64,000 nt of DNA, from assembly GCF_910596095.1 (NCBI RefSeq), contig NC_056539.1, positions 9,064,501 through 9,128,500 on the forward strand, in the 5' to 3' direction. The position numbers and the translations under genes are program-made. Below the pieces are notes generated by a model. That model worked only from the letters and a program-made list of their open reading frames with translations, had not been told where the DNA came from and searched no databases. Below, in pieces: positions 1 to 64,000 of this stretch. Position 1 is the stretch's first letter; every line of letters begins with the position of its first letter. The DNA comes from Thunnus maccoyii. Lineage: Eukaryota; Chordata; Actinopteri; Scombriformes; Scombridae.

Positions 1-2430
1 ATGCACAGATTCTTAATATTTTTTTCAACATATTTTATTGAAAGAGATACAAAAAACAATTCCATAAAGACTTCTCCCCTTTTTCGCTCTCATTTTCCTG
101 CCACTTAAGTAATTTCATTCCCACATAAGACTCACAGATTTATATCTAACCCAATTTTATAATATCTCTGTCCTGATCAAAACATCCCAGTCCAAAATAA
201 AAATTGACAAAAATGAAAAGAAAAGGAGGACAAGACACTAACAGCAAAATGAAAAGAAAACAAAGCAAAGCCATTTCTCAAGAAGAAAATGCCAAATATT
301 CCTTAGTTCCAGTCACTCAAATGTAAAGATAAACCACACTTTCTTGTCCCATATGATCATGGGCTGAATATCTTTGGGTTGTAGACTGTAGGACATAGTA
401 ATCAACTTGAAATGGGCACTTCCTAATACTTTCTGAAATTTTCTTCCTGACATTTAAGCAAAGGACTAATCTATTAATCAAGAGAATAATCAGCAGATTA
501 GCAGGTTGTTTGTTTAGCAAAGAAAATATATGGTATCTATTTCTTAAAATTAGTTGAGAAGCATTACCATTTAAAAATGTAATTTTCTCCAATTTAATTA
601 AAATAAAATTACATCTTCAAGGCATTAAGAGGAAGTTGGAGGCATAGGAGATTTCCAACAAAGTTAATTCTGTCTAATGATTGAAGTTTAACTGCAACTG
701 TGGTTGTGGCATCTGTCACATTTGTCATAAGTATATGAGTACATTGTGGACAGTTTTGGTTTAGTGAGATGCCCAGACGACATCACAGATATGGTTAAGA
801 CTGATAATGTAGTCTTCGTAGAGGTAATTGACTTCTATTGATTGTTTGCTGTGCTACTCAGACTCTAAGGATAAAAGCATTCCATTTTAATTAAACCTGG
901 GCATTGTCCTATCTTATATAAACAAATTGTGTACTCAGTCAATCAAAGACAGCAAATAAATCATAAATTCACAACTTTGCCAGTTTTTATATTAAATTGC
1001 TCAATATAAACTCATATACAAAACTTGAACTTCAGAGTCAAGGATCTAAGTGGGGAAATGAGTTTACTGTATCATTTCCCATGATGCCTCTGGTATAGTG
1101 AGCAGCATGCGAAGTGAAATCCCACACCAGTTGCTACTTATAGCTCTGAAAGGGATACCCACAGAGCCCTGAGAACGCCTGTCTGCACAGTGGTGTAGAG
1201 TAACTTTGTAGCTCTGTAACCTCACCCACTTTGGTCATCCAGTGGACCTCCACAAGTACTCAGACACACAAATAAATACACAGACAAAAACAAAACATGC
1301 TGCCGGACTTACACAGGCAGACAAAGCAGAAAAGTTCACTATTACATTTTGAAATGAAGTAAAGAGATATCTGTTTACATTTTCTTTGGGATCCTGAGGC
1401 TTTTGCACATGGGAAAGTTTAGCTTATGTATAAGAGTTTATAACTTTCTGGTATGAGGGATAATGAAGAAATAAAGATATCAACCAGTTTCATTCAAGGC
1501 ACTGTTGTGCAGCCATGAACTCAGTACATCCTTGAACCAGCAATTATCTGAAAATGGCTTTTTACAACTTTTGTTTTACTACGCAAGTTAATTGTGAACA
1601 TACTTTTTAAATATTTGGTAGCATGTTGCTCTTCATAAAACAGTTTGTAATAATTTAACTGAGATGGAGTTATCTCACTGACCAACAGATCAGAGAGGTT
1701 GCCAGAGTGATTTGCTGTGATATGTGCCTGTAAGTAGCAATAAAAGAGTACTCCTGGCACCCTGGTTGCCTAATGTTTACAGTCCATGCCATATAACCAC
1801 AATGTCCCTGGATTCTGGCTTGGGACCTTTGTTGCATGTCATAACCCCCTCTCTCTCCCCTTGTTTTCTGTCTGCTCTTCAAAAAAAAATCTTTAAAAAA
1901 ACATACTCCCTTTGGTTTTGCATCAGATAATACACATGTATAACTTGGAAAGTTGTTATCTATTGAAGTGTTGCTCAAATACTGCAGGTAAAACATGATG
2001 TGAGTCACACATTTCACAGGAACTCCTTAAGCCATGAGGGTCATGGTGGGTTTTCACTGCTGTCCTTTCTCTCAGAACCAATCATGGACTTTGCTTATTT
2101 TTAGTCAGTAATTCAAGGATTTGATCACCATATTTCTAAAGCTGCTATGGCTGTGGGTGCTCCGTTTTTATGCGTGGTGTTTGTCTTTTCCACTTCCTGT
2201 ATATATGAGTAAGTATGAACCAAAGAGCCAAGGTTTTCTTCTTATTCCATCTGCTATTTTGATTTATTTTCTGTTCATTCAATCAATTGCATTTCACTAC
2301 CTAACATGCAGACACATAAAGACACACCCATAGGCACTGTGCTGCTTGTAACTCGCTTGAGGGCGAGATACAAAGATTGAAGATCTGATTGCAAGTAGTC
2401 GTGGTTATCATCTATTATCTTTGCCAACAG
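1..2430. other. AT-rich non-coding DNA upstream of the first visible cracd exon
   Basis: I find no exon with good splice sites and a conserved product here, only short chance reading frames. The stretch is most likely cracd intron or 5' flank, because the exon that begins at 2431 starts two bases into a codon and therefore needs an upstream coding exon. That exon could be short and hidden here or lie left of the window. Confidence 0.5.
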
Positions 2431-5400
2431 AGAGAAGGCGACAGGGCAAATTCCAGCCCTTCAGAAGACTGTTTGGGAAGAAGAAGAAGCGTGAGACGAA
2501 AGTGGGCTTTGATGGAGCAGAGCTAAAGGCGAGTTTTTCTACTGGGGAAGTGTGCAATGGAGTTGTATCTGACAATGAGGAGCCCAATCAAAATCTGAGG
2601 TAAGAACATAGGTCGAATTTCATATTTACACATGTTTTTATAACTGAGCTTTTCCACGTGCGATTTTTATTGTCACTAATAAAAGCTGCAACCATGTCTT
2701 ATCAATAATTTTTTGTATCTACAGGAAGTTTGAAAATTTCTTATCACTTTCATTCAGATAGTGACCTTTTATATCTTCTTAAACCAATTTTATCCAAGAA
2801 ACAACTTTGCTTCTTATCAAATTCTTTTTTGTTTTCTCTTTGGGTATCCATTCATACCTCTCAGAAAAATGAAAGTGCTAAAATAGCCTCTCATAAACAT
2901 TGCAAGTTGTGGTTACGCAATCTGTTGAGAAAAGGGTGAGGCCCTGTTCAAATACACCTCATAAAAGGATCAACATGATTTGAGCCTTCAATCAATGTGC
3001 GGAAACTACTGGTGTGTAAAGAGGTCATTCATTTCTTTGTGTAAAATGACTTAGGGAGCGATACTACAGCCCTGCGCATGATAAATGAATGAATGACTGA
3101 CAGTAATGTTATGTTGCTACACTGAAGACACTCTTGTTATTCTGCAGAGAGTTCAGTCCCATCGGATCTCGAGCTCTCTCACACGACAGTATCTTTATTC
3201 CGGAGGAGCCGGCAACGGAGCCCAGTCCAGATCACACGATGTCCCAGGAAAACGTGTCTGATAAAGTTAGGAATCTGCAGGTAGGCCTTAATGCAATGTG
3301 CACTCAGATCAGCTCTCTTCTGTCTATATAGAGAATTAACATGCAACCTTTATTGTTGATCACAGAGGCAGATAGCACAAGGTATAAAGTTCGGCCAGAA
3401 GCCTCCCTCTCTGAGGAGAAGTGAGGGAGATGAGGGTAGTTCAGACGAGGAAGAGGTTCCCCGGAGCCCTCTGAAGGTGATGGCGCAGGTAGAAGTCGAG
3501 CCAGCAAAAACAGAGCCAAAGGTAACACTTGTTAACTTATACTGGTGACAATTTGGTTTAGTTTTGAAAGTAGTGAGACTGAGATGTGTATCAGTAAGTA
3601 AATGCTTTGTTATTGGAACAAAAGCAGGTCCAGGAGACCCAACAAGCAGGACTGCACACCACCCCAATGAAGTCCTTGAGGTCCAAACGAGTTCTTCCAC
3701 CTACTGGTACGATCGAGTCTATCAACCTGGATGCTGTCCCGCAGTCTGTTCCTCGCTTAGACAACACTGCCGCCAAGCATAAATTGTCTGTCAAACCGAA
3801 AAATCAGAGGGTTTCCCGCAAGCACCGGCGGTTTACACAGGTGAGCCAGAGCTATAGTCAGATTGTGAGGATCTTAGCATATTGTTGACTCAATCTGTGA
3901 GATTTCCCAACCTCTGTTGTGGTTAAGAAAAAAATAATCATACTTCCACTTCCCCAGGATCTCCAAGAGGTATCTATTCCTGGTGTGCTGCTAGAGGATC
4001 TTGAGGCAGCAGGCGTCTCCACAGACGATCGGCACAGGACATCTGTTGAATGGGTTGAGTCCCTTGAAAGCTTGAAGAAACAGAGACTCCATGAGGAGGA
4101 AATACAAGAAACAAAGAGGAAGCTGGAGGAACAGAGGTTCAGACAGGAGGAAGAGGAGAGAAGGAAGAGGGCAGAGGAGCTGAGGTTGCGTGAACTGGAG
4201 GAGGAGAGGTGTCGTAAACAGCAGGAGGAGGAGCGCATCCGTAAAGAGGAGGAAGAAAGAAGGATTCGGGAGGAGGCAGAGAGAAGGAGCAGGGAGGAAG
4301 AGGAGAGAAGGATCAGGGAAGAGGAAGAAAGGAGGCGGCGAGAGGAGGAAGAGCAGATGTGGAAAGAGGAAGAGGAAAAGAGGATGCGAGAAGAGCAGGA
4401 GCGCCGACAGCGGGAGGAGGAGGAGGAGGAGGAGATGAGACGACTGGAAGAGCAGAGGAGAAAAGATGAGGAGAGAAAGAAGCGGGAGGAGGAGGAAGAG
4501 GAAGCGAGAAGGCAGGAGGAGCTTGAGGCTGAGCGTCTACGTTTGGAGAGGCTAAGAGAGGAAGAGGAAAGGAAGGAAAAGGAGGAAGCAGAAAAGCAGA
4601 GGTTGCAAGAGATTGAAGAAAAGAAAAAAATGGAAGCAGAGGAGAGAATGAGAAAGGAGGAAGAAGAGGAGCAAAAGAGGCTGTCTTTAGAGAATCCGGA
4701 TGGCAGCTCAGATCCACAGGAGAGGCAGAGGAGAGCTGAGGAGCTGCGCTGGAGAGAGATGGAGGAGAGACAGAGGCCTTTCTCTTTCAAAGTTTCCTCT
4801 GGAGAAAACCAGATTTTGTTCCAGAAGGTCAACCTGACACCTGTTACGCCGACCTCCAGCCACCAGAACGGTGCTGTAGCTGATCAGAGGGAAGGCGCTA
4901 AGGCCTCCTCCTCTGAAGGACCAGACTCCCCCAACCTGCCAACATCTCCATATGTCCCCCACACAGCCATCCTGGTGACAGGTGCCCAGCTCTGTGGGAC
5001 AGCTGTCAATTTGGACCAGATCAAAGATACCGCTTGCAAGTCTCTGCTGGGTCTGGGAGAGGATAAAAAGGCCCAGGGAACACCGCCAACCAAGAGCAAG
5101 ACTTCACCAGACCGCAAGTCTGGCAAAACCAAATCACTCAATGAGTCCTCGCTCTCTACAGACCAGTCCAGTGCTGCCGTCCTGGCAGAGTGGGCTAGTA
5201 TCAGATCGAAGATATTCAAGGGAGTAGAGGAGGGGAAGTATGACGAGTACCCAGAACCGAGCAGAAGCCAGCCTCAGCCCAGCAGTGAAGAACAGCCTCC
5301 GTTTTCCCACACGAACCTCAGGAAGACAATGTCAGCCAACGCCAAGTTCTCCATCACCCCTGCAAAGAAGAAGTTTGGAGATTCAAACAGAAACTCTGAG

Positions 5401-8400
5401 GTGTTCACTGCAGATGACAAAGAAGCAGGAGAGGAAGCTCCTCCGTCTGATAGCCCCACCGCATCCTCGCCAGCTCCAACCAGTAAACCTCAAAACAGGA
5501 CGAGTAAAACTGTCCGCATCGTAGAAAGAGGGTCAGAGGAGTGTATGTTTGCCAAAGACCTCCCTTCCTTCCTAGTTCCCAGCCCTGGAGCCAAACCCGA
5601 GGGGCCAGAGATGAAGAGCAGAGGTCACAGTGAGACAGAGGTGTCTGAAAGCAGAGAGGAGGGAGAGGAGCAGGGCCCAGGAAGTGAGGATAAGCCCTCA
5701 CCTTTTGGCATTAAGCTGAGGAGGACCAACTACTCCCTCCGCTTTCACAATGAACAGTCCACAGAGAAAAGGAAGAAACGCTACAGTGCAGGGGACAGCT
5801 TTGATGGTGTCCCTTCACCTCTCACCCCCATGGAGCCAGACTCTGATGCTTCCTCTGTCTTTTCTGACAAATCAAGTCCTGCATCGCCTCAGAAAGACGG
5901 TGTGGTCGGCAAGTACATACATGCATCTGCCTCCCCCGCCATCCCTCGGGCTAAATCAGGCAAGTCTGCCAGCCCGACTGCACACAGTGAAGGTGAGAAG
6001 GTGCTTTCAAAGCCACCGCTCTACCGAAGACCAACCACATCACCCAAACCTACTGGAGCAGTTCCGACACCTCCCCCATCGCCGTTACCTAAAGTGGTTC
6101 ATGGCACTCCCAGTGATGCCATTCACTCAGTTCAGAGAACTGGGGGCGCAGATTCCCCCAGCCAGGAGCAGACGAACAGGAGTGAGGAACCATCAGCAGT
6201 GGCCCAGTTGCAGAGGAGCAGCCATGGCCAGATCCAAGGGGAAGAGGAGCCGAAAGAGAAGAGATCCTTCTTCCCCTCCATTAACATCCCCTGGAGAGAG
6301 AAGGTGGACAGAAAGACAGATATCATCAAGAGAGGTCAGTGTCACTTTGATCAGGCACTGTGTTGTTAGTGCGGATCAGGAAATTAAGGTCTTGTGTCTC
6401 TACCATTGATTGTATATAGAGATGGACGTCATGACAGCTCCCCAAAAGTGAAGCCAAAACAGTGTGATTGCCCCTTGGTGGCTGGTTGCAGTATAGGTCA
6501 TAAATCTGGCCCCCTCCATGTTAGTGGATGGGTCATGAGCCAAACTAAAACATGAAAGTTCACGTCAAATTAACTTTTCCCAAAGATAGATTCTATCATT
6601 TTAGGTAGATCTTATCACCCTGATGTTTGTCCAAGGGCTCATTTTTCTGATAAAAATGTTTTGTTGTTTGTTTTTAATTAGTTATTTGCTCCAATTAGCT
6701 CTGGCTTCAAATGGCATCACAAAAGCAAGATGGCAGCTCCCGGAAAGGAGATATTTTGGCTTCACTTTTGCGTAGCGGTAGAAAGTGGAGACACATGTCC
6801 ATATTTATATACAGTCAATGGTCTCTGCATGGCTTAAAGAAAAAGTTTGACATTTTGAGGAATACGTTTCTTGGCTTTCTTGCCAAAGTTAGATGAGAAG
6901 ATCGATACCACTCTTCTGTCTGTTCTGTAAAAATACAGCTACAGCCAGCAGCTGTTAGCTTAGCTTAGCATAAAGACCGGGGACAGGAAACAGCTGGCTT
7001 AACAAAATCCACTATAAAGTTGGCTTCATTTGCAAATTTAAAAAAGGGTTTTGTTAAAGATCCCCTCCAGACATGTTTTAAGATTTATATAAAACACTCT
7101 ACTTTGAACTTTTTTTGTGTAAAAACAGGGCTGCCAACTTTTGACTTCCCCTGGGAACAAATCTCACTCCAAGCTGTTCATAATAAATGAGCATTATTCA
7201 TGGTAAATTGACTCACTTGACCTCTCTCTGACCTTACGAACCAACACTTGGTTCGTAAGACTTTTTCTTTTTGCTAATTTGTGTTTATTGGATAGCATTT
7301 TTGATATTCACTCCAGGTATTACACATATTTTTCTTCAAAACATAGGATAAGAAAGATCTATGTTCCTCATCAAGTTGCTCCCATCATCTGACATTCCCC
7401 ATTTCAGTCTCTCAGGTCTATGGATGCCTGGTTATGTTTTAAAATGGGGGAGCAAATTTAGAAAGATACATCATTAGGGGGAGGTTCTGGGGGTCCTCCA
7501 CCAGAAACAAATTGTAATTTAAAACAAATTTCCTGCATTTCTACACCACCTTACGTCTTGGTTTAAGTCAAAAAACAGCCACCTGTTAACCTTGGTAACT
7601 CTCACTCCTACCTGCATGTGCACAGTGCAAGAGGAGAGGAAGAGATGCTGTGCTGCTGCCAGAAGAGCTGCTGACTGAGATTACTCTGAGCAGTATGCAT
7701 AGGGATACATTACAATATACAGTAACAGATCTTTGTATATTCCTCACTTTCCCTTGATGGTCTGAATAACTCGCTGCTGCACAGTGCTGCTGTTGCTCTG
7801 TGCTGCTCTGTCTTATCTGTCCGTGCGCTGTCAGTGTCGTCTTTCCATGCTGCACTGTTATCAGTTATGAATTTGTTTTTCACTGCATGAGAAAATGGAA
7901 GTGTGGTGTGAAAGCATGTGAAAAGTGTCAATTGCATGAGTCTCATGGTCAATGTATGAGATTTGGCAGTCCTGGTAAAAACCATATCAGACACAAATTA
8001 TTGTTCACTTATCTTGTTAAAATCCTTAAAATGACATCTACTCCTTCTCCCTCATTAAAAAAATTCCAGAATCAATGAATATGCAAATGTATTTTCATTT
8101 CAAAAGATGTTTTATACTTTATTATGAAGTCCATTCTCAGTTTTTGCGCACTGAAGGTTTCAAGTTTTCACATCACACTTGTGTAAGTTGCATAGTGGAC
8201 CAGGATTGGCTCCAAACTAGTTGTGATGTCACAAATCATGCTCATAGGCTCAACCCTTAAAATCGGATTTTCAGTGAGCACAGAGAAACTTTCCACTTTC
8301 AGCAGATGAATGTGAAAACAGTCTTCTAGTGTCAAACTCTGCACATACATCATTCTGCACAGAGAAGCTCAAACATTCAGCTGAAGGAACAATAAAAACA

Positions 8401-10369
8401 AAAACACATTTTTGGGTGGTGGGGGACTTAAAAAATATTGTTATATTTCTCAAAGCATGGTATGGAAAATAGTATATTTTTGGTATTGGTACCAATACTC
8501 ACTTGTACAGGCTCTAATATCATCAGCTTCAATCAATACACTGCTATAGCAGTTTACCAATATGCATGTGTTCCCCCGCAGAAAAACCGTCACTACAGAG
8601 CAGGCACTCACTGGACAGCACAAAGGTTCAGGAGAAGGAAGCTGGGCCGTTATGGATCACACTGGCACTGCAGAAGCAGAAGGGCTTCAGGGAGCAGCAG
8701 CAGAACCGAGAGGACCGCCGTAGCCACAGAGAGGCCAAACTGGCAGAAAAACAAGCAAAAGAGAGAGACAGCGTATGTGCCCTAGATTGACTCTTTACCC
8801 ACTTTTCTAATATTTCTCTTGATTGCACATAGTCTTCCTCCTCTCAAGCAATCGCAAATCTCTTTTGCAGGTTAGCCCCACAGAAAGCAAAGGAAGTGGG
8901 AGCACCAGTCCCAGTTCTAAACCTCAGACACCAGAGGAACCCAAGAGACCCGACAGCCTCCTGGGACGATTTGAGCGCCGAGAACACCTGAAAAAAGCCA
9001 ACACTTTACCCAGCTCTGTCACTGGTAAGAACCTGCATGTACAACAGCGCAGCCAAGATTAGTCTTTGATAATTGATGAATCATTTAAGTCATTTATCAA
9101 GTAAAAATGCCAAACATTACTGGTTCCAGCTTCTCAGATGTGAGGATTTGCTGCTTTTCTTTTTGGACTGTTGGTCAGACAAAAGAAACAATCTGAAGAT
9201 GCCACTTTTACTAAAATTAGACATTTTTCACTACTTTATGACAATATATAGGCTAGATAATCACAGAATATTTAACTCAAATATTTCAATAATAGTCAAT
9301 GGAAAATTAATCAACAACTAATTTTGATAATCAATTAATCATTAGGGTCATGTTTCTAATAAAAATAGCAAACGTTTGATGGTTCCAAGTTCTTAAATGT
9401 GAGAATTTGCTGCTTTTGTTTGTCTAACATAACAGTAAATTGAATATTCGGGGGTTTTGGACTGTTGGTCAGACAAAACAAGATATATGATGACATCATC
9501 TTTCGCTCCAGGAAATTGTGTTGGGCATTTCCTACTGGTGTTTTATAGACCAATGACTTATCAAAAAAAATAAATAGAAGATTAATTGATAATGAAAATA
9601 ATTGTTAGTTGCAGCCTTAATTAGAAGTTCCTCATATAATACAAGCTAAATCGATTTTCTAAATGAGCTCCTATAAATATAAAACATATAAAAATACTAT
9701 GCTCATTTCTTTCAGGTAAGTTTTGTTTTACACAAAAATGGTTCAGTTTCCTCATTAAAAATCATTGAAAGTTACATAATCTATGAATATGCAAATATTT
9801 TTCACTTCAACTGCTGGGTGTAAGATGGCTACTTCAGTGTAAAGTTCATTCTCAGTGTGTGTGCACTGGAGGCTTCATGTTTCCACATCACACTACTGGA
9901 CCAGGATTGGCTCCAAACCAGTTGTGATGTCAGAAATCCTGCTAGTACGCTACATGTCTTTAACTCTACATGTCTTTAAGAGAAAATTTCCCCCTTAAGC
10001 AGATAAATGTGAAAACAGCCTTCTAGTGTCAAACTGTACATACATCATTCTGCACAGTGAAGCTCAAACATCCAACTGAAGTAACAAAAATCAAAACACA
10101 CTTTTGATTAGAGGGGGACTTTAAACTTACGTAAAATGAGTATAAAAAGGCTGTTCAATGTAAAGGATAGAGTTGTAACTAAATGTTGTCCTTGATTTGG
10201 TGTTTCAGTTGAAATTGCAGACTCTACACCATCGCCACCTGCTGTCAAGGAAGTGTCAAAGCGCTTCCCCTCCAGTGACTCTCCGCAGGTGTCTACAGAG
10301 CCAGCCTGGCTGGCCTTGGCCAAACGAAAGGCCAAAGCCTGGAGCGACTGTCCTCAGATCATCAAATAA
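2431..10369 (+). CDS. cracd: Capping protein-inhibiting regulator of actin dynamics (CRACD/KIAA1211), 5' partial
   Basis: Exons by splice sites and phase: 2431-2599, 3148-3280, 3366-3521, 3628-3840, 3958-6334, 8582-8772, 8871-9024, 10209-10369 (TAA at 10367); 1183 complete codons remain. Conserved landmarks shared with vertebrate CRACD are a basic FQPF..LFGKKKK start, SRALSHDSIFIP, GTIESINLDAVP, RLDNTAAKHKLSVKPK, VPHTAILVTGAQLCG, FGIKLRRTNYSLRF, WITLALQKQKGFREQQ and the C-terminus PAWLALAKRKAKAWSDCPQ. The large exon 5 encodes a long Arg/Glu-rich coiled coil (about 4080-4780) and then a Ser/Pro-rich disordered part. The family is known to bind and inhibit actin capping protein, promoting actin polymerisation in epithelia. 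CRACDL is the alternative paralogue, but the last exons resemble CRACD and the aasdh neighbour agrees with human 4q12. The first exon begins inside a codon, so the start is missing. Confidence 0.92.
6405..7060. repeat. Degenerate interspersed repeats in cracd intron 5
   Basis: The stretch contains wording that recurs in many percomorph introns, for example GTTAGCTTAGCTTAGCATAA at 6953 and a piece around 6715-6775 reading like GGCATCACAAAAGCAAGATGGC. There is no coding capacity. I recognise these as non-autonomous element fragments but cannot assign a family without a repeat library. The rest of the intron (6335-8581) holds further repeat-like AT-rich DNA and no exon that I can support. Confidence 0.5.
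8049..8430 (+). repeat. Interspersed repeat, copy 1 of a direct pair
   Basis: About 380 bp are repeated in the same orientation at 9752-10125. Shared blocks include ATGAATATGCAAAT, GGACCAGGATTGGCTCCAAA, AGTTGTGATGTCA, TTCTAGTGTCAAACT, ACATACATCATTCTGCACAG and GAAGCTCAAACAT, ending before a GGGGGACTT block. The two copies are clearly diverged. Both sit in cracd introns. Confidence 0.75.
9070..9612. repeat. Two tandem diverged copies of an interspersed repeat
   Basis: Two segments (about 9098-9330 and 9355-9610) share AAAAATGCCAAAC / AAAAATAGCAAAC, TGGTTCCA, TGTGAGGATTTGCTGC / TGTGAGAATTTGCTGC and TGGACTGTTGGTCAGACAAAA, and end in AT-rich tails with repeated TAATC/ATTAG words. A related piece lies near 60615-60735 in the opposite orientation. 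It is non-coding and sits in cracd intron 7. Confidence 0.6.
9752..10125 (+). repeat. Interspersed repeat, copy 2 of a direct pair
   Basis: This is a direct repeat of 8049-8430 with the same ordered blocks, closing with GAAGCTCAAACATCCAACTG and AGAGGGGGACTTTAAA. It ends about 85 bp before the last cracd exon (10209). A short third piece with the same 3' words (CCAAACATCCAACTGAAGTAAC, then GAGGGGGACTTTAAAC) lies near 49377-49437 in the RGK GTPase gene. Confidence 0.75.
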
Positions 10370-12046
10370 CACCCCCAACAGACCCCCCCCCCCACCCCCC
10401 CAACTCCCCCAAACCCCAGCTCCACAATGGGCTCTGGCCTGCATCAAGACTGCACACTGCCCACAGACTCTGAAGCACCCCCCGAGTCAGTTTCACCTGT
10501 CCTCCCCTCCCAAACTCCAGATCTCATCACTCACCATGAAAACCCTCCTGACTGTGAAACAAGTAGAGCCCTCCATCACTTCGTAACTCTAACCCTTCAC
10601 TGGCTGGTACTATTATCATGTTAAAGTGCGCTTCGCATTCAAATACTCCAATACAATTGCACAGATATATGTAAACAATTGTTGCGAGCATGCGCATTCT
10701 GTATACAAACACACAAAATATATGTCCCAAGAAGACACAGATATGATGAACATGTCGCAGTCAGGGACTGCAGAGTCCTCAGCAGCCAATCACAACCATG
10801 GCTGGCTGTTGCAATAGCCAACCCCAATTTTTTTGATTTTGTAGCCAACTGTGTCACCGTGATTGTAAATAAATAATTCACTAAACACAATATGAGGTGA
10901 GACACTTCTGTATCAGAGAGATGAAGTTTTGACATATGACAGTGTTTAATCAACAGAGGGTAACTGTCTGAATCGCATTTTAAGGGCTACCAGAAACAAT
11001 AACTCGACATGACCCTGTTGAATCTGCTTCGTGACAGCTGATGGAAGTGTTTAAGTCGTCTTCTTTGCCGTATTCCCTCGTTGGTATTATTTATGTGAAG
11101 GAATGGATTTATCCATGTTGAAATGATACTGTATATCTCTTCTCTGAGCCTTGTTTGTCATGTACAAAAGAAGCCTTTTTTTTCCTTTTTTTTTTACTCA
11201 TACTCGAAACCTTAGCATAACAATGCTCACTGTGTCCGTGACGACTGTGATAGCTTTCTAAGAAGCTATTGAACAATTTGCCATTAAGAAGTAACCAGAA
11301 TCTGTTTGTAAAGCAACATGTTCACACATGGTGGGTGCACCTAAACACAGCACTGAAGACCACAAGTGTTACTGGGCATTTACAGTGAACTTGCACATTA
11401 CACTCACGGCTGTGTGATGGCCTAACTTAGATTTTTGCTTTGCTTATGGAGACAGACACTTCCTGCTTGCTGTAACATACAATTCCTGTAACACACTTGT
11501 GTTTGTAGGCTTATGCCATTACTTCCTCGTAAATGTGATACGATCTTACATAACGTAAGCATTTCCTCAATGAAAAAAACAAAAACAAAAAACAAAACTC
11601 CAGCATTCTCATTTCCTGCCACTCACTTAATGATCTGTATGTATGTAAGTATGTACTGTATGTAAGTCAAAGGCGTTAACAGAGCTTTGGTCAGAAAGAG
11701 GCCCAAGTCACTTTGTCATTCTGTTTCTAACTATGGTCGTGCACAATAGTGTAGTGTACGCAGTGTTATATGTAACAAAAAAAAAAAGTTTGGTATTATT
11801 TGCACTTTTTTGTCCCACTTAGAGATATTCATGAGAAAATTCTTAAGAGATACAAAATGTTATGAATAATGTAAATTAAATACTGATGTCTGAACCTGAT
11901 GGACTCATTATTTCCCTGTTCTAGTTTCAGATCTTAAACCCGGAACTTTAATTAAAAACTTATTTCCCAAAGCACCCTCTCTGCTCTGACACAGAAAAGC
12001 CAGCAGTGTTTATTATAAAATTAGTGCAAAAATACATTTCATCTTT
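10370..12046. other. Convergent 3' ends of cracd and aasdh
   Basis: cracd (+) and aasdh (-) are tail-to-tail. A C-rich run (10380-10405) sits just after the cracd stop. AATAAA at 10868-10873 is the best cracd polyadenylation signal. The reverse complement of AATAAA at 12009-12014 lies about 35 bp past the aasdh stop and is a good aasdh signal. I see no further gene between them. Confidence 0.6.
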
Positions 12047-15000
12047 CTATGTTTCTTCTTTGACAGTCAGCTTTAAACAATATACATAATCATTGCGGCA
12101 CCCGACTACAAGAGACTGTTCCCACACCACCGGGGATGAAAACAGCTCTCCGGGAAGAGTAAACAAGGCCAGCTTTTGTCCATCTTGAACATCCAGGATC
12201 CAGACTGTGCCGTCTGTGGAGGCCAGGCCCACAAGAATCCCCCTCCTGCCCACAGCCGAGCCGTCAAACACACATGCACTGGCGTACACCTTCCCTGAAG
12301 TCTGGAAAGTCCAAAGCAAAGAGCCATCGGCACAGTTCAGACAGTACAGGCAACCGTCATGTGATCCACACAGGACCTTCTGCTGGTCTGGTGTGACACA
12401 TGGAGAGGAGAAGACGGGTCCCTTAGTCAGACACTGCCAGAGCTGCAGAGAAACAAGAGTCGCACACTGAAGTGTTTTCCAATTTGACTCAATTTTCAGA
12501 ACAGAGTTTCAGTTGGTAAAAGTCTTAATACAAAATGCTCCTAATATTGGCCTCAAAATCTCACATAGCAACACTTGTATCAAATTAGGTAATATATAAC
12601 GCCAAAGGCTTATAACACCATCCAAACTATTTGTATGTTTATCACTGAATTTTGCTCATTGTTGCATTTTTTAATGAAATCATCATCAAATAATGCTGTC
12701 AAACAGTAAGCAATTATAATTAAGTCAGAGTATACAATAGTATAATACCTTCCTCAACTACTTTTTTTTTTCAATTTAAGACATCAAACCTCAACAGTTT
12801 CCTGTCACTTTTAAGTTTAATCATCTAAAGTCCAGTAAACTAGAAAGCATATAATAATAAACCACTATTTACACTACTGTAATAGACACAAATGCAACAT
12901 TGTGAAAAAAATCAAAAGGAATGAGACAGCATTTCTCTTTATTTTTGTTCTCCTTTTCAGTGAGTAAAACAAAGAAAAATGTTTGCACCTTTTTGCATTA
13001 ATTCAGTGATCTACACACTTAATGATAAGCATTGTGCTAATATGAGGTGTCTGTATTGTAAGGACTGAGCATGTGATTTAGTGTTTTACTGTTTGTAAGG
13101 GCAGCATTTACTGTTTAAAGTCTGTTTTAAATAAAAATGAAATTCTGTAATACAGTACATAGTGCTTGTTTTGCTTCTCACCAATTTCCCCGTATTGCTG
13201 AAGCAGCAGATGTTTCCATCCACTGAGCCGATCACCACGTTACCAGAGGAGCCATTTGGCGATGAGAAGAACGGGACGTCTCTACAGTAAGACCACAGGA
13301 CCTCTCCACTATCCTGGGACAAACCAAAGGACAAAAAACACAAATCAGACAGTACCATGGTCGTGTTTGATCCCTTATAAAAAAACAAAACTGATGTCAA
13401 ATGTTTATTTTCTTCACTGACAGCATTGAGACAGAGCAGATGACCTCCCAGTGATGCCACGTATAGCTGTCTGAGGGAGGCGTTGACGTACGGAGAGGAA
13501 AACACAGCTCCGCCCCCACAGTGATGCCTCCAAACACACTGCTGGACCTAAAAAAACACACATTTACCTTGATGCATCTCTATCAGTCACATTTATCTGC
13601 TCATTTACATCAAAGCATCTATTACACAATACACCCAGGCCACAAGAATATGGATAATCGTGTGGAAGAGGTGACTTAACACTTGCTGCCTCCTTATACC
13701 ACAAATTCTCACTATTTTATGCGTTATACTTGGATAGATTTTCCATACTTTATTGTGTAAAAACTGATGCATCATAGTGCATTCTTTAATATATAAGGCC
13801 TTTGAGTCATGGTGAGTCAAATAAAGCGTAACTTCCATTTTGCTAAGATTCAATTCAGAGCTTACAAACTACTCTAAACACTTATTTTATTCAAAAGCTA
13901 CAAAGTTTTACCTAAATAAAAGTAGAATTTAAAGTCATATGGTCTTGGTTTTGGCTGTATTGAACGTGTTGACTGGTTACACCACTAAATGTACACTCAG
14001 ATCTGTGAGTTTTCGGGAGTCGTTACACCCAGGTATCTCTTCATGTCAAACACACTCACCTTTGGGTTCAGGGCGTAAACATGCCCATCATGTGATCCCA
14101 CTATCACCAGACCTGTGAGGGGATCTACAGCGGGACAGCTCTTCACTGCGTCTCCCGTCTCAAACATCCACTGTGTTTCTCCAGAAGCAGAGCACAAGAA
14201 GTACACACAGCCATCATAGCAACCTGGAACAATCCAAAAGTTGACCTTTTTTTTTCCTTTATTTAGTGCAAAATATGTGATTAACACAAACTGAGGGAAG
14301 GATAAGTGATTAACATGAAGACACATATGACAAAGTACAGTACAAACAGAAGAAGCAAAGAGAACCAGACAGTAACCCAAACAAAACAATAACATGAACA
14401 AAATGATAAAAAATTAAAATAAATAAAATTTAGGCTTAATACTAGATACATGCGGTGTGTGTGTGTGTATGTAAGGATATAATGGGAAGACAAAAGAGAA
14501 GAGAGAAAGAAAAAAAAAAGAAGAAAGCTGCAGTGTTGTTGGGGGGGGATGTCTGGTTGGGTCCCAGGGACGAAGAGGCACCAGGGTGAAACCAGGATGA
14601 GTCAGGACAGAATTTTTTTATTTTTCTCTCCCCCTCTCCACTCCTATCCAACCACTTCTTTTTATAGTTTGTTTGCTTGTCTGTCCATACTCCCCTTTCT
14701 CTCCTCCTCCCCCTTCCTTGCTCTCATTGCTCTCTCCTGCCACTTCCAGACCCGTAGGAGGTTGCTGGCCTGTTGCAGGTCAGGTACCCTCTAGAACAGC
14801 CCCCCGCCCCTACAGGAAGGGTCTGAGGAGCATCTTTCTATTTGAAGGGGGGTTAAATGGAGAATAGGCCCTATGAGATGGTCCTATCATGCAGAGCTAT
14901 CTTTTGGTTTTGGGAATTGGAACTTGACAGAAGATAGATAAATAAGTATGCAAACCAGTCAGTAAATAAAATAATTAATAAATACATAAAATGGAGAGAA

Positions 15001-18000
15001 ATAGTTAAGTAAATGGGTTGTTGAGTCAGCAGGTTTGGTGCATCCAAAAGTTATCCTAAAAGAAAGTAACTTATTAATATTTCAACAAGATATTCAGAGA
15101 GCTGATACTGACCTATAACGACGAGGCGTCCACCCTGAGACACGGCAGCCGAGGCCTCGATTCTGTCCCCGAGAACTCGCTCCCACAGAAGGCTCCCGGA
15201 GTCCAGGTCTAAAGCCTGCATCCTGTGAGAGTGTGAACCGATGAACGCTGTTGTTTTACCATCGTCTGCTCCTTCTTGTACTAAAAGCACCGGGGAGGCG
15301 TCCACACATCGACCTGTGTCTGAGGACCAGCTAAGACTGAGTCCCAGAGCTGTGGACTTAACATCACTGCTCTTCTTACTCACACGCTTTTCTCCGAGTG
15401 CATCAGCCTGCAAGCTTTTATTCGTCTCTGTATTTCTGATTTCTGTCACCTCACCGGCTCTTCTTATAACTTTAACAGCCTGAATGTCAAAGTAATCTGC
15501 TCCCCCTTGAGGCCTCTCTGCTGCTATAGAGTCTTTACGTTTTCTCTTCTCTAGCGCCACAGAGGGAGCATCAGCCTGTCGTTTCTTGGCCTCAGACGCT
15601 GAGGACGGGCTGGTCTTGACTGGCAGCATCAGTGTTACTCTGGCAACGTGACGCAGTACGTCAGAGAAGGTCCCGTCGAGTACAACCTCCAAAAGTTGAG
15701 GTGAGGTCGCTCCTGTAGCAGTGAGGATGTCTTCACAGAGGCGCAGCGCCTTCAGAGAATCTCCTCCACTGAACAGGAAGTTGGATTCTTCATCAATAGT
15801 TGCATTTTCAGCAAGACCTAGAGTATCCTGTTGATTGGTGGTTCAAAATGTTGAGTGTGCATATGTTGACAATTAATTATTTTAGAAGTTGTGAAAAACA
15901 CGCCATACCTGCCACAAAGATTGAAGAGTTTGCTGGAGTTTGGCAACATCTCCCCGTGAAGAATCAGACTCTAAACACTCTCTCTGTCTTTGATAGATTT
16001 TCATAAGTGCCTGCATGTCTACTTTTCCTGTCAAAAAACAAAAAGACAAAAACACACCATTAGAATCCCTAAAATGCTGCCGTTTTTCCTCATGCGTGTC
16101 CGATGCTCACCATGAGGAGTCAGGGATAAGGCCGGGATCAGCACCAGCGTGTCTGGAACGCTGTAAGAAGGTAGCAGCAGAGACAGCTGGTTCAGAATAA
16201 GTCCGCTCAGATCTCCGTCTGCGCCGCCTGTCTCCACCTCGTGGCGTTCATCGTCCTCCTGAGACTCAGCAGAGGCCAGGGGTGTTTGTTCTGCGTGCTG
16301 CTGTGCAGGTGGGAGAGGAGAAGCAGCCTTCTGGTCTCCAGATGTGGACGTCACAACAAAGGCGAGCAGTCGCGAGCCTTCATACAGACTCACAGCACAG
16401 GCCTCCACCTGAGGCAGACTCATTATGAGCTGGAGGAGGAGGAATAAACAGGAATACTTCTGTCATCCACAAGGTCAGCAAACATACAAAACATGCTAGA
16501 TGATCATCCTTTGCTGCCTCTGTTCTGGTTGATGTCTTTTGAAAGCGAAGAGCAAGATGTACAAACAAATCTCACCACAAGGTCCATTCTTGAGCTTTTA
16601 ATTGTAACACATGTTCTTTCTCAGCAGATGGAGTTTGCTCAGTTGTCAAGGAAGGTAGATTAAAGGTCCATGTTGTTTTAAAACTTGAGGTTAAAATTTC
16701 AACAGCAGTTTAATTTGCTGAGGAAGATCATGTGATAAGATCAAAAAGTCCTGAACAGATTGCTTGCCAACTGCTGTGCCCAAGGGTCAAGTATGAACTT
16801 TCAACCTCAAGATGTCAGAGTATCTGCAGGTCCTGAAAAGCCTTAAAAGCATTGAATTCGCTTTCCTCAAAAAAGGCCTTAGATAAGATAAAACAAAGCA
16901 GTTTTTTTTTTATTCCTGAAAAATGACATTGTGACATACACAATTTTTATGTGACAAAAGCAGGTTATGATAGATCACCACCATCTTTTTATTGCTTTTG
17001 ATATGTGTATTTTAATGTACATGTACTCAGTTTCTTCTCAATAAATGGAATAAATGCAACTGTACATGACACTGATCATTAATTATATTAATATTTTGGC
17101 AAAACATAATACATAAAAACATCTTACATGCTGCACGCTGTCCAAGTTCACCCGTTTTCCATGGCGTTTAATCGTCCTGTCTCTTCGTCCCAGGTAATAC
17201 AGCTGTGAGTCTCTAACACTCACCCAGTCTCCAGTAGCTCTCATCGTCCCGGGGACAATAGTCTCCTCATCGTCCAGGAGGCACACCCTGTCCTCTCCAC
17301 CTTTACCAAACATCATAAAGATTTACTTTGATTTTATTCACCTCAGTTTAGTTCATGTGTACTGTACTCACTGAAATCTTTCCCACCTATGAACGCCTGT
17401 CCTTCACCCTCAGTTACAACACAGCCAAGTTCATCTCTTACTTCCACCACTGTGTCCATTAGAGGAGTCCCGAGAGGCACGGAGGAAACCGTGCTGCTGG
17501 GCCAGAAATGTTAAATGGAGATGTGAAGATACCAAATGTTTTACTGCAGCTTATTTAAAAATCAACGTTCAGCGGCAAACAGAGGATACTCACGTGTTGT
17601 CAAACTGCAGCAGAGACTGTGGGATTTTGTAACAGCAGGCCCAACAGGACACCTCAGTAATACCGTAGATATTGTAGATGTGGGTTTTGTTGTCCTCATG
17701 TCTCCAGCTGCTCAGCAGAGACGGTGAGGGGCAGCTCTCTCCACCCAGCGCCAACACACGCAGTGAGGAGCCGGATGACAACACTTCTTGTTTTAGGATA
17801 CGTTGTCCGAAGCGGCCGAGCAGAGTGGGTGTGACCTGTGGAAACACAAAAAAAACACATCGTACTAACAGAAAAGACGATCTTGGCAATTCTAAATACA
17901 GCCTATGATGAATGGACTCGTGCCTGTAGGACAGTTGTCTGGTGATTCTTGAACAGCAGTTGAGCCAGTCGATTGGGTATTTTCTTAATCACAGCAGGGA

Positions 18001-21000
18001 TAATGAGGAGCTGCGCCCCGGATGATAAGGCTAGGAAAATTTCCACCACAGAGGGGTCAAAGGTTAAAGGCGAGGCCAGGAACACCACATCATCTGCACT
18101 CATCTGAAACAAAGAGCTGAGAGAGGGGTGCAGTTCATAACAGCATCTAAATATATAGCGCACTCGATGAAGCAATAGTGAGAAAAAGGTATTATTACTG
18201 ACCTCAGATGCAGTACATTGGGCAGTATACACTTGTGTGGCACCCTCACAATCTTTGGAAGGCCTGTGGTTCCAGATGTGTGTAGCACATATGCCAAGTC
18301 TCCTTGCCCAGCGTCCTTTAACTCTGCAGCTGAAGCACAGAGATCAGCAGCGGTTTGCTCTGTTCCTCGTTTGTGGTCAGCAACCGGCAGCGGTTTGACT
18401 CGTACCAGGGTTAGTTTGAACTTGGGCAAGACAACACAAACCTCTGCAGTCACGTGTTGGACGAGAGCTGCCTGGAATCGCTTGATGGGAAGAGGAAAGA
18501 AAATCAATGGGCGTATTAATACAAATCTATTCATATTATTGTGATCCTCTAGCTTGCAGAAAGAGGGAAGACTTCAACAAATCACAAATTCATGTTGATG
18601 CTGCTAATGAAATGCCATTTTAAGATGTTTATTTGTGTCCATATTATGCATATTACTAGATAAAGTTGTACTCAATCAAATAACCACAATAAGTTTAAAT
18701 GTTACTGTCAAATGTTGTATTTGCAGTTAGACATTAAATAATTACTGAGGTATTTATATTCATAAAATATGAAATATTTAACCTGCAGGAGGTCAGTCTT
18801 CACAGCACAGTACTTGAGGCAACACTGGTTCATGACTCGGGCAGAGAGAAGCCCTGGAGCATCTGGGTCCAGAGGGACATAGGCAGCAGGTAACTGCAGG
18901 ATGCTGACACACAACACACACACACACAACAACACAATAAATTATTATCTTTCATGTAAGAATACATTATAACATAATAAGACAATTAAGACAATAAGAT
19001 AATTTATGACGCCGAAGTAAGCTTCCAATTTGCTGATTCCGATCCGGGGTTAAGGGAAAAGTTGAGTTAAGGGAAACATGCATAACAATAGCGGCTGATT
19101 CTCCCTTTTTTCACCACTTAGACTTGTGGAAAAGTGATTTCAGATTTGTGAAACCTCTATTTTGCTTATGAAAACTGAGAAAAGGGCGATTTCACAGTTT
19201 CTTCCCATCCAGATCACATCAGACAAGGTTCAGTTCAAAAACCACTGTGCTTAGACTTGTCAAATCTGAACTAGATTAACAAGGAGACTCCAGAGACTCA
19301 TTAAAACACAGTTTCAGATTTGTGAAACCAGGGGCGGATCTAGAGGGGGGACAAGAGGGGCAGCTGACTACTGTAGGTCTTGCCCCCCTAGGTTTTATAA
19401 GATAAATGTATTTTTCAGTCACCACAATGTTCTTTAGGTGTCCAAAGCACTGAAATAAGCAAGAAATAGAAAGAAAATACATAATACATAATGCTCACTT
19501 TGGCCCATGGAAACTGTCAGTATGACACTGCTCCAAACATGCACAGACACACAGTTGCAGAGTCAGAACAACACAACAGACTGACGGCTGCAGCATCTGG
19601 AGGTGATGTCAAGTCAGAGGTTTTCTGTGTGAAGTTTAACCAGCCAAACCACTTTAACTCAAAGTTAAATTAGTAATGAATGTAATTACTGTATGCTAAA
19701 CTTGATTCAATAATGAGAGCATGTCCATAATCATAACGTTAGCCAAAGGTTAAGTTGCTAGCTAAAACAGAGTTCATCACCAGACGTGATTTGGAAGAGC
19801 CTTTGTCATTCTGAGCCTTGATTTTAGTAGATATCAAAAGCTGCATGGCACCGTTGCAATGTTAAAGAAACAATGTTAAAGGACCAGTGTGTAGGATTTA
19901 GCCGCATCTAGCGGTGAGGTTGCAGATTGCAACCAACTGAATACCCGTCCCCCTCCCCTTCCAAGCGCATAGGGGAACCTATGGTGGCTGCGAAGTTCAC
20001 ACAAAATGCAAAAGGTCCTCTCTAGAGTCAGTGTTTGGTTTGTCCGTCCTGGGCTACTGTAGAAATATGGCGGTGCAACATGGCAGCCTCTGTGGAAGAG
20101 GACCCACTTGTCACTACCCAATCTGTACCAACTGCTCGATCTGTTCTGCACATACCTGTGTATGCATGTGCGGGTCCGCCATCTTGGACAGCTAGGTATG
20201 GCAACACCACTTCGACAAACCACATGTTTTTTTTCATTTGTTTGTTTGTTTTTTTATTGTTTATTTTATAGAACACATATACATTAGCAGTTTGTACACA
20301 TAGACTGTAAAAAATATGGACATAGAGCAGTTTTGAAGCTCAAAGTGGGCAGCTCCAGCTGTTGCCATCTTCGCAGCGCCTGATGCCAATATGTTACTGT
20401 CCGTTTAATCACTTGTCGTTTTCTGCTTCTCCAATATAATCAAAAAAAGGAAATACTGTATGTCTTTGATAATGATTTTTAATGACTTCAAATACAGGGG
20501 AATATTTATATTTAGCAAGTGGAATTATATTGCTTACATGATATTCCCCAGTGTTGTTACACCATCCAACACTTCCTGACTAGGTCATGTGACACTGGTG
20601 GAAAAGCTGTTCTGTGTGAGAAGTTTGAAAGCTGTTGACAATATCTGCTGACAACATCAGACACTATTAAGCAGGAATTATTTAAGAAATATATTTAGAA
20701 ATATGAGGAAACTTCCCTCACATTTGCAGCATTTCCAATTTAACGTTTTACTCCATAATTCCAAATTCTGTCTGTATATATTAAATAGATACTTTATGCA
20801 GTGTAGCACAAACGTATTCAACTCTCTGAAAGCTAAAAAGAGGACACCTATGCAGATGTACTTGTGTAATCTTTTAATGCAGTTTTAAGTTCCATACAAT
20901 TATATTTCTGCACAGGCATTCGTCTATCAGATATAGAAAGAAGAGTCAAAAAAGACAAATTTTAATTGTGCTCTAGATGTTTATAAGTAAAAGGTATTGT

Positions 21001-23719
21001 TGTTGATGAGAAATTATATGACTGGAAAATATAAACTCCAAACTCATAATTCCAGAGTTATATCCTGACCCCAATTGTGATATATGTCCAGTAATTAATT
21101 GGTTAAAGAGTATTATTTAGTAAAAACTGTATTTAAACTGTGAAACCAAGAAAATAGAAACAAAACAGTATAAACTACAAATATAATATATCTACAAATA
21201 TAAACACAGTTTTCAAAGGTTTTTTTTTCCAATTTTTAATGTCATTTTCCATACTGTGAAATTTTGAACTGTATTGAAAAAATATACAAAAAACATGTAT
21301 ACTTTTGATGTATTTATGAGAGAAAAGTGTAAAAGTAAAAGGGTCAGAGTAAGAAGTGTTTCTTGTGTGTGTGTTTGTGTGTGTGTGTTTGTATCCCCAC
21401 ACACACACACAAACACACACACATATTCATAGCATTCTGGATTTTTTAAAAATAATTAAATAATTAAAAATAAATAAATAATTATTTATACATTTATTTA
21501 TTTACTTTTAGATTGAAAAAAATTCTAGAATGCTTTATGCAAATGAGGCTTTTATTGCATCATAAAAACTGTTCATGTCACAAAGTAATCTCAACTCTAC
21601 ATCTCAGACCTCCAGCAGTGAGACACAGACATCTTTCTGTGAACACTTGCTGTGAACACTTACTGTGAACACTTACTGTGAACACTTACTGTGAACCAGT
21701 GCGTCCAGAAACGATCTCAAGATGGAGACAAGTGGAAACAAAAAAAGCAAGAAAGGCAGGAACAAGAGGATCATCAAACATATCCCGCGTACCTCCAACA
21801 ATCAGGGTGGTGCTCCCCTCAGCCCAGAAAAAAAGTCTGTCAAGACCGAAGACCGGGCCAGCAAAAAGGACCAAGAGGAAAGGGAGAAACCTCAACTGGT
21901 GGTGGAGGAAAAGAAAGAAAAACCTCAGCCGGTAAACCCATGGAAGAAAAACCTCCAAGAGGGGAGCAACCTGGTGTACTGCCAGGTACATAACAAAGCT
22001 GATTACCCTGCCCTGCCGAGACGACATTTCAGGCAGGGTCAGATGAGACAGGAGCCAGAGTTACTAACTACAGCTCCAGAGTCACAGCCTGCCAAATCAC
22101 CTGAGGAGCCAGAGCCTGTCACAGCTCCCCAAGAGCCAGAGTCTGCAACAGCACCTGAAAAGCCAGAATCTGTCACAGCTCCTCAGGGGCCAGAGCCTGT
22201 CACAGCTCCTCAGGTGCCAGAGCCTGTCACAGCTCCCCAAGAGCCAGAGCCTGTCACAGCTCCCCAAGAGCCAGAGTCTGCAACAGCACCTGAAAAGCCA
22301 GAATCTGTCACAGCTCCTCAGGGGCCAGAGCCTGTCACAGCTCCTCAGGAGCCAGAGCCTAAAACAACTCCTCAGGAGCCAGAGCCTGCCACAGCCCTCC
22401 AAGAGCCAGAGCCTAAAACAACTCCTCAGGAGCCAGTGCCTGCAACAGCTCCTCAGGAGCCAGAGCCTGCCACAGCCCTCCAAGAGCCAGAGCCTAAAAC
22501 AACTCCTCAGGAGCCAGTGCCTGCAACAGCTCCTCAGGAGCCAGAGCCTGCCACAGCCCTCCAAGAGCCAGAGCCTGAAACAACTCCTCAGGAGCCAGTG
22601 CCTGCAACAGCTCCTCAGGAGCCAGAGCCTGCCACAGCCCTCCAAGAGCCAGAGCCTGCAACAACTCCTCAGGAGCCAGGGCCTGCAACAGCTCCTCAGG
22701 AGCCAGAGCCTGCCACAGCCCTCCAACAGCCAGAGCCTGCAGCAGCTCCTCAGGAGCCACATCCAACCACATTAACCAAATTATTTGCTGATCTAGGGTT
22801 CACTGTGACAGCAGGACAACTGCCTGCATGTCCAGTCCAGAAAACCAGTGTGGAGGTCTACTGTGAGCAGACCAACCAGGCTCTGCTCCAGATCCCTGAG
22901 CTTGAGCTTCAGAGGATCGGAGAAGAGAAGGAGGAGCAGATCTCCAAACTGGCAAAGGAGAAAGAAGTCCTGCTAAAAGAGGTAGTGCAATGGAAACAAT
23001 TGCTGAAGAGCCAAACAACAGAGGCAAACCTCCAGCAAGGATTTCTAAAAGCTCAGCTTTCCAAAGAGAGGCAGGCCAACAGTGAAGCGTCTAATAAAAT
23101 TAGGCAGTTAGAGAACGCTCTGGAGGCTGAGAAGAAAGAGCAGGGAGAGATGGAAATGGTCTTGGCCCAAAACATGGAGTTAACATTTAGAATGGAGGCT
23201 ACCTTGGTCCAGACAAACAAGGACCTGCAATACAAAACACACCAGTGGGAGGAGGACAGGTCCCATCTCCTGGCCAAACAGCAGGATGAGACCTCCCGTT
23301 TGTTGGCAGCACTCAAGCAGGCTAAAGAGGACCTCGAGAACGAGAGGCGCCAGTGGAAGGAGGAAAAGTCCCTTCTACTGGAGTCTCTCAGTAACAAGAC
23401 CCCCGAGGTGAGGGAGGGAGCCAGCGGTGGCTTGACTGATCTGTCTGACCTGGAGAAGCAGACAGATGAGATCAAGATAGAAGAACAAGAGCCCAAGAAA
23501 AGCAAGAAGAAATCTCTGTGGAAAAGATTCCGCCAGTTATTCAAATAAACTGGAGCTCTCCACCCTGCACCTCTCTCCCACCACCACACCACCTACTATT
23601 AACCCTCACCCCTAATCTCCCGTTTACCCTTTTCCTCTCATTAAATGCATAAATATATGAAATGCATGCATTTCATATATTTATGCATTTCCTAATTCCT
23701 ATTATGTCTGTATGTGTCT

Positions 23720-23755
<36 letters not shown>

Positions 23756-26700
23756 GTGTGTATGTGTGTGTATGTGTGCACGTATATCCACGCACATACA
23801 CACACATAAACACCCATTTAATTTCTTCTCATTAAATACATGAAAAGTATACATTTTTTTGGTATATATTTTTCAATACAGTTCAATGTTTTCACATCAT
23901 GGAAAATGACATTAAAAACATTAAACACATCATTGCTTATTTATTGGAAAAAACTTTTGGAAACTGTGTCTATATTTTCAGATGTTTATACTGTTTTGTT
24001 TCTATTGTCTTCGTTTTGCAGTTTAAATACAGTTAAATGTTGATCTTTTTACTAAATAATCCTCTTTAACCCATTAATTACTGGACGTATATCACAATTT
24101 GGGGTCAGGATATAACTCTGAAATTATGAGTTTGGAGATTATATTTTCCAGTCATATAATTTCTCATCAACAACAGTACCTTTTTACTTACAAACATCTA
24201 GAGCAGGACAAACTCTTCTTTCTATATCCGATAGACAAATGCATGTGCAGAAATATAATTGTCTGGAACTTAAAACTGCATTAAAAGATCACACAGGCGC
24301 ATCTGCGTAGGTGTCATCTTATTAGCCTTCAGAGAACTGAATACGTTTGTGCTACACTGCATAAAGTATCTATTTAATGTATACAGACAGAATTTGGAAT
24401 TATGGAGTAAAAAGGTAAATTGAAAATGCTGCAAATGTGAGGGAAGTTTCCCCATATTTCTGAATATATTTCTTAAACAATTCCTGCTTAAAAGTGTCAG
24501 ATATTGTCAAACACCAAACACTTTTATGTAATAACTCATATGCTGTGAAAAACGTTCGTAAAATCCACGGCTGACACTCAGATCCTATAGTGACAACATG
24601 TGTCTGGTTTGTCTAAGAAAAAGACAACATTTGGAATACCTTCCCTAAATATGTATTTAGTTGAATGGGTGGAGTTTAATTTCTGCTGAAATGTGATTAC
24701 AAAATTGATACGTTACCTGTAAAGTTACCAAATTTTCATGAACAAGCTCTGCTGGCCTGGAAACCGATTTACAAGCATAATTTTTCACCAACTAATTACT
24801 ACATTTGGAATAACAAGAATATTCAATATAAAAATAAATCACTGTATTGGTTAAATGACTTGTTAATGCTGATGGGCAGTTATTAACGCATAGTGAATTC
24901 CTCTCTGAATTCAGGTTATCAGTTACGATCCATTCAATAGTGGTATATTCTTTGGAGAAGTTGACATTACCAAGAATAAATGCTCCAATAAATACATCTG
25001 GAATTACATACAAGCTGTAACTCTGCCCCCAGGAGGATTCTTTTGGGCTTCGCTTTATGGAGAAATTATTTGGCAGAAAATTTGGCTAGCAGGGGACAAA
25101 TTTAGTCTTATTAATGAAGTTCAAGAGATTTTCTTTAAAATTTTGCATCAAATATATCCAGCAAAAAGGACATTAGAGTGATTTAGAATTAATATTGAGT
25201 GTTCTTGCAATTTCTTTGGATTGAAGAAAAAACAATCTGTCATTGGTTTTGTCACTCTGTGTATACCAGAATATTTTGGGTGGATGTTCAGCATTATATA
25301 AGAAGGAAAACTGGGCAAACAATCCGATTTCAGGATAAAGACATTTTTATATGTTTTGAAGGTAATGAGAAGGAAAAAGGTAATTTTTTTGTACACTTAA
25401 TTTTATTATTGGGAAAATTCCACATTCACAAGAAGAGATGGGCAGAATTCAAACCAAATTTTGGACATTTTTTATCACGAACTGCATCAATGTACCACAA
25501 TAAGAGGCCTTAAGAATAATAAGGAAATTAAAAACTAACTGTGTTGTTGATAAATTTCTTATGAACCGATGATAAATTATTTTGAATTTGTATTACTTTT
25601 TCTAAATACTTTTTTTTTTCTTTTCTTGTAAACTTTGCTTACATAGCCCTGGTGTGGACAGTTTTGTGTGTACAAAGAAGCGGAAACCTCCGTGGCTGAA
25701 AAATGAAGCCAATGCGGAAGTGCCAAAAACTGCAGTTCCTTGAATGGCCACTTGAGACTGGCTCTAAAAGTGCGTCAGTCCCCATAGACCTCCATGTTAA
25801 AATGTCCAACTTTACAGCAGAAATAAACATGTTTACAGCCTGGTACAAAAAACAGTTTTGGTCTCTGTAGCTAATTTTCCCTTTCATGACAACTGTACAG
25901 AGGATATTTTTAAAAAAAATTTTTTTTATAACTAACCCGTTTAAATGTTATTAAGCCGTAAAATTATGTATAATTAAGGGACTGGCCTCTTTGAGTGACA
26001 GGTCGCTAGCCGCTAGGTCGCGAAGATGGCTATGGCTGGAGCCACCCGCAGTGAGCTTCAAAACCGCTCTACGTCCATATATTTTTTACAATCTATGTGA
26101 ACAAACTGTTAATGTATGTGTGTTCTATAAAATAAACAATAAACAAACAAACAAACGAAAAAAACATGTGGTTTGTCCAAGTGGTGTTGCCATACTTGGC
26201 TGTCCAAGATGGTGGATCCGCTCAAATCCTGCAGTGACAGATGTATTAAGAGCAAGCCCCCAGGAACAGCGCCGGGTTTTGAAGCCAATTTGACATAGTG
26301 GCCAAACCGTGTAGGTAAACATCCCTATTAAGCCCACCGAATCCGCTTTTCAGACATTTTTCATATATAATGCCCCAATTTAAGTGAGAACATTTTTGTT
26401 AAAATGAAAGTCTAATCTCTCATTTGAAGTGTCAATAATTCATTTATTCCAGTTTGTTTTTATTGTTTAATTTGTCAAAATATGTCAAAAGTCCGGCATG
26501 GGGTTAATGGGTTCCAAATAAGCCCACTTTATGATTTGTTGATAAATGCTGGTTGAAAGTACGAAGATGTTTTTATGAAGATTTCTGAACACCAACTGAC
26601 TGAAAGAAAAACAGCTTGCAGATTCAACACTAATGTTCTAGGGATGGTAAATGAGTCAATTTCAGGATTTAAATTAAACAATAAATTTAACTGATTTTCA

Positions 26701-29700
26701 AATGTTAATCACATTTAGGCTAATGGTTTGAAAACATTGTAAGAACACATTTTAAAACCATTCAGTTCATTGTGGGGTAACATTAAAACATACAGTTCAT
26801 TGTGAGGAGACATAAGTCATAACATCTTGAAGCTCATTATCTCATCTTAAACTAAAACTTATCTGAAAAGTAAAGATTAGAAAAATATTGCTTATGTTAG
26901 GATAGAATATAGGGCTGTCCAGAATGAATTGACCTATTTAATGTCAGTGATATTTAAATATGGGTAGTAATTATCTGATTTATTGAGCTGATTCATGAAG
27001 TGAGGGTAAAATTAGGGAGGAAAATGGTTCAAAAGTCAAAAGGGACAAAATCCCCATTAAAACACAGTCAAGTAGGCTTAATGGGAGCAGGTGGGCTTAA
27101 AGGGAACATCAGTGAATTTATGGTTAAAAGACAGAATATTTTATTCTATGCACATGACATTAAAAAAAAATAACTATATGAAATAAATCTATACATGGTG
27201 GGCTAACATAACATAAAGAATATTAATTGATCATGCTGAGAAATAATTAGTTATACTCATTTATATCCACCCCAAACAGTGGGATTTTTTTGGTAGCATC
27301 CCCTTTAAGCCCACCAGATAAAAATGTTAATTAAAAAATAAATAAAGATAAACATACACATTTATTATCTATTTAACAGTATAATAATGTAAACTGCACA
27401 CAAAAATGTAAACTATATAGACTTATCATGCTATATGTCATTGCAATGAACCATACTATGCAGCTACTGTATTGATGCAGCATGTGGTCTGTTTGCTTGC
27501 TTGCTAAAACTCATATTTTGATTTCAAAAGAAACAATATTTCTGATTCAAGTAATATTCTAACATATGTCTTATTCAAAACACTAATCTCTTAAAATAAC
27601 AATTGAGTATTTGCCAAAAGTAGGAGTAGAAATATGCAAAAAATGTTATGTTCTCAGGATACCAAAATCACCAAAGTTTTCTTGCAACTTCTTTTGGGAT
27701 CAGCAGGCACATGTCACACATATGCTTCGATAACTCAATATTGACAAATCTGATTGACTTACAATAAAAAGTGTCATTTATGTAACAAGCAGTGTCATGG
27801 GAAGAAACATCAAACAGCAAAAAATTATGATGTGTTTTAAAAAAAAAAATTTGACTCAGAAGTTGCAAGTGGGCTTATATGGTTCGTGGACTTAATAGGG
27901 ATGTTTACCCTAATTACAACGTCATGTGATGCTATTGGGCCCAAAAAGACTTTTTCCCATAGACTTACATTGTAAAAGAGACGTCTGTAAGTAAGCAGAT
28001 CATTTTTTTAAGCATCACAACTCCCACATAATGACTCATTTCACTATCAGGATTTGATCCATCCATTGATTGAATCGTTTTATCCCCATTCAAGTTAGCC
28101 ACAGAGCTAAATTGAAAGTTAGCAGTCTCGGCCAGCGGAAGTCTCTACTGAGCATGCTCTATGGATGCATTGGGCCCATAGAGCATGTGCAGTATGTCTT
28201 CATCCAGGTATTTCTTTGCAATGAGAAGTGGCTTTTTTGGCTTCACACCCCACTGAGTAACTTTCATAGGAATGAATGAATTAACTCTACACACTGCACC
28301 TTTAAGTTATGTTTGAATCCATCACATTTAGAGAGTGAGTTGTGGAGACTGTAGCCTAATAACTGAACATCAATGCTAGGAGATCTATTATTTTTGTTTG
28401 ATTAACAAATACATAACTGCCCTCCTAACACAGTAAGTTACAGCACAGAGTCGAAACACACACAGGCTGCTGCCTTCTTGACTGTCAGACTGAATATATT
28501 AGCCATGAGGGGATTAATTAGTCTAAATATCTCTCAGTGTTAAATCTGATTGATTTGATTGTTTTATTGTTATTTATTAACTACATACTCCTACAGTGTA
28601 ATGTAATACATGACTTTTAACCAAAAGATCCTCTCACATCTTGACTACTGTAGGTCAGAGTAGTTTGACTGCCGTGCAGTGCAGACCAAAAATGAAAAGG
28701 AAGGGCAAAAGTGGTGATATTTCCAGCTTTTTCAGCAAGAAAACTCAGTATTGATATTAGATATGTTTGTGAAACGTTTTTCACAACTGTCACCTTTAGC
28801 TGTCTTAAAAAACTGGTTGAACATGACTTGATGGTTAGTGCAAAGCCAGTAAGAGCTGCACAGTGTTTTGGATGAATGTTGGTATCTTGTTCCTGTTGTC
28901 CATCATTAAGAATGTGTGTATCAAAATAACACAATGTAAGAATAAATATAAAATATATTAATGGATCTTTTTGTTAACCCATTTACCTACAGAATGGTAT
29001 TTTTATTTGGGGATCACATGTCACCCCTGCCAAAACCTCTTGCCACCCCATGTCAAATTTTCTAGATCTGTGTGAAACCTTTATGTTGTTGTTTTTTTCC
29101 CCCGCCCAGACCACATTAGACCAGGTCCAGTTAAAAAACAACTATACCTAGACTCATCAAACTTGGACTAGATTATTATTATTAAGATTGGCAAGTCTAA
29201 ATATAGTGTTGTTTTTTTTTTTATCTGGACCTGGTCTAACGTAGTCTGGATGAGGAAAAAGCTGTGAAATTGCCCTTTTTTCTGTTTTCCGTAAAATAGA
29301 AGTTTCACAAATCTGAAATCACTTTTTTCACAAGTGTTGAAAAAACGGAGAATCAGCCACTAAATATCATTATTTATGTTTCTCTTCACCTCGAATCAGA
29401 AGCAGACTTGAGCTTCAGTCATTTGTCATGGCATGGTAATTCAAACTTGTCTAGCCCACACACTGACATACACATTATGTTTTGACAATAAGTGCTAAAC
29501 CTTCAGTAACAACAGTAGACTCACCCCAAAATCCAGACAGGTGTGAACAAGTCATCACTACAATACAGGCCGATCACGCCGTTGTGCAAAGAGCAGTTGT
29601 CCCGCAGAATATGAGACAGTTCACCGGCAAGTTCGGACAGATCTCTGTACCGCAGAGACACTGGGCTCCCCGAAACTGACCCATCATCATACACCACAGC

Positions 29701-29763
29701 TGCCCGGTGAGCGTGCAGAGAGGCGGCGGCGGCTACAAGATCCTGCAGCGTCCCAGCAGCCAT
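12047..29763 (-). CDS. aasdh: Beta-alanine-activating enzyme, acyl-CoA synthetase family member 4 (AASDH)
   Basis: Fourteen exons join to 1107 aa (human 1098): 29525-29763, 18783-18903, 18203-18480, 17924-18116, 17594-17835, 17387-17493, 17128-17300, 16111-16429, 15909-16027, 15113-15827, 14060-14223, 13422-13547, 13182-13313, 12047-12442. The N-terminal half is an adenylation domain with the core motif TSGTTGLPK at about residue 188 and YGITEVS further on. A carrier domain follows with FLFSGGDSLKAL, where Ser621 is the expected phosphopantetheine site. The C-terminal third is a PQQ-type beta-propeller (repeated GSHDGHVYAL, FSSP and STDGTVWIL blades). The family activates beta-alanine onto its own carrier domain; the downstream acceptor is not settled. 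ATG 29763 is preferred over the in-frame ATG at 29787 by match to the human start. Intron 4 appears to use a GC donor. Intron 1 is 10.6 kb and holds another gene. Confidence 0.95.
12443..15112. other. aasdh introns 10-13
   Basis: Between the propeller exons the introns 12443-13181, 13314-13421, 13548-14059 and 14224-15112 are AT-rich. The last contains a pyrimidine-rich stretch (about 14630-14760) and a short TG run at 14453-14468. I see no additional gene or RNA. Confidence 0.5.
16430..17127. other. aasdh intron 7
   Basis: This is a 700-bp intron between the carrier-linker exon and the end of the adenylation domain. It is AT-rich, with no exon or recognisable repeat that I can support. Confidence 0.4.
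19085..19400 (+). repeat. Left member of an outer inverted-repeat pair in aasdh intron 1
   Basis: Beginning GGCTGATTCTCC (19092), then TGATTTCAGATTTGTGAAACC and TCAAATCTGAACTAGATTA, this block is matched in inverted orientation at about 28985-29355. The match includes the mirrored terminus GGAGAATCAGCC at 29347. The arms are diverged and contain no coding sequence. They could be the ends of one large old insertion or two independent copies of one family. Confidence 0.55.
19868..20110 (-). repeat. Truncated copy of the AAAGGACCAGTGTGTA repeat family
   Basis: Starts TTAAAGGACCAGTGTGTAGG and continues through GAGGTTGCAGATTGCAACCAA and TTTGGTTTGTCCGTCC to ATATGGCGGTGCAACATGG. It equals the distal half of the fuller copy at 59735-60610, read in the opposite orientation. 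The other half is missing; unrelated DNA follows at about 20110. Confidence 0.7.
20160..21425 (+). repeat. Left arm of a long inverted repeat around the intronless gene
   Basis: From the words GGTATGGCAACACCAC and ACCACATG (near 20190-20225), through ATAAAATAAACAAT (reverse sense), to the CA/TG tract at 21364-21423, this segment matches the reverse complement of 23745-26235. The best-preserved part is 20650-21330 against 23845-24510. There a 61-codon stretch (20703-20888, + strand) and its mirror (24270-24455, - strand) differ at about 10 of 61 residues. The right arm is longer because it holds extra DNA, including a LINE fragment. Confidence 0.75.
21364..21423. repeat. Perfect TG/CA hairpin, 25-bp stem
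   Basis: The left strand 21364-21388 (TG-rich with one TTT interruption) is exactly complementary to 21399-21423 (CA-rich with one AAA), leaving a 10-base loop TTGTATCCCC. It marks the inner end of the left inverted-repeat arm. A similar but imperfect TG...CA mirror (about 23750-23815) marks the inner end of the right arm. Confidence 0.85.
21537..21592 (+). promoter_or_regulatory. Candidate core promoter of the intronless gene
   Basis: A perfect POU octamer ATGCAAAT (21537-21544) lies about 17 bp before a TATA-like CATAAAAA (21561-21568). A start site about 30 bp further would give a 5' leader of roughly 130 bases. That leader would include a 13-bp tandem repeat (21637-21696). The motifs are visible; their use is inferred. 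Confidence 0.35.
21637..21696 (+). repeat. 13-bp tandem repeat, about 4.6 copies
   Basis: The unit CTGTGAACACTTA runs in register from 21637 to 21696, the first copy ending in G instead of A. It finishes 26 bp before the ATG of the 608-residue protein, so it would lie in its 5' leader. Confidence 0.85.
21722..23548 (+). CDS. Intronless gene for a 608-aa protein with Pro/Glu repeats and a coiled coil, nested in aasdh intron 1
   Basis: One uninterrupted frame runs from ATG 21722 (context AAGATGG) to TAA 23546, opposite to aasdh. Residues 1-110 are Lys-rich and basic (KKSKKGRNKR). About 126-346 is a degenerate 9-residue repeat of the type PEPxTAPQE, with a 27-residue higher-order unit near-identical several times (22350-22750). 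About 394-558 is a Glu/Lys/Gln coiled coil. The C-terminus is strongly basic and amphipathic (KKSLWKRFRQLFK). No signal peptide or membrane segment is visible. The lack of introns suggests a retrogene or a gene of a teleost-specific intronless family; I recall fish proteins with similar coiled coils and basic tails but cannot name an orthologue. ATTAAA at 23640 is a possible poly(A) signal. The function is unknown. Confidence 0.75.
   Translation: METSGNKKSKKGRNKRIIKHIPRTSNNQGGAPLSPEKKSVKTEDRASKKDQEEREKPQLVVEEKKEKPQPVNPWKKNLQEGSNLVYCQVHNKADYPALPRRHFRQGQMRQEPELLTTAPESQPAKSPEEPEPVTAPQEPESATAPEKPESVTAPQGPEPVTAPQVPEPVTAPQEPEPVTAPQEPESATAPEKPESVTAPQGPEPVTAPQEPEPKTTPQEPEPATALQEPEPKTTPQEPVPATAPQEPEPATALQEPEPKTTPQEPVPATAPQEPEPATALQEPEPETTPQEPVPATAPQEPEPATALQEPEPATTPQEPGPATAPQEPEPATALQQPEPAAAPQEPHPTTLTKLFADLGFTVTAGQLPACPVQKTSVEVYCEQTNQALLQIPELELQRIGEEKEEQISKLAKEKEVLLKEVVQWKQLLKSQTTEANLQQGFLKAQLSKERQANSEASNKIRQLENALEAEKKEQGEMEMVLAQNMELTFRMEATLVQTNKDLQYKTHQWEEDRSHLLAKQQDETSRLLAALKQAKEDLENERRQWKEEKSLLLESLSNKTPEVREGASGGLTDLSDLEKQTDEIKIEEQEPKKSKKKSLWKRFRQLFK
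22101..22760 (+). repeat. Coding minisatellite of 27-bp units grouped into 81-bp repeats
   Basis: Units such as CCAGAGCCTGCCACAGC recur throughout. Between about 22370 and 22750 an 81-bp block repeats with few differences. All units keep the frame of the 608-residue protein, giving alternating PEPATALQE, PEPKTTPQE and PVPATAPQE type segments. Copy number should vary between individuals. Confidence 0.85.
23643..23690. repeat. Perfect 48-bp palindrome
   Basis: 24 bp starting AAATGCATAAATATATG are followed directly by their exact reverse complement, with no loop. It lies about 95 bp past the stop of the intronless gene and overlaps the ATTAAA at 23640-23645. It may form a cruciform in DNA or a hairpin at the mRNA 3' end. 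Confidence 0.9.
24690..25620 (+). mobile_element. L1-like LINE fragment, C-terminal end of ORF2, decayed
   Basis: Conceptual translation, with several stops and frame changes, gives phrases typical of the 3' part of fish L1-type ORF2. Examples are PNFHEQALLAWKPIYKHNFS (about 24728) and, in an open stretch 25199-25513, DVQHYIRRKTG and LLGKFHIHKKRWAEFKPNF. The polymerase core and 5' part are absent. The copy lies inside the right inverted-repeat arm. Confidence 0.7.
25655..26100. repeat. Interspersed repeat, percomorph type
   Basis: Contains GGCTGAAAAATGAAGCCAAT, CCATAGACCTCCATGTTAAAA and, at the far end, GAGTGACAGG and GTGAGCTTCAAAACCGCTC. The last part is matched on the other strand near 20310-20390, where only this end is present. 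It is non-coding. Confidence 0.6.
26245..28310 (-). repeat. Interspersed repeat split by a 1.6-kb insertion
   Basis: The two parts, 26245-26313 and 27911-28310, together match the reverse complement of the copy at about 59905-60385. Shared words are CCAATTTGACATAGTGGCCAA, TATTGGGCCCAAAAAGAC, TTTATCCCCATTCAAGTTAG and GCCCATAGAGCA. In the uninterrupted copy the joint reads GTGTAATTAC in this orientation; here it is GTGTA-insertion-TAATTAC. Confidence 0.75.
26314..27910. mobile_element. 1.6-kb DNA element with terminal inverted repeats and TA target duplication
   Basis: The left end GGTAAACATCCCTATTAAG and the right end, read inverted, GGGTAAACATCCCTATTAAG match apart from one G. The flanking dinucleotide TA occurs at 26312-26313 and 27911-27912 and only once in the empty-site sequence at 60310. 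TA duplication suggests a Tc1/mariner-like or related DNA transposon. No transposase is recognisable, so it is a non-autonomous or fully decayed copy. Words such as AAGCCCACC recur inside it (26328, 26520, 27305). Confidence 0.75.
28985..29355 (-). repeat. Right member of the outer inverted-repeat pair
   Basis: Reverse-complement counterpart of 19085-19400: AGTTTCACAAATCTGAAATCA at about 29300 mirrors TGATTTCAGATTTGTGAAACC at about 19136, and GGAGAATCAGCC at 29347 mirrors GGCTGATTCTCC at 19092. An internal mirror (GACCTGGTCTAA against TTAGACCAGGTC) shows this copy is itself partly palindromic (29105-29250). Confidence 0.55.
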
Positions 29764-30324
29764 GCTGATGATGAGTTCACTGACCACCTGCTAATCCTCC
29801 ACCCATGCTCATTTTAATGCATATGTTATTCGGTTCACGTAAAGGATGCTTTGTTTATATTTTATACCCAGTCCATGTGATATGACGGAGCTAGGATCAC
29901 GTTTGTCGAGTGCAGATGACGCATGGCATGCAAATGTACGTCATCTTGAGCGCGTTCATGCCAAAGTCTCAAACTCTGCCTTTATAACATGCGTGGGTGT
30001 GTGTTGATGCTTCAACTATCTATCAACCAAATATCGTTACGCAGAAGTGGACACATAAGTTAACATTCACTCCACTTTATCTTTGCTACATATGAGTAAC
30101 CATACTACTTAAAACGCAACTGTTTGCGTTTTGTTTTTCAAAGCGCGATTTAATATACATGATTTCCTATTATCCGTGAAGGCACCACACGCCCCGTGTC
30201 CAATGATCTTGCTCGTTTTGCGGAAGCAGGATTTTTGAACCTGAAGGCGCCATTACTGTTTTCTCAACTAGCCTGTTACTTTTCACCATCTATCAATATC
30301 AAGAAAACGTATTTTATAGGCAAA
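29764..30324. promoter_or_regulatory. Bidirectional promoter region between aasdh and hjurp
   Basis: The two start codons point away from each other and are 561 bp apart. Visible motifs are CRE-like TACGTCAT (29938) and TGACGCAT (29916) nearer aasdh. On the hjurp side there is a CCAAT box (30200-30204) and a CHR-like TTTGAA (30234-30239), 30 bp apart. That spacing is typical of NF-Y/MuvB-controlled G2/M promoters, which fits the late-cycle expression known for HJURP. The function is inferred. Confidence 0.6.
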
Positions 30325-33300
30325 ATGGACGTTGGTTTAAAGGCACAACTGGATGAAAACGGTCTTAACTACAAAAGGGCGCTGGAGCGGATCATAGACA
30401 AGGTGTGTTGATGTAACTGTCGGACTCTCGCAGCGTTAGCATGAACGTTAGCTGACTGAATTTACCTCAAAGACTCGTAAGAAATGGAGTTTGCTAAAAA
30501 AAAACCTTTGCAATTATTTCCAACAGTATTCAAAGTTGCAATATCAAGACGGGGCGATGGAGGTGGATCTCAACGCAACTGACATGCAAAGTAAGTTAAC
30601 TGCAAAGCTATTATAACATCGTTTCTGGGCAGTGTTTTAGTGTGATAAATTGCTGCTGTAACAATAGGCTCGTTTGAGATGAACAGCGCCTCGCCTGGAA
30701 AGTGGACGAGATCAGGCAGCAGCGGGAGGTAGTGACACAAAGTCACACAAATATTTACACCCTGTTAGATCTGATCCCAATTTAATAAAATGTAATCAGA
30801 TAAATCTACTTTAGCTTGTAGGTACTCTGTCACTGACTTTTTGTTTTAACGGTGTTCTGCGTGATAGGACATTAAAAATGATCTGGTACCTTGTGAAAAT
30901 TAAAACAGCATTTATTCCCCAATATTATTATTATTTTATCGTTGAAATTCAACCGATAGCAGGCATGCTAACCATAAATCAGCGGACTTGTCAAACGCAT
31001 TCACATCTCATTCTATCAAATCTTCAAATATTGTAGTAAAAATGTATTTTGTAATGTGCAAACACATAAATAAACATAAGTTAAAGTAAAACGCCAATCA
31101 ATACTCCAAATGCAAGAGAACAGGAGCAGAAATAGACATTATATCCTTTATTTGTCAAATATTTAGACTGTCAGGGCCTCACACTTGTACAGAGGAGAAG
31201 AATATTCATGTCACACTTGCTATTTCATTTCATAATGCTTACAAGAATTAAATAATGATTAATCTGTAATATTTGGTTACTGACTGTTTTCTGTTTCTTT
31301 GCCTGATAAAAGTTGTCATCAACACATATGAATTCATCGTATAGTATCAGACTAATAAAATCAAAGTCTTTACAGTCAATCAAAAAATGAAGAGTTTCTA
31401 TAAAACGTCATGTTGTCGATCCAACACCTGAGCCAATCCGCTCTTTGATCAAGTGACAACCAGGCGTTTCCCATCATGCCCTGATCCTTGCTGTCAGTGG
31501 AGAGCAGCTGCGGTGCCTGCCTCTAAAAACTGCAGCCGTCTTGATCTTGTGAAGTTATCGTTGCCCATGTGTATGACATCAGAGCAAGTAGGGATCAAGT
31601 TGGACAAAAATCTAACCAGCATGCATTGCACTGTGATCGCCAGTGATCGATTCTGCATAAGCCTGGCTCATCTCAAATGAGCCTATTGACTGATGACTTC
31701 ACTGCAGCTGTGTGGATGTATGGGGGGCATAAATACTACTCAAAGATTATTACTAAATACTTTATAGGTTGTCTGAGTATATTTGGTTTAAATTTGTATT
31801 TGCCTTAAAAGTCTGTGGTTTGCTTTCATACTTACAGTTTAGCAGTTGTCATGTAACCTGGTCTTATTGTGTGTCTTGTCTGTCTTGACTCCTTGCATGA
31901 TGAAGCAATGGATCACTACATGAAGCTGTCAAAAATGAAGATGAGCAAGCTGGAATCAAAGGTTTGGGTCGCTCTGAACATAGTCCACAGCCACATGTGA
32001 CACAAAATACTATGACATGAGTGAAAGAGCAGTTTTGATCAGCTTATCCTCTGTGACTTTTAAACAAGTGAATGCATTAGTATAGTCATTATAATCCTGC
32101 ACTTATTTCTCCTCAGAGCCTGACAGATTTGAGAGAGGAGTCATTAAGAGGTAGGTATCCATCACCTACAACAAGAGTAACAATTTACAGAGATGATTGC
32201 ATTAACTGTGCTGCATATTTCATCTGATAACTTTGATATTTCTTCTACCACAGCACAAGATGTAACAAGAGACTCTCAGGTAAGTGTATGTGATTTTTAT
32301 TTCAACAGTCCTGTCATGAATGTCTAGTATATCTTAAATTAATGATGATTTATGTTCATCAGTTGGACTTCACACATCAAGATAGTGAAACCGATGAGAG
32401 TAGTGTTTCCACCAGCCAATTTTCTATGGAGGATGATGGTAAGAACAAGACTTTTTACACCCAACTCGGCAAGATGAGTTATGGCAGACATTGAAATGTG
32501 GAAAGTTTTATTTTTATTTTATGTCTTTTCCCCGTTTGCGTCCCACAGGAATGTCGAGAAGTGACGGTACTCAGCTGACTGTGAGCTCATTGGAGGAGAG
32601 TGAGAGAAGTGTGTCTGAAACGGAGCTCCAGCCCGAGGATCAAGATGAGGAACTGGAAATGTCCCTGAGAAATCAAGGCAGCTCTTTGGTGGAGCTCTAC
32701 CCCAGCATGATCACTCAAATAGGGAGGGCCTGGCATCGGCAGCATGTCTCCGATGCTGCCGACTCGGTGCTCAGGAGATACCGCAGATGGCGACGGCTGT
32801 CAAACAGAAGCAACTTCAACAACACCTTCAATATCACACTGATGAACACCAAAAGCAAACCAAGAAAGATGACCAGTGAGACCCTGCTTGAGGAGACCTT
32901 CCACAGCCCTTTGAAAAGGAAATTCCCAGGAATGTCCAGCAGAGGGGCTGAAACTGCTCCTCTGTCTCCATTACATAAAGTAACCAGCGTGCAGGATTGG
33001 CACACACAGTTCCAGTCTCCTAGGAGGGATAGAGGAACACCAAGAAGAGAGCAGCACCAGCCTATCCTGGTGATGGACTTCTCTTGTCTCCCTGAGACTT
33101 CTGAACCAAGAAGGAGCTCACTGAATCAGACCTTCACTGTGAATCAACCCTCCCCTCCTTCTTTCTCACAGCAGGGAGCACAGCCCTCATTTTCCACTGT
33201 CAGTTCACAACCTCACTATCCCTCTGCAAAAGCATCCTTGGATCTGTCCCCTAGATTAAAAAGGCTTCCTCTTTCTGCACACTCAGCTAAGACTGCTTGC

Positions 33301-34337
33301 TGCTCCACATATGCATCAGAAACCACTGGTGTTAAAGAGAGATCTGATGTCTATGGCTCCCCAGTCAGGCAAAGTCCCTTAAAAGCAAGGATGATGATCA
33401 GGGAAGACCTCGGTAGATCACCTCCACCTCATGCCTTTTCCAGAAGCCCAAAATCAGATACTGTAAGCTATTCCAGAGAGTCTGTGAGGTCCAGGTCAAT
33501 GGCAATGTTTCTGTCCTCCCCTCCAAAAAAGCCTGATATGCCACTGAGGACGCTTCACACCCGAGAGTCCCATCATTCCTTCCAGTCACAGCTGCACTCA
33601 CCTCTGTCAGTCACAGCAGCAGGTCGTCACAAGGTCCGACGGCACCTGTCCTTAGACTCCTCCCTGCCAAGGAGCTGTGTCTTGTACTCCCAAAAAGAGC
33701 TTGACGATGACTTCGCTAAACTCTACCACAAGTTTGTCTGCCAGAGTAAATCATCCCACTTTAATGGCCCTCCCTGCCGAATGTGTGCAAGAAGCTCTGA
33801 TGCCAGCAGAGGACACTCTTCCTCAGCTCTGGCAGCTCTCGCACTGTCGCCCCACCGCTCCATTTTAAGGAAACGCCACAGAGAATTGGACTGGGGCTGC
33901 CATCCCCAGTCCAAACGCTCCAGAGATAGGTACTGTACATACTCCCCAGGTTCTAAACGCCATGGCAAAGAGATGCTGACCCAGCTCACCCAGCAGCCCT
34001 CAGCAGATGCACATCACGTTGCCTGGATGTCTCAGGGCATGCCTGAATTTTCTGGCCTGGGTAAACATCCTTTATAAAAGACTGTTATGTTGTAGCACAC
34101 CTTATTCATGACCTGTCCACTGTTAGATTAAGCAGTTTCCACAAGTGTTGAATCCTATAATCACTGATTCCCTATATTTCATTTAACAGGAGGTTCACTT
34201 GAGAGCAAAATGGCAGCTGGCTACTTCCGCAGGTAATTATGTTTCTATGGATACCTATGTACAGGATTTTGTTTCTAGCATTTCAGTGCTCTTGTAATCA
34301 CCCTTCTTTCCCCAATATGTGCAGAAAATGGTGGTGA
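30325..34337 (+). CDS. hjurp: Holliday junction recognition protein, CENP-A chaperone (HJURP/Scm3 family)
   Basis: Nine exons close in frame to 633 aa: 30325-30402, 30527-30590, 31906-31961, 32117-32150, 32254-32279, 32363-32438, 32549-34060, 34190-34232, 34325-34337 (TGA). The N-terminus NYKRALERIIDKYSKLQYQD resembles the Scm3/HJURP helix that binds CENP-A/H4 (human RRFQRRMQRLIEKYNQPFED). Around residues 158-225, ELYPSMITQIGRAW and later RRYRRWRRLSN with NTFNITLMN match the HJURP middle domain. Near residue 493, ELDDDFAKLYHKFVC matches the HJURP C-terminal repeat. The family deposits CENP-A at centromeres after mitosis. The TLTY/WGG segment that follows the helix in mammals is not recognisable. 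Only one C-terminal repeat is clear, against two in human. Confidence 0.85.
30591..31905. other. hjurp intron 2
   Basis: This is 1.3 kb of AT-rich intron. I found no second gene or recognisable element; the longer reading frame at 31453-31680 lacks family features. Confidence 0.5.
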
Positions 34338-35606
34338 ACACAACAGGAATTATATCTGTTATGGAAAAGCCTGCCCCCAGATGTCCTTCAACAAGTACCA
34401 GTGTGGAAAACAATTGTCATGTAACAGTCGTCAGTGGGATGTTTTCAACCCAAATATTGGTGAAAAGTGGATAGTGAAGGCCACACGATAACCAAACAGA
34501 TGACACTGAAAGCATGCATTTATTACTCAGCTGGTACAGTTTGACCTCAGGAAGTTAATTTACTAAACTATAAAGCAACTGTTAAGACATTTAATATGTA
34601 ATACAATTGATCTGAATGATAGACTTGTATCAGTATATTATTACATTGACACATCTTACATCTGTCAGTGGTTGTTTTTACCATTCAGTTAGTGTTTCTA
34701 TTTGGATTTTTTTCCCATGTATTATTGAAGCATCTATTTGTTTAGAGTGCTGTGTTTTATACTTGTGTATATTGACCAACTGTATTTTAGATTTTTTGAG
34801 CTGTGGTTCATAATCATTACTGAAGTTAATACAGCTTAATGTCTATGTCTTGTAATATCTGATAATTATTAAACTAAAATTTTATGTCAATGTGAAAATG
34901 ATTTTTCTGGGGGGAAAAAAATCCACTAAGAGTACTTATTCTAGTGCAGTCAACCTGTTTATTGTGTTTTTATTCTTTTCCATTATATGCATTTAATGTT
35001 TAAAGTTAAGAAAACAAAATATCCAACAGTCAAAACCACAACAAAAGAGCAGAGTGGTTAATTTTAGGAAAATGTCAAAGTAAAATTGATAAGAAAATAA
35101 AGACAATTTCTCTTTTTGGTCACTAGGCTTGTGCGCATTTTTGACATGGCGAACCATCTAATGCTTGTGTTTGTCAAGGCTGGGAATGTGAAAATGAGTG
35201 AAACTAAAGATTTCTGAAAATGCCTTTACATGGTAACATTCACAAGAAATGCAACAAAAAAAAAAAAAAGTGTTTTGTGGTCAAAGGTGCTCTGTCACAC
35301 CTGGAGTCACCTCCGGGTTAGTGAACACCCCACAAGTACACATTACATCACTGCAACCACTGGAGGTCAGTAAACGCAACATTTTAAACTGCTGTTTAAG
35401 GATCTGAGCAGGATTGTAAACCCTCTATAGAAGTATAGCTGCAGTTGTGTATTCAATACATCACTTAGTGTCCCAGATAGCAGTATTGAGATATCTGCCC
35501 ACTTCTTTTCCAGTTTACTGACAATTTTTGATTAACATGTAACAGCTGTGGGAGTTTGCAGTAAATCCAGTGCTGTTGCTGCTTGGCCTCGGCGTAGGTA
35601 CAGCAG
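34338..35606. other. Convergent, possibly overlapping 3' ends of hjurp and ppat
   Basis: hjurp (+) has candidate poly(A) signals ATTAAA (34868-34873) and AATAAA (35096-35101). On the other strand ppat has AATAAA at 34969-34974 and 34958-34963. If the distal hjurp and proximal ppat signals are used, the two transcripts overlap by about 100 bases or more. No further gene is seen. Confidence 0.5.
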
Positions 35607-38600
35607 TTACCACTCCAGCTCCACTGGATATTTCCCAGTCAGACAGGCAGTGCAGTGGCCCACTCTCTTGTTGGACTTGTTAGTGGAGCTGATCACCGTG
35701 TCTTTCTCCTGGAGGGAGGCGATTCCCTCCTGGACAGCCGACACCAGCCCCTCTACAGTCAGATACTGAACACTGTCAGCACCTACAGTATATACAACAG
35801 TTGAGGTGTTAATTGATAAGCACTGAATAGACAACAAGGTCACAATAAGGCCTTTAAAAATAAGTAAGATACACTACTTAATCATTTTGCTTGATGTGTG
35901 TGTTTTGTCAGAAACTCTGAAAGCAGGCTAGGCCACACTTTCAGTATTATGTACTATAAACTCTTACCAATGTATCCAGCAATGTCCTGAAACTCTGGCT
36001 TGTTGGCAATGAGCTCCTCCTTAGTTGGAATGTTGATGCCCATGTAGCAAGGAAACCTGATAGGTGGAGAGGCAACTCTGATATGGACCTGTTAAGAGAG
36101 AAATACTGTTTCTCAAGCAACAAGTGCAGTGGCCAATTAAATCAAACTTCACTCGTCTGGCGCTGTGGTCAATCTATAATATTTTTAGCATAAATGTGTA
36201 TTCACAGACTTAATATTTTTCTGAGTTAACTGATTTATTAGAAAATCACAGAAAACCTCTAAGCTCTTCATTTATGGTGCTGATATAAACAAATCTTTTA
36301 CAGCACAGGAAAACAATCTAGACTTAGTTTTCTAGTCTTTATCTGTGTAATAAGATTTGTTCAATCAGGCCACCACATATAAAATAGTATGCAACATCAA
36401 TGACAATAATTGTTCGAGCTCTAGTCAACAAACCTCTGTTGCACCAGCTTCCTTCAGCAGTTTTATAATGGGGGAGATGGTGTTGCCTCGGACGATGGAG
36501 TCATCAATTAGTACCACTCGTTTCCCTGCAAAGTTGTCCGTCAGTGCCCCAAACTTCTTGGCAACTCCTAGCTGCCTTAAGCGGGTATTTGGTTGAATAA
36601 ATGTTCTCCCCACATAGCGGTTCTTACACAAAACCTCTATGTATGGCAGCCCGGACTGTGAGAGGAGGACAAAAGGAGGAAAGCTTGTGAGGACAGAGGC
36701 CATGAGGAGGTGGGTGTATTACAGCATTTCTTGTCAGAGTCAGTGTAGACAGACCTGCTGAGCATAGCCCAGGGCAGCAGGGGTTGCAGACTCTGGCACA
36801 GTGCTGACCACGTCTGCATCTGTTGGAGCCTCGATGGCTAACTGCCGACCACAGCGCTGCCTGACAGTATAGACCATCTGTCCTGCAGTACACAAAAGTA
36901 TTTCAACAGTTCTTCAAGACTGCCATTTTGTTAAAAAATTAGTGTTATCCATAATAAATATTAATACCTTCAAAAATAGAATCCGGTCTGGCAAAGTAAA
37001 CATATTCGAATATGCAGAAGGCGGGGAGGTCTCCCTCAGGGCGAGGGACAACACTCAGAGACTTGACGCCATGTTTTGATATCTGGACTATCTCTCCTGG
37101 TAGGACCTCCCTGTAATACCTGAGAATCAAGGAGGACATGAAAAGTGTCATAACCCACAGCACTTCCAGTAAATTGCAGTTGCATCAGCGTTAAAAACTT
37201 ACTTGGCACCAATAGACTGGAAGCTGCAGGACTCTGATGACACAACCCAGCCCTCAGTGTCCTCCTCTCCAGCACCTGACCAAGGGACAAAGAATGAAGT
37301 TAATCATCTGCCAGCTTACACATCTGACCTCTGATGAAATCAAAGGCCAGCCTGTGATACCAAAAAAAAAAAAGTCTGGGCTGCCGTGAGGCCTCTTCTT
37401 TATCAGTAGCAGAAGAGTCTTTTAAGGACAAACATGTCTGATGTGAAGGTCACATTAAAAACATGCTTTGAATACCTGAACTGTGCAGTTTAGAGATGGG
37501 AACAACACGTCCGATGCAGAGGGGTCGATTCCCATAAGGGTCACGCACAGCATAGACAACATCCTTGAACATCACCAACAGAGAGTACGATGTAGGGGTC
37601 TCGGTCATCAGATTTTTAATTCTACAATTAAAAAAAGCAATTATTTAAATATTGTGTAAAAAATAATTAATATTATACGCAGAGTTACATCGTTACACTG
37701 ACCTGGCAACCCAGTCTGGTGCATCTATCTCCTCCATAGGTGGAGTAAATGCCAGCAGCTGGGTGATGAGTTCACTGTCTGAGCTAGTGGACAGGCCTAC
37801 ACCATGGCGCATTACCTGCATGGCACATTTACAATGATTGCCTCACTATGAATACAAGAGCGTAATTTTATGCATCATTTTCCTTGCATGTGTTTGTTTA
37901 CGTCCTAGAGAACAAGTTATTACACTCATGAGCATAAATACCGACTACATTAATAAATCTAGATGAGCAGAAGGCCGTGATCACCTTTTTCCGCAAGGCA
38001 TGAGCATTGACTAACTCTCCATTGTGTGCTACAGCAATCTTGCCATGAAGTGTATCCACCACAAAGGGCTGGCAGTTCTGCAGCTCCGAGATCCCAGTAG
38101 TTGAATAGCGTGTGTGACAAATACCAAGGTTACCATGGCGCAGCTTCAGAAGACCCTCGGGTGAGAAAGCAGTGCTCACTAATCCCATCCCCTAAAAAAA
38201 AAAATAAAAAAATGGAGGAATATGAGATGCTTTCAGTTGCACAGTCAGCACAAAAAAACAACAACATGCAGCTATCATGTTGTGAAGTGGAAACCAGGTC
38301 ACAATCTGAATGTTTATAACACACCAGCAGAACCCTCAACAACCATCATCATGTTAACTGTAATTGTGTCAAACTGTGTGCTTGTGTGTGTTTGTGTGAC
38401 TGTAATAATGAAAAGCCTTTATGTATGGTGCATATTAATGAAAAGCAGCTGTAGCTGAAAAATGTGTTTTTGACACGTTTCTATTCTTATAAAGGGCTTC
38501 TGCTCATGATTTACTGTTACCTTGTGGCTTGCATATGTTGGTGGACTGGCTCCATTACTTGTGACAATCCCAGCACTTTCCTGACCCCTGAGTAGACACA

Positions 38601-41600
38601 AACAATCACGTGGAAACAGTTTAAATATATCAGTGGGAAGTGAGTTTTATCATTTCTGATCCCTCAGTCCTCTTTCTACAAGACTGAACATGAATAAACT
38701 TTTTCAACTGTAAATGCTTGAGGCGAACTAAACTAGTTTGATAAGGGCAAAATGAGGCAGGAATGGGAAGCTGAAAAAAACCAAAAAGCGTCTGCTTTTC
38801 AGCTGTGGAGCTGCTATACCCGGAGAGTCGTCTTGCTGCAGTTTCAGCCTATTTACCAAGCTGCTTCTCGGATTACAGTTGATCCCGCCCCCTCACCACA
38901 CAGCTTAAGCCAGTGGTGAGGCTGCTTTTCTGCATGGAGGCGTTGCTTTCAGGCTTAACCGCCTGGTTGCCTAGGGAACCGGGCAGCAGAGACAGACGGG
39001 TTGGGGAAAAGAAAGCGTTTCCAGGTCAGCTCAAACATGGAGAGAGGAGCAGAGAGACAAAGAGGAGGTGATAGGGAGGTGGTAGAGGAAAAAGGCTCGG
39101 TGGAGAGGCAATGGGGGGAGGCAGAGGTGCTGGCTCTCATGTCTGTGTGGGACGAGGTGGGAGCTCAGCATGTAGCTGAGAGCAGAACCACATTTGAGTT
39201 GATCTCAGAGCGTCTGAGGAGGCTTAGTGTTGTGCGCAGCTGGTGGGAGTGTCAGGCCAAGTGCAGGAGCCTGGGACTTAAGAGCAGGAAGCCTGAAGCA
39301 GCAGGCCCATCAGCAAACTACAGCCCAGGAGTGGATGGAAGGCCGGTGGAGGGCTGGGAGGAAGAGGTGGAAGATGTGGGTAATCAAAGAGGAATCTACC
39401 CTTCCTCAGTCACAATCTCAATGCAGGAAGGTAAATGTAGGTTCAACCCCAACTGTAGCGCTGATGATCACAATATGACAATGCTCAACACATTTTAGTA
39501 TTTAGATAAAAACTAACAGATTAGAGGAAAAACAAGCATGTCAGTTAAACTATTTTTAGCCTCAAACTGACATTGAAAACTATCTTAATATTGTAAATGT
39601 TGTCTAAAAACTCAGATTAAATTAAAACTTTTGATTGAATTTGTTTTGAAAAATCAAGAGAAAAACAACACTTTGTGTGCTTGTGTGTACAGGAATCAAG
39701 AGTCGAATCCATCTGGCTCTTCCTTACACTTCAAGTGTGGCTGAAGAGGGGGGCCGCCACTGGACAGATGATGAGGTACGAGCACTGTTGTGCATCTGGG
39801 CTGACCGGCATATTCGAGAGCGCTTGAAGTGCACGCTACGCAACAAGTCCATCTTCCAAGAGATGGCCCGTCAGATGCAGAGAAACTTTGGGGTGATACG
39901 TAACTGGAAACAATGTCGAACAAAATACAAGAACTTAAAATATGACTACAAGACCGCCAAGAGCGCTCACGCTGCTGGAGGCAGCGTAGCGGGAGGCCCC
40001 GGGAAGTACATGAAGTTCTTTGATGAGGTGGAAGCCATTCTGCTGGACCGTGGACTGGAAAATGGGACTCTGGAGATGCAGAGGAGGTTGTATGATGGAG
40101 AAATGGGAGCTGGGAGGCTACAAACACCAGCAGGCAACACAGCACAGACAGCTTCAGAAAATGAGGTTGTCATAGAAATTGATGATGGTATGTATGCAGT
40201 CTGCCTGGTTCTTGTAGTTATGATTTAAAAAATGCTAAAAAGATCAAATTATCTACTAATAATTTTATTTTCAGATGACACCAGTGATGATTACGATATG
40301 GATGGCGACATGGAAGCAAAATGGAGAGGGACAGGTATGCAAAAATAAATAAGCTGTACAGTTTACAGTGTGTCATCTTCTCTTTCCTTACTCTACTTTT
40401 CTTCACTCCAGGTGCCCATCTAACACCCACAGATCCATCCTGCTCTGACCAGTTCCACGTGGTCACTGTGTCAGACACGGGTCGAAACTGGAGTGACCAG
40501 GAGGTGCGTGCACTGATTCAGGTCTGGTCTGATGAGCGTGTGTGCAGGCAGTTGGAGAGCTCAACCAGAAAGAGAGACATCTTTGTCCAGATCTCTAACA
40601 GGTTAATGCAGCAAGGCATTGAACGTGACTGGAAACAGTGCCACACCAAGTACAAAAACCTCAAGTACCTTTACCGGTCCCTCCAAAGGGGCAAGACTGA
40701 TGAAACTGACCCAAGACGCCTTATGAGGTTCTATGATGAGGTGGATGCCATTATGAATCACGCAACTAATGGCTCACCTGCAAACCACCAACCAGATTCA
40801 GGCGGACTTACGATGCTGGAGGACTGCGAGGAGAACGATCATGCAGATGTCATTCTGACAAAGTCAAACACAGTGTCGACGATGGTGGACGCGATGGAGG
40901 AGAGAACATGTAGTTCTGATTCTGTCTCGTCTATAAGCCTCGATGCTACACCAAACGATGAAGAACCAAGGCTGCATCCAGGCAACGGGCACCGCTTGGA
41001 TCAAGAGCACAGATTAATGAGTGAGCCCAGTAACATAATTTTGTTTATATCTAGTGTTTGATGAAAGTAATTCACATGTAGCTTTCTACTATTAATTACC
41101 AAAGTCAAACAGGACCAGAGATTTACAGCAGCCAAAAACATTCAAGCTTTGTTTTGACTTTACATCTCTAATCTCCTCAACTCACACATACAAAATTAAA
41201 ATGTCACATCACTTTAATCCAATTTACGATTTTCCAAACATCAACAAAGTAAAACTTTTAAAGGGGTTGGTTCACCCAAATTACAACAAAAAAAAAAAAT
41301 CCTCACAGACGCTCCCTGTGAACAGCTTCCATAGGGACTATTTGCTCTGTAGAAAATGTGGATTATCCTGAGCAACAAGGTAACGATTGCTTCTGTAAAG
41401 ACAGTATTTTTTAAATTCACCTTCACTGTAGTGGGGTGGAGGCAGACATCTAACAGACCCATATTTCTAAACCTCCACTTAAAAACAAACTATCTACAAA
41501 GTAATGAAAATAATCATTAGCTGCAGACTTAATCTGCATGGCTGGATACCTCTTAAACCTTGAGTCTTGAGGAATTTCAAGTTAGTGTCATAATACTGTA

Positions 41601-43037
41601 GTAAAACTGATAAACTAGGTTTGTTTGAAGATTCTATAAGTCCGTCTGTCTCCGCTTCGTTTAAATAGCATCTGAATTCTGAAAAAAAAAGACCAGTTAT
41701 CTTTGTCTTGTAACTCTTTCATGTTGTATGTTGTTTGCAGGCTCTTCTGAAACTACAGCAGAAAATGCAGATACTCTATCAGCAAACAGAGGAATGAAGA
41801 GGAAAGCTGTGGATCAAGGTCAGAAATGTGCCTCCTTCTGTAATTACTTTGTGTGTCACATGACGTCCACAATTGACTGAAGCCTTTGTAATTTCTAATT
41901 CAGTGCACTCAGTCCCATGATTTGACATGGAGCCTCTTAATGAAATTATGGATAAGGGCAAATTACAACTAACGAAACGAAGAACTCATGAACTAGATTC
42001 TGAGACCAGAAAAAGAAACTCTGCTCATCCTTTAAGATCTAAAATGTTGTATTAGGATTAATTTCACAAATCACAGTTTCCAGGTGGTTTAAGAACACTG
42101 CATTTAAACCTGCCTTTGTTCTTATTTTCAGACACCACACTCCAGATACCAGTAAAAAAAAAACTGGTCACTGGCCCCAACTGTGCTGATAACATGAAAG
42201 CCCAGTGTAAAGAAGAGCAGGAACACATCCCGATAATAAAGATCAGTTCAGTGTGTTCAATGGCCTCCCCTAATCCATCTCCTGGGAGACAGGTAATCTT
42301 AATCACATGTGACAAAATGTTACACAACTAAAGCAAACTTGTCATTAGTCATAAAAGCCTGTAATGTCCAGAAAAGATATGATGGTGCTGTGCTGGGGGA
42401 AAAGACAATGTAAACTACATTTTACAGCCTATTTCTGCCTTGAGGATGTGTTTGAATATTTGAATACTTGAATATTTGAGAGTGAGACTGTTGCTTGTTG
42501 ACATTTGTCATGGCTCCTCTGGGGGAAAACACTGCAGCATCCTTACTGTCTGGCGATTTATTTTTCCACGTTCATGTGACTCCTTTGTGGCTTTAATTCA
42601 ACATGTGTAACATTATTTTCTCAGCACAGTGCTGAAAAAAAACAATGCTGCCTCGAGTCACGCGTTTAACAAACCAATTTTGTCACATTTAATCAGACAC
42701 GCAAACTATGTATGACGTGAGTGTCGCTGTTTACTCCAAAATACAAACAAACAAACAAAAAACCTACAACACTTTAACTTTCTTTTTCTTTGTTTTGCAT
42801 GTGTCATTGAAATTAACGTTAGCTATTAAAAGTAGCTTTGTCCGTTACTGGGGGGGGAGTAACAGTCATGTTTAAAATATGCGCGCACACACACCTTTCT
42901 GTTACCTACCTGTGCTGTAACGCCACAAGTCCCAGAGTCAGGACTTGAGCCACCTCCAGCTGTGTGGGCCACTCTCCGGCAGCCACGCAGCCGAAAACCC
43001 CGCACTCTTCCCCGATACCGGACTCCTCGAACTCCAT
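35607..43037 (-). CDS. ppat: Amidophosphoribosyltransferase (PPAT)
   Basis: Eleven exons give 510 aa (human 517): 42910-43037, 38521-38587, 37985-38191, 37703-37815, 37476-37621, 37203-37275, 36968-37119, 36755-36882, 36434-36655, 35968-36088, 35607-35782. It catalyses the first committed step of de novo purine synthesis (PRPP + glutamine to phosphoribosylamine). The 11-residue propeptide [11 protein letters not shown] precedes the nucleophile Cys12 (ECGVFGC). The glutaminase part has [11 protein letters not shown] and [10 protein letters not shown]. The PRPP-binding loop is [13 protein letters not shown]. The candidate Fe-S ligand motif HCTAC is near the end ([16 protein letters not shown]). 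Intron 1 is 4.3 kb and contains a gene on the other strand. The gene is head-to-head with paics, the arrangement known in birds and mammals. Confidence 0.97.
39037..42331 (+). CDS. Protein with three Myb/SANT-like (trihelix) domains, nested in ppat intron 1
   Basis: Six exons join in one phase class to 611 aa: 39037-39430, 39693-40187, 40275-40334, 40412-41020, 41741-41818, 42132-42331 (TAA). Each of the three large exons encodes one Myb/SANT-like DNA-binding domain. Domain 1, about residues 24-85 ([20 protein letters not shown]), is the most diverged. Domain 2, about 153-250, has [32 protein letters not shown] and FFDEVEAIL. Domain 3, about 340-435, has [32 protein letters not shown] and FYDEVDAIM. 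Acidic exon 3 ([14 protein letters not shown]) links 2 and 3. The domain type is found in trihelix-like transcription regulators and transposon-derived factors; DNA binding is inferred. The last exon contains CAGGTAATC, a possible donor, so longer isoforms may exist. I do not recognise a named orthologue. Confidence 0.8.
41255..41530. repeat. Interspersed repeat fragment in the nested gene's intron 4
   Basis: GGGGTTGGTTCACCCAAATTAC opens the piece and TAATCATTAGCTGCAGAC closes it. This wording recurs in percomorph introns. It is non-coding, and the rest of the intron shows nothing else. Confidence 0.45.
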
Positions 43038-43761
43038 CTCGCCGCTGTCTCTCCGGTTCTCCCCGGCGGGACCGTCTCCTGTCTGCTTCCTTGAGCAATG
43101 AGCGCGTGCGTGCGTGCCTGTTCACGCACTGATAGTGTTGACCGAGCACGTGCCACACAACGTTGATTCCGACACAACGTGGCTTGTTAAAACTATATAA
43201 ACTCAGCTGACATCGTTGAAGTCAGCATGTAATCGCAAAAAACAACTTTGTGACCAAAAAGGGGCTTTAACCTAACAGGCCACCGTACCTGTTATCACAC
43301 AAATCGATCAAAACACATGTAGTCAAACTTATTGAATTAGCTGAACAAACGTGGTATTTTTTAGATGAGGTGGATAACTGATCAGTAAATCAAATTAATC
43401 GATTCGGTCAAGCAGCCAACTATTTTTCTGTCGAAAAAGCTTTTTGATAAATCAATCTTCAAACCTCAATGGGGGCAACTTTAGTTGATGAAACCACAAA
43501 AAAGTTCGTCGTCATGCAAAATATTTGGTGCTTGAGCATCTCCTGACCCTCACCCCCACGTGGTCACCAATGCGCTGCTGTGATTGGTTATCTCAATCAT
43601 TTTAGGGATGTGATTGGTTATCAGGGCACGTAAGACACTGCCGACTTCCCTCTTCTTCTGCCCGCACGCCTCCTGCTGCCTCTTCACACAACAACTATTC
43701 AAAGTTGAGTACTCCCGTTTTCTGTGTTGTCTTTCAGAGCTGCAGGCTGTCAAAGAAAACA
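43038..43761. promoter_or_regulatory. Bidirectional ppat/paics promoter region
   Basis: 724 bp separate the divergent start codons. Two canonical E-boxes CACGTG stand at 43147-43152 and 43557-43562. Two inverted CCAAT boxes within identical words TGATTGGTTA lie exactly 30 bp apart (43583-43587 and 43613-43617), and a direct CCAAT lies at 43567. A GC-rich tract (43080-43135) sits next to ppat. PPAT and PAICS are known in vertebrates to share a bidirectional promoter and to be MYC targets. That these E-boxes mediate it here is inference. Confidence 0.75.
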
Positions 43762-44263
43762 ATGGCGTCCACACCAGGTACAGTACAGCACATTAATTCA
43801 TACTTTAGAGCGTGTGCGTCTAACGTGCAGCGTTTATTCTGAGGTGTTTTCTTTTTGTATGTTTCAGAGTTGAAAGTCGGCCAGAAGCTGAATGAGGGAA
43901 AGACGAAGCAGATTTTCGAGCTCGTGGACCAGCCCGGACTGGTCCTGGTCCAGTCCAAAGACCAGATCACCGCTGGGAATGCCGTGAGGAAAGACCAGAT
44001 GGAGGGCAAGGCTGCTATCGCCAACAAAACCACGAGCTGCGTGTTCAAGCTGCTCCAGGAATCTGGTGAGGACTCATTCAAAGTTTTTACAGTTAATCCG
44101 TCAGGTAATATGTGGGCTGCTGCCGGTGTGTCATAACCCTGAGACAACTTTCCCACATGTATAGAAACTTTCATACAGCACACGAAAGCCAAACAGGTAC
44201 AACGACTGTAGAATTAAGGTATTTCAAGCTTTGATTTATTAACTTACCCCACCTCCACCCCCA

Positions 44264-44309
<46 letters not shown>

Positions 44310-46899
44310 TTTTTCAATCAATGAATCCCTTGGGAATTTTTGTGGTTTCATCATCTCTACTTTTAACCCAAGTGTGCAAGATAAGGAGTTCAGAGAGGTG
44401 ACTGTTTTATTCAGGACGAGAGACAATCTTTGGTCTATTTACCTTTTCTGTTACAGCCAGTTGAATGATTGTTTGAAACTAGGGATGCAACTACTATGAT
44501 CTTTTAATTGTTTGGTTCATAAAAGTCAGGAAATATGGGGGGAGGGCAGTTCAATTCATTGCTCAACTTGACATACTTGAATTGCCAATTTTTGTTTCTT
44601 TGTTTTTTTAAAATTAATTTACTTGTTTATGCATTTAATATTTCCTGCCCTGGGACTACAGACACAGTTAATCTAATTCTAGTGCAGTTTAAGTTTGCAT
44701 GGCGTGATCCTTGCACTTAATGACAAACGTTTTTCAACTAACCTTTTGCATTCATGCACAGAACTGACAAAGCTGCAGTTACGTGGTCATGTGTAGTTTG
44801 ACGTTGGGTCCAAAATAAAGGCCCAGGTTCCAAAATGACTCCCCACCTTGCATTAATTTAAATGTAATTGGGTAACTGTGACCCTTATGCTACTCACGAG
44901 CGTGGTGTGAGTCAGCCAAGCTGTGATAATGGCTGTCTTGTGACTTGAAACTTTGTCGCTTTATAATTTACCAGAACGTGACCAGCAACATCACCCCCAC
45001 CATTAAGGGGGGGCTATGGGAGATTCTGAGACTCCTTTTAACATCTATCTTGTTTTCTAGGCATTAAGACTGCCTTTGTGAAGCAGCACTCGGACACAGC
45101 ATTCATTGCAGCCCACTGTGAGATGATTCCCATTGAGTGGGTATGTCGGAGAGTGGCAACTGGATCCTTCCTCAAGAGGAACCCAGGAGTCAAAGAAGGC
45201 TACCGCTTCTCCCCCCTGAAGATGGAGATGTTCTTTAAAGTGAGTCTCAGGCCTCTCCTCCTCTGTGTTTACAGTCTAAGAGCTGTAAGTTGACTCAGAA
45301 GTGAGCCAGCGTCAAATCCAAAATGATCCAATTAATCTTTCTCATTTTTAGGATGATGCCAACAACGATCCCCAGTGGTCGGAGGAGCAGCTGCTGGAGG
45401 CCAAGTTCTGTCTGGCTGGGCTCACTATCGGCCAGTGTGAGGTAGACATCATGAATCGCAGCACTGTGGCCATCTTTGAGATTCTGGAGAAGGCCTGGGC
45501 CACTCAGAACTGCACGCTGGTGGACATGAAGGTATGTGGTGCAGCGCTGCCCCCTGCTGGCTACATCAGCACCCTCGTGTGACCACTTTTCTACGGAGCG
45601 CTCACAGCTGGTACCCAACATAAAGAGATTATCTTCCTTTCGTCATAGATTGAGTTTGGTGTGAATGTGAAGACTCAAGAGATTGTCCTCGCTGATGTGA
45701 TCGACAACGACTCATGGAGGCTGTGGCCTGCCGGAGATCGAAGCCAGCAAAAAGATAAACAGGTCAGGGATTTTTTTTTTCATTTTAATACTTTCAAAGA
45801 TTAATCTAAAGGCTGAAAATAACTTTTTTCCCTTTTTTACTAGGTGTACCGAGACCTTAAAGAAGTAACCCCTGAGGCGATGCAAATGGTGAAGAGGAAC
45901 TTTGAGTGGGTCTCTGAGAGGGTCAAGGTACACTGAACCCTTTTCCCCCAATCTGCTCTGTGTTATCAGGGCAGGCTTTTAGCATTTGTTTGCTTTTAAT
46001 CAACTGACTGATAGTTCATTGTAAACTAGTTATCTGAAGTTTGTTGCATTCCAGTTTTATCACTTTGAAAACTCAATTCTTAAACTCTTCTCTTTACATA
46101 ATAAATTATTTTTACATTCTTATCATACCTTTTTTAGAGGACAATTAACTATGATCTGCATGGACCTAATGAGCGCTTTGTTGTCTGTAGCTGCTGCTGG
46201 AGTCTCAGGCCAATGGCAGGGTGGTCGTTCTGATGGGCTCCACCTCGGACATGGCCCACTGTGAGAAAATCAGGAAGGCTTGCACCTCCTACGGGATTCC
46301 ATGTGTTCTGAGAGTTACCTCGGCACACAAAGGTCCAGATGAGACACTCCGCATTAAAGCAGAATACGAAGGTGAGCGTTCATTCTAACATAAGTCTGGC
46401 TCCTTTTTCTTCTTTCTTTTCTGAGGAAGTGGATTTTGATATCTGTCATGTCGTTATATCTATTTGCTGTTCCTCAGGTGACAGTGTACCCACTGTGTTT
46501 GTGGCTGTGGCCGGCAGAAGTAACGGCCTCGGTCCCGTGATGTCTGGAAATACGGCTTACCCCGTCATCAACTGCCCACCTCTCACTCCAGACTGGGGTG
46601 CACAAGATGTCTGGTCATCCCTTCGCATGCCAAGCGGTAAGCGAATCTCTTTCTGTTTAAGTCTTAAATTGTTATTCACATGCACGTTTATTTATTGTAC
46701 TAATTGAGCCTTTCTTTGTTTCCCCCATGCAGGTCTCGGCTGTTCAACAATCCTCTCCCCTGAGGCCGCTGCTCAGTTTGCTGCACAGATCTTCGGGCTG
46801 ACTGATCACCTGGTGTGGTGCAAACTGAGGGCCTCCATGCTCAACACCTGGGTGTCTCTGAAGGTGGCTGATAAGAAGCTACAGGCCTGCAGCCTCTGA
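43762..46899 (+). CDS. paics: Bifunctional phosphoribosylaminoimidazole carboxylase / SAICAR synthetase (PAICS)
   Basis: Nine exons give exactly 425 aa, the human length: 43762-43777, 43868-44065, 45061-45239, 45352-45531, 45649-45762, 45844-45927, 46191-46371, 46478-46636, 46733-46899 (TGA). It performs steps 6 and 7 of de novo purine synthesis in the cytosol. The SAICAR synthetase half carries [38 protein letters not shown] and [21 protein letters not shown]. The AIR carboxylase half starts at about residue 260 with [16 protein letters not shown], then [10 protein letters not shown] and [23 protein letters not shown] at 47040 is a candidate poly(A) signal. No oddities are seen. Confidence 0.98.
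44066..45060. other. paics intron 2
   Basis: This 1-kb intron contains a CA microsatellite at about 44265-44307 and a fragment resembling an interspersed repeat near 44475-44530. No other feature is seen. Confidence 0.5.
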
Positions 46900-48980
46900 A
46901 GTGGCTCAAGACCCGTTTGAGCCGAGAGTGGTCTTTTTAGGGCTCCACTGTCTGTCTTGCCATGTCTTTGTTTACCATGAAACCCCCACTAACAGTAGAT
47001 TCAATCAACATTTCCTTTTTCACACACTTAAATCATTCCATTAAAAAAAGAATTTATTAAAAGCTTCTTAATGAAATGCTTCTGTGGTTTTATCCTGTTT
47101 ATTTTTACACAAGTTTTCAAAATGATAGTTTCAGTTAAGTGTCTTTTCTGCTTATCTGAGGAGTAACACTTTATCGGTGTCTTTAAAAGTATGGAAGGAA
47201 CACTTTCAACAATTTTCAGCCTCTGTTTCTACATATTTGCCAGAGATAGAGCTTCTGTTTATACGCTAATGAAATTAAATCTTGCTGTTTTATAAGCTTC
47301 CCTAAAAGGAAAATAAGCTAACCAGTATCAAAGTCATGTCTCTTGTATTGTTTCTATTTGAGGTTTTCAATTGACTGATCTAAGATCTTTACATTCATTA
47401 CATTGTTGGATTAAAGAAAACAAACTTGCATTTCTTTGGCTGGTCAAAAAGTTTGTTGGAGAAGGAGTAGAATTGGAGGAATTTGAACTTTGACTTGGGC
47501 CACAGTGAGTTTTTCTGACTAGTGCTCAGCCTGTGATTTTTATCATGGTTAATAGGATTTGAGTTGAGATACTGCTGACAAGCCAAATATGACTGCTACT
47601 TGTGTCATCTGGAATTTGATTAATTTAGTCCTATTAGCCTTTGTACATTTATGTTCCCAGTCTTTACACCAGTATCACTAACTGCACAGTCTTAGAGTTT
47701 CACACCACAATAATAGCTCTTTTTCAGTGAACTCAGTGTCCTTGCAGCACCCCCTGCTCTAGTACGACCACCATGTCTGTATTATTAATTTCTCAGTTGT
47801 GGGACCTCAACTCAGCCACAAGAGGGAGCCTGCAACCCATATTGGCAATCCAAAATCCCAAACCCTTTCAATCTGTTCCAGTAGTTTGCAGCCAAGAGAA
47901 TGAGTCAGAATCTCATGCCACCATTTTATTTTTTACATCTATTATAGCACAGCTCTCCCTTTGATAACAAATGATGGGAATAACGACCTGTGATGTGCTA
48001 AATCTTTGTTCACGTGTGGGTGGAAGTGGGAGGATGGAAGTGCTGAGGGTACAGATGAGTGCAGAGAAGCTGATAGACAAAAATCCTCTGCATTTAATTT
48101 TGAGAGGAATTTTATGCTTAAAAATGCATTTCACCGCATGAAAATCAGCCTCCCTATCTCTAAGTCAACATGCAGCATGAAGAGTATTAGTTTAGCCACA
48201 GAGATGAGATGGACATAATGTGTATGTCTCAGCAGGTCTCCTTGACAACCGTAACATGGCAACAATCACTCTATATACAATAATCTGCCTATGTTTTTTT
48301 TTTTGCTGCTCCTTTCCCTTATTGCTTTGCTGAGCTCTGAAGGTCCAGTTTTTATCTTTTTTTAAACTCCCTTCTTCACTGGCCTTTCAGAATTTTCCTG
48401 CTTACTGTCACCATGGATACCACAATATCTGAGAATAAATGAACATAACATGAATCATCAGGAAAGTCTAACCCGCTAATGAGTTATGAATGTGTGTGGT
48501 CATGACATCCTGTGCTTGCACTGTGGTCAAACATCATTACCGCTTTCCTTTTTGTTGTAATAAGCAAAATGTGACAACTGGTGTGATAACAGAAGCCGAG
48601 GCAAACACACAGTGACTTTCTCAAGACTCAAAAAAGCAATTTATTTAGCTGTCAAAACTATGAGGGTGGCAGTCACTACTACAGTTTATTTACATATGTT
48701 CTACAATAGTATTTTATATTCTTTTCTTCTTTGCTTCGTCATGTGTACAAAATTTCTATATCATCCTATGGACAAACATCATCACTGCCTTGTTATTTTC
48801 GCTGCTGAATGCACATGATGATCACTCTCAACATTGTCCTGCCATCATTCTGGCACCTTCACATTCACACCTCCTCCTCTTGTCCACTATCTGCAATGTT
48901 ACTCACTCTCTGTCACTTGTTGGTATCACTTCCTTCTATCCCTGTTAACAATCTAACCATTAATCTCCTTGCGGCGCCGA
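46900..48980. other. Intergenic DNA between paics and the RGK GTPase gene
   Basis: The convergent genes end here: paics poly(A) ATTAAA at 47040, and for the minus-strand gene a candidate AATAAA at 48640-48645. The conserved human 4q12 order ends in this gap, because human SRP72 would be expected after PAICS and is not found. I see no gene in the rest. Confidence 0.5.
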
Positions 48981-51109
48981 TCACAGCGCCCCTAGGTCGT
49001 GGCACGAGCGGGACTTCTGCCTCAGGAACTTGCCCGCTTCTCGCTCTCGTGGGTACCGGGGCACCAGGTTGGACAGGAAGCGTTTGGCACGGGAGGTGAT
49101 GCTTTCACTTCGGCCTCCTCCGCTCATGTCCTCTGCGCTGCTCCCCGGAGGCCACGGAGGCTGACCTCTGGCTAGCCGCACAGCACACTCAAGGAGCTCT
49201 GGGGTGCGGTGATCCAGAGAGGCAGAGATCTCAAGATACAGACAGTTGAAGAGGGCGGCGCTGGACATGGCCTCTGAGAGAAGAGATTCCAGCAATGAAT
49301 AAAGGCAGGTGTCAGGGCTTTAAGGTTAAAGAGGGGGGGAAAGTTTCTCTATGTGCTCTTCTTAAATCTGACTTAAAGCCAAACATCCAACTGAAGTAAC
49401 AAGCAAAATACATTTTTTAGTGGAGGGGGACTTTAAACAAGACATGATTTTAATCAATAAACCAAAAACTGAGACCTTATTGTTCAGAATGGGCAAAAGA
49501 CCAGCAACACCTTGCAATATAGTAGCCGTGCTTTAAACTTTTAGAAAGTGCCAGATGTATTGATCTTTAAATTTTGAAGTGCTACAACTTTAAAACAGAA
49601 GATGTGTGGGGTTTTGTTTACCAGTCAGTGCAGAGGATGCTACATCAGTTTGATGTCCAAAAACACCACGACAAACTGCCAATATTTCACTTTAGTTTCA
49701 CTTGAGTGAGCTTCTAGCCAAATATTGTGAGCTGTAAACACTGCAAACTACTCTAAGTTTGGAGGTATGCCATATATAATATAGTTTAATAGTATGTTGG
49801 ACAGTTTCAGAGCCTCCATGCTGTAAAACTGCATGAATGTGGCCAAGCAGCGCACCCACAGTGAATGCTCTCCTGCTCTAACTGTAATTGTGACTCCCTT
49901 CATACTCCCACAATGCGATGAAGCTGAAGCGCTGACATTTATATTTTCACACATTTCACCCCACGTTAGTGTTTACTGACAGAGATTAGGGGCAGAAAAT
50001 GTCAACACCAACCGTGAGGATAAAAGCTACAACAGAAGGAAGGAAACAATAAAACAGGCGAAGAAAAGATCAACACGTTGGAGGTAAAAATGGATTTTTA
50101 TTGTACCTTGAGCGGTGACTTCACGGGAGCGAACTAGGTCACTCTTGTTGCCGACGAGGATGATGGGAGTTTGGGGCTGGGTCTCTCTCAGGAGAAGTCG
50201 GAGCTGAGCGGTGCGATGGAAACTACGCCTGTCAGTCACTGAAAACACCAGAACGCACACCTCACACTGCAGAGCCGACAGGTCCTGAGGGACAGACAGA
50301 GGAAGACACACAGTATGTTATAGTGCTGTGAGGTGGTGGAGGAAGGGAGGAATGAAAGGAAACTGTATCTTTACGTTGGCTTTACCTGAGTTAAAACACA
50401 CTGGAACACCTTGTATAGTAGTCAAATGTCAAATGAGTGTCAGTCAAGTCTAAACCTTTATTTCAAATCTACTTGTTAACACTGCATGGTATTAAAATCT
50501 CTCAGAACTGACTCTTAAGACTCAGCAGAAACCTTTCACTTTCTGCTGCGCTCATACAGTAAATATGTGCAGTGGAAGTGCTGCCTGGAGAAACAGCAAA
50601 CAATTGAGTGCTCTTTCTGAAATCCCCTGTGGTTTAGTGTGAAATTACTACTGTACAAGGCACCAACTACAACACTTCATAAATTCCTAGCGACACACAT
50701 AGACTCATCATCTCCAAGCAAGAGAGAGACAAAAATAAATATGCCTGAGTGAACTCCTCAAAGATAACCGGCTAAACCTCAGCCTGTCTTTGTTAGAGCT
50801 GTCGTGGTCCATTGACTTTTAATTTGTATTAAATCTAAAACTGAGCGCAGACCAAAAGCAACTTCTGCACCCTAATAACAGAGGCAGGTCGTAACACTGC
50901 AATTACATAAGCAAATTCCTTGTAAGCCCAACATTACAGTGTCTCTCACAACAAATATAACTCATAATACAAAGAGTAACACATATAGATCCTCACAAAA
51001 AACACAGATTGTGTCACGACTCATGAAGGTGTGTACTTGGTGTTTCCACACTTCCACCTAAATCAGAACCAGTAATGCAGTAATTTTGCACATCTGCTCT
51101 GTGGGCAGA

Positions 51110-51162
<53 letters not shown>

Positions 51163-53530
51163 TCCACACATAGATGCATCTGAACTGCACTCGAGGGAAA
51201 AGAGGAAAAAGCGTGCCAAACAACCTGATAATGAGCTTTCCTCAGTCAACTAGATGCAGATGCAGCAGGTTTATTCTCCCCTTTTTGCCACAGCATTTCT
51301 CTGAGCTTGGCATCAGTTTTGTCATAGTGCCTTCAAGTACAATAGACAATGCAACATGCTCCAGATACACAGTATGAATTCATTTACACCTCTACAATAT
51401 GCTACATACACAGTATACATCCATTTATGTGCTCTAGTTCCTTTGATTTTCCTTTTTGTTCACTTTTATTGATATTTTTTTATCATGTTTAAAACATAAT
51501 TTTCCTTTAGTCATAGTCCTCATGCTGTATAATTTGTGCCTGTATCTGGAGTCCTGCATTCCTTGTTTTCAGATTAGTACATTGTCAGGGATACACACAA
51601 GTTCTCGTGGATGGATGGATGCTATCAGACTTCTTTACTATGTGCACTCAGCTAGAAACCCAGATATCATTTCGCAGGCTTATCTCCTGATACAACACAC
51701 CATTATTCTGTGCAGCACACAAAGTGTTTCATATGCAGAACACCAAATGAATGCGGCAAGAAAAGTCAGTAAAAAATCCAGACTGAAAAGGTACATTTTG
51801 AGCTTCTTAAAACAGTCCAAGGATTCAGCAGCCCTGAGGACCTCTGAAAAGAACATATATATATATTATATATATGTACAGTATATAAATATATATATAT
51901 ATATCACTGAAGTGTGAATAAGCAGCTGAGCGCACTGTATACAGCTGCAGAGAGGGCTCAGTGGCCTAATGAGAGAGCAGGGAGCAAGGAGTGTGGGAAC
52001 GGTGAAGTGTTGTTTGCCTCACCTGTCTCCAGTTGTCATAGATAATGATGGTGCTGTCCTCGTCATCCACAGTGACTGTGCGCACATAACCCTCCCCTAA
52101 GGACAGGGAGAGCAGCAGTTAGGTTTCATATGGGAGATGGGTGCTGTGATTTATTTACCTGCTGCACAGCACACATTACAGGTCACCTCTCCACTGAATT
52201 ACACTGCTCTGCACAAATCCTGTCAGACAAACAGCTTTATACCATCAGAATCCACAGACGCAGTCCTGTCCATTTCCCCTGCGAGGGCGATGGCCAGAGA
52301 GGACTTCCCCACGCCGTTCTGCCCCAGCAGGGCAATTTTCAAGGGCCCGTCAATTCTGCCCTCCACTGCCACCATCAGACTGTCATCCAAGGCTGGGCTG
52401 AAGCTGATTGGTGAAGCAGAAGGTCCTGCTGCACCTGATGTCCAATCGCAGTCATCATGGACGGCCTCTTCCCGTCTGAGCTGGTGCTTTATTGGCAGAG
52501 GAGTGCTTCCTCTGCGAACAGTCGGGGTGCTGGGCAGAATCATACTGTCACACTGAAGGAGAGAGGAGCATAGATGGAACATATGTCCCCTGATTACGTA
52601 ACACTAAAAGCCACCCTCTATTCAGATATGGCGTTTCTCACATAATACTACACAAGGTAACATCAAGTTTGATCTGCATTATGACATGTTGTGAATTTAA
52701 GAGATAGTGTTTTATGATGTAGTTCAATGAAGTTAGGGGCAAGAGCTAAATTTTAAAAATAACTCAGAGCAGCAGAGGCTGAGATATCCTTACTTTTAGT
52801 CCCTAGCATGAGTCAGTTCTCATATTGCAACTCAATAATGTCTTTCATTCATTCTGTGCTTGTCTCAAGTCGATGTTAGTCCAATATACACTCTCTTTTA
52901 GCTCAGTTTTTGGTCTCCATCAACTCCTGAGGGAAATTAACTTTGAATATTGTTTGGTTGTGCGTAGGTAGCCTACTGTGTTTTTTAAAAAGTCTTAGAG
53001 AGCAAAACAGTTAAGCAAAAATAATTAGCTAAAAGAGGCTAAAAATATACTCTGTAGAGCTGAAGGGAATTGCGGTGAGGTGACAGTTCTCGATGGGTTA
53101 ATCAACATTGTGAGCAACACCTTTCAAACTACACATCACAGTCATTTGATACATTATTATATATACTCCTCCAGTCAGTCAAAAGTTGGTTTAGTGATGA
53201 AAATGACAAACTGGTTTGTAATCTGCTAGTATTTTGTAATGCAGGACACCCCTCCCTGAACCACCACCTACCTAAAACACACTCACTCACACACACACAC
53301 ACACACACACACCCTGAGGAAAACTGGCACGCTGTCAGTTCAATAATCCCCTCCATTCAACTGACAGTTATATCAAACATCATCACATCACCACCACTTT
53401 GCCCCAAACCTGAGCTAATTGAACACTGGATATATTGGAGCAGTTTTTGGCCCCCGAGCTCGCGCATCCTTACCTTATTGGTCGCTTTCTCCTCATCGTT
53501 GAGTCCGTCTTCGGGCACATCTGTCGGCAT
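48981..53530 (-). CDS. rem2: Rem2-like RGK small GTPase, divergent
   Basis: Five exons give 303 aa: 53474-53530, 52243-52552, 52023-52096, 50107-50284, 48981-49273. Rem2-like features are RRGSTPLPIKHQLRREEAV near the start and the C-terminus RAKRFLSNLVPR...RQKSRSCHDLGAL, a basic tail with the RGK-specific Cys seven residues from the end. GTPase motifs are GQNGVGKS (residues 96-103), NKSD (193-196) and EISA (221-224). RGK proteins bind calcium-channel beta subunits and calmodulin and lower voltage-gated calcium currents; they lack a prenylation box, as here. Oddities: the RGK DxWE motif reads DNWR, and the WL.D.C segment that normally follows is missing, so switch II is about seven residues short. 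The start at MPTDVPEDG is preferred over the upstream ATG 53584 by match to Rem2. A splice acceptor just upstream suggests a 5' non-coding exon. A divergent paralogue rather than true rem2 is possible. Confidence 0.78.
49377..49437 (+). repeat. Fragment of the cracd-intron repeat family
   Basis: CCAAACATCCAACTGAAGTAAC followed by a GAGGGGGACTTTAAAC block equals the 3' end of the repeats at 8049-8430 and 9752-10125. The remainder of this intron (49274-50106) shows nothing else. Confidence 0.6.
50285..52022. other. RGK GTPase intron 3
   Basis: This 1.7-kb intron has a CT then CA microsatellite (about 51110-51162) and an AT alternation (51858-51904). No exon or element is recognised. Confidence 0.5.
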
Positions 53531-53785
53531 CTGCAAACTGAAATCAAGCGATTTGGATGAGGACTCCCAAAAGACACAGAGCAACCCCCCCTACCCACCC
53601 ACTCACCCCAGCTTTCCTCACCCCTTCCCCAACCCACTCACTTCATGAACTCCAGCCCCGTGCAGCCCGGTATGATCCCTCACCTGTAACGCGGCTCTCT
53701 GCAGCGAAAGTAAGCACGTTCTCTCTTTCTTTCTCTCTGCCCTCCCTCGCGCACTATTTACACCCTCTCCCCCTTCAATTTGTGC

Positions 53786-53817
<32 letters not shown>

Positions 53818-54234
53818 GTCTCTCTCTCTCTCTTTCTCTCTCTCTCTACTACTACTACTATCACTCTCACTCTATCGCCTCAGGTTACGGCCCAGGTCCA
53901 GTCCTGCAGTCAGCACCGTCATTCATCACTGGCTCTCCAAACTGACTATGACTCACTGACTTGCCGCGTAACTGCTGTTCTCCAGATTTGGATTTTCTGC
54001 AGAGGAGAGATGTGAAACCAACTCTACCAGTGGACTCGCGCGTTTTAAGTGTTTGCTGCAGGTGCCCGCTGCTCAGTCATGCGAGTGGAGCAGAGTGTGA
54101 TGGAGGCAGGGAGGCAGCAGTGGAAAGATGCTCAGTGTCACGAAGTGCTCATTGACCCCTGGAAGATGGAGGCGATGTGAGGGCCGGCCGCTGGGGGGCA
54201 GCATAACACAAGAGTTGTCTTCACTCATTGGCTT

Positions 54235-54235
<1 letters not shown>

Positions 54236-54302
<67 letters not shown>
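54236..54302 (+). repeat. Long TG microsatellite
   Basis: An essentially pure TG run of about 67 bases, followed by imperfect TGAGTGTGAGAG copies to about 54330. It lies roughly 700 bp upstream of the RGK GTPase start codon. Runs of this length readily adopt Z-DNA and are very variable in length. Confidence 0.95.
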
Positions 54303-54304
<2 letters not shown>

Positions 54305-56299
54305 TGTGAGAGTGTGAGAGTGTGTGTGTGTCCTTCGGGGATTTATATTTAAAATATGTCATTTGGGTGTTCCTTTGGTAGGTAAGGGCCACCTACCTAC
54401 ACCCAGTCTGCCAGTCTTCTCTTCTCCCATGTGTCCTGCTGAAAACACACATGACCTTTTCCTTGAATGACTCATTTAGATATCATTGAATCAAGTCATT
54501 TCTAGTCCCTGATCCAAGTATTTGGGCATGTTTTCTGTCAGAATGTAAGTGTGGCCATGAGCGGTGCGGAGCGGTGGTGCGCCCCTCCCACACAAAGCCA
54601 CAATAGACTCCGGCAGTGAGCAGCCAGGGTGCTATTATAGCCCTAATCCTGCTCCTATTATACAGGCCAGAGAGAGAGCGAGAGACACAGAGAGGGAGGT
54701 AGAGCTGAAGATGAGGTCATCCCAAACAGCGCACACCCAGGGTCACTGCCTCACTATAGAGGGACAGAGATAAAGAGAGGGATGGAGCAGGCCATGGGGC
54801 TGCAGGGCGAGCTGGAGAGAAAAGGCCTGCAGAAGACTGAAAGTGGGAGATGCTCAGAGGGCTGAATGGAAAGGAGGTGAGGTTAAAACCTGTGTGCAAG
54901 GTGCACAAAAACACACCACAGCATGCCAGGGGGTGGTAAAGTACTTTGTTTATTTCATATGCATATGAAACCACACTACAATAGGAGCAGGAAACCTTGA
55001 TAATGGCCATCATTTTTGTAATAATGTTAATTCTAATTCACAATTGGATAAAATAATAAACTGTAGGAAAGTAAAAATACACGCTAATGGAATAAAACCA
55101 GTAAAGTAAAATTAGAATCAGTACATAAATAAACAATGAATAAATACTGAATAAATAAGTGAATAAATAAAAGAACAATTTATTTAACCTACACCCAAAC
55201 AAAATAAATAGCTCTAATGCATGAACCCTGGCAATGATTTCATGGGACAGTTAAGAAGGTGTCTCCATGAAGAGATTTTTTTGCATTTTTATCCCTGCAC
55301 CGTTCATTTTCTGTTGCGTCCGTTGCCCACAGTACCCGAGTCCACAGTGACCAGCTCTGTGGTGCCGCATGTTGCATTAATATGGTGATCGTCCCTGTTA
55401 CAGAGGTGTTCAATCTGCCCAAAAATAGCCTCTCTAGTCTGGAGAACTGGACACAACCACACAAATCATGCCACACTCTTTCCGCCTGCTGCGGTGGGTT
55501 TCTTTGTCTCTTTCACCATATACAGTTGCTTCAGTTAAGCACACCACCAGCACCTTTTCTTTGCATGTTAAAAACCCATAGTTGAGAGCAAACAGCAAGT
55601 CTTTTCTGCCACCGTCCATGGCTGAAAGTTGCCATTTCCAGCTAGCAAAACGTAGATTTCTTTGCTAAAACACAAGAGCAATTCCCCACTAGTCATTTAG
55701 CACAATCACTGGAAGATTCCCATGAAAGGTATCCTTGTACATTCTTTAATCTAGGATTATTCATTTTACAAAGAATAACAAGTCTTGGTGAGCTGAAACA
55801 CTTTGGTAGGCAACTGTGAAATATTAGCTGGCAAATACAACTGCATGCCGTGGATACTTTATCCAAGCCCATACCACTCCACATCCAGCACCACTGCACT
55901 ACTCAGACCTCTGCAGCTTTAGCAGCTTATTATAAAAAAAACAAAACTACATTTTGAGCCTCAACCACTCATTTGGAGAGTACATTGCAGCTATATCAGC
56001 TATAAAATATTGCATAGACAATATGCTCAGCAGTGTCAGGGACTATAGATAGTGCTATTGCAAGATAAAGCATTTTTGTCCACTGTTGCACTGATATCAC
56101 AAGCAAAAAGATCTGGAGGAGTTCTCTCAGCCAGTTTTTGTGCAACTATCATTCACAGTGAAGTAAAACTGAGTCCATGAAGCAGCCTAGAGCTGAGTCT
56201 AACTATCAATTAACAGTCAATACCCCTTTAATCACCCAGGGGTGGATTTCACAGTTGTATAGCCCCAAAACTGCCTGCCAACGTCTCTCTTTCACTTTC

Positions 56300-56353
56300 A
56301 CTGTCTTGCGCACACACACAAAAACACACACACACACATGCACACACGCGCAC

Positions 56354-56428
<75 letters not shown>
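56300..56428 (+). repeat. CA microsatellite with CG interruptions
   Basis: About 120 bases of CA with occasional CGCA and ATGC interruptions, ending about 125 bp from the nrl stop codon. It would be part of the nrl 3' untranslated region. Confidence 0.95.
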
Positions 56429-56433
<5 letters not shown>

Positions 56434-56553
56434 AAATCCATGTTTTCTTCCTCAAGTCTGATTACTCATCATTGATTGCTCCATGTTGGCTGGTCTTGTT
56501 TCTCATTCTTCTGTTTTTTTTTTTTCTCCCTCCATTCCCGCTGTGGGTTAAAC

Positions 56554-59222
56554 TCAGAGGAAGTAGTCAGGGGGCGGGGAAGGTGGGTTGCTGGTGCGGG
56601 TCGGTGGGGCTTCGCCTGTGCTGTGGTTCGTGCTGAGGAGCTTCTCGTAGCGAGCCTTGTAGGCGTCTCTCTCCCTCAGCACCCGAGTCAGCTCACACTG
56701 TAGCTGTTCCAACTGCGGAGGGAAAAGAAATTTGATTTTTTTGGAATTTGCTGAGCCAAAGTGCAGAGTGCAAATAAACTATAAAGATTTGAGGTTTTTG
56801 AGGGGTTTTTGATCCAGTGTCTGACATCCTGACAGTATGACTGTCAGGATGTCAGACACTGGATGTTTCTCCTTTAGGAGCTATTTCAGGGTCAGAATTT
56901 CTAATCAAGGCTTGATATAAGATTAAGGATTAAGACTGGTGAAGGATAAGGCTAATATGTGCCTAAGAGGAAATATCAAGCTTGTCAGTGAGAGTCATGA
57001 ATGCAAGGATGTGTGTGTGTGTGTCTTTATGTGTGTACCTGTTGTGTGAGCACATGTTTCTCAGACTCCAGAGCGTGGCGGTGCTGTAAGCGCTTGTAGC
57101 GGCAGGACTGGGCATAGCCACGGTTCTTTAGCGTGCGCCGTTTCTGCTTCAAGCGCACCACCTCATCTTTGCTCACACCGCGCAGGTGCCGGTTCAGCTC
57201 CCGCACTGAAAGGCTCACCAGCTGCTCATCAGAGAAGCGCTCGTTCACCCCGCACTGCTGACAGATGGAGAAAACACACAGAGAATATGCTGTTCCTCAG
57301 TGTTAATTGGCAACAAGACACATGCTGGCAGTGGTTGGAATGTATACAGTGAGATGAGTGTGATATACATGCGAGGGAGGGTTTGGAACAGACTGAAATA
57401 TATAAAAGTGGTGTACATGTGATGTGTCATAATGTGTGCGTGTCTGTCTGTCAGGGGGCACATTTCGGCACCACATGTCCATAATCTGTCATGTAATCTG
57501 ACTAAGTGTGGGTGACAGTTATCAGGATTACGCACAGCAATAATAGCAGATATAATCATAAGCTCACACTGTGCTCTATATACCGCACCGAGAGATCTAT
57601 ACAGGCATCCCAATCAACCAGAACACAAACTGCAAAGTTTGTATACCAATTAAAATTATATCCAGAATAGATGTCCTAGAGAGCATTAAAGACTGGGTTT
57701 TATTGGTACTTGGGGGAGCATGTTTGGTTATTTAAAGTGTTAGTTTTTACATAGTTATTCATGTAATTCATTTAAAGATTAAGACTTTGTTTGCAAAAAT
57801 GTTAAAAGTTTATTTTGGAACGCTGATTGAAGTACTTTGAAATACAGAGGTATCTAAAATTGCAAAAGAACAGTAGCAGCTGATAGTAGGACTCCAAATT
57901 TTCATAAATGAATGAAAATATGTCTTTTTTTAATGTGAAAGCAAGACTTTGTGCCCTCAAAGACAAGAGATTTAACATCACTTATTGTTGCCATACAGAG
58001 GCCGATACTTGAGGTGATACTTCAGATAGACACAGACATTAATAACCATGTTCTAATGTCCTAATCCTAATCCTTCACTGCACGATCCCTCTCAGCTCTC
58101 ATGCTACACTGTTTCCTCACTTCCTCCACCTCCTAAAATGTCCTGTGCGTCACTAAGCACCTGCCTCTCTCTTATAATACATAGGTGGTTGCCCTGTGTA
58201 CCTGATTGACTTGTGGGTGGTGATGGTGATGATGATTGCCATGCATGGGGTGGTGCAGGTGATGCTGGTGATGATGGTGGTGATGAAGGCGGCCCTGAGG
58301 GCTGAGGGGTTGTGGGTAGGGAGCTGAGGTGGGGGCGGCGTTGGGGAGCGAGGGAGGGGCGGATGAGAGGAAGACGAGCGGGCGATGGCACATGTCTGTC
58401 CCCTTGGCGCAGGAGATGTCGCCTCCGCTGTCGCTGCTGGAGTCTCCCAGGTTGCTGCTCGAACTCTGAGAAAGACCCGGAAACTGAAGATGAAGAGGCA
58501 GTAAAGAGGAAAAGAGAAAAAGTCAACTCAACATTCTTTAAAAATCACTATAAAAGACATCAGCCTCATAATCTTAACATAGTGTAGAAACAACAGATTG
58601 TTACCTGTGAGCTGACAGCTGCAGCAGCCGAGTTCAGCAAAGCCTCCACAGCATCCTCACAGCCCAGGAAGCCATTGACCGGCCCCCTCTCTCTGTCCCC
58701 TCTCTCTGGCACCCCTCCTAAGGCTCCCAGCAAAGTGGCGGGCCCCGTTGCTTCACCTCCAAACTGTTGCTGCAGCGCCGCCAGCCAGATCAGATCCTCC
58801 AGCGAGGCTGGGGTGGGACCCTGCGGCCCACCGTGGACCGGGCTGCCCTCCATGTTCCCCTGAGAGCCGGAGCTGATGCCAGAGGTGAAGCTGTTGGAGA
58901 TGGACAGGGGGAAGGAGATAGAGGAGGAGGACGAAGACAGGGAGGACGAGCCCGAGGGTGGTGGATGGGCGTCGCTGAGCGTTGGTGAGGGTGGCAGCGA
59001 GTTGTAAGGGCTGGAGCTCAAACTGGAGTCCTGCGGAGGGTGGCTGGTGTATGGGGAGCTGGAGGGGTCCTGGGGGAGGCCAGATTTGGGATATGAACAT
59101 TGAGCAGGGAGCGGAGGAGTGTCTGATTTCACCTCAAACTTGAGGAGATCAAAGTCGTTTAAGTACTCCATGGCCAGGGGGCTCGGGGGGAGAGAGGGCA
59201 TGGGGAGGGAAGGAGAGGACAT
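56554..59222 (-). CDS. nrl: Neural retina-specific leucine zipper protein (NRL), large Maf family
   Basis: Four exons give 425 aa: 58605-59222, 58202-58483, 57039-57257, 56554-56712. It is a basic-leucine-zipper transcription factor; NRL directs rod photoreceptor fate and, in fish, also acts in the lens. The transactivation motif [19 protein letters not shown] is near the start. [19 protein letters not shown] matches NRL (human [20 protein letters not shown]) better than MAFA/MAFB. A Ser-rich block, a Cys-Glu-Asp EDAVEALL segment and a His-rich stretch (residues about 275-296) follow. The extended homology region is [19 protein letters not shown] (about 306-324). The basic region is [18 protein letters not shown], followed by the zipper. 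The C-terminus PPDYFL is Maf-like. Exon 3 has a CAGCAG acceptor, so a 424-residue form is possible. Another large Maf is the alternative; linkage to a rem2-like gene, as in human 14q11.2, favours nrl. Confidence 0.85.
56812..56864. repeat. Perfect hairpin in nrl intron 3, 24-bp stem
   Basis: Arm 56812-56835 (ATCCAGTGTCTGACATCC...) and arm 56841-56864 are exactly complementary around the 5-base loop TATGA. No mobile element is recognised around it. It is too perfect and too short for a typical microRNA precursor. Confidence 0.9.
57258..58201. other. nrl intron 2
   Basis: A 944-bp intron between the His-rich exon and the DNA-binding exon. It shows no gene, repeat or RNA that I can support. Confidence 0.5.
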
Positions 59223-59419
59223 GGTGTCTGCTGCTACTGCTGCTGCCAGTGGGAGCTTCAACAGGGTTTCTCTGTGTGTCAGGATTGTTGGACAGTCCAC
59301 TCCTCTGCCTCAGTGCAGCTCATAGACAGCAGCAGTGGTGAAGTCAGGAAGTAGACTGACTGGTGAGTTTCCTCTGTGAGAAACTGTACGTCCCTGTATC
59401 CTTGTGTCTGTATCCCTTG

Positions 59420-59421
59420 TC
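59420..59421 (-). other. Candidate 5' UTR splice acceptor of nrl
   Basis: On the minus strand a pyrimidine-rich tract followed by CTCAAG ends near 59420, about 200 bases before the ATG. Together with the donor near 62563 this could join a distant non-coding first exon to the first coding exon, as in mammalian NRL. Confidence 0.3.
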
Positions 59422-59904
59422 TTGAGGGAAAGACAGAAAAGAAAAGATAGAGTTTGAGATACAAAAAGGAAAGGAGTGGTGTAAGTTTTTCAGGTATAAA
59501 TCTATCAAAAAGTTTGTTTGGTACCACTTTCTAATAAGACACCCTTTATAAGAGGTTTATAAGTTGTAGTTATTGGTTTTATTTATCATTCACTAATACC
59601 TTATAGATGTTGTGGTAGAAAATCCTCCTCCAGCATGACATTCATATAAAAATTCATCAGAAAGTTCCACTTAAATGGACTGCTCCACCACCAAAATACA
59701 TCCATCAATGATGAACTTATTAAGTTAATGTACTAAAGGACCAGTGTGTAAGATTTAGGGGGATCTATTGTCAGAAATATTGGCAAAAATGGAATATAAC
59801 ATTCATAAGTATGTTATCATTAGTGTATAATCCCATGAAACTAAGAATTGTGTTTTTGTTAGAATGAGTTCTTTATATCTACATAGGGACTGGATCCTCC
59901 TCAT

Positions 59905-60385
59905 GGATGTATAAAGAGAAATGGATACAGCATTGGAGGCGGGGCCCCGTTCATTCCTATGAAAGTTGCTCAGTGGCGCATGAAGCCAAAAAAGTTAAAC
60001 TTCTTCCATATAGTTTCCGCATCTGTGGGGCCCATAGAGCACTAGCGACTTCTGCTGACCAAGCCGGCTGCTTCCGGTTTAGCCCTTCAGCTAACTTGAA
60101 TGGGGATAAAACAATTCAATCATGTGGCTCTTCTAGACTTTCCAAATGTTATCAGACTGAATGGATCAACTTCTTATAGTGAAATGAGTCATTTCATGGC
60201 GGTTTTGACACTCAAAAAAATGTATCTGCTGATTTACAGATGTCTCTTTCACAATATAAGTCTATAGGAAAAAGTCTTTTTGGGCCCAATAGAGTCATGT
60301 GACATTGTAATTACACAGCTTGGCCACTATGTCAAATTGGCTTGAAAGCTAGGCGCTATTCCTGGGGGCTTGGTCCTCTTCCACG
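59905..60385 (+). mobile_element. Inner element nested in the middle element
   Basis: This block interrupts the middle family between GGATCCTCCTCATGG (59890) and GGTCCTCTTCCACGG (60370). The two flanks are similar enough to be a possible target-site duplication. The block matches the split copy 26245-28310 in reverse. It is non-coding, and its class is uncertain. Confidence 0.6.
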
Positions 60386-60507
60386 GTTCCATGTTGCACC
60401 GCCATGTTTTTAAAGTAGCCTAGAACGGACAAACCAAACACTGGCTCTAGAGAGGGCCTTTTGCATTTTTTGTGAGTTTTGTGGCCACCGTAGGTTCTCC
60501 TACATGC

Positions 60508-60509
<2 letters not shown>

Positions 60510-60543
<34 letters not shown>
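60510..60543 (+). repeat. Homopolymer of 34 G
   Basis: An uninterrupted G run inside the middle element. In other copies this place is a mixed G/A tract (compare the CCCC tract at 19944-19960 on the other strand). The true length may be uncertain because of sequencing and assembly limits. Confidence 0.9.
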
Positions 60544-60544
<1 letters not shown>

Positions 60545-60946
60545 ATTTATTTTGTTGCAATCTGCAACCTCACCACTAGATGCCACTAAATCCTACACAC
60601 TGGTCCTTTAAGTAGAGCTGCAAGAAACCAGAAAATATTCACATATGAGAAGCTGGAATCAGAGAATTTGGATATGATTCCTTAAAAAAAGATTAATTTA
60701 ATAGTTGGCAACTAATCGACTAATCGTTGCAGTTCCAGTATTAAGTCCATTTAAGGGCATGTCTTAATGAATTACAGAACTAGCTGAAAACACAAAGCAA
60801 GTTTCATGCTGGAGGAGAATTTTCTACAACCTGAAATTTGCTTTTATGAATAGCTTATAAATGATCTATAAAGCATCAGTAAAGGATTTATTAGCCATTA
60901 ATAAAGCCATTAATTAAGCTTATAAACCCCTTTAGAAAGTGGTACC

Positions 60947-62563
60947 CATTCATTATTCTGAATATTTGTTAAACAAGATCATAAGATTGTGTCATTGTAT
61001 GCATTATGATACAAAAATGCTCTCACAAATCAAAAGCAGTTCAAGATTTCCAGTTTGTAGATGTCTGAGGTCTTTTTGCTGTGGTATGTCACAATCTTCT
61101 TAAAATGTAGTTTTAAAGATGAATGTACTATAAATGCCCTGACACCAAGGTCAATCTGACTTTGTTGAATTTAGACTGTGAGTCTATGTGGCAGGCCTGT
61201 TTGTGTGTTATAATAAGACATTAATCTGCAACACACATCCCCCCTTCCCACCATCTTACTCACACACGTATAGGACTATAAGCGCTCACGTACAGTACAC
61301 GTGCATCTTCACTTGCACATGCAAACGTTTGTGACCAAACAAATCAGGACTCCTTGGGTCAACTAAACTTTTACCACATACTTCATCATTTGTAACATGC
61401 ATGTAATGTTATGTTAACTATGCAAGTGTGTTTTCTGTCGTTTCATGGTATAAAAGTTACAAAATATAATCCTTACATTGCCTGTCATATCTGAAAGGAA
61501 TTACAGTACTAACTTTGAACAATGTAGTTCTTCATGTGAAAAAAATGTTTTGTTTATCTATATAACAAAAAGGACGGCCTCATTTCCAGTGCTGTTTTCA
61601 TCTCTATGTAAAAATGATTGCAGGTTATTGCTCTAATGCAGTCACCCACAATAGATATATAACGTAATATGTCTAGAAAGATCTGTCTACTGAACACATA
61701 ACTGACCAAAGCGCAAGAATTCAGAGGGCTTAATCATTTTTGACAGAAAGATCCACAAGTCTCACAGACCAAATCCAATTATCAACAGGTTCAGACTTTA
61801 ATCCAGAGCCCAAGACTTTCTGAAAGAATTGAAACACACTTTTATACACCCGGATGGGAGAAAAAAAGTTCATTTTCAGTTGAACCTGATACATGTTATG
61901 TATTAGAATGTTACAATTTCCTTTTTTTTTACCTTGTCAACTCAGACATAAGTTTAAAAGCTTTTATGTACAGTAAAGTTATGATATGAAGAAGGAATAA
62001 CTTATTCTGTTTTCATGATAGATAACTGACAATGTGACAAGCTAAACATTCATCAAACAAGTCAAAACATTCATACACAGTCAAACAAACTGAAAAGATT
62101 GAGTTTGTCTCAGAATATAAAAGAAAAAGTTCAATAGTTTCAATAAGATCAAGTGGTAACTACATCAGAGAAAGATGTAGAGGAGCAAAGCTATTTCCTC
62201 CAATAACACTAATTATAGGCCTTCAAATATAATAGTTACCACTATAAAAATGAACATCTAATTAAAAATCCACCTTTGACTAGTGCCTTTGCTGCGCAGC
62301 TCATTAGTTTTGCCCCCTGTGGTTCAAAATGGATTGTAAAAGAAAGCAAACATTGACAGGGCTCCATGGAGGCCTCAATCTGGCTCTGGACCAGAGTCAC
62401 GGCAAAAAGCCAGCCAAAAAGAGCGACACACACACACACACACACACACTCACACACATGAGAGAAAAAAGTAGAATGAACACAGGCAGCGATAAAGGCC
62501 TGACATGAGAGACATGAGACATGTCAGAGGGAGAAACAGTCAAAGTGAATGAGATGAACTTAC
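60947..62563. other. Non-coding DNA upstream of nrl
   Basis: AT-rich DNA without recognised genes. There are short CA runs (62427-62457) near the right edge. If the upstream nrl exon is real this is intron. Confidence 0.45.
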
Positions 62564-62800
62564 CGTCGGTCATAGAGATGAAGGATGGTTTCGAGCTCTT
62601 TTCAACATCCCCCCCCCAACACACACACACAAAAATAATCGACTGACTGGTTGACTGACACGTTTGGAGAGAGACACAGAGGAAACAGAGAGTGTGTGTG
62701 TGCGCATGTGAGTGTGTATAGCACTCTGTCACTGAGTGCCACTGCCCCCTTTCTTTCTTTCCCCTCTGCTGCAAATCCCTGTTTGCAACAATCCCCTCCT
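62564..62800 (-). other. Candidate non-coding first exon of nrl
   Basis: On the minus strand a strong donor GACG|GTAAGT ends at 62564, 3.3 kb before the first coding exon. No conserved protein is encoded. Mammalian NRL also begins with a non-coding exon. The 5' limit is arbitrary. The evidence is one good donor only. Confidence 0.3.
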
Positions 62801-63138
62801 CCCCTCCCCACCCCCCCATATCCCTCTCTCGTGGTTCACAGGCATGTTCCCACTCTCTGGCAATGTCTCTCTCTCTCTCTCTCTCTCTCCCTCTATCTGT
62901 TTTTCTCACTCAACGTCTGCATGTCTCTCTTTATTTCTGTTTCACTATACTTTTATATTTGACTTCTCTGCGTTTTGTCTCTCTGTTTCCTTGTATCTGT
63001 GTGTTTCTCTCTCGCTCTCTCTCTCTCCCCACACACACACACACACACACACCTACAAACTCCCCTCTCTCTCCCTCTGATGCTGCACTTTTCCATCGTA
63101 TAAAAGATAAAACTATTTCACACTTTTTTCATGCACAA

Positions 63139-63169
<31 letters not shown>

Positions 63170-64000
63170 CCAGGACTGCCACACACATCAGGTGTTTCAC
63201 CCCTCGTCAAATGATGTAAAACTGCAGGCCATGTACATGTGCACACTCACTCATATACACAACAAGTCATGATGACAACTCAGAGTCGGTCACAAATTAA
63301 GGTTTAGTCAGTCATCGCTGAGTAAAACAAAGTCTTGTTGTGTTGACTCAAGTTGGACTGTTGACTCTGCACTGCCTCACAGTGGACACTCTCAGTTACT
63401 GAACTGAGTCTGTCAATTGATCAGGATGTGATGCAGAAAAGAGCAGCTTGATTCAGGGCTTTATCACTCTGCAAAGTCGGTTAAATGTCACCTTTTAACC
63501 TCTTTAACCCCAAAATTATATTCAAATTCTAGTCAATACTCAAGATATATCCACAAAAATACAAATATATTGGCTGTAGTAGTGGGAAATGTGTATAAAA
63601 TGACACACACCACATGCGGAGTCTTTCATTTGACGTAATGCCTCTAGAAAGAGTCTTGGATTTGAATATTTCATTGCAATGAAAGAGCAATAAAGATCTG
63701 GAACAAAATTCGCCATTCATCCCAGAGGTACAGAATATACAGATATAAACATTTACCTGAAAAAAACAAGGCTCCTAGAAGGTAAGCAATGCTTATATCT
63801 TTATTCACATTTATTCTCTTTTTGAAACCGTTTGAAGGTGAAGTCAAAGGGGAAGAGCACTGTGTCCATGTGACATGTTCAAATGAAACAATTTGGAAAG
63901 TTGTGAAAGTTTTGCAGTGACTTTGACAAGAATCTGAGGACGGTGCACCACAGCTGGGTCTGCTAGGTTCTCTCAGGTCAAATTTAGTCAATGACTTTTA
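62801..64000. other. Microsatellite-rich flank
   Basis: CT tracts (62862-62892 and 63008-63028), CA tracts (63029-63052 and 63146-63172) and AT-rich unique DNA. Long reading frames here are artefacts of the simple repeats. No gene is seen to the window end. Confidence 0.5.

Follow-up and report, generated by a model that had tools for sequence, protein, structure and literature searches.

Sex chromosomes are the most familiar setting for palindromes that undergo gene conversion. The ampliconic palindromes of mammalian sex chromosomes carry inverted gene pairs and multicopy genes (PMC3403216). A second comparison is offered by Tetris, a foldback transposon of Drosophila virilis that combines long inverted repeats and a variable middle with dispersed copies (PMC4079207). 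The lrrtm genes, which lie on the opposite strand within introns of alpha-catenin genes (PMC3933685), provide a third. The locus described here resembles all of them, since it holds an intronless open frame nested antisense within a host intron, belongs to a multicopy family with inverted gene pairs, and is enclosed by long inverted repeats that recur at dispersed sites.

In the window, which is the whole stretch of DNA analyzed (64,000 nucleotides, C7:9064501-9128500 in a genome of 782 Mb and 54 contigs), the frame at 21722..23548 of the plus strand runs from an ATG at 21722 to a stop codon at 23546-23548, giving 608 codons with no intron. The ATG has the context CTCAAGATGGA, and an in-frame TGA is located 5' of it at 21692. 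The frame is antisense to aasdh and lies within coding intron 1 of that gene, the exons of which were located with a human fragment as probe; in the rest of this intron (outside 21690-23550), no stop-free stretch exceeds 125 codons. The start, stop, length, and host intron given by the sequence-only reading, an earlier look at the same DNA, all check out; both the flanking inverted repeat and the paralogues of the frame were absent from it. This inverted repeat encloses the frame over 3.9 kb, with 20649-21422 aligning with 24509-23752 (49 mismatches in 653 aligned columns, 14 indels). The features are as follows.

20649..21422, plus strand: left arm of the inverted repeat, presumably the 3' flank of a lost partner gene, with homology to other copies out to about 20387
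21431..21482, minus strand: probable trace of the lost left partner, from its mirror-image 5' region
21522..21568, plus strand: presumed promoter block, from TTCTAGAA through an octamer (21537) to a TATA-like CATAAAA (21561)
21633..21696, plus strand: 13-bp tandem repeat (CTTACTGTGAACA) 5' of the ATG
21722..22084, plus strand: codons 1-121, basic N terminus and "NPWKKN...YPALPRR" block
22103..22777, plus strand: Pro/Glu array of 25 nine-residue units (27 nt each, the final one degenerate) in 81-nt super-units
22784..23548, plus strand: C-terminal coding part with most of the predicted helix and the basic amphipathic end, KKKSLWKRFRQLFK
23640..23690, plus strand: ATTAAA, a variant of the poly(A) signal (23640), and a 48-bp perfect palindrome
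23752..24509, minus strand: right arm of the inverted repeat
29751-29524, minus strand: aasdh coding exon 1, with exon 2 starting from 18908

The composition of the 608-codon frame is coding-like. On base composition alone, an open frame would be expected with a chance of 0.005 over the 121 unique N-terminal codons and of 1.2e-6 over the 259 C-terminal ones, and GC at codon positions 1, 2, and 3 of the C-terminal part is 0.56, 0.31, and 0.61, against 0.28-0.36 for the 1-kb flanks. A codon score trained on 1941 codons (aasdh exons together with two further long frames in the window, of which one has no assigned identity) places frame +0 best of six in the N-terminal, repeat, and C-terminal parts alike, reaching +51.4 in the C-terminal part versus -0.9 and -3.9 in the other plus-strand frames. 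For the repeat part, the score of 51.7 in frame +0 has a close second of 43.5 in an antisense frame with 10 stops; the pN/pS of the repeat array is 0.56 in frame yet 0.51 in one antisense frame and is therefore not decisive. An aasdh exon on the opposite strand was ruled out, as the antisense codon scores are negative in both the N- and C-terminal parts. A search of 18,000-30,000 against Rfam and a tRNA scan of the whole window with bacterial settings gave no match. Elsewhere in the window, three consecutive plus-strand frames at 38959-41061 match the Myb/SANT-like domain PF13837 (E-values of 6.5e-7, 5.5e-18, and 5.8e-17) and are perhaps one gene with three such domains.

The protein parts proposed from the letters alone were recovered, namely, a basic N terminus, nine-residue Pro/Glu units in super-units, a long helix (read there as a coiled coil), and a basic amphipathic end. 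AlphaFold modeling of 22748-23548 (266 residues) predicts a single helix of 181 residues, with block pLDDT values exceeding 90 over residues 61-210 of the modeled stretch. The helix part contains a 36-residue internal repeat that is reached by 0 of 200 shuffles, and its heptad periodicity is mildly above that of shuffles (mean reached by 12 of 500, maximum by 58 of 500). Because the helix is predicted from one sequence, the coiled coil is something that we infer: the helix probably forms a rod of this kind. The last 11 residues have a hydrophobic moment of 0.76 versus a median of 0.21, and in the copies on contigs C5 and C21, the basic amphipathic end reads KKKSLRKRFLQLFK. The frame matches no Pfam family and has no significant relative in the PDB (best E-values of 0.33 and 1.6); no relative of the C-terminal part was found in viral contigs or prokaryote genome contigs, nor one of the N-terminal part in viral contigs. 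The protein is a fast-changing candidate, and its likeliest role, itself a doubtful one, would be that of a tether or scaffold with an adjustable Pro/Glu spacer.

Searches of the genome place the frame in a family of at least eight loci on five chromosome-sized contigs. Matches were scored for the best candidates, and all copy and match counts are lower bounds. With the frame as a query, the DNA search returned at least 12 matches, 11 of them in family loci and the other, 46 bp long, in the repeat part; the protein search returned at least 24, of which 15 fall in the family's own loci and the other 9 (C17, C1, C12, and C9) cover the Pro/Glu part only, with 25-35% identity. All of the at least 10 matches to the C-terminal part lie in family loci, and the arms gave at least 15 matches. 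The suggestion of a poorly described teleost intronless family is thus supported within this genome, which holds at least five intact copies including that of the window, one truncated copy, and two decayed ones, while two further loci (C19 and C7:12.17 Mb) have arm pieces only. The intact frames encode 608 residues in the window, 599 at C7:8.41 Mb, 581 and 554 at C7:7.77 Mb, and 353 on C5. The proposed check for disrupted frames in relatives, run here on paralogues, showed five frames intact, one copy truncated, and the copies on C21 and C16 decayed by broken frames or stops. The gene is accompanied by both inverted arms in the window, at 7.77 Mb and 8.41 Mb of C7, and on C5; on C21, one arm is partial and the other is down to an 82-bp end piece, and the arm search gave no match at C16. 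The total lengths of the four full-length intact C7 copies differ only by multiples of 27 nt, and the Pro/Glu array is mostly missing from the C5 copy. The N-terminal part with the "NPWKKN...YPALPRR" block is present in the decayed C21 copy and absent from the C5 copy. A literature search of titles and abstract openings, with most subscription journals outside its scope, found no description of the family.

The most complete arrangement is observed at 7.77 Mb of C7, where 7772754-7778642 (5,889 bp) matches its own reverse complement with 93% identity over 6,020 columns and contains two intact head-to-head genes of 554 and 581 residues. Both this palindrome and that of C5 have a mirror-symmetric center, in which a TATA-like word, the octamer, and TTCTAGAA are followed after approximately 30 bp by TTCTAGAA, the octamer, and a TATA-like word. 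Each of the remaining three palindromic loci has a partner that is truncated or missing. At 8.41 Mb, the right gene is intact (599 residues) and the left one is a C-terminal remnant that keeps part of the 5' region without the octamer; the inverted homology extends further out here, in two blocks of 98.4 and 97.6%. The C5 locus has an intact, short left gene (353 residues), its right gene being reduced to the promoter-like block. In the window, the right gene is intact and the left one is reduced to its 3' flank, perhaps with a trace of the 5' region: 21431-21534 aligns to its own reverse complement at 74.5% over 110 columns, part of which symmetry may be low complexity because the stretch is AT-rich. 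Apart from the gene copies, no frame of at least 100 codons lies wholly inside the 7.77 or 8.41 palindrome.

The surroundings of the window copy also contain other repeats. At E 1e-3, the arms have no other match in the rest of the window save simple repeats, and one 27-base arm pattern gave no match among contigs of viruses or prokaryote genomes. An inverted match of 46 bp within the window proved to be a stretch matching itself and was discarded as evidence, and an outer inverted repeat (20167-20374/26020-26224) was taken as separate interspersed sequence, judging from neighboring repeat matches. An interspersed repeat that is unbroken at 60611-60312 (minus strand) is represented by two separate segments at 19876-20104 and 26250-26313. 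The gene and its arms occupy the 6.1 kb that separate these segments, and this interval looks like an insertion into, or a rearrangement inside, an older copy of the repeat; no clear target-site duplication was seen there. By eye, 24700-25560 looks like the decayed 3' part of a LINE.

The promoter-like block is recognizable in all five intact copies, and the 13-bp tandem repeat is also found in the other intact C7 copies. ATTAAA occurs at the equivalent place in the right copy at 8.41 Mb, both copies at 7.77 Mb, and the C16 copy but not in that of C5. The octamer/TATA promoter and poly(A) signal of the sequence-only reading are present as words (21537, 21561, and 23640), although words resembling a TATA box or a poly(A) signal occur often in the window and by themselves prove little. 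Between the plus-strand copy at 7.77 Mb and C5, the block is 87.7% identical over 73 columns, and the 5' leader is 88.0% identical between C5 and C7; neither is better kept than the arms, so the block was dropped as a conserved footprint and kept only as shared structure. It may act as a promoter, and the gene may be expressed, perhaps from the octamer in the germline or early embryo. Directly 3' of ATTAAA lies the 48-bp perfect palindrome (23643-23690), of which imperfect versions are likewise placed in C5 and C16.

We consider the frame to be a single-exon protein-coding gene of a family copied as DNA in palindromic units with conversion between arms, and we assign this reading a probability of roughly 0.6. 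The unit would consist of two head-to-head genes around the mirror-symmetric octamer/TATA center, with the 3' flanks of the genes as arms, and it would have been copied around the genome at the DNA level. The window copy would represent the right half of one such palindrome, with the left partner presumably deleted except for a 3' flank that now forms the left arm. The copies have in common the upstream sequence, the gene, and up to approximately 3 kb of 3' flank, and this flank carries old interspersed repeats, known from many other genome sites, at the same positions in 7.77, 8.41, and C5. Such sharing indicates copying as DNA and argues against retroposition of a transcript.

Arms within a locus were apparently homogenized by gene conversion. 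Over 442 gap-free columns, left and right arms are 98.0% alike on C5, 98.0% at 7.77, 95.7% at 8.41, and 91.2% in the window, while the C5 arms are only 85-87% identical to any C7 arm; this large difference suggests arm-to-arm conversion. Informative sites comparing C5 with the window, 7.77, and 8.41 all support within-locus grouping (within-locus:same-side:opposite of 47:0:0, 70:0:0, and 52:0:0), and an arm tree joins the C5 arms with full support. Since the center is shared, the simplest view is that the palindrome arose once and that its arms then underwent conversion with each other. Among the C7 loci, the sites are divided (window-7.77, 10:4:1; window-8.41, 4:3:15; 7.77-8.41, 6:3:11), the arms do not group by locus in the tree, and the right arm of 8.41 is closer to the 7.77 arms (97%) than to its own left arm (95.7%). 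Conversion is therefore clear only for C5 versus C7, and exchange between C7 loci is possible. A bolder version, in which the palindrome itself is the spreading unit, copied whole between chromosomes and self-maintained by conversion as neither a classical transposon nor a sex-chromosome amplicon, is offered tentatively.

Inverted arms that accompany the gene at four loci, the 82-bp second-arm end piece on C21, the arm-only pieces on C19 and at C7:12.17 Mb, and the spread over five chromosome-sized contigs are also what a foldback-like DNA transposon with long inverted repeats would leave, the frame then being a cargo or accessory gene and the transposase being supplied elsewhere. We regard this as rather unlikely. 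The outer limits of homology vary among copies with no shared ends, the frame holds no Pfam domain, the copied flank includes interspersed repeats at shared positions, and neither the window arms nor the outer boundaries of 7.77, 8.41, and C5 showed a target-site duplication; at those boundaries, the longest shared words are 4-5 bp and are matched by 119, 300, and 201 of 300 shuffles. With differing outer limits and no target-site duplication, DNA copying of a palindrome fits better than a transposon with fixed ends.

Survival of a nonfunctional open frame by chance after duplication is improbable. Two copies are decayed and one is truncated, as this explanation would have it, but five frames are intact, and over the 230-231 codons of the C-terminal coding part, pairwise dN/dS between C5 and each of the four intact C7 copies is 0.44-0.46, with bootstrap 95% limits from 0.26 to 0.77. 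This value of about 0.45, together with the codon score and the length differences of C7 copies in multiples of 27 nt, forms the coding evidence. Among the six pairs of intact C7 copies, dN/dS is 0.08-0.52, with an upper limit above 1 in four; for the window copy and its nearest intact paralogues, the values of 0.43-0.52 have upper bootstrap limits of 1.03-1.26, and constraint on the window copy alone is thus not significant. In the N-terminal part, compared over 106 codons among C7 copies only, pairs differ by 0 to 4 changes, a number too small for a verdict. In neutral simulations with an arm-to-arm clock, the window frame was kept in 0 of 4000 runs, and in 8, 47, and 189 of 4000 with the indel rate reduced to a quarter, a tenth, and none. 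With a clock from the arms versus the 8.41 copy, it was kept in 0 of 3000 for each arm, rising to 13 and 16 of 3000 once the indel rate was cut to a quarter. Of 3000 runs for the C5 frame, 0 left it open at the full indel rate, 51 at a quarter of that rate, and 222 with indels switched off.

Another point in favor of chance survival is that between C5 and C7, the coding part and the promoter block are no better kept than the flank. Coding identity is 82.2%, below that of the arms (88.6 and 87.8%), and dN of about 0.17 exceeds an arm divergence of roughly 0.13. Between C5 and 7.77, 14 of 60 four-fold sites have changed versus 269 of 2244 arm sites (p = 0.015; arm count from rounded identities), and no such gap is seen between the window and 8.41 (3/73 versus 71/1204, p = 0.79). 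Either an older history of the coding segment, through exchange between loci, or faster mutation or evolution may account for this coding excess.

The weakest explanation, that of a lineage-specific processed retrogene inserted into the aasdh intron, agrees with the single exon, the downstream ATTAAA, and the antisense nesting but is very unlikely, because no intron-bearing parent was found in this genome among the best candidates scored, no poly(A) tract was visible by eye after ATTAAA, and the paralogues have upstream sequence and 3' flank in common; a founding member may nevertheless have arisen by retroposition.

As a family copied in palindromic units, the fish loci can be set beside the systems named at the outset. 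As in the mammalian palindromes, arms of one locus resemble each other more closely than those of a diverged copy when C5 is compared with C7, but the mammalian arms are 99.9% identical (PMC3403216), whereas the fish units are much smaller (inverted stretch of approximately 4-9 kb), have arms of 91-98% identity, and are spread over five contigs. Tetris has target-site duplications of 8-10 bp and no conserved middle frame (PMC4079207), whereas the middle of the fish unit holds an intact frame, and neither duplications nor common ends were found. The nesting of lrrtm genes is common to most jawed vertebrates (PMC3933685), while the fish gene is seen in one genome with dispersed paralogues. A dispersed set with the same center on at least two chromosomes, one member having both genes intact and others being half lost or decayed, would show the formation, copying, and loss of palindromes step by step, and a gene that seems to stand alone in an intron can be what is left of one half of a palindrome.
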